From: a virus
IMG/VR virus record: IMGVR_UViG_3300033148_001585
Location: 1-36,128 of that record
Strand: one strand, 5' to 3'
Length of the DNA stretch: 36,128 nucleotides
Part shown: in pieces, positions 1 through 36,128 of the stretch
Position numbering within the stretch: the first letter of the stretch is position 1
How the letters are laid out: each line of letters starts with the position of its first letter
The notes under the pieces: generated by a model
Database searches by the model: none
What the model was told of the DNA's origin: nothing
Seen by the model: only the letters and a program-made list of their open reading frames with translations
Translations under genes and position numbers: made by a program

Positions 1-59
1 GTTCTATTCATCATCATTAATATACCACAATCTACAAAATCTCATGCTGTGGAGCAGGT

Positions 60-461
60 TTAATTTAGTTTTTGTTTTAGTTCGTAAAAAGTACACATTG
101 TATTTGAGTCCTCACACATCTCATATGTCGTTATTAACTGCTCATTAGGCTTTAATTTGAATCTTTCGAGCGTGTATTCTGGCTTACTCACTTCAATACT
201 AGCCATCACTTGGATGAAGTCTTTACATGTTAAATCCTTCTCGTTAACATTTTTATGATAGAACGTAATACACGGCTCACCACCCACTACTAAAGTGAAT
301 ATAGCGTTAATCCATCGTCCATCTAATACACCTTGCACCTTCCATGATATCGGGAATATCTCTTCCGACTCATCAAGCTCTATAATATCCTTAGCCCCTT
401 TTTCTGTTAGTAGTTCTAAAAATAAGGCTCTTGATTCTTCTAATTGTTCTTTATAGTCCAT
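60..461 (-). CDS. Hypothetical protein, 133 aa
   Basis: I do not recognise this family. The protein is soluble and acidic, with no membrane segment. It opens with a charged helix (residues 1-30) and then has alternating strands typical of a small alpha/beta domain. The C-terminal half contains several Cys and Met residues without a clear metal motif. It is the last complete gene of the leftward unit and follows a 45-aa gene by 5 nt, so the two are probably co-transcribed. The ATG at 461 is the natural start. Codon use resembles its neighbours. Confidence 0.7.
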   Translation of the reverse strand: MDYKEQLEESRALFLELLTEKGAKDIIELDESEEIFPISWKVQGVLDGRWINAIFTLVVGGEPCITFYHKNVNEKDLTCKDFIQVMASIEVSKPEYTLERFKLKPNEQLITTYEMCEDSNTMCTFYELKQKLN

Positions 462-466
462 TGTTT

Positions 467-604
467 TTATTTATTAGGTTCTATTATAGTCATTTTAACC
501 CCTTCTAGTTGAGGCTTAATTAGGTTCTTTAATCTTTCTTCATCGGTTGCATAATAAGCTTCCCATGTCTCGTCCAATTCGAATTCTACTGTTAGTTTTG
601 GCAT
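467..604 (-). CDS. Small acidic protein, 45 aa
   Basis: A short open frame beginning MPKLTVEFELDETWEAYYAT and ending IIEPNK. It is strongly acidic and contains no known motif. It stops 5 nt before the next start codon and begins with ATG after an A-rich leader (AACAACTAGAAACT), which is typical of this genome. A possible promoter (-7-like TATTTTTG at 631-638) lies 26 nt upstream of the start. Tight packing and the leader support a real gene. Function is unknown. Confidence 0.6.
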   Translation of the reverse strand: MPKLTVEFELDETWEAYYATDEERLKNLIKPQLEGVKMTIIEPNK

Positions 605-630
605 AGTTTCTAGTTGTTAGTTTGTATTAA

Positions 631-665
631 CAAAAATAACTCAAACGATTTACATTTGAGTTATT
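631..665 (-). terminator. Rho-independent terminator after ssb
   Basis: Perfect 11-bp stem AATAACTCAAA / TTTGAGTTATT (635-645 with 655-665) and a 9-nt loop. On the minus strand it is followed by TTTTTG. It lies just downstream of the ssb stop codon and would end the leftward recombination transcript. Its T-tract overlaps a TATTTTTG promoter-like box. Confidence 0.75.
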
Positions 666-670
666 GTTTG

Positions 671-688
671 ATATGTTAGAAAACATAT
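671..688. promoter_or_regulatory. Palindrome S1, candidate operator/activator site
   Basis: ATATGTTAGAAAACATAT is an inverted repeat (arms ATATGTT/AACATAT) that belongs to the six-member palindrome family of this window. On the minus strand a TAnnTTTG match (TATTTTTG, 631-638) begins 32 nt beyond it, close to the 31-nt spacing seen for S3 and S4. This copy is complicated by the terminator that lies in the same interval. Confidence 0.4.
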
Positions 689-691
689 TAG

Positions 692-1054
692 TTAAAATAC
701 TTGATCGTTATCATCTTTCTTTCCAAGCATCTGCAAAGCATCTCCGAATCCATTTAATACGATCTCGGTCATATACTTTTTATTTCCATCCTGATCATCC
801 CATGACCTGGTTTTAATCTTACCCTCGACATAAAGCTGTTGCCCTTTCTTCACATAGCTTTCTACGATATCGGCAAGCTTACCAAATACGGCTATATTAT
901 GCCACTCTGTAGCCTCTTGCTTTTCTCCGTTCTTGTCTTTCCAATTCTCGGAAGTTGCAAGGCTGAAATTTGCTACCTTACTACCGTTCTCGAAGGTTTT
1001 AATCTCAGGATCATTTCCAACATTACCCACTAATATTGACTTATTTACGCTCAT
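692..1054 (-). CDS. ssb: Single-stranded DNA-binding protein
   Basis: Binds and protects ssDNA during phage replication and recombination. The 120-aa protein is a single OB fold (about residues 1-105) with the usual opening MSVNKSILVGNVGNDPEIKT and the motif EWHNIAVFGKLADIVESYVKKGQQLYVEGKIKT split across strands 3-4. It ends in the acidic tip DDNDQVF. The terminal Phe after Asp residues is the partner-docking signature, although this tip is shorter than the bacterial DDDIPF type. It follows the YqaJ-type exonuclease by 2 nt, so the two are co-transcribed in a recombination module. Confidence 0.95.
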   Translation of the reverse strand: MSVNKSILVGNVGNDPEIKTFENGSKVANFSLATSENWKDKNGEKQEATEWHNIAVFGKLADIVESYVKKGQQLYVEGKIKTRSWDDQDGNKKYMTEIVLNGFGDALQMLGKKDDNDQVF

Positions 1055-1056
1055 AA

Positions 1057-1695
1057 TTAAAATGTATATTTATTATATTCTGTTTCATAATTCTCGAAAA
1101 ACTTACCTATTGCTAATCGAACCTTTTCAATATCTTCTAATATATCAGATCTATTAATTCTGACTATATGGAGTGGATTTGGGTAAAACTCAGGTCTAAA
1201 ACTCACCGTATCTAACCATTCTAGTTTCTCATTGATAAGGAAATAGTTAACACATTGTGGCTTGTAGTCGTTATAGATTGTAACCTTTGGGTAATCATCA
1301 CTGATATATTTCAAATGCTTATAACCTGGACATTTGAATTCAGCACCTCCTTTAAAATCAGAAGTGAACCCGTCAGGACTTAATCCGTGCATCGGGTTTG
1401 CGTCAGATAAACAAAGCCCGTGTTCATTCATTTTATGGCCCGTCTTAATCTCATACTCTTCTCTTGCCATTGGCTCAAACTCATTACCTCTATCCATCGC
1501 ATCAGATTTAAATACACTCTCTGCGCTTAATCCGGTGATAGATTCATCAATAAGCTTTAGGATCAGATCATCACTAGACTTGGATATCTGCATTTTAGCG
1601 GGTGTAATTATACTAGACACTCTAGTACTCCCAACTACAGCAATCTTAGCTTGTAGCCACTCGTAAGAACCTTGTTCGTGCTTAAGTATAATCAT
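1057..1695 (-). CDS. YqaJ-type phage exonuclease
   Basis: Putative alkaline exonuclease (lambda Exo/YqaJ family, PD-(D/E)XK fold) that resects double-stranded ends for single-strand annealing recombination. The N-terminus has QGSYEWLQAKI and GSTRVSSI, matching the conserved W and substrate-contact region. The active site is visible as GLSPDGF (Asp108) and AEFKCP (Glu119, Lys121), with RGNEFEP (Glu72/74) upstream. At 212 aa it is a normal length. It overlaps the upstream 169-aa gene by 4 nt and precedes ssb by 2 nt, so these three genes form one recombination operon. Family assignment is firm; activity is inferred. Confidence 0.88.
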   Translation of the reverse strand: MIILKHEQGSYEWLQAKIAVVGSTRVSSIITPAKMQISKSSDDLILKLIDESITGLSAESVFKSDAMDRGNEFEPMAREEYEIKTGHKMNEHGLCLSDANPMHGLSPDGFTSDFKGGAEFKCPGYKHLKYISDDYPKVTIYNDYKPQCVNYFLINEKLEWLDTVSFRPEFYPNPLHIVRINRSDILEDIEKVRLAIGKFFENYETEYNKYTF

Positions 1696-2201
1696 GATAA
1701 TTTAGTTTTTAATTCGTTCTTAGTGGTTACAAATAGTTTTTGAAGGTCAACGGATAATTTAAGGTATGCTGTTTGTAATTCGGGTAACGTCTTACAATCT
1801 TCTAAACTCTTCTTTTCTGCTGGATAATCTGAAATAGTTTTCATTTGTGGAGCTATAGAATCGAATCTAAGACACCAGTCTTTACCGCCTGATGGCAACT
1901 GATCCATTTCTCTTTTAAGAGTAACCCATATATCTAACTCAAGCCAATCTTCAATATATTCAGAACCAGTAAGTCCGCACAGTCGTTTTCTATTTTTCTC
2001 AGCCGACAAAATCATAGGCTTATCGAAATGCTTATTCTTAGCAAAGTAAGCTACATATCTATCTTGTTTGTGACCACCAGCTTTTATGTGCTCGAACTTA
2101 ACACTGATTAATTTCACAATAATAGGCTTACCCTCTGGCAGAACATATGCACCTATCCAATCTTTATCTAAATTCCTTTTGTAATGCGTTTTTTCAGTCA
2201 T
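1692..2201 (-). CDS. Recombination-operon protein of unknown function, 169 aa
   Basis: I do not recognise a named family. The protein is basic and soluble. The first 110 residues look like a beta-rich nucleic-acid-binding domain (IIVKLISVKFEHIKAGG, then YVAYFAKNKHFDKPMIL), and helices occupy the C-terminal 50 residues. Its stop overlaps the start of the YqaJ-type exonuclease by 4 nt (ATGA), so the two are translationally coupled. Phage exonucleases are usually paired with an annealing protein (RecT, Beta or Erf types), and none is visible elsewhere here. That role is a guess from position. Confidence 0.75.
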   Translation of the reverse strand: MTEKTHYKRNLDKDWIGAYVLPEGKPIIVKLISVKFEHIKAGGHKQDRYVAYFAKNKHFDKPMILSAEKNRKRLCGLTGSEYIEDWLELDIWVTLKREMDQLPSGGKDWCLRFDSIAPQMKTISDYPAEKKSLEDCKTLPELQTAYLKLSVDLQKLFVTTKNELKTKLS

Positions 2202-2223
2202 TTTAGTTTAGTTTTAAAAGTTA

Positions 2224-2409
2224 TTAAATACGTTTCCAGCCCTTTTCGTGTGATTCAAATTCAATACCAAGTATATCTAACACCTTAGTGAATTCATCAT
2301 TCTCATCATAAGGAAGTATCATGCTTTTATTTAGGTAATCAATCACCTTATCTTTAAGCTCATTCTTGGACTCGTTAGCTTTTCTTAGCTTCTTTAAATT
2401 TTCAGTCAT
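2224..2409 (-). CDS. Small charged protein, 61 aa
   Basis: Lys/Glu-rich helical protein (MTENLKKLRKANESKNELKD...) with a short C-terminal EFESHEKGWKRI segment. No known motif is visible. It sits 22 nt upstream of the recombination operon and probably belongs to the same transcript. The leader before the ATG is AT-rich with no Shine-Dalgarno site. Confidence 0.6.
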   Translation of the reverse strand: MTENLKKLRKANESKNELKDKVIDYLNKSMILPYDENDEFTKVLDILGIEFESHEKGWKRI

Positions 2410-2425
2410 TTGGTTTAAGTTTATA

Positions 2426-2596
2426 TTATTTACTAATCACCTGTTTAGATTCTCTCCTAATCACATTCTTCAATCCTATGCCGCACAAATAGAATACTCC
2501 AGCCATAGCAAAACCAGCAATATTAAAATTATTGATAATTGATAAAAAGAATGCTAATGCTGCAAACGTGTAGGCGATGTTTTTAAAAGTTTTCAT
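2426..2596 (-). CDS. Small membrane protein, 56 aa
   Basis: Short frame MKTFKNIAYTFAALAFFLSI, then IAGFAMAGVFYLCGIGL, then a basic tail NVIRRESKQVISK. It has two hydrophobic segments (about residues 8-24 and 26-43) and so is probably an inner-membrane hairpin. It ends 16 nt before the next gene. A promoter-like arrangement lies upstream on the minus strand (TTTT at 2650-2653, 20 nt, TACATTTA at 2622-2629), so it may start a transcript. Function is unknown; a small holin-like or superinfection role is possible but unsupported. Confidence 0.6.
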   Translation of the reverse strand: MKTFKNIAYTFAALAFFLSIINNFNIAGFAMAGVFYLCGIGLKNVIRRESKQVISK

Positions 2597-2684
2597 AGTC
2601 AAGCGTTTTTGGTTTGTTTGGTAAATGTATTGGTTTAGAATTTACCGTGAAAATTAACTGATGTGTTCTGCAGCATGTTTAAGA

Positions 2685-2733
2685 GTGTGCTTTACCTGGA
2701 GATAAAACACTATATGCTTTAGCTGGGTATTAC
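2685..2733 (-). repeat. R2 hairpin repeat, copy a
   Basis: First of three 49-bp copies. On the minus strand the core reads CAGCTAAAGC, then ATATAGTGTTTTATC, TCCA and GGTAAAGCAC. The second part folds as an RNA hairpin (GUGUUUUAUC with GGUAAAGCAC, closed partly by wobble pairs). It begins 16 nt past the stop codon of the 73-aa gene. There is no U-tract, so it is not a standard terminator. Confidence 0.7.
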
Positions 2734-2748
2734 AAAACAGCGATAAGT

Positions 2749-2970
2749 CTATATCAATTTATGTAGATCTGCACCGCATTTAATACACTTAGTTTCTGAT
2801 TCACTACCTGTGTAGCCTGTACAGCTTGGTTTTGAACAGCAGTTATGAAACTCTTTTTGATTAAGATACTTCAATCTGTTTTGATCTCCTTGCATCATAG
2901 GGATAGTTCTACTCTGTTGCAATCCCCTTAAATAATCTATTTCTTGATTCTCTCTTTCGGTTAATTTCAT
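2749..2970 (-). CDS. Small zinc-ribbon-like protein, 73 aa
   Basis: The N-terminus is a charged helix (MKLTERENQEIDYLRGLQQS). The C-terminus holds a four-cysteine zinc-binding pattern (CCSKPSC near residues 44-49 and CIKCGADLHKLI at the end). I start it at the ATG at 2970 rather than the in-frame ATG at 3001-3003, because the longer version would encode MCLNLCY from inside an R1 repeat that recurs upstream of other genes. An R1 copy lies 12 nt upstream and an R2 copy follows the stop. Probably an accessory gene that moves as a unit with its flanks. Confidence 0.6.
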   Translation of the reverse strand: MKLTERENQEIDYLRGLQQSRTIPMMQGDQNRLKYLNQKEFHNCCSKPSCTGYTGSESETKCIKCGADLHKLI

Positions 2971-2982
2971 CTTATAAGTTTT

Positions 2983-3030
2983 GTAACATAAATTTAAACA
3001 CATAAAAACGTGTTTAAGTTTTGGTCATTA
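2983..3030 (-). repeat. R1 palindromic repeat, copy a (candidate operator-promoter)
   Basis: 48-bp unit that differs at one position from copy b. It contains a perfect inverted repeat with arms TTAAACAC and GTGTTTAA around an 8-nt centre. On the minus strand the palindrome runs directly into TAAATTTA, a near match to the TAnnTTTG -7 element. It lies just upstream of the 73-aa gene. Confidence 0.75.
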
Positions 3031-3036
3031 CCCACA

Positions 3037-3234
3037 CTAGGATAATTCTTTCTGTGTGATGTAATTCATAATGCTATCGATTAATTCAAGCTCTTTAGCT
3101 AAATAGTACACAAGATCCTCAAGAGCCTCTTTCTCTTTATCGTTAGAGCATTCGTTGATACGATCCTCAAGCTTCATTATTTCAGATGATATCTCATCGT
3201 CACGCTCTGATAGGTAGTTTAATTCCTTTTCCAT
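3037..3234 (-). CDS. Small coiled-coil protein, 65 aa
   Basis: Entirely helical and highly charged (MEKELNYLSERDDEISSEIM...), with heptad-like Leu/Ile spacing suggesting a short coiled coil. The ATG at 3234 is preferred; the in-frame ATG at 3285 lies in an R1 repeat and would add MCLSLCYPHFQHLINKR. The leader AATAAATAAAAGA before 3234 matches other starts here. One R1 copy lies upstream and another immediately after the stop. Function is unknown. Confidence 0.6.
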   Translation of the reverse strand: MEKELNYLSERDDEISSEIMKLEDRINECSNDKEKEALEDLVYYLAKELELIDSIMNYITQKELS

Positions 3235-3264
3235 TCTTTTATTTATTAAGTGTTGAAAATGTGG

Positions 3265-3312
3265 GTAACATAAACTTAAACACATAAAAACGTGTTTAAG
3301 TTTTGGTCATTA
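3265..3312 (-). repeat. R1 palindromic repeat, copy b (candidate operator-promoter)
   Basis: Same 48-bp unit as copy a with one substitution. Arms TTAAACAC/GTGTTTAA are intact, and on the minus strand the palindrome is followed by TAAGTTTA (TAnnTTTA). It lies between the stop of the 97-aa gene and the 65-aa gene, 30 nt upstream of that start. Confidence 0.75.
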
Positions 3313-3322
3313 TAAACTAAAA

Positions 3323-3616
3323 CTACCCATACATAACAGACCCATTGTCTATCCAAACATCTCTTGCGTTTCTCCTTCTTTTTACGCTATCTTGATACGC
3401 TTCTATATCTTTAGATAATGTCTTATTTTCCTGTTCTAGCCTTTTGCAGTTAGGACAAGGCTCCTTGTATGTATCGTGTTGGTGTCCACACATTTCGCTT
3501 TCCATTTCTAAATGGAGCGCAAAATCTTCAGATATTTGTTTTATTTGATCTTCCGTTGCTACTACTCCTAGATTTTCCAATATCTCAGCTAGCGATTCAA
3601 TTCTTTCAAGTTCCAT
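3323..3616 (-). CDS. Hypothetical protein with CxxC and coiled coil, 97 aa
   Basis: The N-terminal half is acidic and helical (MELERIESLAEILENLG). A His/Cys cluster follows (CGHQHDTYKEPCPNC, about residues 43-57) that could bind one zinc ion, and then a predicted coiled coil (RLEQENKTLSKDIEAYQDS). The C-terminus is basic (VKRRRN). This layout resembles small phage accessory proteins, but I cannot name the family. It starts with ATG after an AT-rich leader and ends 11 nt before an R1 repeat. Confidence 0.65.
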   Translation of the reverse strand: MELERIESLAEILENLGVVATEDQIKQISEDFALHLEMESEMCGHQHDTYKEPCPNCKRLEQENKTLSKDIEAYQDSVKRRRNARDVWIDNGSVMYG

Positions 3617-3693
3617 ATTTTATTAAATTAAAAGTTTATAATAAAATCTATATGCCACCAAAAGGCACATAGCTTAATACATTAGGCTTAATA

Positions 3694-3918
3694 TTACATA
3701 CCCAACTCTTTAATTATTTCTTTCAGCGCTTCAACTGGTATTTCCATCCTCTCAGTTCCTCTGCCGCCGAAGCCATAATTCCAATCACACTCAATTTCTA
3801 TATCTTCGCCTTGTTTTACCGTAACAGTAAATGTTCTTTGATCTCCTTCGCTCGTTATACATGTTTCGTCCGCAAAGGAAGGCTGCCATTTGTGTTTTTC
3901 TATTTTTAAATCACTCAT
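3694..3918 (-). CDS. Hypothetical beta-rich protein, 74 aa
   Basis: Soluble and acidic, with alternating strands (RTFTVTVKQGEDIEIECDWN), a Gly-rich turn (YGFGGRGTERMEI) and a final helix (PVEALKEIIKELGM). No family is recognised. R1 copy c lies 30 nt upstream and could supply its promoter; the leader is about 35 nt with the A-rich sequence AAAGACAAGAAG before the ATG. Confidence 0.65.
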   Translation of the reverse strand: MSDLKIEKHKWQPSFADETCITSEGDQRTFTVTVKQGEDIEIECDWNYGFGGRGTERMEIPVEALKEIIKELGM

Positions 3919-3947
3919 CTTCTTGTCTTTTAATAATTAAACTAAAC

Positions 3948-3995
3948 CTAATATAAATTTAAACACATTGAAACGTGTTTAAGTTTTATTCATTA
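3948..3995 (-). repeat. R1 palindromic repeat, copy c (candidate operator-promoter)
   Basis: More diverged third copy. The arms TTAAACAC/GTGTTTAA are fully conserved while the loop and right flank changed, which points to selection on the palindrome. On the minus strand TAAATTTA follows. Its right end contains the stop codon of the 69-aa gene. In this copy the repeat's ATG opens only a six-codon frame (MCLNLY). Confidence 0.7.
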
Positions 3996-4202
3996 CAACC
4001 CAATACTCTCATCAATCTTATCCGACCATTCCCATTTCTTCTTAAGCGTCTTCTCATCACGATATGTTATTCGTGCGTTCCAGTTCGGATCAGCTTCTCT
4101 TTCGGCTTCTAGCTTATCATGTGCTTCTTTACCTAATTGCGCTGGTGTTTTCAGTTTTGCATTACTATCTACAAGATTCGTGTTTGTGGAAGTTTGTTTC
4201 AT
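3993..4202 (-). CDS. Small charged protein, 69 aa
   Basis: Hydrophilic protein with a Lys/Glu-rich middle (AQLGKEAHDKLEAEREADPN) and a Trp-containing C-terminus (KKKWEWSDKIDESIGL). No motif is recognised. The ATG at 4202 has the recurrent leader AAACT-ATG-AAA. Its stop codon lies inside R1 copy c. Confidence 0.6.
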   Translation of the reverse strand: MKQTSTNTNLVDSNAKLKTPAQLGKEAHDKLEAEREADPNWNARITYRDEKTLKKKWEWSDKIDESIGL

Positions 4203-4220
4203 AGTTTATAGCTTTGGATT

Positions 4221-4400
4221 TTAAAAGATTGATTTAATAACTGACCATTTCTTAACGCCATTCACAAATACATTTACAATCGTATCATTAATAAAGTTTA
4301 CGACAATATTATCATTATCTTTAATTTCCAATCCTGTGATGTGCCAACATTCATTAAACGTTTCACCATCCATTGTCAAAGTGCTCTTTGTATTTTTCAT
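4221..4400 (-). CDS. Small beta-rich protein, 59 aa
   Basis: Alternating hydrophobic strands (IVVNFINDTIVNVFVNGVKKW) suggest a small beta barrel or hairpin domain. No family is recognised. I use the ATG at 4400 (MKNTKSTLTMDG...), preceded by ACTAGAAAG. An in-frame TTG at 4421 would add only seven residues and has no better leader. The gene is 18 nt upstream of the 69-aa gene. Confidence 0.6.
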   Translation of the reverse strand: MKNTKSTLTMDGETFNECWHITGLEIKDNDNIVVNFINDTIVNVFVNGVKKWSVIKSIF

Positions 4401-4472
4401 CTTTCTAGTTTTAAGTATCAATTAATAATATCAGCAATTACGTTATTAAAAATAAGACTATCAAATCTTTAA

Positions 4473-4490
4473 ATATGTTGTAGAGCATAA
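4473..4490. promoter_or_regulatory. Palindrome S2, candidate regulator-binding site
   Basis: ATATGTTGTAGAGCATAA matches the family consensus well in the left half and centre, less so at the right end. It lies between the small-RNA terminator and the 59-aa gene. Unlike S1 and S3-S6 it has no convincing TAnnTTTG box at 22 or 31-32 nt (TAATTGCT at 32 nt is poor), so it may be degenerate. Confidence 0.35.
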
Positions 4491-4495
4491 AGCAC

Positions 4496-4525
4496 AAAAA
4501 AAGCGTAGGAACCACCCTACGCTTT
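4496..4525 (-). terminator. Rho-independent terminator
   Basis: 10-bp perfect stem AAAGCGTAGG / CCTACGCTTT (4500-4509 with 4516-4525) with a 6-nt loop. On the minus strand it is followed by seven T. It separates the lysis/methylase unit and the candidate small RNA from the accessory genes to the left. Confidence 0.9.
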
Positions 4526-4588
4526 AACTACTGATATGTTAAACCTAACTAACTATGAAAAACTTTAGACTGAAACACCTCCTTGCTT
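4496..4588 (-). ncRNA. Candidate small RNA of about 93 nt
   Basis: A consensus promoter (4594-4625) and a strong terminator (4496-4525) enclose about 93 nt with no usable leftward start codon. Near its predicted 5' end the RNA carries AAGGAGGTG (4576-4584), a full complement of the 16S anti-Shine-Dalgarno sequence. It also contains TTTTTCATAGTT, complementary to AACTATGAAAAA, the start region of several genes here (12 nt at the 85-aa membrane gene, 10 nt at 3993-4202 and at 21217). The opposite strand has a 15-codon frame (MKNFRLKHLLALIQI, 4554-4601), so a plus-strand leader peptide is an alternative reading. Confidence 0.4.
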
Positions 4589-4593
4589 TGATT

Positions 4594-4625
4594 CAAATTT
4601 AATCATTATAATTATCGTGTGCAAA
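4594..4625 (-). promoter_or_regulatory. Bacteroidota-type promoter, leftward
   Basis: TTTG (4622-4625) and TAAATTTG (4594-4601), read on the minus strand, are separated by exactly 20 nt. Both boxes match the Bacteroidota sigma consensus completely. The predicted start of transcription is near 4588, between the holin-like gene and a terminator. Confidence 0.65.
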
Positions 4626-4626
4626 T

Positions 4627-5007
4627 TTATTTCTTAGGCTTCTTATTGTACTGGCTTAAATAATACCCACCGAAGTAGAACGCAGCAACCATTATAACCA
4701 ATGTACCTAAGCCTACGTTTGCGGTATTGAAAACAAATTCAGCATATTCTTTATCGAAATAATAAACACCTACCGCAAATAACATTAAAAACAAGTATAC
4801 GAAAACTATTGATACTGCAATATATCTCCTCGTTATTGATCTTGTCGAGTTTTCGGAGACTGTTTGTTTTACGAACTCAAGTTGTGAGTCTGCCATATTC
4901 TTATTGAAGTCGGCTCGTTCCTCATTAGTGAAAAACATCTTATCAACTCCCGATGTAACTTTATCAAATACATCTTTAATTTTTAATTTACCTGAAAATA
5001 ATCCCAT
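4627..5007 (-). CDS. Holin-like membrane protein
   Basis: 126 aa with a soluble N-terminal helix region (residues 1-58) and two strong membrane segments (about 62-83 IAVSIVFVYLFLMLFAVGVY and 97-117 VGLGTLVIMVAAFYFGGYY), ending in the basic tail NKKPKK. This resembles the holin families found beside amidases in gene-transfer-agent and phage lysis cassettes. It follows the amidase endolysin by 2 nt, which supports a lysis role in permeabilising the inner membrane. No catalytic motif is expected, so the call rests on topology and position. Confidence 0.7.
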   Translation of the reverse strand: MGLFSGKLKIKDVFDKVTSGVDKMFFTNEERADFNKNMADSQLEFVKQTVSENSTRSITRRYIAVSIVFVYLFLMLFAVGVYYFDKEYAEFVFNTANVGLGTLVIMVAAFYFGGYYLSQYNKKPKK

Positions 5008-5009
5008 AT

Positions 5010-5459
5010 CTAAAAGTTTTTATATTCTATTCCAGCATCAAAACAAGGACACTGCTTAATATACTCATCAGGACTTACAATCCCATCACCGTTTAAATCT
5101 GGCGAACAATCCCTATGACCTTGGATTCTTGCGCCAGGACTAACACCTTTAAGAAATAATAAAGCTCTTAGAATAGCTTGCTTTTGGTGTTCCGTTCTTG
5201 TGTCTTTCGCTTTACCATTCTTATCAAGTCCACCTTCATAACATATCCCCCAGCTGAAAGCATTGAACCCTTTCACGTGTGCGCCTTTCTTATTTAAAGG
5301 TCTGCATAGATGAGAGTTTCCATCTCTTCGAATATACACATGATATCCTATTCCAGAAAATCCACGCCTTAAATGATCTCTTTCAAGATTCTCTACTGTG
5401 TAATCGTCATTCTCTTTAGTTGCAGAACAATGGATTACTATTAAATCTGCTTTATTCAT
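5010..5459 (-). CDS. N-acetylmuramoyl-L-alanine amidase (endolysin)
   Basis: Cleaves the amide bond between MurNAc and the stem peptide of peptidoglycan at lysis. The 149 aa form one Amidase_2 domain related to T7 lysozyme. IVIHCSAT carries zinc ligand His10, GYHVYIRRDG the conserved Tyr39, GAHVKGFN the region of His61, and GHRDCSPD His115; QCPCFDAG (Cys137 or Cys139) gives the third ligand. The insert DLNGDGIVSPDE (121-132) looks like an EF-hand-type calcium loop and is shared by Bacteroidota phage amidases. There is no signal peptide, so export depends on the neighbouring holin-like protein. Confidence 0.93.
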   Translation of the reverse strand: MNKADLIVIHCSATKENDDYTVENLERDHLRRGFSGIGYHVYIRRDGNSHLCRPLNKKGAHVKGFNAFSWGICYEGGLDKNGKAKDTRTEHQKQAILRALLFLKGVSPGARIQGHRDCSPDLNGDGIVSPDEYIKQCPCFDAGIEYKNF

Positions 5460-5484
5460 TTTTTAAAGGTATTAAATTAATTGA

Positions 5485-6282
5485 TTAAAATAATGTTGGC
5501 GCTGTCTTTTCAAGTTCAGACTTGGCAAATCCAAACTCTTTAATATCTGCTTTAATTTGCTCAGTTTCTTCAATCCACTTTATAGACTCTTTAAAAAATG
5601 GCTTCTTAATTTCAAAACCATAACCTTTTCTGTCTGTCTCTATACATCCAATTAATGTACTACCACTACCAGCGCAAGGGTCTATAACTACATCGCCTTT
5701 GTCCGTGAATATCTCTATTAATTTTTTAATTAAATTAACAGGTTTTTGAGTTGGGTGTATTTTTTCTGTATTAGAGTCCTTCTCCCAATCAATACAATTC
5801 ATAATCATTTTTCGATTATTATTGAATTTAGGCAATTTGTCTCTGTAAAATAAAATAGCATATTCGCAATTACCTACGACTTTCATATTCGCTTTTAAAA
5901 CCTGAGCCGAGAAGTTTTTCCTAAATACTAAATTAATATATTTCCCTAATCCATATCTTTTACCTAATTCAATTAATTGAAATTGCTGCTCAAAAGAACA
6001 AAATACAATCATGCAAGGCGCTTGACCTTTTGCTTTAGGTTCTTTTTTCAACATCTTACTGCAAAAGTGCATAAATTCAGAAGGTCTAAAATCTTTATCA
6101 GTATCAAAAAATTCTTTACCAGCTAATTTACTTTCACCGTTTTTATTATCTCCATCGATATACCAACTAGGATTTGAAGCAAAAGCATTAATGCCAATAT
6201 TGTATGGTATATCTGCTATAATTAATTGTGCTTTCGGTATTTGATAAGATTTAAAATTCTGGAAATGGTCATTATATAACAT
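5485..6282 (-). CDS. DNA adenine/cytosine-N4 methyltransferase
   Basis: SAM-dependent amino-methyltransferase of the N6_N4 type. Motif IV is DIPY (residues 24-27) near the N-terminus, HPTQKP lies at 176-181, and the SAM-binding DPCAGSGSTLIGC at 201-213. That order (catalytic motif first) indicates a beta-class enzyme. DIPY instead of DPPY slightly favours an adenine target, but the substrate cannot be read from the sequence. There is no cognate endonuclease nearby, so it probably acts as an orphan methylase protecting phage DNA or regulating expression. It lies between the endolysin and a small HTH-like gene. Confidence 0.9.
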   Translation of the reverse strand: MLYNDHFQNFKSYQIPKAQLIIADIPYNIGINAFASNPSWYIDGDNKNGESKLAGKEFFDTDKDFRPSEFMHFCSKMLKKEPKAKGQAPCMIVFCSFEQQFQLIELGKRYGLGKYINLVFRKNFSAQVLKANMKVVGNCEYAILFYRDKLPKFNNNRKMIMNCIDWEKDSNTEKIHPTQKPVNLIKKLIEIFTDKGDVVIDPCAGSGSTLIGCIETDRKGYGFEIKKPFFKESIKWIEETEQIKADIKEFGFAKSELEKTAPTLF

Positions 6283-6288
6283 AGCTTT

Positions 6289-6513
6289 TTATTTATTTAG
6301 GTTTAGTTTTACAGGGCATCTCGAATACTCCACCCTCTTTAATTTAAAATACTTCTCATCACTCTTAACAATCCCCTTTACAGTCCCACGCGTCACGCCG
6401 AATTTAAGCGCCGTTTGTTCTAACGCTTGTAATTCCTTCACGTAATCGCAAATAAGCTCTGCATAGTGGCTTATTATACTTCTGTGGCGTTTCTTGGTGT
6501 CGGGTTGTTTCAT
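6289..6513 (-). CDS. Small helix-turn-helix protein, 74 aa
   Basis: Basic protein with a plausible helix-turn-helix in the middle (LEQTALKFGVTRGTVKGIVKS, about residues 31-51): an AL.FGV turn and a T..T..GIV recognition helix. The N-terminus is very basic (KKRHRSII). It could be a DNA-binding regulator or a small terminase-like recognition protein. It sits 6 nt from both neighbours, between two methyltransferase genes, so co-regulation with modification is possible. Confidence 0.65.
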   Translation of the reverse strand: MKQPDTKKRHRSIISHYAELICDYVKELQALEQTALKFGVTRGTVKGIVKSDEKYFKLKRVEYSRCPVKLNLNK

Positions 6514-6519
6514 GATTAT

Positions 6520-7188
6520 TTATTTAGTCCATTGTTCTGCCATTGCTTTTGCTATGCCTGTGTATGTTTTAGATCTTAGCTTTTCTCTTTCTGGTCCAGG
6601 ACTCGCATAGTGAATTTTAGCCCTATCTTTATAATCAAGCTTCATCATTTCGGTATAAACATTATTAGTTTCTTTAAGTTTTGGAAGTCCAAATATCCAC
6701 AAACAGGTAGCTTTCTTTTCTAAGTGCCCATGCTGATAGGGTTGAATTATCTGTGTGTATGGCTCTGTAATAATCTCTTTAGCATACTTATGCATGATTG
6801 GATTCTCTACATATCCTTTCCCTATCCTCTTTACTGCATCTATCATGTCATTAAAAAAACAAGCTCCTTTTACCATGTCACCATAACGCGCCCAATTCAT
6901 GTAAATTTGATACTTATCAGACCACACAAAGCCCTCTGTTGGTTTTTTCCTTACCAACCACCCAACGCCAGAGTTGGTTAGGTATTTACAAACAGGATGG
7001 GTACCTAGAAATTTAATATTCTTATTTTCATCCATAGATAATACTTTAAAAATATCATCTTTATAATGCCATTCTGGATGTCCTCCTGAACACTCTTTCA
7101 GATCGCAGCTAAAAAAATCATATCCTAACTCTCTAAACTCTTTCGTTACCGCCTGGCTTTCTTCGCATCCTATTATCCCTTCATTCAT
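6520..7188 (-). CDS. Phage cytosine-methyltransferase-like protein
   Basis: Matches a phage family commonly annotated as DNA (cytosine-5) methyltransferase-like. It opens GCEESQAVTKEFRELGYDFFSCDL, where the usual FxGxGG motif is replaced by GCEESQ. It then has CSGGHPEWHY, the PC-loop equivalent THPVCKYLT (residue Cys near 67), the ENV-like VENPIMHKY, and a C-terminal SKTYTGIAKAMAEQW. The normal catalytic PCQ is altered (HPVC), so catalytic competence is uncertain. At 222 aa it lacks a recognisable target-recognition domain. It is 7 nt from the upstream small-gene block. Confidence 0.7.
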   Translation of the reverse strand: MNEGIIGCEESQAVTKEFRELGYDFFSCDLKECSGGHPEWHYKDDIFKVLSMDENKNIKFLGTHPVCKYLTNSGVGWLVRKKPTEGFVWSDKYQIYMNWARYGDMVKGACFFNDMIDAVKRIGKGYVENPIMHKYAKEIITEPYTQIIQPYQHGHLEKKATCLWIFGLPKLKETNNVYTEMMKLDYKDRAKIHYASPGPEREKLRSKTYTGIAKAMAEQWTK

Positions 7189-7191
7189 AGC

Positions 7192-7395
7192 TTAATTTAT
7201 TAGTTTTAAATATCTTTCATTTATCTCATGCCAATTCCCACACTCCAAATCGACTGATTCACTAATCCATAGATCTCTTTTAAGCTCACATATTTGCTTT
7301 AGCGATACATTAGCCGAATTAAGTTTTAAAAGCTCTAAGAACTCGTAAAATACTTTATTCTTTTTCAGGAAGGATATGAATTGAGATTTGTTCAT
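7192..7395 (-). CDS. Hypothetical protein, about 67 aa
   Basis: Helical soluble protein (FLKKNKVFYEFLELLKLNSANVSLKQICELKRDLW...) with no recognised family. Two in-frame ATGs are possible: 7395 (MNKSQFIS) and 7422 (MKKIANHQL). I prefer 7395 because it shortens the overlap with the upstream 61-aa gene from 68 to 41 nt, but both are plausible. It precedes the cytosine-methyltransferase-like gene by 3 nt. Confidence 0.5.
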   Translation of the reverse strand: MNKSQFISFLKKNKVFYEFLELLKLNSANVSLKQICELKRDLWISESVDLECGNWHEINERYLKLIN

Positions 7396-7540
7396 CAGTT
7401 GGTGGTTTGCAATTTTTTTCATCGTGACATGATAAAGTGGGGTCTTTCTGAAAGATTACGGACCCTCTCCAATATTCGCCTAATTCTAAAAGCGGCTTTA
7501 ATTTTCCGCATATCGAGCACTTTTCTTTTTCTTGTTTCAT
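7355..7540 (-). CDS. Small cysteine-motif protein, 61 aa
   Basis: The N-terminus has CSICGKLKPLLELGEYW, and a second Cys/His pair comes later (CHDEKNC), consistent with one small zinc-binding knuckle. No family name can be given. It overlaps the following gene substantially, which is unusual for this tightly but cleanly packed region and leaves the neighbour's start in doubt. Confidence 0.55.
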   Translation of the reverse strand: MKQEKEKCSICGKLKPLLELGEYWRGSVIFQKDPTLSCHDEKNCKPPTDEQISIHILPEKE

Positions 7541-7545
7541 GGCTT

Positions 7546-7956
7546 TTAAGGATTAGATAATTCATTAAATCTTTTAGCTGCATCTTCTAAATTTCCACTT
7601 GTCCAAGCAGTAACACCGAATTGATTTGATTTAGGATAGATTTCTTTGTATTGCGTTCTTAATTCCACTTCATCGTACTTGGATTTAAGAGTAGTGGCGC
7701 ATAAATAATTCTTACTTATAGCCATCTTTAATAATCTTCCTATTTTCTTGAGTGGTCCGTCCGAATATAATCCAAACTCAAAATTCAAACATACAGCCGT
7801 TTTAAGCCTCTTAAATATTTCGTAATACAATTTACCATCAGATTTGACTTCGTAGATGTATGCCTGTTCTGATTTGCTTATTTGGCGAAATTCAAACCCT
7901 TTCACTTCACCGATTCCTGTAAATTCATTTCTTAGTTCAATAGTTGTGTTTTCCAT
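7546..7956 (-). CDS. Hypothetical protein, 136 aa
   Basis: Soluble protein of mixed alpha/beta character. The N-terminal half is beta-rich (GIGEVKGFEFRQISKSEQAYIYEVKSDGKLYYEIF). A pattern near the C-terminus (YKEIYPKSNQFGVTAWTSGNLEDAAKRFNELSN) looks like a small enzyme or binding domain, but I do not recognise it. The ATG at 7956 is only 13 nt from a TAAATTTG -7 box, with palindrome S3 further upstream, so this gene probably opens a regulated transcript running into the methylase and lysis genes. Confidence 0.65.
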   Translation of the reverse strand: MENTTIELRNEFTGIGEVKGFEFRQISKSEQAYIYEVKSDGKLYYEIFKRLKTAVCLNFEFGLYSDGPLKKIGRLLKMAISKNYLCATTLKSKYDEVELRTQYKEIYPKSNQFGVTAWTSGNLEDAAKRFNELSNP

Positions 7957-7969
7957 AGCTTTTTTATTT

Positions 7970-8026
7970 CAAATTTAGTTTTAATTTCTTACACGGTGTT
8001 GCTTTTCAGTATGTTGTGTAACATGC
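7970..8026 (-). promoter_or_regulatory. Promoter-like region with palindrome S3
   Basis: Palindrome GTATGTTGTGTAACATGC (8009-8026) has arms ATGTT/AACAT. On the minus strand a perfect TAnnTTTG (TAAATTTG, 7970-7977) follows after 31 nt. No TTTG is present at the normal -33 position, which suggests activator dependence. The same 31-nt geometry occurs at S4. Confidence 0.5.
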
Positions 8027-8030
8027 TAGA

Positions 8031-8216
8031 TTACCACCATTCATCTAATTCATCACTAAATGCTTTTATAATATCTTGCTTTGTTAGACTTTCAATCTTA
8101 ACATGGTGTTGTATTTCATTTACCTTTAAATCCTCATCTTCTTTTCTATCGTAGTATAAAAAGTCTCTGGCTAAATCTGAAGCGACTGCAAGTATTATTT
8201 CTCTTTTATCTTCCAT
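8031..8216 (-). CDS. Small acidic protein, 61 aa
   Basis: Acidic helical protein (MEDKREIILAVASDLARDFLYYDRKEDED...) ending DELDEWW. No motif is recognised. It has a strong Shine-Dalgarno site (AAGGAGG, 10 nt before the ATG) that overlaps the 3' end of the helicase-loader gene. It is the last gene of the SD-led replication operon and is followed by the S3 region. Confidence 0.65.
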   Translation of the reverse strand: MEDKREIILAVASDLARDFLYYDRKEDEDLKVNEIQHHVKIESLTKQDIIKAFSDELDEWW

Positions 8217-8219
8217 AGC

Positions 8220-8855
8220 TTATTTCCTCCTTGATTCGCCTTTGATTGGCATTACATTAAACATTTCTTTTATCCTATCTCTTACCCTATCACCATATCG
8301 ATCTTCCATTTGAGATGGTTTAAGGTTTGTTGTGATGAATATCAGGAATCTACGATCTAAATATCTTCGATTAAAGATCTCATAAATTGGAGCCTCTTTT
8401 GTTCCAAAATTATTAATCTCTGTCTGCTCGGTGCCTAAATCATCGATGAATAAAGGAGAAACAAACAGCCTATCTTTACCCTCTTTAGATTTGAATATTT
8501 CCACAATCTCAATGGCTGAATATGAAGCGACTATCTTACTCGCATACTTCATGAATTCAACAAAGATTTTAAGAGTTAAAGTTTTTCCGCATCCGATTTC
8601 ACCAGAAAGCAATAACCCTTTTTGCAAGTCACCTTTAAAGCTTTTATCCATTATGCACCACTTCAGAATCTCAGTGATTGGCTCTTTTAGGTCCTGATCT
8701 ACTTTGTAATTTCCGTTTGTCAATCTGTTACCAATAGCAAACCAAACATTCTTGCAACTGTTTAAATCAGAAAATACTTTAAACGACTTTCTAATATTTG
8801 TCGATGATTCTAAAAGCTTTTTTTCGTGATCTATTATTTCATTAATACTTTTCAT
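8220..8855 (-). CDS. DnaC-like helicase loader (AAA+ ATPase)
   Basis: Loads the replicative helicase at the phage origin. The 211 aa contain a AAA+ core of the DnaC/IstB type: Walker A GEIGCGKT (residues 85-92), Walker B LFIDDLG (135-141), sensor I TTN (175-177) and a basic arginine-finger region RYGDRVRDRI (186-195). The first 75 residues are a helical partner-binding domain without the zinc-binding cysteines of some loaders. It overlaps the initiator gene by 14 nt. No DnaB-type helicase is visible in the window, so it may recruit the host enzyme. Confidence 0.9.
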   Translation of the reverse strand: MKSINEIIDHEKKLLESSTNIRKSFKVFSDLNSCKNVWFAIGNRLTNGNYKVDQDLKEPITEILKWCIMDKSFKGDLQKGLLLSGEIGCGKTLTLKIFVEFMKYASKIVASYSAIEIVEIFKSKEGKDRLFVSPLFIDDLGTEQTEINNFGTKEAPIYEIFNRRYLDRRFLIFITTNLKPSQMEDRYGDRVRDRIKEMFNVMPIKGESRRK

Positions 8856-9570
8856 CGTGATCGAATTTACCTGCGTTCATTATTTTTTGAGTCTCAGTTT
8901 GATTTTTGATTGGAGTTTCAGAAATTATTTCATCATTCCATGATTTGTTATTTAAAAAAGTCTCAGGATTTTTGCGGAACTTTTTATCTGGTTGTGAAGA
9001 AATGTATTTAGGGATAAATTCTAAGATTTTATTTTGATCTTCTAATTTCAAACTATTCCATTTTGGTTCGCTCTTCTCCTTTCCTGTTTTTTTATCGTAC
9101 AAATCCCAGAAAATTGAAAACTCTATCTTTCCAGACTCTTCTTCTTGTTCTTCTTCTTGTTCTTCTTCTTGTTCTTCTTCTTGTTCTTCTTGTGGATCTG
9201 TATCTATACCCTTTACATACTGTATCAATACTGTATCTTTAACTATAGCAAACTCTTTATCTATGCAGGCTTTGACCTTTGGAGATGTGCTAGAGTTGTA
9301 TTTTAGCCAGTTTTTTAAAGCAAGCTCAAAAGTTTCTTCATTATACCTTATTTTATTTAGTTTCATGAAGTATTTCAACAGTATAGATACTCTATCAATA
9401 GTATATCCTAAGTCAAAAGCTATCTGTTTTTTTGTTATTTCATAAACTCCGCACTGCTTTGTTCTTTCATTCGTGAGCAAGTAGATATAGAATAGCTTTT
9501 TATCCTTATCAAGATCACTAAAGAAGCTATCACCCCACATAGAGGTGTGAATCTTTCTAAATATTGCCAT
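8842..9570 (-). CDS. Phage replication initiator (DnaD/O-like)
   Basis: 242 aa. The N-terminal domain (1-90) opens MAIFRKIHTSMWGDSFFSDLDKDKKLFYIYLLTN and has a winged-helix appearance (GVYEITKKQIAFDLGY as recognition region), typical of phage O/DnaD-type initiators. An acidic linker follows, made of EEEQ repeats (about residues 128-145). The C-terminal block (FWDLYDKKTGKEKSEPKW...FLNNKSWNDEI) matches the domain that contacts the loader or ssDNA in such proteins. It sits directly upstream of the loader gene and has an AAAGGAGG site about 11 nt before its ATG. The specific function is inferred from architecture and context. Confidence 0.8.
   Translation of the reverse strand: MAIFRKIHTSMWGDSFFSDLDKDKKLFYIYLLTNERTKQCGVYEITKKQIAFDLGYTIDRVSILLKYFMKLNKIRYNEETFELALKNWLKYNSSTSPKVKACIDKEFAIVKDTVLIQYVKGIDTDPQEEQEEEQEEEQEEEQEEESGKIEFSIFWDLYDKKTGKEKSEPKWNSLKLEDQNKILEFIPKYISSQPDKKFRKNPETFLNNKSWNDEIISETPIKNQTETQKIMNAGKFDHDEKY
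9138..9191. repeat. 12-bp tandem repeat inside the initiator gene
   Basis: About 4.5 copies of a 12-bp unit (TTCTTCTTCTTG on the plus strand), encoding EEEQ on the minus strand. Copies are almost identical at DNA level, so recent slippage expansion is likely. The length could vary between relatives without breaking the frame. Confidence 0.85.
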
Positions 9571-9770
9571 TACTTCTCGCCCTCCTTTATTTCTTCGAAT
9601 TGATCTAAATCAACACACCATCGCTTGTTCTTAGATATCAAACACACAGCGTCTTTACGTAAATTGTTAGTCCATGCAAAAGTTTCATCATACTCAAGGT
9701 CGACAGTAAAAGCTTCACTCCACCACCTAGCGCAAGTCTCTTTCAATCCAATACATTTAAACTTTCTCAT
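9570..9770 (-). CDS. Small protein, 66 aa
   Basis: Contains an aromatic N-terminal half (CIGLKETCARWWSEAFTVDLEYDETFAWTN) and a short C-terminal beta region (AVCLISKNKRWCVDLDQFEEI). No family is recognised. AAAGGAGG lies 8 nt before the ATG. Start and stop overlap both neighbours (ATGA with the 49-aa gene, shared base with the initiator), so it is translationally coupled in the replication operon. Confidence 0.7.
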   Translation of the reverse strand: MRKFKCIGLKETCARWWSEAFTVDLEYDETFAWTNNLRKDAVCLISKNKRWCVDLDQFEEIKEGEK

Positions 9771-9916
9771 TTCGAATCCTCCTTTAGATTTCTAACATTG
9801 GCATTATTAACCTTTATTAATCTATTAATTTCAGGCGTGTATTCATCATACTCAGCCATAGACACGGATTGATTGCGCCTTTTAATAAGCTCTTTTAGAG
9901 GTACGTTAGTTTTCAT
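9767..9916 (-). CDS. Small protein, 49 aa
   Basis: Short frame MKTNVPLKELIKRRNQSVSM... ending NLKEDSK, charged and helical. AAAGGAGG lies 7 nt before its ATG, and its stop overlaps the next start (ATGA). The start lies inside the end of the 116-aa gene (11-nt overlap). Coding support comes from the Shine-Dalgarno site and coupling. Function is unknown. Confidence 0.65.
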   Translation of the reverse strand: MKTNVPLKELIKRRNQSVSMAEYDEYTPEINRLIKVNNANVRNLKEDSK

Positions 9917-10256
9917 CTTTAGCCTCCTTTAGTTCTAATTCTTCACCAGTTAAAGCGAAATATAGGTTTTGTAATTGATGGACGTATTTAATTTTTGTGA
10001 TAATCCTACCACTTGGAATATAGACGCCAAACTCATTATGCGTAGGAATGATTGATATCTCATAACATCCCATCACGAATGATAATAGAGGCGATCTTAA
10101 TTTGATTAGTCCAAATTTCAAAAACCACTCTTCTGTTAGTGGGATTGGTCGTAGGTCTTTATATACACCCATAGAGCTTAAATGTGATACTTTAACATCA
10201 CCTATACCTACTACATTTACTAAATTCCCGACTCTTAAATCTTTTACATCAATCAT
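9906..10256 (-). CDS. Hypothetical protein, 116 aa
   Basis: Begins MIDVKDLRVGNLVNVVGIGDVKVSHLS, a beta-rich start frequent in small Bacteroidota phage proteins that resemble SH3-like barrels. It continues with PIPLTEEWFLKFGL and EFGVYIPSGRIITKIKYVHQLQNLYFALTGEEL. This HQLQNLYFALTGEEL ending recurs in many Flavobacteriia phage proteins of unknown function. ATAAGGAGG precedes the ATG by about 9 nt. The gene overlaps both neighbours and belongs to the replication operon. Confidence 0.75.
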   Translation of the reverse strand: MIDVKDLRVGNLVNVVGIGDVKVSHLSSMGVYKDLRPIPLTEEWFLKFGLIKLRSPLLSFVMGCYEISIIPTHNEFGVYIPSGRIITKIKYVHQLQNLYFALTGEELELKEAKDEN

Positions 10257-10387
10257 TTCGTCTCCTCCTTATTTAAAATAACTAATCCCTCTTGTTTCTC
10301 ATGGTCATAATACCATCTATTAAAATTCATATCATTAACCTTATGTTCGAATTCAATTAATGATAGGTTGTTAAATACTTTTTTCAT
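10253..10387 (-). CDS. Small protein, 44 aa; first gene of the replication operon
   Basis: Frame MKKVFNNLSLIEFEHKVNDM... ending LVILNKEETK. Its last codons contain the AAGGAGGAG that serves as ribosome site for the next gene, and its stop overlaps that start (ATGA). It has a normal ATG but itself lacks a Shine-Dalgarno site. A promoter at 10416-10447 lies about 30 nt upstream. Confidence 0.6.
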   Translation of the reverse strand: MKKVFNNLSLIEFEHKVNDMNFNRWYYDHEKQEGLVILNKEETK

Positions 10388-10415
10388 CGTGTTAGTTTTA
10401 ATTATTAATTACATA

Positions 10416-10447
10416 CAAATTTAATTCTATAAACGCTTAGAAACAAT
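10416..10447 (-). promoter_or_regulatory. Promoter of the replication operon
   Basis: Minus-strand ATTG (10444-10447, 3 of 4 to TTTG), a 20-nt spacer and a perfect TAAATTTG (10416-10423). It lies between a terminator and the first gene of the SD-led operon. Confidence 0.6.
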
Positions 10448-10454
10448 ATAAATA

Positions 10455-10478
10455 AAGACTCCCATGTCTGAAAGCCTT
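10455..10478 (-). terminator. Terminator upstream of the replication operon
   Basis: On the minus strand AAGGCUUUC pairs with GGGAGUCUU (9 bp, three G-U) around a 6-nt loop, followed by UAUUUAUAUU. It would end the accessory transcript coming from the right. Confidence 0.55.
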
Positions 10479-10497
10479 TATGTTATAATTTATCGAA

Positions 10498-10689
10498 TTA
10501 ACAATTCTTAAATGCATAATCATGCACTTTCTGAGCTAAGGCTCCGTGGTATTCTCTTGTCTCTCCTGATTTCATTATGATTTGGATCATACCAAATCCT
10601 GTAATACATTCTTGAACACCTTTCTTATTTTTACTGAGATAATCCCTCTCTTTCTCGTAGCCTGTTTGGATGATTTTGATTGTTTTCAT
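10498..10689 (-). CDS. Small protein, 63 aa
   Basis: Begins MKTIKIIQTGYEKERDYLSKNKKG and ends KVHDYAFKNC. Small basic alpha/beta protein without a recognised motif. It overlaps the upstream 85-aa membrane gene by 4 nt (ATGA) and is the last gene before a terminator. Confidence 0.65.
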   Translation of the reverse strand: MKTIKIIQTGYEKERDYLSKNKKGVQECITGFGMIQIIMKSGETREYHGALAQKVHDYAFKNC

Positions 10690-10943
10690 AACCTTACGGG
10701 CGTTTGGGAGTCTTTACCGACTCCGTGAGTTTTGCTTACAGGATGAAGCTTGTATTTGCTCTTTCCATAATACAACACATGCAGCAGTCCATAAATGCTT
10801 AGTGCTATAGCGAATGTAGGAAGTGTTTTAGTATCGAAGTTTTTAATGGTTATTGATACCCATAGTTCTGATATTAACCAGGCTGTTGATATTGCAAAGC
10901 CTAATCCAGACAATATCATCATGTAAAATAGTTTCTTTTTCAT
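10686..10943 (-). CDS. Small membrane protein, 85 aa
   Basis: Two clear hydrophobic segments (about residues 6-26 and 41-59) joined by a short polar loop, with a polar C-terminal tail (SKTHGVGKDSQTPVRL). Probably an inner-membrane hairpin protein. The start region AACTATGAAAAA is the longest match (12 nt) to the complement of the candidate small RNA at 4496-4588. Function is unknown. Confidence 0.65.
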   Translation of the reverse strand: MKKKLFYMMILSGLGFAISTAWLISELWVSITIKNFDTKTLPTFAIALSIYGLLHVLYYGKSKYKLHPVSKTHGVGKDSQTPVRL

Positions 10944-10986
10944 AGTTCAAAATTAAAATGATGCTTACTTTAATGCGTTTTTAATA

Positions 10987-11035
10987 GCGTGCTTTATCCA
11001 CAAATAAAACACTATATGCTTTAGCTGCCTGTTAC
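10987..11035 (-). repeat. R2 hairpin repeat, copy b
   Basis: Second 49-bp copy. The hairpin loop region changed (TTTATTTGTGGATAAA) while the flanking AGCTAAAGCATATAGTG is unchanged. Its left end on the minus strand includes the stop codon of the zinc-ribbon gene at 11032. Confidence 0.7.
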
Positions 11036-11322
11036 AAACAAGTTGCCCATTCATGTCCACAATAGCAACAAAATTTATTTTCAGTCTTAAAATTATATCC
11101 ACTCTTCCTACACCCACACTCAGGGCAACCTAACACTGCGCTACGCTCCGTTTTTGTAACAACAGGTAAATCCAATAAATTTAACTCTGTTAATTCCTGT
11201 ATGCAATTTTCTATTCCAAGTCGAAACATTTCATTTTCCGTTTCTCTTCCGCTTGTGTTCTGTAAGTGCATTGTATATACCCACTCCGCTAAATCGTCTG
11301 CTGTTTTAAATGTCATTTTCAT
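11032..11322 (-). CDS. Zinc-ribbon protein, about 96 aa
   Basis: The C-terminal zinc ribbon is clear: CPECGCRKSGYNFKTENKFCCYCGHEW, with two CxxC knuckles. The N-terminal part (MKMTFKTADDLAEWVYTMHLQ) is helical. I start at the ATG at 11322; an in-frame ATG at 11367 would add 15 residues and overlap the upstream gene by 7 nt. It shares LDLPVVT and a 16-bp identical DNA stretch with the 109-aa gene at 11783. The stop codon lies within an R2 repeat. Zinc-ribbon accessory proteins of this type are common in Bacteroidota phages, but their role is unknown. Confidence 0.65.
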   Translation of the reverse strand: MKMTFKTADDLAEWVYTMHLQNTSGRETENEMFRLGIENCIQELTELNLLDLPVVTKTERSAVLGCPECGCRKSGYNFKTENKFCCYCGHEWATCL

Positions 11323-11360
11323 ATCGTTAAATTTAAAGTACTTACCTTCGCCCATTAGCA

Positions 11361-11726
11361 TTAACAATAAGAATACTCCACGCTCATTTGCGTTCTATCA
11401 GTCTCAAAGGTTAATGGGTTGTCCTTCCTTACAAATGTTACTATTCGCTTGCCTGTATCGCTGCCATCATTAAAATAAATAGTTTCTTCATTTCCATTGT
11501 ATTCAATAGCAAGTCTTTTAAACTTGCGCTTTGATTCTTCTTCTATGTTTAAATCAATTCCGACTATTTCTTTTAATCGCTCGGTAATCACTTGGTTTCT
11601 TTTCTGCTCAATATCCATTATTAGCTTCGTTGTAATGTCTTGCATTAAATTACTAATGCTAACATCAGCTAATAAATCATTGCCTAAATCATCAGGTAAT
11701 TGTATTTTTCTAGGTGTTAATTCCAT
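11361..11726 (-). CDS. Hypothetical protein, 121 aa
   Basis: The N-terminal half is helical (DLLADVSISNLMQDITTKLIMDIEQKRNQVITERLKEIVGIDL) and the C-terminal half is beta-rich (KRLAIEYNGNEETIYFNDGSDTGKRIVTFVRKDNP). No family is recognised. ATG at 11726 follows an AT-rich leader. It overlaps only the optional upstream extension of the zinc-ribbon gene. Confidence 0.65.
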   Translation of the reverse strand: MELTPRKIQLPDDLGNDLLADVSISNLMQDITTKLIMDIEQKRNQVITERLKEIVGIDLNIEEESKRKFKRLAIEYNGNEETIYFNDGSDTGKRIVTFVRKDNPLTFETDRTQMSVEYSYC

Positions 11727-11782
11727 TTTATAAAGTTTTTAAGTTTGTATTTTTATTAGCAACGCTTCATAGCTGTAGCCCA

Positions 11783-12112
11783 TTACCCACAATTAAAAGG
11801 GGATTGCAGCATGGCTCTTTCATATCTCTTATGCAAGTCTTTAATTGTATATTTCTCATTTGAGCTATTTACATACTCGTACATAGTAGGCTTGCAGGTA
11901 AAGTATTTGTTTTTCCAGTCTAAAAAGTGTTGTCGATAATCCCCTTTTAACTGTTCGCTTCGCTGGGTAACAACAGGTAAATTTAATTTTTCAATAAATT
12001 TATCAACCGATTCCTCAATTAACTCATTCACTTCTTCTTTATTATAATAAGCACCTTCTGGCGTTTCTTGCTCTTGTAGCACTTCTTGTTTAATCTTATT
12101 TAAATCGTTCAT
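11783..12112 (-). CDS. Hypothetical protein, 109 aa
   Basis: Helical acidic protein (MNDLNKIKQEVLQEQETPEGAYYNKEEVNELIEESVDKFIEKLNLPVVT) with an aromatic C-terminus (YRQHFLDWKNKYFTCKPTMYEYVNSSN). The LNLPVVTQRSEQ piece resembles the same position in the zinc-ribbon gene downstream (LDLPVVTKTER), including 16 identical bases (11156-11171 and 11967-11982). I cannot assign a function. Confidence 0.65.
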   Translation of the reverse strand: MNDLNKIKQEVLQEQETPEGAYYNKEEVNELIEESVDKFIEKLNLPVVTQRSEQLKGDYRQHFLDWKNKYFTCKPTMYEYVNSSNEKYTIKDLHKRYERAMLQSPFNCG

Positions 12113-12157
12113 TATCTTGTATTTTAATTTATTAAAAACTCAACTTACCTTCGCATA

Positions 12158-12532
12158 TTAGGCTTCACTTAAGTACACATTACCAATTATCTCAATTTTA
12201 AAAGTTGTCATAAATGGTATACCTACATTTTTCTTTTGGCTAGATACATCTTTCTTTGTCCATTCGTCCCATAATTGAGAAGCCATAAACCCGTCCTTAT
12301 TCCATATTGCTATATATGTATCTTTAGTATCTATTCTTTTAAATATATCACCCTCGTATATGTTTATTCCGTTTTTATCTTCACATCCAGTAAACTGCCT
12401 AACATAAACAATTGGTAAAACATTCCACACGTCACATTTTTGAGCTATGTTTGGTATCTCTGATAAATGATATACTTTTTTAACAATACCATTCACGCTT
12501 TTAAATCCGTATTCAAATTTTATTTCTCTCAT
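12158..12532 (-). CDS. YopX-family protein
   Basis: 124 aa with the YopX hallmark QFTGCEDKNGINIYEGDIFKR (around residues 46-66) and beta-rich flanks such as YIAIWNKDGF and IEIIGNVYLSEA at the end. YopX proteins are widespread in phages and mobile elements of Firmicutes and Bacteroidota, with no established activity. The length is normal for the family. It lies among accessory genes, downstream of an attC-like hairpin. Confidence 0.85.
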   Translation of the reverse strand: MREIKFEYGFKSVNGIVKKVYHLSEIPNIAQKCDVWNVLPIVYVRQFTGCEDKNGINIYEGDIFKRIDTKDTYIAIWNKDGFMASQLWDEWTKKDVSSQKKNVGIPFMTTFKIEIIGNVYLSEA

Positions 12533-12575
12533 TGTATTTTAGTTTAATAATTAATAAAAGCGAAAGCCTAACAAA

Positions 12576-12608
12576 GTATAAATGGCATAGAAAAAACGCC
12601 ACTTATAC
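12576..12608 (-). repeat. attC-like imperfect hairpin H1
   Basis: Arms GTATAAATGGC and GCCACTTATAC pair with one mismatch around an 11-nt loop. On the minus strand the hairpin is followed by TTTGTTAGGC, which resembles the R' box (GTTRRRY) of integron attC sites. It starts 19 nt past the stop codon of the 67-aa gene. The complementary left box is not obvious, so this is only attC-like. Confidence 0.35.
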
Positions 12609-12626
12609 CAACGTCATTATAGCCAA

Positions 12627-12830
12627 TTAAACCAAATCAGCTACTTTGCATTTATATGTGTACCGGAAAGGCCTAAAAATATAGCGAGTTGTTTTTGTAT
12701 CCACAGAGAGTCTATAACCTTGAATCACTTTCCATATTTCAAATCGTAGTCCAAACATTTTAACTACACTAAACTTTCCTCTTGTGATAAGTTCAGGTTT
12801 ATAAGTTTTAATTTGCTCTATTGATTCCAT
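12627..12830 (-). CDS. Small basic protein, 67 aa
   Basis: Begins MESIEQIKTYKPELITRGKFSVVKMFGLRFEIWKVIQGY, then a basic beta-rich region (TTRYIFRPFRYTYKCKVADLV). It is probably a small nucleic-acid or protein-binding domain. No family is recognised. It is followed directly by attC-like hairpin H1 and preceded by 3 nt from the 46-aa gene. Confidence 0.6.
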   Translation of the reverse strand: MESIEQIKTYKPELITRGKFSVVKMFGLRFEIWKVIQGYRLSVDTKTTRYIFRPFRYTYKCKVADLV

Positions 12831-12833
12831 AGC

Positions 12834-12974
12834 TTATGATTTTACATGGTTATCTAATACATCTGAAATATATTCGGTTAAATTCTTTCCTTCTTTAGCC
12901 GCTTTAATTGCAAGCTTATTAGCGGTTGAACCTTGCTCAGTTAGCGTGCCGTTAATTTTGATTAGTTTTTTCAT
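12834..12974 (-). CDS. Small ribbon-helix-helix-like protein, 46 aa
   Basis: Frame MKKLIKINGTLTEQGSTANK then LAIKAAKEGKNLTEYISDVL and DNHVKS. The beta start followed by two helices with NLTEYISDVL resembles the CopG/Arc ribbon-helix-helix layout, so it may bind DNA as a dimer. This rests on pattern only. It is tightly packed between neighbours (3 and 4 nt) with an ATG after an AT-rich leader. Confidence 0.55.
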   Translation of the reverse strand: MKKLIKINGTLTEQGSTANKLAIKAAKEGKNLTEYISDVLDNHVKS

Positions 12975-12978
12975 GTTA

Positions 12979-13299
12979 TTACTTTATTTTAAATTCAAAT
13001 CCCATCTTCTCAATAGCTTCCTTCATGGTTAATTCTGGGATAGGCCTAGCCTTCTTAATAGCTCCATTGTAAACATACCCAACTGGCTTTCCGTTTAGGT
13101 TTAATAAGTACGCACAAAAAGTCTCTGGGTCGTGACCAAAACTTATTAACTCTATTTTACCATCAATCTCAAATATTTTATTTCTCCAATCCTCAACTGA
13201 ATAAACACCACATACGCCACACTTACTATTATTGAAATCACTTGCATTATTCCCTTGTTTTATAACATTTACTTTGTCACCTCTTTTAAATTCTTTCAT
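12979..13299 (-). CDS. Hypothetical protein, 106 aa
   Basis: Opens MKEFKRGDKVNVIKQGNNAS, an SH3/KOW-like start. A cysteine pair follows (CGVCGVYS), then beta-rich sequence and a C-terminal helix (TMKEAIEKMGFEFKIK). No family name is possible. It is the first gene behind the palindrome-covered promoter at 13338-13369 and probably heads the accessory operon running left. Confidence 0.65.
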   Translation of the reverse strand: MKEFKRGDKVNVIKQGNNASDFNNSKCGVCGVYSVEDWRNKIFEIDGKIELISFGHDPETFCAYLLNLNGKPVGYVYNGAIKKARPIPELTMKEAIEKMGFEFKIK

Positions 13300-13337
13300 C
13301 TCATTAGTTTTAAGTATAAGCTTTATTGCTCATGGTG

Positions 13338-13369
13338 TAAATGTATATCATATATACGACATACGCAAA
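13338..13369 (-). promoter_or_regulatory. Promoter overlapped by a 22-bp palindrome
   Basis: Minus strand TTTG (13366-13369), 20 nt, TACATTTA (13338-13345). A near-perfect 22-bp palindrome (13343-13364; outer arms GTAT/ATAC, centre TATATA) fills the spacer and touches the -7 box. The geometry is that of a repressor operator blocking the promoter. It differs in sequence from the ACATGTT family. Confidence 0.6.
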
Positions 13370-13407
13370 TAAAGATGAATTATTTTAAGTTTATTTTCAA
13401 AAGGCGT

Positions 13408-13428
13408 GGAGCGCGGAGTGCGGAGTGT
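13408..13428. repeat. GC-rich 7-bp triplicate
   Basis: Three successive heptamers GGAGCGC, GGAGTGC and GGAGTGT form a GC-rich island in an AT-rich intergenic stretch between the 13338 promoter and the terminator at 13443. I see no coding potential. Role unknown. Confidence 0.6.
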
Positions 13429-13442
13429 TCGAAAGTGGGCAT

Positions 13443-13469
13443 GAAAAAAGCACCCTATTTTGAGTGCTT
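13443..13469 (-). terminator. Terminator of the head operon
   Basis: Minus strand AAGCAC / GTGCTT stem (13464-13469 with 13448-13453), 10-nt loop and a run of T. It overlaps the 3' end of the nuclease-like gene and would end the long leftward head transcript. Confidence 0.65.
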
Positions 13470-13760
13470 GTAGTTAATCTTTTCTAATATGTCTTGTGTT
13501 GTTAATGCGAGATCTGCTTGACCCGTCCATTCGTCCATGAACTTCTCTTCTCCTTCAGTTAGTTTCCTTTGTGATGGTGGCTTATTAGGGTCTTTAATTT
13601 CGAATAGGTAGTTTTTACCGTCATAACCTACGATAATGTCTAAGAAGTTCTTAATAGTGGCGACTGATCGAACAGTCACACCTTTTAGTTTGCGGAGTTC
13701 TTTAACTATTTGTGGATGGTTTGAATCTACTTTGGCGTCTCTTCTTGCGTATCCACTCAT
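13455..13760 (-). CDS. VRR-NUC/PD-(D/E)XK nuclease-like protein
   Basis: 101 aa. The core FLDIIVGYDGKNYLFEIKDP (about residues 39-58) fits a PD-(D/E)XK active site: Asp before the strand and an ExK triad after it. The surrounding VTVRSVATIKN and QRKLTEGEEKFMDEW match small phage VRR-NUC or resolvase-like nucleases. Such enzymes could cut branched DNA before packaging. It overlaps the upstream membrane gene by 4 nt. The active-site assignment is by pattern only. Confidence 0.7.
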   Translation of the reverse strand: MSGYARRDAKVDSNHPQIVKELRKLKGVTVRSVATIKNFLDIIVGYDGKNYLFEIKDPNKPPSQRKLTEGEEKFMDEWTGQADLALTTQDILEKINYKHSK

Positions 13761-14047
13761 TTTTTTTGTGCGTTTAGACTTAGAATATAATCATAGATCT
13801 TATCTACTTTTTTTTCGTACTTCTCATAGTTGTTATCTATTTTATCAGAATTCGCTTTAATGAGTTTGTTTTGATCGCTATTCCTGTCGTTAACATAGGT
13901 TATTTCGGCCTTTTTATCCATAGCCTCTTTGAGAGCTTTCTTTTCTGCCGCATCACTCGAGAGACTCATGGTTATAAATACAACGCATATCGGGACTATT
14001 ATGGATATGGCCACATTAAGCCATTTATCTTTATTTCTTTGTGTCAT
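13757..14047 (-). CDS. Membrane-anchored coiled-coil protein, 96 aa
   Basis: A single N-terminal membrane segment (about residues 10-30, VAISIIVPICVVFITMSLS) is followed by a Lys/Glu-rich coiled coil to the C-terminus. This topology resembles inner-membrane spanins (Rz type), but no lipoprotein partner is visible, and the lysis cassette lies elsewhere (4627-5459). It could equally be another membrane-tethered phage protein. It overlaps both neighbours by a few bases. Confidence 0.65.
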   Translation of the reverse strand: MTQRNKDKWLNVAISIIVPICVVFITMSLSSDAAEKKALKEAMDKKAEITYVNDRNSDQNKLIKANSDKIDNNYEKYEKKVDKIYDYILSLNAQKK

Positions 14048-14363
14048 ACCCGACTATTATTAGGATGATTAGTAGTGATATTGTGTAGATTGCGGTATCA
14101 AAAGAGCTTGAGACATCAAAAATATCTAAAACCATTCCTATTTCCGTTATAAATTTAACACAATAAATCAAGAAAGCAATAATACACAATCGCTTATCTG
14201 ACTTACTGATCTTATACCAGTATAAATCATAAAGGATAAATGCAGGTAGAATACAATCTTTACCAAAATAAAAGGCGTTCCAAATCGGAACACCTTCTTT
14301 TGCGAATATGAGATAAAACAGAGTCACACAAACCCATAATAATATAGCGTGCTTAAATTTCAT
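14031..14363 (-). CDS. Four-segment membrane protein, 110 aa
   Basis: Hydrophobic segments lie near residues 4-21, 37-51, 59-80 and 91-105, with short polar loops and a DTKK end. No enzyme motif. It overlaps the coiled-coil membrane gene by 17 nt, so the pair may act together. A holin or antiholin role is possible, but no motif distinguishes it. Confidence 0.65.
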   Translation of the reverse strand: MKFKHAILLWVCVTLFYLIFAKEGVPIWNAFYFGKDCILPAFILYDLYWYKISKSDKRLCIIAFLIYCVKFITEIGMVLDIFDVSSSFDTAIYTISLLIILIIVGYDTKK

Positions 14364-14364
14364 G

Positions 14365-14451
14365 CTATTTATGAATAGGTGGATCTTTAGGTCTTACAAT
14401 AGGCTCTTCATTATCCTCTGGCTCATTGTACTGTAAATTCAATTTACTCAT
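14365..14451 (-). CDS. Tiny proline-rich protein, 28 aa
   Basis: Frame MSKLNLQYNEPEDNEEPIVR then PKDPPIHK. It ends 1 nt before the next ATG and starts after a leader like its neighbours' (AACAAGTAGA). It is the only frame that fills the interval between two packed genes. Length alone gives weak support, and function is unknown. Confidence 0.45.
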   Translation of the reverse strand: MSKLNLQYNEPEDNEEPIVRPKDPPIHK

Positions 14452-14485
14452 TCTACTTGTTTTTAAATTGTTTTTATAAAGATAC

Positions 14486-14770
14486 TTATTTTTTATTATA
14501 TCCGCATCCACTGTGAATCTTACTGTTTTTCATTGGGTAATCTCTACATATTTGCGGTCTGTTCTCGTATATTGCACACATCGATTCCCCGTTATTATCC
14601 CTTCTTAAGTGTTGACATACTGTCGGAACTCTAAACCTGCAAACTAAATTCCCTTTTTTATCTCCGAATGTCTCGACTCCGAAATTAGAATAGTAATGTG
14701 CTAAATCTTCAGATACAATTATTGATATCTGCGCAGTTGTACAACACTGACCACATTGAATACATCCCAT
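14486..14770 (-). CDS. YkgJ-type cysteine-cluster protein
   Basis: 94 aa with the full signature of the zinc/iron-chelating YkgJ family: CIQCGQCC at the N-terminus, then CRFRVPTVCQHL, CAIYENRPQICRDYP and a last Cys near the C-terminus. About eight cysteines can hold a metal or Fe-S centre. Cellular homologues have unclear roles. It lies 1 nt after the 334-aa structural gene in the head operon, which is an unusual place for such a protein. No truncation is seen. Confidence 0.85.
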   Translation of the reverse strand: MGCIQCGQCCTTAQISIIVSEDLAHYYSNFGVETFGDKKGNLVCRFRVPTVCQHLRRDNNGESMCAIYENRPQICRDYPMKNSKIHSGCGYNKK

Positions 14771-14771
14771 A

Positions 14772-15776
14772 TTAATCCTTTTCTACAATTAAATCGAAAC
14801 CGCCATGTACATGTGCAGGCTGATCTGATGGTTGTGCTGTTATTTTAATATCACTCATTTCTGTAATTCTTAGATAAGGTTCAAATCTGTGTGTAGCTGC
14901 GGGGCCTGCTTTCGGAACACCTCTTGCGCTCTTTAGTTGAAAATCCCAATCTTCTTTCCTATTTGCAACCCATAGTTTAAATTCAACAGATTTTGGTTCC
15001 TTGCCCGTGCTTTCTATGACATCACCGTATACATTTGTCATATAAGCAGTGTGACCCCTAGGCACTGAATAGTTGGTTTGTAATGTTTGGTTATTGTCTG
15101 ACGTTATTTGCGAGTATGTGATAGTATCTGCAAGGTTGTGGAGCCGAATATTAGAATCCGCCTTTAAATTAGCCTGTACTTGCATTGTGTTAACTCTAAA
15201 TAATGGAGTTGTTAGAACTATTGGTGTAGATGTATCTATTGCATCCATTAAAGCCAATTGAATAACTCTATCGTTATCAATGTCATTGCCATCAATTTCT
15301 ATATGCATTCCTCTTAGTGCCGCCTGATCTGCAGCTTGTGATAGATGGGTCATGTCTGCCGTTACTGTTGGATAAGCGTAAACACCACCCATGTCGTTTA
15401 CATCTTCCCTTACCCCTGTTGCCACATCCTGATTAGACCCGAACTTATGCACCGTTGACTTATCGGGTATCCTACCTGCTGCTATTTCAAGCATTGGATC
15501 TTTCTGTTCTTCACTTACTGGGATTGATGCTGATGCGCTCTCTACTATATCCCTGAATTTCTCTAAACTAGAATAAGCATTCCCATCAACATCTAGAATA
15601 TCAGCAAAGTAAATACTTTCAAGTAGTGCGGATGGTGTTTTTCTATAAAATAAAAATAAAGTACCGTTAACCTCAGTATAAATATTTGAGGCTGAATTTC
15701 TTACATCATCCGACAAGTCGGCATTGTTCGCGATTATAAGATAATTGTTTGAATTTACGTAGATCCTTTTTGCCAT
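14772..15776 (-). CDS. Probable virion structural protein, 334 aa
   Basis: Large soluble protein. The N-terminal third is beta/alpha (IYVNSNNYLIIANNADLSDD; LFLFYRKTPSALLESIYFADI). The Ala/Asp-rich centre is followed by a beta-rich C-terminus (EFKLWVANRKEDWDFQLKS; RFEPYLRITEMSDIKITAQPS; HVHGGFDLIVEKD). It sits directly downstream of the connector gene in the head operon, so a decoration, tail-terminator or fibre role is possible. I cannot decide between them. The ATG at 15776 is followed by the typical MAKRIYV. Confidence 0.65.
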   Translation of the reverse strand: MAKRIYVNSNNYLIIANNADLSDDVRNSASNIYTEVNGTLFLFYRKTPSALLESIYFADILDVDGNAYSSLEKFRDIVESASASIPVSEEQKDPMLEIAAGRIPDKSTVHKFGSNQDVATGVREDVNDMGGVYAYPTVTADMTHLSQAADQAALRGMHIEIDGNDIDNDRVIQLALMDAIDTSTPIVLTTPLFRVNTMQVQANLKADSNIRLHNLADTITYSQITSDNNQTLQTNYSVPRGHTAYMTNVYGDVIESTGKEPKSVEFKLWVANRKEDWDFQLKSARGVPKAGPAATHRFEPYLRITEMSDIKITAQPSDQPAHVHGGFDLIVEKD

Positions 15777-15807
15777 GCCTAATAATTTTAAAATGTGTTC
15801 TAATTAT

Positions 15808-16323
15808 TTAACCTACTTTATATACTTTGAATCTGCTCTTACTATGCGTTACGCAATTGGTTTTCCATAATGGATAATCATCAGAATTACGATCTAGAAA
15901 CAGTTTTACATTCTCCCAATAATTGAAAGCCATGTTTTTAGCTTCTTTCGATTCTGTTTTACGGCTTGGAAGATCTACATTAGTGCTATTAGGATCGGTT
16001 TTAATGACCAATCCAAAGGGTGTATCTACATTCGATCCGCTTATCTTATAACGTGCTTCAAAGTAGTGTATAATAACCACCTTTAGACCTTCATTTGTGT
16101 AGGTTACACCGTTATAAACATAGTCGCCACCGTCTAAAAGTGTTACGTAATTAGCCTCTGTGCTATTTCTAATCAGATCATTGTAAAAATCAGCACCCAA
16201 AAGCCTCTGAATATCGGCAAATTGGGCTTGTTGTATGAATTTATTTAGGATGTTATCATATACAGTATCACTTATTTGTACGTATTCAGCTATATCTGCC
16301 CTATTAATTAGTAGTGTTGGCAT
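15808..16323 (-). CDS. Head-tail connector-like protein
   Basis: 171 aa. The helical N-terminus (LLINRADIAEYVQISDTVYDNILNKFIQQAQFADIQRLLGADFYNDL) resembles DUF6712/gp6-type head-completion proteins of Bacteroidota phages, which form a ring below the portal. It ends in a basic segment (SKSRFKVYKVG). It overlaps the portal gene by 20 nt in the leftward direction, which fits a portal-connector pair. The assignment rests on fold pattern and position. Confidence 0.7.
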   Translation of the reverse strand: MPTLLINRADIAEYVQISDTVYDNILNKFIQQAQFADIQRLLGADFYNDLIRNSTEANYVTLLDGGDYVYNGVTYTNEGLKVVIIHYFEARYKISGSNVDTPFGLVIKTDPNSTNVDLPSRKTESKEAKNMAFNYWENVKLFLDRNSDDYPLWKTNCVTHSKSRFKVYKVG

Positions 16324-17491
16324 CTTCTTGTTTTTTAATTGGTTCTCTAACTTGAATCAATGGAATTAAATTAACATTTTTACTAATCTTAGGTAGTGCG
16401 TTAGTGATTACGTTTACAACTTCTTCAAGTTCATCCCGTTCAAAAGATGTATTTTCTTGATATGTTTCTTTCATTATCTGTAAAGCTTCACCGCTTGAAG
16501 AAAAAACCGTATCACTAGATCTTACTAAATCTTTAGGTATATTATTAAATGATACAAGTATATTTTGAAAAACCGACTCCTCAGTATGTGCAAACATTTT
16601 ATCGTCTACATCACTAGGCGTGTTGATTATTTCCATTGAATCATCCAAATCATCACCACCAGCATCGGCCTCTATAACTAAAGCGCCACCAACATTTTCG
16701 GCTCCAAAAAAATCACTGATAGTATCTTTGAATTCGTCACGTTCGCTTAATGCTTGTTGATACTTTGCTTGGTCACCCTCATAATCCTCTAGATTTCCAG
16801 CTAAGGGCTTTGTTTTTATAACAGTTTTACCAAAATAACCACGCCGTAAAGATCTGTTTTTAAAGATACCAGCCTGCGACTCACTATCACAATCATTCAT
16901 CACTGAGTCAATTTGACTAAGCGCGTAGACATATTCCTCTTCTAAATTAACATACCATATTTGGCCCTGGTAATCATCGATACCACCAGCCGCTTCAATT
17001 TGAGCCTCTACTATTTTTGGGTTTGGATTGTAAACATCTACAACTCGACCTTTATCACTTACATCCTTCTTTGTGGCTCCATGCCATTCATCTAATACTA
17101 CTATTTTACCGTTGTATTCATTATCATCTTTCTTGCCCAGTCTGCAATCAGTATAAGGAAGAACTCTAACGCCTGACGGTTCAAAGTTCTGGTTATAATC
17201 AAAATGAATAAAAACACCTCTTTGCTTAGAAAGGTTTTTTGCTATAGTGCGCCCTAATTTTTTTAATGTCAAACCATCCTTATTGACAATTAATTTATTA
17301 TCTTCTTTACCAAAGCCTTTGCCAGCTAAATAAGAGGCCATTACACCGGCGGCCATTTTAGCAGTTACAGAATTTAAGATAAAACGTTCTGATATCTCGG
17401 GGTACATATTACCAGCACCATTCGCAATAACTCCAAGCGTTTTGTCAAACTTCGTCGTTCTTTTATCTATCTCGTGAATACTTGCTTTCAA
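16304..17491 (-). CDS. Portal protein
   Basis: 395 aa. Probably forms the dodecameric DNA channel of the head vertex. The sequence has portal-like features: SERFILNSVTAKMAAGVMASYLAGKG near the N-terminus, the GVFIHFDYNQNFEPSGVRVLPYTDCRLG strand region, and the helix-rich end with SFNNIPKDLVRSSDTVFSSSGEALQIMKETYQENTSFERDELEEVVN typical of the portal clip/crown transition. It is a little shorter than most siphovirus portals. Its neighbours are the connector gene downstream and a cysteine-containing gene upstream. No ATPase or membrane motif is present. Confidence 0.8.
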   Translation of the reverse strand: MKASIHEIDKRTTKFDKTLGVIANGAGNMYPEISERFILNSVTAKMAAGVMASYLAGKGFGKEDNKLIVNKDGLTLKKLGRTIAKNLSKQRGVFIHFDYNQNFEPSGVRVLPYTDCRLGKKDDNEYNGKIVVLDEWHGATKKDVSDKGRVVDVYNPNPKIVEAQIEAAGGIDDYQGQIWYVNLEEEYVYALSQIDSVMNDCDSESQAGIFKNRSLRRGYFGKTVIKTKPLAGNLEDYEGDQAKYQQALSERDEFKDTISDFFGAENVGGALVIEADAGGDDLDDSMEIINTPSDVDDKMFAHTEESVFQNILVSFNNIPKDLVRSSDTVFSSSGEALQIMKETYQENTSFERDELEEVVNVITNALPKISKNVNLIPLIQVREPIKKQEDANTTN

Positions 17492-17522
17492 TGTGTGCTT
17501 TTTTAGTTTATTCTTCTTCTGA

Positions 17523-17984
17523 CTATACCAACTTCTTTAAAAATCCATCCTTTGAATTAGATTTGATATCAGGATATCTTTCTCTTAATTCCGTTAATGT
17601 TTGATTCTCATCGCTGCCTAAAGCATTTAATTCTTCTTCATCTGGACAAATATCAAATAGATCCTCATGTAACGGATGCCACTCTAAGAGCTTAACCGCT
17701 GTTTCATCTGTCATTTCTCCATTGCGGATAGGCTGACCATTGGCCCCTATTTGAATGCCATTATACTTGGCTTTTAATCTAAATTTACATTCTACTACTT
17801 GTTTCATCTGAGTAAAAATTTGTGTGTAGTCTCTCCAATATTGGCCCAGACATTTTCCACATCCAGGTGTTACACTACGTTTAAAATATTCTCTATACTC
17901 TTTTAAAAAACACGAGAAGAGTCCGCCCTTCGACTTGTCCGCGTAGGTTTTACTCTTCCCGTGTGTTAAATATATATCACGCAT
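17523..17984 (-). CDS. Head-operon protein of unknown function, 153 aa
   Basis: Contains a cysteine-bearing N-terminal half (GGLFSCFLKEYREYFKRSVTPGCGKCLGQYWRDYTQ) and an acidic helical C-terminus (FDICPDEEELNALGSDENQTLTELRERYPD). It lies between the portal gene and the possible tube gene, 3 nt from the latter. I do not recognise the family. A role in virion assembly is likely from position only. Confidence 0.6.
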   Translation of the reverse strand: MRDIYLTHGKSKTYADKSKGGLFSCFLKEYREYFKRSVTPGCGKCLGQYWRDYTQIFTQMKQVVECKFRLKAKYNGIQIGANGQPIRNGEMTDETAVKLLEWHPLHEDLFDICPDEEELNALGSDENQTLTELRERYPDIKSNSKDGFLKKLV

Positions 17985-17987
17985 CTA

Positions 17988-18581
17988 TTAAGCTGTTGCA
18001 AACTTGTTTACAAATGCGAGCGATGTAGTGTTGTAATCAGTTTCTAAAAGATTACGTGTCATATCTTGCTCTTCATAACCATCAACCGAGGCTAATTCAA
18101 ACTTAATAACACCATCAGACTCTTTAGAATTCCAAACAACTGTCGCGATCTCTAAACCTGAATCCCAACCAAGAACCTCGAAAGCGTCCTCATTGTCAAT
18201 TCCTTTCCATTTCTTCTCTACTACTGCAATGTAACGACCACCTGAAGCAATCTCTTTCAAGAGTGCTTTATTGGCTGCTGAAGGATTAAGAATGACACCC
18301 GCAAATAAATGCTTGTACGCGTCAAATGATTCCTCTTTCTTTACAAGTTCAAAGCTTACGCCGTTCACTTGCTTAATCCCTTCTAAATTATACCCCGTAG
18401 TACCCGTATAGGTACTAAGCGAGGTAATAATAAGATCGTTAGATGCATCAATAGTAGAAGTTACCTTATCGACATCATCAAAATTAAGCAGGACCACATT
18501 TACTTCAATACCCGCCTTTGGCGCATTGTCGCAATCCTTAATAATATCGGCTGATAATTTATCTTCACAATTCAATGCCAT
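17988..18581 (-). CDS. Possible tail tube or other virion protein, 197 aa
   Basis: Beta-rich soluble protein with a Lys/Asp-rich N-terminus (ALNCEDKLSADIIKDCDNAP) and strand-rich middle (GIEVNVVLLNFDDVDKVTSTIDAS; LIITSLSTYTGTTGYNLEGI). The pattern and size (about 200 aa) fit tail tube proteins of siphoviruses, and it follows the capsid gene by 18 nt. No sequence signature proves this. An alternative is a capsid decoration protein. Confidence 0.6.
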   Translation of the reverse strand: MALNCEDKLSADIIKDCDNAPKAGIEVNVVLLNFDDVDKVTSTIDASNDLIITSLSTYTGTTGYNLEGIKQVNGVSFELVKKEESFDAYKHLFAGVILNPSAANKALLKEIASGGRYIAVVEKKWKGIDNEDAFEVLGWDSGLEIATVVWNSKESDGVIKFELASVDGYEEQDMTRNLLETDYNTTSLAFVNKFATA

Positions 18582-18599
18582 ATCTTTATATTTTTAAAA

Positions 18600-19649
18600 T
18601 TAATAAGCAGCTACCGCCATGTAAGACTCACCAAATTTAGCGTCTAAATAGTAACCGTAATCAACGTAATTAGCCTTGTCTTTCTTATCGTAGAACGATT
18701 CTAAGTTTTGAAGATCTGTTTCTGATAATGTTCCCAAAGGAATATTACTAGGAGTAGTTAATAAAGCTCTGTGAGGTCTGAAATGTACAGTTAAGTCATC
18801 TTGATACAATCTAACTGTTCTATCCCACTCATTCATTAATACTATCTTAATTCCTCTATAATCCATTGCAATTTGACCGTTATCCAAACGAGTAGTAATA
18901 CCGCCATTGAATTCCTTAGTCTCCGTTAGGGTTAAATAATTATCCCAAATAGAGCGAGTTACTAAGAACTGAGCATCAGGATCACCAAGTAATCTAGCAT
19001 CTGCCCCTTCGTACATTCCCTGAAGGATGTTTAAAGATTCTCCAGCCGCAAGAGCTTGTAGTACGTAAGTAGCGCCCGCATTCTCTGTGATTGTGTACTT
19101 AGGCACATCCGCATCTGCGAAGATCTGTTTCCAAAGTCCATCAAATTGATCCCAAAGACCGGCATTAAAACCTGCGATAGTAAAGTTGCCACCTGGCTGA
19201 ACTGCTGCTGCTGTATCACTTAACCATGCTTTAGCCGATACCGACACCTTAAGGGCTTCAATTATCTTAGCCATTAAAATACCCATTTCTTGACTGCCTT
19301 GTCTGTCGTAGAAATCAGGTTCAACTCTTTGTGCTTTTCTAAACAGTTTCAATAACTGAGGAAGATCATTCGCGCAATGCGTAAATCTACCAGCGATAAG
19401 AGCAGGGTCCCAAAACTTTTCAGTAAATACTAAGCCGTCTTGTTCGGCTGGTGTACAATTTGTCAAGGCTTCACCACCTACGCCTAAATTATCCACAAAA
19501 ACAATTTGCTTTTTGTGTTGAATTCCCTTATGCACCTCATGAACTTGATTGAGCTCACCTTGCACAAAGACCTTTTCTACTACAATTTCGGACACATCCT
19601 GTGCCTCTTCAGGGTTCATATCCAACCCACTTACATCAAATACTGCCAT
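18600..19649 (-). CDS. Major capsid protein
   Basis: 349 aa; builds the icosahedral shell. Features include a short N-terminal arm, QIVFVDNLGVGGEALTNCTPAEQDG, the FWDPALIAGRFTHCANDLPQLL helix, an Ala/Gly-rich middle (VSVSAKAWLSDTAAAVQPGG) and the late strands with RGIKIVLMNEWDRTVRLYQDDLTVHFRPHRALLT, a usual capsid ending before the C-terminal tail. It follows the protease gene by 2 nt, the canonical protease-capsid pairing of HK97-type heads. No long delta domain is seen; the scaffold is attached to the protease instead. Confidence 0.85.
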   Translation of the reverse strand: MAVFDVSGLDMNPEEAQDVSEIVVEKVFVQGELNQVHEVHKGIQHKKQIVFVDNLGVGGEALTNCTPAEQDGLVFTEKFWDPALIAGRFTHCANDLPQLLKLFRKAQRVEPDFYDRQGSQEMGILMAKIIEALKVSVSAKAWLSDTAAAVQPGGNFTIAGFNAGLWDQFDGLWKQIFADADVPKYTITENAGATYVLQALAAGESLNILQGMYEGADARLLGDPDAQFLVTRSIWDNYLTLTETKEFNGGITTRLDNGQIAMDYRGIKIVLMNEWDRTVRLYQDDLTVHFRPHRALLTTPSNIPLGTLSETDLQNLESFYDKKDKANYVDYGYYLDAKFGESYMAVAAY

Positions 19650-19651
19650 AA

Positions 19652-20737
19652 TTATTTATTTTTAATTGTTTTGTAAGAACTCACCCTGTTTGTAGGCCTG
19701 TCGTCTTCTTCTTTCTTTTTCTTCTTACCGTCATACTCAAACTTTGAAGTGATCTCAGCTTTGAAGTCTTTCAGGTCCTTCTCGACATTAGTCAACTTAA
19801 CATCTTTAGAGGCTATCAATTCATCCTTTTCAGAGATTGAAGCTGTTGCACCTTCTAATTTTTCTTTAAGTTCTGCAATTTCAGCTTGCAGTGCTTCTGT
19901 GTTGTCCTCGTTTTCCTCTTCTGCTGCTGGCATTATTTCTAATACACCATCAACAAATTTAAAAGTCTCACCCGATGGCATAAGATAATCACCCTCTGCA
20001 TTAGCTCCATCCACTTGCGCGGTGTCACCATTTGCAGGAGTAGCATCTGCTTCCAACTCTGTAAAATCTAACTCTACGCCAACGGCATCAGTCACGATCT
20101 TATTAGTCGGAGTTTCTTTTTTAAAGTACTTTGCAATCATCGTCTCCATGCGATCAAGAAAGCCCTTTTCATCTTTTTCCGTCATTTGTTTATTGTTATT
20201 ATTATCTAACTTGGCTACCGCCTTAAATTCAATTATTTCACTTACAAAGCCTTTCCCTTGTAAAATATCAAAATGAAGCATCTCGTCTTTTTTCATAAGA
20301 GATAAAGCTTCTTCTTTAGTCAGGCTTGTTTCCTCTGCGTATATGTCTGCAAATTCACCCTCCATAACTCTAAGCTCTGCCGCTGCCTTTTCTAAATCAA
20401 CAGCATTCCCTTCAGCTCCTCCCATTGGTAGGTGAATAAGAAAATCATCATTAGAATTAATTTTTCGGGTTTCCTTATTACCAGCTAAGAAAATGATAGT
20501 TCCAACCGATGCAACCAACCCCATACTTATAGTATTTGGTTGAATAGATAAGCTTTTTAATAGCTTGCGCATAGCTTTACCTTCGTAAACTCCACCGCCA
20601 ACTGTCTGAATGTAAACGTTAAGCGGCTTCTTCTTATCTGATAACGCAACAGATTCAACCAACTCTTTTAGTGTGGTGTTCATATATTGCGGAGAGTTAA
20701 CCCCTATTTCCCCTATAATATAAATATCGTTATTCAT
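19652..20737 (-). CDS. ClpP-type prohead protease with scaffold-like tail
   Basis: 361 aa. The N-terminal ClpP-like domain (1-175) starts IYIIGEIGVNSP, has the oxyanion loop TVGGGVYEGKAM, the nucleophile in GLVASVGT (Ser77) and the catalytic histidine in IHLPMGG (His102). The third residue is not certain. Residues from about 180 on are acidic and coiled-coil-like (LQAEIAELKEKLEGATASISEKDELIAS), as in fused scaffolds that are cleaved off during head maturation. It lies first in the leftward head operon. The start ATG at 20737 follows TAACTTTA by only a few bases, so a near-leaderless transcript is possible. Confidence 0.88.
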   Translation of the reverse strand: MNNDIYIIGEIGVNSPQYMNTTLKELVESVALSDKKKPLNVYIQTVGGGVYEGKAMRKLLKSLSIQPNTISMGLVASVGTIIFLAGNKETRKINSNDDFLIHLPMGGAEGNAVDLEKAAAELRVMEGEFADIYAEETSLTKEEALSLMKKDEMLHFDILQGKGFVSEIIEFKAVAKLDNNNNKQMTEKDEKGFLDRMETMIAKYFKKETPTNKIVTDAVGVELDFTELEADATPANGDTAQVDGANAEGDYLMPSGETFKFVDGVLEIMPAAEEENEDNTEALQAEIAELKEKLEGATASISEKDELIASKDVKLTNVEKDLKDFKAEITSKFEYDGKKKKKEEDDRPTNRVSSYKTIKNK

Positions 20738-20786
20738 GACATAAAGTTAAGAATTTAACAGAATTGATTAATAACACTTATTTGTT

Positions 20787-20843
20787 ACATGTTTTACAGC
20801 ATGTTGTTATATTGCATATTTCAATAAGTTCGATTTATATTTG
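20787..20843 (+). promoter_or_regulatory. Divergent regulatory region: palindrome S4 and rightward promoter
   Basis: Palindrome ACATGTTTTACAGCATGT (20787-20804) lies between the leftward head operon and the rightward cassette. A perfect TATATTTG (20836-20843) follows after 31 nt on the plus strand, with only ATTG (20811-20814) at the -33 position. On the other side the minus strand has TAACTTTA (20742-20749) near the protease start. One regulator could therefore control both directions. Confidence 0.55.
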
Positions 20844-20868
20844 TGATTATTAACTAATAATAGAGACT

Positions 20869-20976
20869 ATGGAAACACGAGAAGAGAAATTAAGAAACTT
20901 TTTCACTAAAATATTAAAGTGGAGTATATTTGTAATCGTAATATTCGCATGTCTTTGGGCTGCGTTTTTATCTTAA
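20869..20976 (+). CDS. Small single-pass membrane protein, 35 aa
   Basis: Frame METREEKLRNFFTKILKWSI then FVIVIFACLWAAFLS. A charged N-terminal helix precedes one membrane segment (about residues 18-34). First gene of the rightward cassette, 25 nt after the -7 box. The leader GAGACT-ATG lacks a Shine-Dalgarno site. Support is promoter position and cassette continuity. Function unknown. Confidence 0.55.
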   Translation: METREEKLRNFFTKILKWSIFVIVIFACLWAAFLS

Positions 20977-20986
20977 AAATAAAACT

Positions 20987-21202
20987 ATGAGATTAACTAC
21001 TGAGCAATTAGAATATTTACATAGAATTGTGAATAAGGACAGAAAACAAACACCAGTATCATCTAAGGATTTTCACAAAGCATCAATTATTATGGGTGAG
21101 ATCGTCAAAGATATTAAATCTAACTCCTGTTGTTGGTGTCACGGTTCAAAGTCTGTGATGTCATCAAATGGATTTTACATGCCATGTCAATTTTGTAAAT
21201 AA
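20987..21202 (+). CDS. Small zinc-binding protein, 71 aa
   Basis: A helical N-terminus (MRLTTEQLEYLHRIVNKDRK) is followed by a C-terminal zinc knuckle: CCWCHGSKSV then YMPCQFCK (two CxxC pairs). The pattern resembles the DnaJ-type CxxCxG knuckle. It could bind nucleic acid or protein. It starts after AAAATAAAACT-ATG, the leader used repeatedly in this cassette. Confidence 0.7.
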   Translation: MRLTTEQLEYLHRIVNKDRKQTPVSSKDFHKASIIMGEIVKDIKSNSCCWCHGSKSVMSSNGFYMPCQFCK

Positions 21203-21216
21203 TTAAAAATAAAACT

Positions 21217-21375
21217 ATGAAAGAATTTGTATTGTATTTAATAATGTTCGTCATTGCTTTTGTAATGGTTATTACCTTCGCAATCAAAGGAGAAACTAAC
21301 GAAATGTTCACATCACTGGCGTTTGTCTGGATTGGAACATTAGGAATTAAATCAAATAAAAATGTAGAACTATGA
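21217..21375 (+). CDS. Small membrane protein, 52 aa
   Basis: Frame MKEFVLYLIMFVIAFVMVIT then FAIKGETNEMFTSLAFVWIGTLGIKSNKNVEL in two parts. Two hydrophobic segments (about residues 4-23 and 32-44). The start region AACTATGAAA is complementary over 10 nt to the candidate small RNA at 4496-4588. Its stop overlaps the next start (ATGA), so translation is coupled. Confidence 0.65.
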   Translation: MKEFVLYLIMFVIAFVMVITFAIKGETNEMFTSLAFVWIGTLGIKSNKNVEL

Positions 21376-21671
21376 TTAAAAAACTATTAATTAGACTAGT
21401 CTTCAAAGGATTAGAAAGAAAACATTACTTAGAAGCCCTGAAGCTTAAGAGCGGTAAATCAAAAGCCTTACATGCTGCTATATTTCTAGCAGATGAGAAA
21501 CACAACTCAGACGGATTGCGGTATTATGTTCTTGATACATACGGAGTTATCGGAGATTTTACAGTGTTGAACTCTAAAGAAATACATGAATTTAAAAAGC
21601 GTGGTGTAATTAAAAAAGCCTTAAGCTTTGCGGATTTAATTCAGATATCAAGTTATAGAACTAAAGATTAA
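21372..21671 (+). CDS. Hypothetical protein, 99 aa
   Basis: Basic N-terminal helix (MIKKLLIRLVFKGLERKHY), then a small alpha/beta domain (KALHAAIFLADEKHNSDGLRYYVLDTYGVIGDFTVLNS) and a basic C-terminal helix. I do not recognise it; a DNA- or RNA-binding function would fit the charge. It is coupled to the 52-aa gene by a 4-nt overlap. Confidence 0.7.
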   Translation: MIKKLLIRLVFKGLERKHYLEALKLKSGKSKALHAAIFLADEKHNSDGLRYYVLDTYGVIGDFTVLNSKEIHEFKKRGVIKKALSFADLIQISSYRTKD

Positions 21672-21675
21672 AACT

Positions 21676-21879
21676 ATGGAAGGGAAAACTTATTCTCAAG
21701 AAGAGATAAAATCCAAATTCAGAAACGATAAATGTTTGGAATGCCCAGACGGGAACATATACAGAGAAGCTGGTGGTGGATGGGTAAGTAGATATAGCTG
21801 CGACTCTTGCAATACAAGGTATGAATTCCAAGAGTCTGATATGGGACAAACGCTGCCAAGGTTAGAATCAAACGCTTAA
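21676..21879 (+). CDS. Small zinc-ribbon protein, 67 aa
   Basis: The zinc ribbon is formed by CLECPDGNIY and, 20 residues later, CDSCNTRYEF, giving two CxxC pairs about 22 residues apart. The flanks are charged. Last gene of the rightward cassette, followed within 12 nt by a strong terminator. Confidence 0.7.
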   Translation: MEGKTYSQEEIKSKFRNDKCLECPDGNIYREAGGGWVSRYSCDSCNTRYEFQESDMGQTLPRLESNA

Positions 21880-21890
21880 TTAAAAACAAG

Positions 21891-21919
21891 AAAGCCACCT
21901 TAGCAAGTGGCTTTTTTTT
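21891..21919 (+). terminator. Bidirectional terminator between convergent units
   Basis: 8-bp stem AAAGCCAC / GTGGCTTT (21891-21898 with 21907-21914), 8-nt loop, followed by a T run on the plus strand. On the minus strand the hairpin is followed by TTTCTTGTTTTT-type sequence, so it can also stop the leftward tail transcript, whose last gene ends at 21918. Confidence 0.9.
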
Positions 21920-22151
21920 ATTCCTCCATAAACTTAATGGCTCTTTTAATTGTCATTTCGCACACGTCATACTCTTCTGACGTGTTTCTGATTGACTCGC
22001 TTTTAAGTTTTGTTTTCTTAAAATCAGAGAGGAAATATTCATAGTACACCTTTTTATCTAGAATTGATAAAGGCAATAGTCCCTTTTTAATAAGCGAAAG
22101 GAACTCAACACTATTCTCTATGCGTACTATTAATTCGTGGTTGTTTTCCAT
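21918..22151 (-). CDS. Small protein with HTH-like end, 77 aa
   Basis: Helical protein (MENNHELIVRIENSVEFLSLIKKGLLPLSI). The C-terminal part (RNTSEEYDVCEMTIKRAIKFMEE) looks like a helix-turn-helix (EYDVCEMTIKRAIKF). It overlaps the upstream zinc-ribbon gene by 22 nt and is the last gene of the tail operon. Its position behind the tape measure is shared by no obvious tail gene, so a regulatory role is conceivable. Confidence 0.6.
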   Translation of the reverse strand: MENNHELIVRIENSVEFLSLIKKGLLPLSILDKKVYYEYFLSDFKKTKLKSESIRNTSEEYDVCEMTIKRAIKFMEE

Positions 22152-22381
22152 TTATAACACATGTCAGTTGAACGTATTTTACTTACTAAAGGACAGCCGC
22201 AATCAGTACAAACGAATCCTTTAACCTCTTCTAATTCTTCTTTGTCTGAGAAGTCCCAAAACTTTGAATACTTCTTTCTATGACAAGCCGAACAAATTTG
22301 AGCGCGTCTTTCGTGTTCACTATTTGTAAACCCGCGTAACACCTTAGACCACGCTCTTAATATTTGTATTGGATTTGCCAT
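22130..22381 (-). CDS. Zinc-binding protein, 83 aa
   Basis: MANPIQILRAWSKVLRGFTN and then a four-cysteine zinc site, CSACHRKKYSKFWD ... FVCTDCGCPLVSKIRS, with a further Cys later. I start at ATG 22381; an in-frame start at 22396 (MYLWV) is possible. TATCTTTG lies a few bases upstream of the start but without a -33 box. Comparable small zinc proteins accompany tape-measure genes in Bacteroidota phages, with unknown roles. Confidence 0.65.
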   Translation of the reverse strand: MANPIQILRAWSKVLRGFTNSEHERRAQICSACHRKKYSKFWDFSDKEELEEVKGFVCTDCGCPLVSKIRSTDMCYKWKTTTN

Positions 22382-22404
22382 TACCCAAAGATACAAAACA
22401 TTAT

Positions 22405-24825
22405 TTAAATATTCGCCCCGTCTACTATTTCAACTTGTAAGGCTTGAGCGTTACTTATATCTGATTCAATTGCAACTATCTTAATCGCGTTCACTTTGTC
22501 GGCTATCACTTCCGCGAATTCATCCATATTAATCTGGGCCGCTTGTGTTTGTGCTGGAAGATTAGCACCTCCAACTTGACCACCTGTTTGGAACCCAGGA
22601 ACACCAATAGACTTAAAGAAAGCTGAACCGCCTGCCCTTGCTTGCTGCGTTGGATTTAAGATCATTTCTTCTGATCCTATTGTTACGAGGTCATGAGTTC
22701 CGTCAACAGATGCTAAAATATTATCCCCTCCACGCTGGGTTGGTATATTACTCCCTTTGATTACTCCACCAGTACCTGTTGGGACTTGGACTTGTCCACC
22801 TTCATAGAAAGCGTTATCAACTCCTTTTATACTTCTAACAGCTCCTAATCCAGAAGCTAAAACAGTTGCAGTGCTCACAACCTTTGCGGCCGTTGCGATT
22901 GGCTCAGGCAATACAGAAGGTGTTTTCCAGACTTCTGTGATACCCTGAAAGGTGTTTACTGTAGCTTGTGCAATACCAGCCGCTTTCCCTGCTGCTGAAT
23001 TCTTGCCTAATAACTCTTGAGTTTGTCCGAATGTATTTGAAAGAATAGAAAGCTTTTGTTTTTGTAATATAAACTCTCGCTTTAATTCATCCTTTCTTAT
23101 CTTCTCCTTTTTCTTATCAACTGTTATTTCTGCGATGATCTCCTTCTCTGTGAATCCATCTCTTATAGCTTGCAGTTTCGTTTCTTGAACGGTCAACATT
23201 AAAGCTTCTAATTGATCCTTTTGTGTTTGATCTATCTCTAATTGTTCGAGTTCTGCTTGCTGATCTTCAAAGTCTTGCTCTTGTTTTAATATCGCTTTCT
23301 CTTCGTCCGTTACTGCGTTCTCTAAATCTATTTGATTTTGCAATTCACGCTTTTGGTTCGCGAAATTTTCGATTCGTTTTAATTCTTCCTCATCTGCTTT
23401 GGTTTTATCTTCACCTTTTTTCTTCTCTAAAGCTTGATCTTCTTTTAATACTGCATTCTTAGCTCCTAGAAATCTAAGCTCTGTTGCTTTCTGTCTTGTG
23501 TCAGCTGCAATAGCTTCAGCTTTTAATTCATTTAATTTCTTAAGATCTTCACGTCCTGAATCATTGAGCGACTGAGTCAATTCCTCTTCCTCTATTCTTA
23601 AGTTAATTATATCTTTTTGAGCGTCTGCTAATTCTCTTGAAAGTCGTAGAGCTTCGTCTGCTGCTTCATTTCTCTGCGTTGCTGTTAGTGCCGTATCTTT
23701 AGCAAGCAATTCTTGCTCTTTGATTTGGTCTGTAAGCCTAGCTCTAGTTAACACTAAGTTAGCTTCGTTTTTTTCTATTTCAATTTGAAGCCTTACTATT
23801 TCTTTTTGTGCGTCCGCTGCATCTTTTATTCTTTGAACTGATTTTTTCCTAATATCATTTAATGCTTCATCTTTTTTTGCTAAACTTTCTGATGCTCTCT
23901 CGATATCCTTTGTTCTCTCTGCTATCCTAGCTGTTATCTCGCTAGCCTCTTCTATATTCCCGCTTAACTTCGCCCAGCCTAAACGAATGAAATCAATACC
24001 TTTCAAGATTGAGCCTGATACTACTGTCCAACGATCACCGAGCTGACCGAATATATTAGTCGATATATCCTGAATAATTCCGATGATACCTTGAAACGCT
24101 CCCTTAATTGGTGCTAACGCTTTACTAATCTTATCCGCACCTTTCTGCGTACTTGAGAAAGCTGCAATTAACGCCCCTAATGCTACCACAATAGCACCTA
24201 CACCAGTTGATATTAGCGCAATTCTAAAGCCTTTTAGAGCTGTTGATGATGTAGTTGTGGCTGCTGTCGATGCTTTTAGGGCTGCTTTCTGTGCTTTCAG
24301 CCCATCTATAAACGAACCAACCTGAGGGAAAGCCCTCTTTATTGCCGCTTCGTAGCCTCCAACGCCTAACCTAGCCTTTCCTTGCTCGCTCGCATTCTCT
24401 TTTAATAGCTTATTATTCTTATCTATCTTAGCATTTATCTGCTCTACTTGCTTTCGTCCCTTCTCGGTGGTTGAGCTTACCTCTTTTCGAATCGCTAACA
24501 GCTTTTTATTACTGGCCGTTGCTTGATTCTCTGTCTTAATCTCTTTGTTTATCTCATTAGTTAACGCTTTATCTGCTGCAACTTGTTTATTAGTGGCATC
24601 CGTAACCGCTGCAAGCGTATTTTTCTGAGCGTTGTAAGTTGCTTTTAGGTTCTTTAATGCTGCTTCATTCTTAACTTGCTGCACAGTCGTATCTTCGGTA
24701 CTTTTCTTAAGCTCCTTTTGAGATGCGTTCATAGCATCAATCGCTTTCTTAGTCTCCACTGCTGACTTAGTAAGCGCATCGGTGTTAATATCTAATTCAG
24801 CTATTGTTATTTGTTCTGTTGCCAT
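22405..24825 (-). CDS. Tail tape measure protein
   Basis: 806 aa; sets tail length and is ejected with DNA. The first 170 residues and 300-630 are Lys/Glu/Ala-rich coiled coil. A hydrophobic membrane-like stretch (about residues 195-225, containing ALISTGVGAIVVALGALIAAF) separates them. The C-terminal part is Gly/Ala-rich with a second hydrophobic patch (IATAAKVVSTATVLASGLGAV) and FQTGGQVGGANL repeats. I start at ATG 24825 (MATEQITIAELD), which leaves 10 nt after the previous stop; the upstream in-frame ATG at 24852 would overlap it. Two transmembrane-like segments are usual for this family. It ends the tail gene series. Confidence 0.88.
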   Translation of the reverse strand: MATEQITIAELDINTDALTKSAVETKKAIDAMNASQKELKKSTEDTTVQQVKNEAALKNLKATYNAQKNTLAAVTDATNKQVAADKALTNEINKEIKTENQATASNKKLLAIRKEVSSTTEKGRKQVEQINAKIDKNNKLLKENASEQGKARLGVGGYEAAIKRAFPQVGSFIDGLKAQKAALKASTAATTTSSTALKGFRIALISTGVGAIVVALGALIAAFSSTQKGADKISKALAPIKGAFQGIIGIIQDISTNIFGQLGDRWTVVSGSILKGIDFIRLGWAKLSGNIEEASEITARIAERTKDIERASESLAKKDEALNDIRKKSVQRIKDAADAQKEIVRLQIEIEKNEANLVLTRARLTDQIKEQELLAKDTALTATQRNEAADEALRLSRELADAQKDIINLRIEEEELTQSLNDSGREDLKKLNELKAEAIAADTRQKATELRFLGAKNAVLKEDQALEKKKGEDKTKADEEELKRIENFANQKRELQNQIDLENAVTDEEKAILKQEQDFEDQQAELEQLEIDQTQKDQLEALMLTVQETKLQAIRDGFTEKEIIAEITVDKKKEKIRKDELKREFILQKQKLSILSNTFGQTQELLGKNSAAGKAAGIAQATVNTFQGITEVWKTPSVLPEPIATAAKVVSTATVLASGLGAVRSIKGVDNAFYEGGQVQVPTGTGGVIKGSNIPTQRGGDNILASVDGTHDLVTIGSEEMILNPTQQARAGGSAFFKSIGVPGFQTGGQVGGANLPAQTQAAQINMDEFAEVIADKVNAIKIVAIESDISNAQALQVEIVDGANI

Positions 24826-24835
24826 AGTAATATTA

Positions 24836-26641
24836 TTAAGTGCTAGCCCCAACCTGTACGAATTCGCACACAGTTAATTTATTCTTTTTAAAATTAATAA
24901 CTTTATTCAGATAATAATATCTGCCTAGTTGGTTAAAGTATTTAAGCTTAAAAAAGTCTAGATTGTAAATATCTATCAAGCTTAGATCAAGCTCAAGTTT
25001 TAACATCCTGTAATCATTAAGCATCGCTGTAAATTCGACATAGTTATTGTCGACTTCCTCCTGGTATTGGACAGGAGGAAAGTCTAAATGAGGTACTACT
25101 CCCGTAAATTCGAGAGCCCCAGGGAAAGCATTATTAAATCTATATTGAATAGTCTCATTTACATCTTCCCTTTCGAATATTCTAAGGCCATCAGTGTTAG
25201 GGCTTATAAGTACATCATGTAATGTCCAATGATCTAATGAATATAATCCGAAAGACAATACGCTGGCTTTGAAAAGTGATGTAATTACAGTCTTTTCCTT
25301 CTTTAGATTAACATCATTTACAAGCATCTCTCCATCAGCGAAGGTTTCTACTACGTTATTGGCACTATCCCCGTAGATATATTTAAAAATATTCGATTGA
25401 CCGTATTTAGATTTATATTCTTCGCCATTAAACCTTGAGTATTTACCCGACCAATCCTCAGCGTTCACTCTATCCGGTAATAAGTCAGCCATACGCTTGA
25501 ACTCAAAAGTGTTACTATTGCGGACCTTTCTAAATATAAGCCCGTAGCGTTGCATCACCTCCTTGATAAAATCTATTTGTCTAGTTTCACCTATCAATGT
25601 CTCTATATTTATTGGGATGCGAGTAGTATCTTCGTCTATCGTGGTTATATAGTTCGTGGTGAAGGATACTGACTTCACAGGAGCCGTTCCGTCTGATAGA
25701 ACCTCTATTTTAATCTCTATCAAGTCACCTATATTAACATCCAAATCGAAGGCTTCTAAGATGGTAGCTGCTGGGGTTGTACCTAATGCGGCACTATCTA
25801 CCTCTATAGTATTTACAAAAATAACAAGTCTTGGATTAGAACCCTTCGAAAGTGTCCAATCTCCGTCTGCGATTATTTTATGAGTACCATCGCCCGTAGT
25901 TGTGTATGAGTCTTTTAAGTAGAGGTGTATCTGTGATAGCTCCGGTCCTTCCGTAACCGCTGCATCCCCTGAATTATCCCTTGAATACTTCTCCTCTTCC
26001 CCGCCTATAGTTGTCCTATCATAACCTGTATTCATCGAGACAAGCCGCTTTAAGTAGTTAGTATCAGAGAAAAAGGAGCCTGTTACAGAGTAGCCTTTCT
26101 GATAGAATATAATATTAAACAAGGTATGCAGATAAAAAGATACATTCTGAAGATCTACGTTTATCAGGCTTGTACTCGCTGCCGCGTAGAATTTACCCAA
26201 CGCGTATATGTAGCCATCTGTTTTAGAAAAAGAATTGAGCCATATCTTATTAGTTAGGTCGTGATTATAGGCTGAGAAATCTAGATCCTCTAACTTGCTA
26301 TTTCCTAGTAAGTCGGACATTGAAATAACACCATCATAGATCACTAAGTTATAAAAAGAGTCTGTCTTTTTAATCACACCCTTACCATCTGTTATCTGCT
26401 CTATACCGTCTACCACGTATTTTACTACAATATTCTCGTAAGGTAATCGAGTAGTACTCCCAGCTATGCCTAACATTTCAAAGATCCGAATATTGTTTGA
26501 TGTTCTAGGTATCTTAATATTATTGGAGTAATTAGCTTGCCTATCCACAACCTCAGCCACATCATTAATCTGCTTTGTTTGCGAAACAACTCTATCAGGT
26601 AAGTCAATTAATTGATCGTTAATGTAAAGTTGTTCAGACAT
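24836..26641 (-). CDS. Probable baseplate or tail-tip protein, 601 aa
   Basis: Large beta-rich virion protein: MSEQLYINDQLIDLPDRVV, then NNIKIPRTSNNIRIFEMLG, and a late part with ETRQIDFIKEVMQRYGLIFRKV and EFKRMADLLPDRV. The latter (MQRYGLIFR and EFKRM) is typical of Bacteroidota phage tail-hub-like proteins that sit between tape measure and fibre genes. I cannot separate distal tail from hub functions. It has no hydrolase motif. It is 1 nt from the upstream gene and part of the tail operon. Confidence 0.65.
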   Translation of the reverse strand: MSEQLYINDQLIDLPDRVVSQTKQINDVAEVVDRQANYSNNIKIPRTSNNIRIFEMLGIAGSTTRLPYENIVVKYVVDGIEQITDGKGVIKKTDSFYNLVIYDGVISMSDLLGNSKLEDLDFSAYNHDLTNKIWLNSFSKTDGYIYALGKFYAAASTSLINVDLQNVSFYLHTLFNIIFYQKGYSVTGSFFSDTNYLKRLVSMNTGYDRTTIGGEEEKYSRDNSGDAAVTEGPELSQIHLYLKDSYTTTGDGTHKIIADGDWTLSKGSNPRLVIFVNTIEVDSAALGTTPAATILEAFDLDVNIGDLIEIKIEVLSDGTAPVKSVSFTTNYITTIDEDTTRIPINIETLIGETRQIDFIKEVMQRYGLIFRKVRNSNTFEFKRMADLLPDRVNAEDWSGKYSRFNGEEYKSKYGQSNIFKYIYGDSANNVVETFADGEMLVNDVNLKKEKTVITSLFKASVLSFGLYSLDHWTLHDVLISPNTDGLRIFEREDVNETIQYRFNNAFPGALEFTGVVPHLDFPPVQYQEEVDNNYVEFTAMLNDYRMLKLELDLSLIDIYNLDFFKLKYFNQLGRYYYLNKVINFKKNKLTVCEFVQVGAST

Positions 26642-26642
26642 A

Positions 26643-27782
26643 TTATAATTTCATTGTATAACGTTGTGGTAGTTCGAATTGTAGCTTATAATTTGCTGGC
26701 ATTCTCTTGTAATCAGTCTTTGTATTTCTACCAGATTTAAGCTCTAGGGCTAACCAGCTAACATCCGTAACCTGCGATAATCTAATCCCTGTAAAGTAAT
26801 AAACTTTTGGACTATCGTATATACCGTTTAAGACTTCCTGATCTTCTGGGCTTACATTCTTACTGATTAGTGTTAAAGTGTCTTGAGATGTTTTCCCAAG
26901 ATTAAAGGATGGGCTTGTAGTCTCTGACACATCGTCAAAATCATTACTAACTTCACCTAGGTCTTTGGTCTTATTATCTCGCTTATGAATACAATTAAAC
27001 AACCAGTGATTCCATTCACCATATTGATTCAGCCATTTCATATACTGCCCCTCGATAGATGGAACTTTGAAAACATTTACAAAGATAATATCAACGCCTC
27101 TCGTTATTTTCAATTCATTCAAGCCATCAACAAGAGGCAAGTAATCATCTATCGTTATGGTTGTGCGACCATCTGAAAAGAATAATCTATTTACTATATT
27201 AGGCAGGTTGAAATCATGGCTTAATGCGTTGGTCTGATTTAGTACGGTTGTTAATCCTGGATTATCTAAAAGTAAGGCAATATCAAACGGGTAGCCCTCA
27301 AAATATGTGACATTGTAAATATTCGTAGCTGCCTTTTGAAATGGTGAAAGCATGTACATATTGTTTCCACTTACAACCGTTCCTGCTTTGTTCTGCTCTA
27401 GCTGTTCAACGCTCTTTAAAAACTTGTAAGTCTCGCTTGTGTTCTCTGTTGAATCGTCACTGAGTGTAATTGTATAACTTACTAATTGAGATAGGAACGT
27501 GTTTGCCGTATCATCATAAACATGGCTCGTGTCGTCACCTAAAATTAAAGTCGGTAATATCTCATCTTGAAAGTTATTCGGATTAATAAGAACGCGTAAC
27601 ACCTCTTTAAAATTAAACCTAAAGACGTTATCAATAGGTGTTATCTGGAAAGGCAGGGCACCTATTACGATATCGCACTTAACCGAATCTAATACATTGT
27701 CAGAACTAAACTCAACTACATTGTTATTGTAGGCGTTTAGGAAGTCTGTGGTGCTTAATGCTTTTGTGAATGTTATTGCCAT
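26643..27782 (-). CDS. Tail-associated structural protein, 379 aa
   Basis: Mostly beta, with PFQITPIDNVFRFNFKEVLRVLINPNNFQDEI near the N-terminus and YRMLPANYKLQFELP-like material (KRMPANYKLQFELPQRYTMKL) at the C-terminus. It belongs to the Bacteroidota phage tail set without an assigned function. Located between the SGNH fibre gene and the 601-aa tail protein, so distal tail or baseplate is likely. Confidence 0.65.
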   Translation of the reverse strand: MAITFTKALSTTDFLNAYNNNVVEFSSDNVLDSVKCDIVIGALPFQITPIDNVFRFNFKEVLRVLINPNNFQDEILPTLILGDDTSHVYDDTANTFLSQLVSYTITLSDDSTENTSETYKFLKSVEQLEQNKAGTVVSGNNMYMLSPFQKAATNIYNVTYFEGYPFDIALLLDNPGLTTVLNQTNALSHDFNLPNIVNRLFFSDGRTTITIDDYLPLVDGLNELKITRGVDIIFVNVFKVPSIEGQYMKWLNQYGEWNHWLFNCIHKRDNKTKDLGEVSNDFDDVSETTSPSFNLGKTSQDTLTLISKNVSPEDQEVLNGIYDSPKVYYFTGIRLSQVTDVSWLALELKSGRNTKTDYKRMPANYKLQFELPQRYTMKL

Positions 27783-27794
27783 ATTGTAAATTTA

Positions 27795-29690
27795 TTAGTC
27801 GATAGGGTTTATCTTCTCAAACTCACCTATTACAACAGAGGCAATTCTTCGACCTCCAAAATCATTAGGATGAACAAATTTCCCATCATTAACTACATAG
27901 GTGTCTATATTTACATAATTCCAACCACAACCGCTTGCCGTGTCGATAACGGGCAATCCCCATTTAAAGCCAATCTCTTTTATAGCGTTTGAATAGTCGT
28001 ATATTGATAACCCCAATGTGTTTAAAGATGACGCTTCAATTTGTACAGTTGAAATTAACGAATAAGGCGGTGTTTGTAATATGATTTTTTTAGTTGAAAA
28101 CCTAGTTGTTAGGTTTTCACACATCACATTCAAGGCTCCGTAAAACTCATTTACATCAGATGAGCTTATTGATCCTAATACAACATCATGAGTCCAGTCA
28201 TTAGTTCCACCCATTACAGAAATAACGTCACTATTTATATTAATATCGTTTATTCTTGCATCACTATTCATGCCGCCAACGCCACTAATCCAAGAGCCGC
28301 CTACTCCTTTGTTTTCGAACTGCAAGCCTAGTTTTCTGTACACGTACTTTTGCCAAGAAGCCAACTCGGTGACACTATCACCCATTGTAGACCATAATAA
28401 ACCATTGTAAGGGCTTTGATTGTCTGTAATGGCGTAATCGTAAAATGATTTATAGAATGTAAACTGTGTGTTTTGCTCTAACTGTAAAGTGTGTTCTTTG
28501 TCTGTTTGCGATTGCACCCTAATATATTTAGCATTTACAGGGCTTACAAGAGGGTATCCTGTATTTGTTCCAGATATATAAACTTTATCCGCATCAAACC
28601 AAGACATCGAATTCGATATATCCCCACTTAAGAAATAAGACAAGCTACCATCTACTTCGATGAAATCAGAAACACTGTATACTGGATTAGCAAATAATGC
28701 CCCATTAGCGGGGTTTATTGAATGTCCGAGAGTGACTGTTTTTTTATTGTATAGATTTATAGTTGTATCATAGACAATATCAGCTATAACCTCAGGCATT
28801 TCATTCAAGAATCCGATTAGGTTTTCTGGCTTTATAGATTCGATATAACTTTCATATTCTGTTGAAACTAGCCCGAGTTCTAACTGAAAAGTGTCTTTCT
28901 CTGATAATGGCGTATAAGAAGAAACAACAAACGCTACACCCGCAGGAACTAGAAAAGTTATTGTATTACCATCAGACCCACCCGCCACTACATTTTTATC
29001 AGAATCATAAAAACAATGGAAGCGGATTGCATGATTAACCGTATAAGATTCGCCCTCGATAACAGGGATAAATTCAGATTGATTATAAGCGGGATTAGCT
29101 GAAACAGTACCATCAGCAAAAGTTCGATATCCGTCTAGTGACGCATCCTTGTTATATTTGTTTTTTCCTATCTCTAAATCAGCTTTATATCTTATAGAAT
29201 CAAAAATCTTTCCTCCCTCTACAGCTTCTACCTCGCCCTCCACGACACTGCCAAGGAATAAAGAAAAGTCTTTTACGTAGCCCCCCCCATCCCAATGGTA
29301 GTAACCATTTAGCGAGTTCGCGGGATCGTTTGATACTTTGTAGGAAACTAAGAGGGCTCCTGTTACAGGTAAGCTCGCTAAAGTCTCATACACATGTACG
29401 CCCGTGACTTGATTCTCTTCTAGGTTGTCAAGCCTAGCGCCGAAAGCCTGCTGATAGGATGTGAATAGAACACCTATTAAAGCTGATTGTAATAATGCAG
29501 CACTGGCATAACTCGCCCCGTTTACCGTGTAATCAGAATAAATAGTATTCTTTTGCAATACTATCTTAGAGTCGTACACATTAGATATACTAACAAGATC
29601 GTTAGAAACTAAACTTTGAAAATTCTTTTCGTATACGATCCCATTTAATGAGAAAATTAAATCCGATACATTTACTATTACTACTGCCAT
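27795..29690 (-). CDS. Tail fibre with SGNH/GDSL esterase domain
   Basis: 631 aa. The N-terminal part (1-170) is a probable attachment region. Two related beta-sandwich modules follow (about 176-290 and 313-415; each begins with N.YNK and contains ANP.Y..S.FI.V and an FYDSDK/FDADK strand) and resemble carbohydrate-binding folds. The C-terminal SGNH hydrolase has block I GDSVT (Ser439), a Gly block near GVGGSW (463-467), GTND (Asn497) and the block V FVHPND (His607). It probably deacetylates surface polysaccharide during adsorption. It overlaps the upstream tail-completion gene by one base. A G8 run codes for residues 135-137. Confidence 0.88.
   Translation of the reverse strand: MAVVIVNVSDLIFSLNGIVYEKNFQSLVSNDLVSISNVYDSKIVLQKNTIYSDYTVNGASYASAALLQSALIGVLFTSYQQAFGARLDNLEENQVTGVHVYETLASLPVTGALLVSYKVSNDPANSLNGYYHWDGGGYVKDFSLFLGSVVEGEVEAVEGGKIFDSIRYKADLEIGKNKYNKDASLDGYRTFADGTVSANPAYNQSEFIPVIEGESYTVNHAIRFHCFYDSDKNVVAGGSDGNTITFLVPAGVAFVVSSYTPLSEKDTFQLELGLVSTEYESYIESIKPENLIGFLNEMPEVIADIVYDTTINLYNKKTVTLGHSINPANGALFANPVYSVSDFIEVDGSLSYFLSGDISNSMSWFDADKVYISGTNTGYPLVSPVNAKYIRVQSQTDKEHTLQLEQNTQFTFYKSFYDYAITDNQSPYNGLLWSTMGDSVTELASWQKYVYRKLGLQFENKGVGGSWISGVGGMNSDARINDININSDVISVMGGTNDWTHDVVLGSISSSDVNEFYGALNVMCENLTTRFSTKKIILQTPPYSLISTVQIEASSLNTLGLSIYDYSNAIKEIGFKWGLPVIDTASGCGWNYVNIDTYVVNDGKFVHPNDFGGRRIASVVIGEFEKINPID
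29281..29288. repeat. G8 homopolymer in the fibre gene
   Basis: Eight C on the plus strand (G8 in the coding strand), encoding the Gly-Gly-Gly of YHWDGGGYVKD. In such an AT-rich genome this is a striking run, and homopolymers of this length are prone to slippage. Confidence 0.85.
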
Positions 29691-30181
29691 TATTCTAGCT
29701 TTTTAAGTTCGTCTTGTAATCTTACTACAATAGTGAGTGTCAATTCTGCACCCACTTTATTAATTATACTCTGTATTCTTTCCGTTGTTACTACCTGGCT
29801 GACTAATTCAACACCTCCGTAACCTTCTCGCTTCCATCCTTGCTTGTGAATCTTTCGAGCGATTAGAAAGGCTAATGTGCTGTTATCGTTATCGTTCTTT
29901 ATATCTGATACGATGCCTTTGTCTTTAATCCACTGTTTAATAATCTCTACAAGTTGGCCTTTCCCTTTAGCTGGTCCCTTCTTACTTGGGCCCCTCCCCA
30001 CTTCCAACTGTTCGAACTGCTTACCTCCTTCAAGCTTAACCGATTCTAAGCCAACAGGAACCACTTTTAAAGAGTCCGCAGTCTTTCCGCTTGCTCTCAT
30101 GCCCTTTGCATCGTAAGCCTTTATAAGATCTATTCTTAGAAGCTCAAACTCTGCGTTTAATATCTCGGTTGTTGTTGGCAT
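29690..30181 (-). CDS. Tail completion protein, HK97 gp10-like
   Basis: 163 aa. Features fit neck/tail-completion proteins: helical start (TTEILNAEFELLRIDLIKAY), KGMRASGKTADSLKVVPVGLESVKLEG (typical of the gp10-like fold), a GRGPSKKGPAKGKGQ loop and the helical C-terminus. Members of this family link tail to head. It overlaps the next gene by 1 nt (TAATG), so it is coupled. The assignment is by pattern. Confidence 0.65.
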   Translation of the reverse strand: MPTTTEILNAEFELLRIDLIKAYDAKGMRASGKTADSLKVVPVGLESVKLEGGKQFEQLEVGRGPSKKGPAKGKGQLVEIIKQWIKDKGIVSDIKNDNDNSTLAFLIARKIHKQGWKREGYGGVELVSQVVTTERIQSIINKVGAELTLTIVVRLQDELKKLE

Positions 30182-30327
30182 TATCCCTCTCTGAAGTTAC
30201 ATAGCATATCTAAATTATCATCGGTTAATGTCGTACATATAAACCTATGCTCACTTCCTATCGATGTTTCAAAATTTACACTATCCCATTCAGGAAAAGG
30301 GATTACTTCACATTCTATAAATTCCAT
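30181..30327 (-). CDS. Small protein, 48 aa
   Basis: Frame MEFIECEVIPFPEWDSVNFE then TSIGSEHRFICTTLTDDNLDMLCNFREG in part. Acidic, no known motif. It shares a base with the next start (TAATG) and is preceded by AAAACTTTATAGA, the recurrent junction of this stretch. Function unknown. Confidence 0.6.
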   Translation of the reverse strand: MEFIECEVIPFPEWDSVNFETSIGSEHRFICTTLTDDNLDMLCNFREG

Positions 30328-30328
30328 T

Positions 30329-30490
30329 CTATAAAGTTTTCAGTTTATATATCTTATCCTCACTCTTTACTGTTAACGGATCGAAAGACACAACATTATC
30401 AAGATTAACAAGATAAGCTGTATCTTTTTCGAACACCTTAGGAATCACACCAGTCTTATCTAAAAATTCTTCTTTTGTGATTGATAGCAT
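30329..30490 (-). CDS. Small protein, 53 aa
   Basis: Frame MLSITKEEFLDKTGVIPKVF, then a beta-rich middle (TAYLVNLDNVVSFDPL) and the end KIYKLKTL. The last codons and stop form AAAACTTTATAG, immediately before the next start. Likely structural or an assembly helper by position. No family is recognised. Confidence 0.6.
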   Translation of the reverse strand: MLSITKEEFLDKTGVIPKVFEKDTAYLVNLDNVVSFDPLTVKSEDKIYKLKTL

Positions 30491-30492
30491 AT

Positions 30493-30636
30493 CTATAAAG
30501 TTTTTGGTTTAATATTTCTTGTATTGTTGGCATCTAATAGCGTTTTTAATCCGTGGTAATCAAAGGGAATATCATACCCGCACTGCTTTTTCCAGCTCTC
30601 TACATGTTGTTTTATAACCTCAATATCTTTAGCCAT
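30493..30636 (-). CDS. Small protein, 47 aa
   Basis: Frame MAKDIEVIKQHVESWKKQCG, then YDIPFDYHGLKTLLDANNTR and NIKPKTL. Helical and basic. The ending KTL with AAAACTTTATAG is shared with its neighbours. Only 2 nt separate it from the next gene. Function unknown. Confidence 0.6.
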   Translation of the reverse strand: MAKDIEVIKQHVESWKKQCGYDIPFDYHGLKTLLDANNTRNIKPKTL

Positions 30637-30637
30637 C

Positions 30638-31075
30638 CTATAAAGTTTTAACACTATAATCCACTACTACCCCATCCATATTAGCGTCTAACGCATTAAC
30701 CGCATCCGTAACCGTCCATGTTGTACGCTCTAAATCTGAGCAATCAATAATCTTCTCAAGCCCTGTAATATCTTCTAGTAATGGTAAGATGTTTGATTCG
30801 TACTTACCAGATGCTTTCGGTCTGTCCTTTTGGTTATGGTATTGCTGATCTAAATTAGCTTTAACAGCTACGAAGAAAGAACCGGTGAAAACAGTCTCAC
30901 CTATCCCGCCGTTCTCGCTTCCAGGATTAGACCTTACAACTGGATCTAAAAATAAGTAAACCTCATCATGCACCGTATTAGATACGAATAAATTTCTATT
31001 AGCCCTATTGCCATAGCTGAAAACCCACCCTAAAGTAGTGCAGTGGTCTTCTAATATTTGTACGAAGTCTGTCAT
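30638..31075 (-). CDS. Virion or tail-completion protein, 145 aa
   Basis: Small alpha/beta protein (MTDFVQILEDHCTTLGWVFSYG; EVYLFLDPVVRSNPGSENGGIGETVFTGSFFVAVKANLD) of the size and layout of tail-terminator or minor tail proteins. It ends SVKTL. It overlaps the upstream 73-aa gene by 4 nt. The role is inferred from place in the tail operon. Confidence 0.65.
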   Translation of the reverse strand: MTDFVQILEDHCTTLGWVFSYGNRANRNLFVSNTVHDEVYLFLDPVVRSNPGSENGGIGETVFTGSFFVAVKANLDQQYHNQKDRPKASGKYESNILPLLEDITGLEKIIDCSDLERTTWTVTDAVNALDANMDGVVVDYSVKTL

Positions 31076-31293
31076 TTTATCGCCTTGATTATTTCTTCTT
31101 TCAGCCTATTGAAATCTAGCTCTGTTAGATCTTTAGCGTTGTAGCAATTAAATTTGGTATCATCATGGTCATGAGAATATAGTAAAACATGATATTCATT
31201 CCCTAACGTAGCTTTAATATCTTTAATATCCCTTTCTACATTATTAAAATTATCAATAGATACGCCTATTGTAAATACTGGTTTTGCTTTCAT
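31072..31293 (-). CDS. Small protein, 73 aa
   Basis: Beta-alpha layout (PVFTIGVSIDNFNNVERDIKDIKATLGNEYHVLLYSHDHDDTKFNC) with a helical C-terminus. The pattern V..G......R..K....LGNEYHVLLYS resembles a small ferredoxin-like fold, but I cannot name it. ATGA overlap with the next gene. Confidence 0.6.
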   Translation of the reverse strand: MKAKPVFTIGVSIDNFNNVERDIKDIKATLGNEYHVLLYSHDHDDTKFNCYNAKDLTELDFNRLKEEIIKAIK

Positions 31294-31296
31294 AGT

Positions 31297-31851
31297 CTAT
31301 TTAATTTCATTATAATCTTTCATAACATCAGCTTGCGCCTTTTCAGCTACTAAGATACTAAAAACTTTCGAGTATTTCCACCCACCAATTATATCAGGAT
31401 CAACACTATATTCTTTCCCGAGTCTCATTTTAGTTAGTTGGTGATTAAATGGTGCTAATCTTTTACCAGCGTTGACCATTTCGGCCTTTACGTCTGGAGT
31501 TCCTGATAGGTGTTTAGATTCTCTATTCCCGATCATCAAAATATATTCATCTAGGTATTTCTTAGCTGCAAATAATTCAAATACCGATTGACTTAAGAAC
31601 TCTTTATCTTCGCTCTGCTCGTAGCTCCCTCTAATATTATAAAGCATACAGAATAAGTCTTTGATATCTTGTGAGTTAGGATTGTTTAGTATTGATCTAA
31701 TCACCTGCACCTCGTCAAATGTCAGCCTATTATAATTAGCTACACGCCCACAAAAGAAGTTTTTGGGGTTTAATGTGTCGATAAATATATCGTACACCGT
31801 TGAATCTTCAAGCGTTAGATATTCGCCTATGCTTATGTTTTTGATATCCAT
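31297..31851 (-). CDS. Hypothetical protein, 184 aa
   Basis: Helical soluble protein (MDIKNISIGEYLTLEDSTVY; YDIFIDTLNPKNFFCGRVANYNRLTFDEVQVIRSILNN; AGKRLAPFNHQLTKMRLGKEYSVDPDIIGGWKYSKVFSI). The helical middle is reminiscent of small assembly or chaperone proteins that precede tail genes. I start at ATG 31851; an upstream in-frame ATG at 31884 would begin inside a terminator hairpin. Function unknown. Confidence 0.65.
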   Translation of the reverse strand: MDIKNISIGEYLTLEDSTVYDIFIDTLNPKNFFCGRVANYNRLTFDEVQVIRSILNNPNSQDIKDLFCMLYNIRGSYEQSEDKEFLSQSVFELFAAKKYLDEYILMIGNRESKHLSGTPDVKAEMVNAGKRLAPFNHQLTKMRLGKEYSVDPDIIGGWKYSKVFSILVAEKAQADVMKDYNEIK

Positions 31852-31866
31852 TACGTAAAGGTACAT

Positions 31867-31897
31867 AAAAAAACACCCAACCAATTAAGGTTGAGTG
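31867..31897 (-). terminator. Terminator after the tRNA-like gene
   Basis: 9-bp stem with one mismatch (CACCCAACC, 31874-31882, with GGTTGAGTG, 31889-31897), 6-nt loop, and seven T on the minus strand. It lies between the tRNA-like gene and the 184-aa gene. Confidence 0.75.
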
Positions 31898-31956
31898 CAG
31901 TTTGTCATACAGCGTGATAGTAATTATCTGTCATGTATCGCACTGGATTTACTTTG

Positions 31957-32075
31957 TGATCAAGACAGGATTCGAACCTGTAAAGTGGGCTATACCTCGA
32001 GATACCTTAGATTGTTGCTATCAATCACCCCCACACCAGCTACCTGTTTGCGTCTACCAATTCCGCCACTTGATC
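31957..32075 (-). tRNA. Atypical tRNA-Leu-like RNA, 119 nt
   Basis: On the minus strand a 7-bp acceptor (GATCAAG/CTTGATC), the Leu-type D-arm GCG-GAATTGGTAGA-CGC and a perfect T-arm ACAGG-TTCGAAT-CCTGT are present, with discriminator A and no encoded CCA. Between D- and T-arms are 68 nt, about 36 more than normal. The only good 5/7/5 stem-loop there is GATTG-ATAGCAA-CAATC, placing AGC at the anticodon, which does not agree with the Leu-type body. A 23-nt insert lies between the D-arm and this stem. It may be a degenerate tRNA, a tRNA mimic, or a tRNA with an insertion. Its own promoter starts at about the mature 5' end. Confidence 0.6.
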
Positions 32076-32079
32076 AATT

Positions 32080-32127
32080 CAAAGATAATATAATCCTTTT
32101 TAATAAACAACATGTTATAAAACATCA
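32080..32127 (-). promoter_or_regulatory. Promoter of the tRNA-like gene with palindrome S5
   Basis: Minus-strand TATCTTTG (32080-32087), a perfect TAnnTTTG, with its start 4 nt before the mature tRNA 5' end. Palindrome S5 (32110-32127, ACATGTTATAAAACATCA) lies 22 nt upstream and provides TTG near the -33 position. S5 overlaps the terminase stop codon. Confidence 0.55.
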
Positions 32128-33540
32128 TGCTCTTGCGCTCATGAATTTGCGTTTATTTGATGTGTGAAATATCATATTCATTAGTAACATGTCTAAATAG
32201 TCAGGCGATTCACCGCCAAGTAATTCTTTTTGCTTATCCTTTTTAATCATCTTCTTCTTACCATCTGCGTTTATGTTGTCACGCTTCAAGCACATTGATA
32301 ACTCTTTCTTGATCGCTTCCTCTTGCTCAGGTGTGCATATGATCTTGATCTCCCTATTGTTTATCTTCTCGGCTAACTTAAATGCGCACTCATCCTTTAT
32401 TATCTGGAATACATTCTTGTCATTGACTTTTGTTGATCCACCATGAAAGGTTTTGATATTCTTAATGTATGATTCAAGATAAGAGCCAAGTCCATCGCTA
32501 TCGGCAACTATGTTTGAATTACCAACACTATCGATCGTTTTTAATTCCTTTAATGACAACTCAATATCACGACCCCCACATTTAGGTATGTCAATTGCAA
32601 TTCTGCATGTTAAACCGGACCAAGAACCAGCGACAAATTTATCACGTCCTTGCATTGCCAGGTCAGCACTTATAGTCTTTCTACCGCCTGATACATGATC
32701 GTTTGTGAATAGGTCACAAATAGCATCGTAATCACATAGCTTACTTGGGTCACTGTCGTAATCAAAATTCCCGTGAATCTGTCTTTCGATTGTGGCCGTG
32801 TCTCCTGTTTTTACAATATCATCTACCCATTCTTTTACTGAAGGGTGTGGATTGTCTGATGGTAAAGCTGGTATGAACTTCTTAAAATCGCTTTCCTTAC
32901 CGTCACGGTACGGGAGATAATACCTAGAATATACATGATTTTTATCTGGATTAAAACACTCAAACTGTTTACGCTTAAGGTTATATTTATCGTTGTTTCT
33001 CCATCCTGTACGCTCAAACAGCTTATTAACAACAGACACATTAATCTCATTACTTTCATCTATCGCTGATCTAGTAAGCTCAAACCCTCCGAATCTACTA
33101 TTATATGGATCGGTTGGTTTAAATGCAGCATCTATTAAGAACACTTGCGAGTCATTATCAAAAGTTATAACGCTATACTTATCTGAATAATGGTAACCAT
33201 CACCTTCTTTTATACCATAAAAATCGAACTGTTTGTATAATGTTAATAGAACAGTCTTTTTAAGTGTTGTCAATTCCTTTCGAGCCAATCCCCAAGCGAT
33301 ATCAGGATAAGCGAAGCAGTCTAAAATTATAGCCGTACATTCTACAATAGACTTACCACACCGAGCTGCACCGCCATAACCTAATTGTGTAGTCGTATCA
33401 TCATTAATGAGTTCTAAAGCTCTTATCTGCTTTTTGGTCATATAGAAGTAATCCCCATTAGCATATTTACCAATAGGGATTGAAGCGTATTCTCCACGCT
33501 TATAAAGTTCTATGTAGATTTCAAACTCGTGTTTATTCAC
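32125..33540 (-). CDS. terL: Terminase large subunit
   Basis: 471 aa. The packaging motor has an N-terminal ATPase with Walker A GGAARCGKS (residues 56-64) and Walker B with Asp161-Glu162 in TRSAIDES. The C-terminal nuclease carries SADLAMQGRD (Asp293), VADSDGLG (Asp347/349) and a third acidic cluster in GGESPDYLDML near residue 450. It is of normal length for a phage terminase. It overlaps the small-subunit gene by 8 nt, and its stop lies inside palindrome S5. Confidence 0.93.
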   Translation of the reverse strand: MNKHEFEIYIELYKRGEYASIPIGKYANGDYFYMTKKQIRALELINDDTTTQLGYGGAARCGKSIVECTAIILDCFAYPDIAWGLARKELTTLKKTVLLTLYKQFDFYGIKEGDGYHYSDKYSVITFDNDSQVFLIDAAFKPTDPYNSRFGGFELTRSAIDESNEINVSVVNKLFERTGWRNNDKYNLKRKQFECFNPDKNHVYSRYYLPYRDGKESDFKKFIPALPSDNPHPSVKEWVDDIVKTGDTATIERQIHGNFDYDSDPSKLCDYDAICDLFTNDHVSGGRKTISADLAMQGRDKFVAGSWSGLTCRIAIDIPKCGGRDIELSLKELKTIDSVGNSNIVADSDGLGSYLESYIKNIKTFHGGSTKVNDKNVFQIIKDECAFKLAEKINNREIKIICTPEQEEAIKKELSMCLKRDNINADGKKKMIKKDKQKELLGGESPDYLDMLLMNMIFHTSNKRKFMSARA

Positions 33541-33937
33541 TTAGCTTTTTTGATGCGTTGGCTCTCTTAAGTAGTTCCTCTGTTGTCATGCTCGAAAGGT
33601 CGTTCACTTTTACCTCTCCGCTGTGCTCTGTCTTTTGATAATTGGTAGATAATGATTGTCTTTCTTCATCAGTGGCTATCAGTTTGAATGCTGCAATTTG
33701 AAGCGTTGCATTCTCAGACTCTTCCCACTTATTAATCATCTTGGTTTTAGAGCTAATCTTATTAATCCCTAATTCCTTTTTAATAGCGTTAAATTCCTCA
33801 GATTCAGGAGGGAAAAACACATATAGAGTCGGAGTAGTTGGTTCTACAAATCCCTCTATATAATCAAAGTGTTTAAGTTTATTATATTGGATCGCTTTTA
33901 TTACTTCCTCGTATATCAGTTTCTTATCGTATGCCAT
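33533..33937 (-). CDS. terS: Terminase small subunit
   Basis: 134 aa. The N-terminal part (MAYDKKLIYEEVIKAIQYNKLKHFDYIEGF) is a helical DNA-recognition region; the central MINKWEESENATLQIAAFKLIATDEERQSLS and the tail TEHSGEVKVNDLS fit Bacteroidota phage small terminases. It recognises the packaging site and stimulates TerL. It overlaps terL by 8 nt. The leader CAACTATG is preceded by a promoter at 33956-33987. Confidence 0.8.
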   Translation of the reverse strand: MAYDKKLIYEEVIKAIQYNKLKHFDYIEGFVEPTTPTLYVFFPPESEEFNAIKKELGINKISSKTKMINKWEESENATLQIAAFKLIATDEERQSLSTNYQKTEHSGEVKVNDLSSMTTEELLKRANASKKLSE

Positions 33938-33955
33938 AGTTGTATATTTGTCCTG

Positions 33956-33987
33956 TAAATATACGAATAAAATTTGACATGCTTAAA
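33956..33987 (-). promoter_or_regulatory. Promoter of the packaging/tail operon
   Basis: Minus-strand TTTA (33984-33987), 20 nt and TATATTTA (33956-33963). Each box differs by one base from the consensus. It lies between a strong terminator and terS; a half-site ACATGC (33978-33983) sits within the spacer. Confidence 0.5.
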
Positions 33988-33991
33988 ATGC

Positions 33992-34021
33992 AAAAACCCG
34001 ACCTAAATTAATAGATCGGGT
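33992..34021 (-). terminator. Rho-independent terminator upstream of terS
   Basis: 10-bp stem with one mismatch (ACCCGACCTA, 33996-34005, and TAGATCGGGT, 34012-34021), 6-nt loop and a T run on the minus strand. Confidence 0.85.
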
Positions 34022-34091
34022 CTCTTCTAATGCATCAAAATAAAAGCCATTCTACAAACCTTTATGTATTAGCCCTTCGAGCGACTAACAG
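33992..34091 (-). ncRNA. Candidate structured RNA of about 100 nt
   Basis: Starts near 34091 behind TATATTTA with palindrome S6 and ends in a strong terminator. Inside, TTAGTC-GCTCGAAG-GGCTAA forms a hairpin close to the 5' end, and ATAAAGG/GCTTTTAT a weaker second one. The longest leftward frame is seven codons (MAFILMH). The unit has promoter, structured body and terminator, and no coding gene. Confidence 0.45.
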
Positions 34092-34096
34092 AATTG

Positions 34097-34144
34097 TAAA
34101 TATAACCCTTTAAATCTTCCCGTGCAACATGTTGTAAAGCATGC
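34097..34144 (-). promoter_or_regulatory. Palindrome S6 with promoter
   Basis: Best palindrome of the family, ACATGTTGTAAAGCATGC (34127-34144). On the minus strand TATATTTA (34097-34104) follows after 22 nt, the same spacing as at S5. GTTG replaces TTTG at the -33 position in both. Confidence 0.55.
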
Positions 34145-34156
34145 TCGGTTGGTTAA

Positions 34157-34330
34157 TTACTTACTTGAACCCTCTATATCCTGTTTATGGAAGTCAGCAG
34201 ACCATCCACTTGTGCCGCACAAATACCATCCTTTACTCTCATGCACTTTTTCTATTGTGGCTTTAATCCAAATACAACCACCTGGGTATTTACGAACCTT
34301 CACTTTATCACCTACTTTAAATTGTTCCAT
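34157..34330 (-). CDS. Small KOW/SH3-like protein, 57 aa
   Basis: Frame MEQFKVGDKVKVRKYPGGCI, WIKATIEKVHESKGWYLCGT, SGWSADFHKQDIEGSSK. The VGDKVKVRK start and the two strand pairs fit a KOW or SH3-like barrel. Similar small proteins occur elsewhere in this window (106-aa and 70-aa genes). It starts with ATG after TAAGATAG-like leader. Function unknown. Confidence 0.65.
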   Translation of the reverse strand: MEQFKVGDKVKVRKYPGGCIWIKATIEKVHESKGWYLCGTSGWSADFHKQDIEGSSK

Positions 34331-34377
34331 CTATCTTATTTTACGCCCTATTTGGGCTTGGTGGTTAATTACTACTA

Positions 34378-34426
34378 GTGTGCTTTATCTGGAGATAAAA
34401 CACTATGCACTTTAGCTGGGTATTGT
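34378..34426 (-). repeat. R2 hairpin repeat, copy c
   Basis: Third copy. The hairpin GTGTTTTATC-TCCA-GATAAAGCAC and the adjacent CCCAGCTAAAG are conserved while sequence beyond diverges. It begins 9 nt past the stop codon of the 70-aa gene. Confidence 0.7.
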
Positions 34427-34434
34427 GTGTAATG

Positions 34435-34647
34435 TTATACACTGGGGAAATCCCACCAAAAACCATTAAGCGTTGTTTCGTTTCCAAAATCATCAACGAT
34501 TAATACGCCTTGCCCTGCCCATCCATTCATAACTTCTAGCACTTCATACTCTTTATCTTTAGTCACCGTAATGCTTCCGTGTCTAGTTACTATTATTGTA
34601 TCGCCCATCTTTGCGTCTCGTTGGGTTTTGTATTTATTTGTCTCCAT
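34435..34647 (-). CDS. Small SH3-like protein, 70 aa
   Basis: The sequence METNKYKTQRDAKMGDTIIV then ITVTKDKEYEVLEVMNGWAGQGVLIVDDFGNE suggests a small SH3-like beta barrel (GDTIIVT, KEYEVLEV, GQGVLIVDD strands). It starts with TAAAATG. An R2 hairpin follows the stop. It resembles accessory genes with strand-turn-strand composition in other Flavobacteriia phages. Confidence 0.65.
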   Translation of the reverse strand: METNKYKTQRDAKMGDTIIVTRHGSITVTKDKEYEVLEVMNGWAGQGVLIVDDFGNETTLNGFWWDFPSV

Positions 34648-34687
34648 TTTATTAAAGTTTATTTATTAATAATCTAAACTACACACA

Positions 34688-34735
34688 ACACACGTTATAT
34701 TTCACCGAAAGGCGAAAATATACCGCTATTCATTA
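34688..34735 (-). repeat. attC-like imperfect hairpin H2
   Basis: Arms TATATTTCACC (34696-34706) and GGCGAAAATATA (34711-34722) around GAAA, with one bulge and one mismatch, plus flanking AACACACG. The hairpin is next to the stop codon of the 97-aa gene. It shares AACACACGYTATATTTCA and a CGC.ATTCATTA flank with H3. Confidence 0.45.
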
Positions 34736-34739
34736 TCGG

Positions 34740-35033
34740 TTATTGCTTTATTGATTCTAAGGTTTCAATATAGGCATCAAATGTGTGTTTCTGAATCACA
34801 TAGCAACCATCAACAACTTCATAATTATTAGACATTTGGTTAAGCTCTTCGATTGTTTTTTCGAGAGGCAACAAACCGCTAACATCAGATAAACACAAAT
34901 TATTTACTTGCGCTAGTGCTTTAAGTTGCTTAAATGCTGCATTACTAGTTAGTCTATGAAGTTCGTCCTTCGTTTGGTAATTTGGTAATTCTAATTGTTC
35001 AATTAATTCTTTTAATGTTTCGTAAGTTTTCAT
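34740..35033 (-). CDS. Hypothetical protein, 97 aa
   Basis: Helical, with MKTYETLKELIEQLELPNYQ, QTKDELHRLTSNAAFKQLKALAQVNN, then LCLSDVSGLLPLEKTIEELNQM. No motif is recognised. ATG at 35033 (after AAAATATACAAA) is preferred to an in-frame ATG at 35084, which would overlap the upstream gene. It is followed by H2. Confidence 0.6.
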   Translation of the reverse strand: MKTYETLKELIEQLELPNYQTKDELHRLTSNAAFKQLKALAQVNNLCLSDVSGLLPLEKTIEELNQMSNNYEVVDGCYVIQKHTFDAYIETLESIKQ

Positions 35034-35077
35034 TTTGTATATTTTAATTCGTAAATAATCAGTGCTTATCAATACCA

Positions 35078-35494
35078 TTAGCAAACATTTAAAAGGTTAG
35101 CTTTTTCATATCTAAGCTTTCCATCCCAGTCTACTATCCATTCGTTAGATCCTAGACAGCTTTTTTGAACTATAATACCTATGTCGTTCCTGTTTTTCTT
35201 TGATACTCTAGTACCTTTAAAAAAACGTTTATTATCGACTATAGGCTCATCATCTACTGTAAGTATCTCAAATAGCAATTTATCACTGATATTCCACACC
35301 CAAATTTCACTATTACATAGAGTCTCATATATCCAATCTGGGAAATGTATTTTTTTTAATGTCATACTACCATCAATGTACTGTGCGTAACAACTAAAAG
35401 GCTCTGCTCTTTTATCAAATGCTAGAAACCTATATAATCTTGCATAATTCACAGGCTCAAATTTTAAAAGCAACTCAATTATTTCTTTTTTCAT
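35078..35494 (-). CDS. Hypothetical protein, 138 aa
   Basis: Soluble alpha/beta protein (IIELLLKFEPVNYARLYRFLAFDKRAEPFSCYAQYID; FFKGTRVSKKNRNDIGIIVQKSCLGSNEWIVDWDG). The C-terminal half is strand-rich and contains KGTRVSKKNRNDIGIIVQ, perhaps an SH3-like barrel. I do not recognise the family. It lies between two accessory genes with hairpin ends. Confidence 0.6.
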   Translation of the reverse strand: MKKEIIELLLKFEPVNYARLYRFLAFDKRAEPFSCYAQYIDGSMTLKKIHFPDWIYETLCNSEIWVWNISDKLLFEILTVDDEPIVDNKRFFKGTRVSKKNRNDIGIIVQKSCLGSNEWIVDWDGKLRYEKANLLNVC

Positions 35495-35527
35495 TCTGTT
35501 TATTTTTTTTTAATAAATACGATTTGC

Positions 35528-35585
35528 TAACACACGCTATATTTCATTGTGAAAAACAAAGAAAAACATAGCGCCATTCATTAAC
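35528..35585 (-). repeat. attC-like imperfect hairpin H3
   Basis: CGCTATATTTC (35535-35545) pairs with GAAAAACATAGCG (35561-35573) with a 2-nt bulge and one mismatch. Left flank AACACACG and right flank GCCATTCATTA match H2. It overlaps the last codons and stop of the truncated gene at the right end. Confidence 0.45.
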
Positions 35586-36128
35586 AAATAATATTTAATA
35601 TCATGAATAGATACAGCTAATCCTTTTTCTATTAATCCAAAAACATCGAAATGCCATTCATAAAGCTTTTGAAACATATCCATCTGATGAGTAAAATGAA
35701 GTGGCTCTGTTGACTCCTTAATTAGTGTTACACTGAACGACCTGAAGGGGATGCTGTAGGATAATCGATGTGTCACTTTCCAGTTTGTTATATAAAAATC
35801 AATGCTACACTCTCCATCTGCTGGATATAATTCTATGTCTGATTTTAAGTTAGAGAATTCTAATTGCGATTTATCCCAACCAATAATATAGGTTAATTCA
35901 TTTATAGGAATAAATTTCTCTCCATTAACCTCAATCTCTTTTGTCAAGTCTGACAATGGGCGAAGGATTAGGCTGTAGTCGGATGCAAAGTCACATACGC
36001 TTAAGGTCTGTATAGCCTTGCCATTTGATATAGTTATCGAGTTCGAGTCGTGCAAACTCTTTACTTTCCAAATATCAGAAGCTCCATAAGCCTCATCGCC
36101 TATATTAAAATGTTTTAATTCTAATTTC
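35537..36128 (-). CDS. Partial hypothetical protein, at least 196 aa
   Basis: The open frame continues through the right edge (reading ...LELKHFNIGDEAYGASDIWK at the start), so the true start lies outside. An internal TTG at 36055 is not a good start because coding continues upstream with NIGDEAYGAS. Soluble alpha/beta protein without recognised motif. The end overlaps attC-like hairpin H3. Confidence 0.6.
   Translation of the reverse strand, partial: KLELKHFNIGDEAYGASDIWKVKSLHDSNSITISNGKAIQTLSVCDFASDYSLILRPLSDLTKEIEVNGEKFIPINELTYIIGWDKSQLEFSNLKSDIELYPADGECSIDFYITNWKVTHRLSYSIPFRSFSVTLIKESTEPLHFTHQMDMFQKLYEWHFDVFGLIEKGLAVSIHDIKYYLLMNGAMFFFVFHNEI

What the first reader, a model, noticed from the sequence alone, without database searches (positions are those of the whole stretch)
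31957..32075. tRNA-Leu-like RNA with a 36-nt excess between D- and T-arms
Acceptor, D-arm and T-arm are intact and Leu-like, yet the centre is 68 nt instead of about 32. The only credible anticodon stem-loop carries AGC (alanine), with 23 extra nt before it. The promoter places transcription at the mature 5' end, and a terminator follows. That combination argues for an expressed RNA rather than a relic. It could be a tRNA mimic, a processing decoy, a tRNA with an unusual intron-like insert, or an attachment-site remnant.
Basis: partly seen in the sequence, partly recalled or inferred. Interest (0 to 1): 0.7.

Follow-up and report, generated by a model that had tools for sequence, protein, structure and literature searches.

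The report
Phage tRNA-shaped RNA without anticodon
This phage, which probably infects Bacteroidetes bacteria, carries a small RNA gene whose ends and elbow are those of a leucine tRNA but whose decoding arm is replaced by another RNA segment; hundreds of uncultured phages carry RNAs built the same way with different, exchangeable middle parts, which appears to be an undescribed class of viral noncoding RNA.

Summary
On the minus strand (32075-31957), Leu-type acceptor, D-arm and T-arm surround a 68-nt centre (37.9 bits to Rfam tRNA). A Bacteroidetes promoter (TTG-N20-TATCTTTG) ends 4 nt before the mature 5' end, and a terminator follows. The AGC stem-loop is chance level and is not an anticodon. 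Across the family the acceptor pairs through 44 distinct stem combinations. The anticodon arm is replaced by unrelated centres of mostly 40-110 nt, several of them pseudoknots with compensatory changes. Homologous centres recur between unrelated flanks, up to six elements per phage, with no shared neighbour gene. Best reading: phage tRNA-scaffolded noncoding RNAs, matured (and perhaps leucylated) like tRNAs but unable to decode, that present a swappable central domain. I found no described family with this architecture in Rfam or open papers. Shown: scaffold, family, covariation, promoter placement. Inferred: maturation, charging, function. This phage's own centre has no known relative, so its fold is unproven.

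The parts
32108..32110 (-). -33 element TTG of a Bacteroidetes-type promoter
   Evidence: Sequence; spacing N20 to the -7 box found by script
32080..32087 (-). -7 element TATCTTTG (TAnnTTTG); places the start of transcription at about the mature 5' end
   Evidence: the same placement is enriched across the family (17 found vs 1.35 expected)
31957..32075 (-). tRNA-Leu-like RNA without anticodon arm (mature-like ends, G1 to A73)
   Evidence: RF00005 37.9 bits; sequence
32069..32075 (-). acceptor 5' strand GATCAAG
   Evidence: Pairs 7/7 with 31964-31958 (fold)
32050..32066 (-). Leu-type D-arm, 3-bp stem, G18G19
31982..32049 (-). central domain (68 nt) in place of the anticodon and variable arms
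   Evidence: Unmatched by the tRNA model; no relative found
32030..32034 (-). GUGGG, predicted 5' strand of the central stem
   Evidence: Minimum free energy fold; p 0.11 against shuffles, so unproven here
31985..31989 (-). CCCAC, 3' strand of the central stem, 3 nt from the T-stem
   Evidence: Present but at chance level
31965..31981 (-). T-arm ACAGG-UUCGAAU-CCUGU
31958..31964 (-). acceptor 3' strand CUUGAUC, followed by A73 (31957) and C74 (31956)
31873..31898 (-). intrinsic terminator, 10-bp stem and T-run
32125..33540 (-). upstream neighbour: terminase large subunit of a Bacteroidetes-phage type
   Evidence: phrog_979; tblastn to Bacteroides, Flavobacterium, Cellulophaga and Polaribacter phages

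Best explanation
It is a stand-alone noncoding RNA gene of a phage that probably infects Bacteroidetes, and one member of a large viral family of tRNA-scaffolded RNAs. SHOWN by sequence: tRNA acceptor, D- and T-arms are kept under selection while the anticodon and variable arms are replaced by an unrelated domain. In well-sampled subfamilies that domain is a folded, often pseudoknotted module, which recurs on the same or different acceptor stems and between unrelated flanks. In this phage the gene has its own promoter, starting at the mature 5' end, and its own terminator. INFERRED: the RNA is trimmed at the 3' end and given CCA by host tRNA enzymes, is stable like a tRNA, may be leucylated (bacterial LeuRS reads A73 and the D/T-loop contacts, not the anticodon) and bound by EF-Tu, but cannot decode. 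It therefore acts in trans through the central domain displayed where the anticodon would be. Diversity, module exchange and multiple copies per phage suggest a contest with host factors (decoy or inhibitor of a tRNA-binding host or defence protein) as the most likely use; that last step is the weakest.
For: Scaffold: 37.9 bits to tRNA. Properties not selected by the search: acceptor pairs 7/7 in 87 and 6/7 in 8 of 105 (random re-pairing 9% at 6/7 or better), 44 distinct paired acceptors, outer T-stem intact in 97/105, A73 in 81/105. Centres: compensatory changes and pseudoknots; T-arm-abutting stem stronger than shuffles in 78% of 181 non-redundant centres. Promoter TAnnTTTG 3-10 nt before the mature 5' end 17 times vs 1.35 expected. 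Homologous centres (median identity 86%) between flanks of random identity in 94/106 pairs. Rare in cells: 10 loci in 84,980 genomes, 3 of 395 Bacteroidota genomes; the Sphingobacterium loci lie among phage genes. Neighbour genes ordinary and varied, no shared partner. Leu identity facts from PMC9976931.
Against: No transcript data. The window's own centre has no relative and no significant fold of its own. Covariation rests on 3-10 sequences per subfamily. The pseudoknot partner stem (Sa) is only mildly enriched family-wide (10.5% at p<=0.05). D-arm and T-arm were fixed by the search patterns, so their conservation is partly by selection. Charging, EF-Tu binding and any target are untested.
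Confidence: 0.6

Rival explanations
1. Leucylated anticodonless RNA: its purpose is the charge itself. It draws leucine, LeuRS or EF-Tu away from host translation, or supplies leucyl-RNA to a non-ribosomal reaction; the centre is only filler that must not decode.
For: Leu-type D-arm, A73 and D/T-loop contacts kept; the anticodon arm and variable arm are dispensable for E. coli leucylation (PMC9976931).
Against: Filler would not show compensatory pairs and conserved module sequences. Part of the family has non-Leu-like D-arms.
Confidence: 0.17
2. tRNA punctuation: the element is a cutting signal for RNase P and RNase Z that separates phage mRNAs.
For: Most elements lie in gaps between genes on the same strand (about 75% on either side), many just after a stop codon and before an ATG.
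Against: In this phage the element has its own start site at the mature 5' end and its own terminator, so there is no upstream mRNA to cut. A mere signal does not need conserved swappable centres.
Confidence: 0.1
3. Mobile element: the acceptor strands are terminal inverted repeats of a small transposon-like cassette that happens to look like a tRNA.
For: Homologous elements sit between unrelated flanks with sharp borders; one acceptor sequence dominates.
Against: No target-site duplications; 44 different paired acceptors, A73, D-arm and T-loop all match tRNA biology rather than transposon ends.
Confidence: 0.08
4. Ordinary leftovers: decayed tRNA-Leu, attachment site, or a tRNA with an unusual intron.
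For: A single locus seen in isolation would look like this; phages often carry tRNA remnants.
Against: Covarying acceptor in a huge family, folded centres, no anticodon arm to restore and AGC at chance level, no integrase.
Confidence: 0.05

Closest known systems
Canonical tRNA-Leu (RF00005, class II)
   Same: Acceptor, 3-bp D-stem with G18G19, T-arm, A73, mature ends
   Different: No anticodon arm and no variable arm; 68-nt unrelated centre; cannot decode
tmRNA (SsrA)
   Same: tRNA-like end domain, no anticodon, pseudoknots between the D-side and the T-arm
   Different: Leu- rather than Ala-type, has a D-stem, 119 nt, no tag reading frame (homologous centres differ by indels), phage gene, many versions per genome; no Rfam tmRNA match
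YrlA-type bacterial Y RNA (RF02553) with Ro60
   Same: A noncoding RNA that mimics tRNA; some phages carry Ro60
   Different: No YrlA match at the element; YrlA hits only straddle or overlap ordinary tRNAs; Ro60/TROVE in only 4 of 50 carrier records
Theta ribozymes beside phage tRNAs (PMC10879173)
   Same: Structured RNA tied to phage tRNA genes
   Different: Described as tRNA-associated HDV-like ribozymes, not as replacements of the anticodon arm; no ribozyme family matched here
Phage T4 stable RNAs C and D (species 1 and 2), from memory
   Same: Stable non-tRNA RNAs coded in a phage tRNA region
   Different: Not compared by sequence here; a lead only

Membership tests
tRNA (RF00005) | Acceptor, D- and T-arms with tRNA tertiary bases | tested here: met
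   37.9 bits; pairs
tRNA (RF00005) | Anticodon stem-loop that can decode | tested here: not met
   Arm unmatched; AGC hairpin at chance level, family no different from shuffles
tmRNA | Matches the tmRNA covariance model or ARAGORN tmRNA | tested here: not met
tmRNA | Tag reading frame | tested here: not met
   Homologous centres differ by single-base indels and centre lengths are spread over all three frames
YrlA / Y RNA | YrlA covariance model match | tested here: not met
   No match at E<1 in the window element; hits in L093 and L099 fall on ordinary tRNAs
YrlA / Y RNA | Ro60 encoded with it | tested here: not met
   4 of 50 carrier records have TROVE; window record not tested separately, neighbours are other genes
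tRNA attachment site (attP) | Integrase in the genome and only the 3' part of a tRNA | tested here: not met
   No PF00589; the 5' half is present and pairs
Phage tRNA-scaffolded RNA family (defined here) | Paired acceptor, D-arm and T-arm with a non-anticodon centre of at least 37 nt | tested here: met
Phage tRNA-scaffolded RNA family (defined here) | Centre is a folded module conserved in relatives | tested here: inconclusive
   Met in four subfamilies (weakest in 69); no relative of this centre
Phage tRNA-scaffolded RNA family (defined here) | Matured at tRNA ends, CCA, stable in cells | not testable with these tools
   Needs RNA from infected cells

The most novel reading that the evidence does not exclude
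Phages of Bacteroidetes keep a modular set of tRNA-shaped effector RNAs: a constant acceptor/elbow handle puts them into the host tRNA pool (processed, CCA-tailed, possibly leucylated and carried by EF-Tu), and exchangeable pseudoknotted heads in place of the anticodon arm each act on a particular host or defence factor.
Probability: 0.3. Interest if true: 0.92.

Novelty: categorically new. Interest (0 to 1): 0.8.

Why it matters
A widespread class of viral RNA seems to have gone unnoticed because tRNA finders either skip these genes or mislabel them as 'undetermined' tRNAs. It would show that the tRNA body can serve as a general carrier for other RNA domains in nature, as is done artificially with tRNA scaffolds. 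It also gives testable material in culturable hosts (Sphingobacterium loci among phage genes; Tenacibaculum phage pT24) for asking what phages do to the host tRNA system beyond supplying tRNAs.

Tried and rejected
Relatives of this centre: a pattern over viral contigs gave three chance hits, a GATCAAG-acceptor pattern gave none, and blastn clustering left it single. Nearest phage relatives by TerL (L122-L125, 69-70%) have no element after TerL. A phage collection search with whole elements found no full match. Ro60 link: rejected. Shared partner gene: none. Transposition marks: none. Integrase or att site: none. Coding of a tag peptide: rejected by indels between homologous centres. Anticodon AGC: rejected. 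Several literature searches found no description; only open-access papers were searchable. The first clustering merged neighbouring elements into false long centres and was redone.

Full report
What is in the window. On the minus strand, 32075 to 31957, lies an RNA with a perfect 7-bp acceptor stem (GATCAAG/CTTGATC), discriminator A73, a Leu-type D-arm (GCG-GAATTGGTAGA-CGC) and a T-arm (ACAGG-TTCGAAT-CCTGT). Between D-arm and T-arm are 68 nt. Rfam's tRNA model matches at 37.9 bits, above its cut-off of 29, with the whole anticodon region unmatched. ARAGORN does not call it. TTG-N20-TATCTTTG, the Bacteroidetes promoter form (consensus from general knowledge), ends 4 nt before G1, and an intrinsic terminator lies at 31898-31873. 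The phage is of a Bacteroidetes type: TerL matches Bacteroides, Flavobacterium, Cellulophaga and Polaribacter phages, and the record also holds portal, protease, tape measure, replication and methyltransferase genes. Phages with TerL 69-70% identical lack the element after TerL, so it was gained or lost since their divergence.

The proposed anticodon is not one. A 5-bp stem with 7-nt loop and T33 occurs in 10% of dinucleotide shuffles of this centre. Over 262 family centres such hairpins are as frequent as in shuffles (22 against 21).

It belongs to a large viral family. A related pattern occurs in 3 of 395 Bacteroidota genomes, one of which was the centre chosen because it carries one. In 105 distinct sequences, properties that the pattern did not select hold: acceptor paired 7/7 in 87 and 6/7 in 8 (9% by random re-pairing at 6/7 or better), 44 distinct paired acceptors, outer T-stem intact in 97, A73 in 81, C74 in 90. 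So acceptor and T-stem are under selection as helices. Many members share one acceptor, AGTCAGG. Records carry up to six elements, with zero hits for the reversed pattern.

The centres are folded modules. In four subfamilies helices show compensatory changes. A1: 97% of cells paired, three pairs changed on both sides, 4 of 500 shuffles reach the score. A2: 100%, four such pairs, 3 of 500. A3: 98.9%, two such pairs, 1 of 500. A4 is weaker, 53 of 500. In A1 and A2 the two helices interleave as an H-type pseudoknot. Over 181 non-redundant centres, the stem whose 3' strand abuts the T-arm is stronger than the shuffle median in 78% and reaches p 0.05 in 17%; the crossing stem is only mildly enriched, 10.5% at p 0.05. 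For the window's own centre that stem (GUGGG/CCCAC) has p 0.11 and no relative exists to test it, so its fold is inferred from the family.

Modules travel. In 94 of 106 pairs of homologous elements from different records both 100-nt flanks are no more alike than random sequence, while centres are typically 86% identical. One module occurs on three different acceptors (L092, L057, L220). There are no target-site duplications. Genes next to the elements are ordinary and varied phage genes with no common partner, and Ro60 is present in only 4 of 50 carrier records. A Bacteroidetes -7 box lies 3-10 nt before the mature 5' end 17 times against 1.35 expected, the same arrangement as in the window.

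How it most likely works. Shown: scaffold, covariation, module exchange, promoter placement. Inferred from established tRNA biology: 3' trimming and CCA addition; stability; and possibly leucylation, since bacterial LeuRS depends on A73 and D/T-loop contacts and not on the anticodon or variable arm (PMC9976931). The RNA cannot decode, so its function should lie in the centre held where the anticodon would be. I judge an RNA that competes for or inhibits a host or defence factor most likely, because modules are diverse, exchanged and kept in several versions per phage; this step has no direct evidence.

Comparison. tmRNA shares lack of an anticodon and the presence of pseudoknots, but no tmRNA model matches, there is no tag frame, and the D-arm is Leu-type. 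YrlA Y RNAs mimic tRNA, but no YrlA match occurs at the element. Theta ribozymes are associated with phage tRNAs rather than replacing the anticodon arm. Annotated isolates show the labelling problem: Tenacibaculum phage pT24 has neighbouring 'tRNA-Undet' genes. I could not find the family described in open-access papers; preprints and subscription journals were not searchable, so novelty is a statement about what was searched. I call the class categorically new because no known family has its architecture, although it is built on the familiar tRNA fold.

Limits. No transcript data; search patterns fix part of D- and T-arm and so bias the sample towards Leu-like members; abundance is a lower bound; alignments are small.

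Noticed in passing
L093:280-310, L139, L148, L189, L034, L060, L069 (just 5' of elements): A recurrent leader hairpin TTGACAGC-stem-GGAAAGAC-stem-CAA lies 8-10 nt before the mature 5' end in 10 of 18 occurrences; it may be a processing or termination signal.
   Followed up: partly
L005 from 1919, L007 from 5121, L010 (minus, near 611): Some elements have a further domain with a hairpin between T-arm and acceptor 3' strand, with a shared 3' motif (GTAA..hairpin..ATCTCTTG), so the scaffold also accepts inserts elsewhere.
   Followed up: no
L093:127-262: A much larger tRNA-like RNA (about 136 nt, TAGTCAAG...CTTGACTA) in an array of ordinary and odd tRNAs, with a second T-arm-like hairpin inside.
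   Followed up: no
L017 element (insert of 76 nt): The centre itself contains a perfect T-arm-like hairpin ACGAGGTTCGAGCCCTCGT, as if one tRNA elbow were nested in another.
   Followed up: no
L246:1290-1735 (Tenacibaculum phage pT24): Two nearly identical 'tRNA-Undet' genes and an odd 'tRNA-Pro', a possible cultured source of such RNAs.
   Followed up: partly
Records of L027, L013, L162, L021: These carrier phage records hold Ro60/TROVE-like proteins; Ro60 is not general in the family.
   Followed up: no
window 5485-7188: Two DNA methyltransferase genes close together, possibly protection against host restriction.
   Followed up: no
one of the neighbour proteins in alignment A5: A tRNA-His guanylyltransferase (Thg1) gene lies next to one element; relevant to 5'-end handling but seen once.
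   Followed up: no
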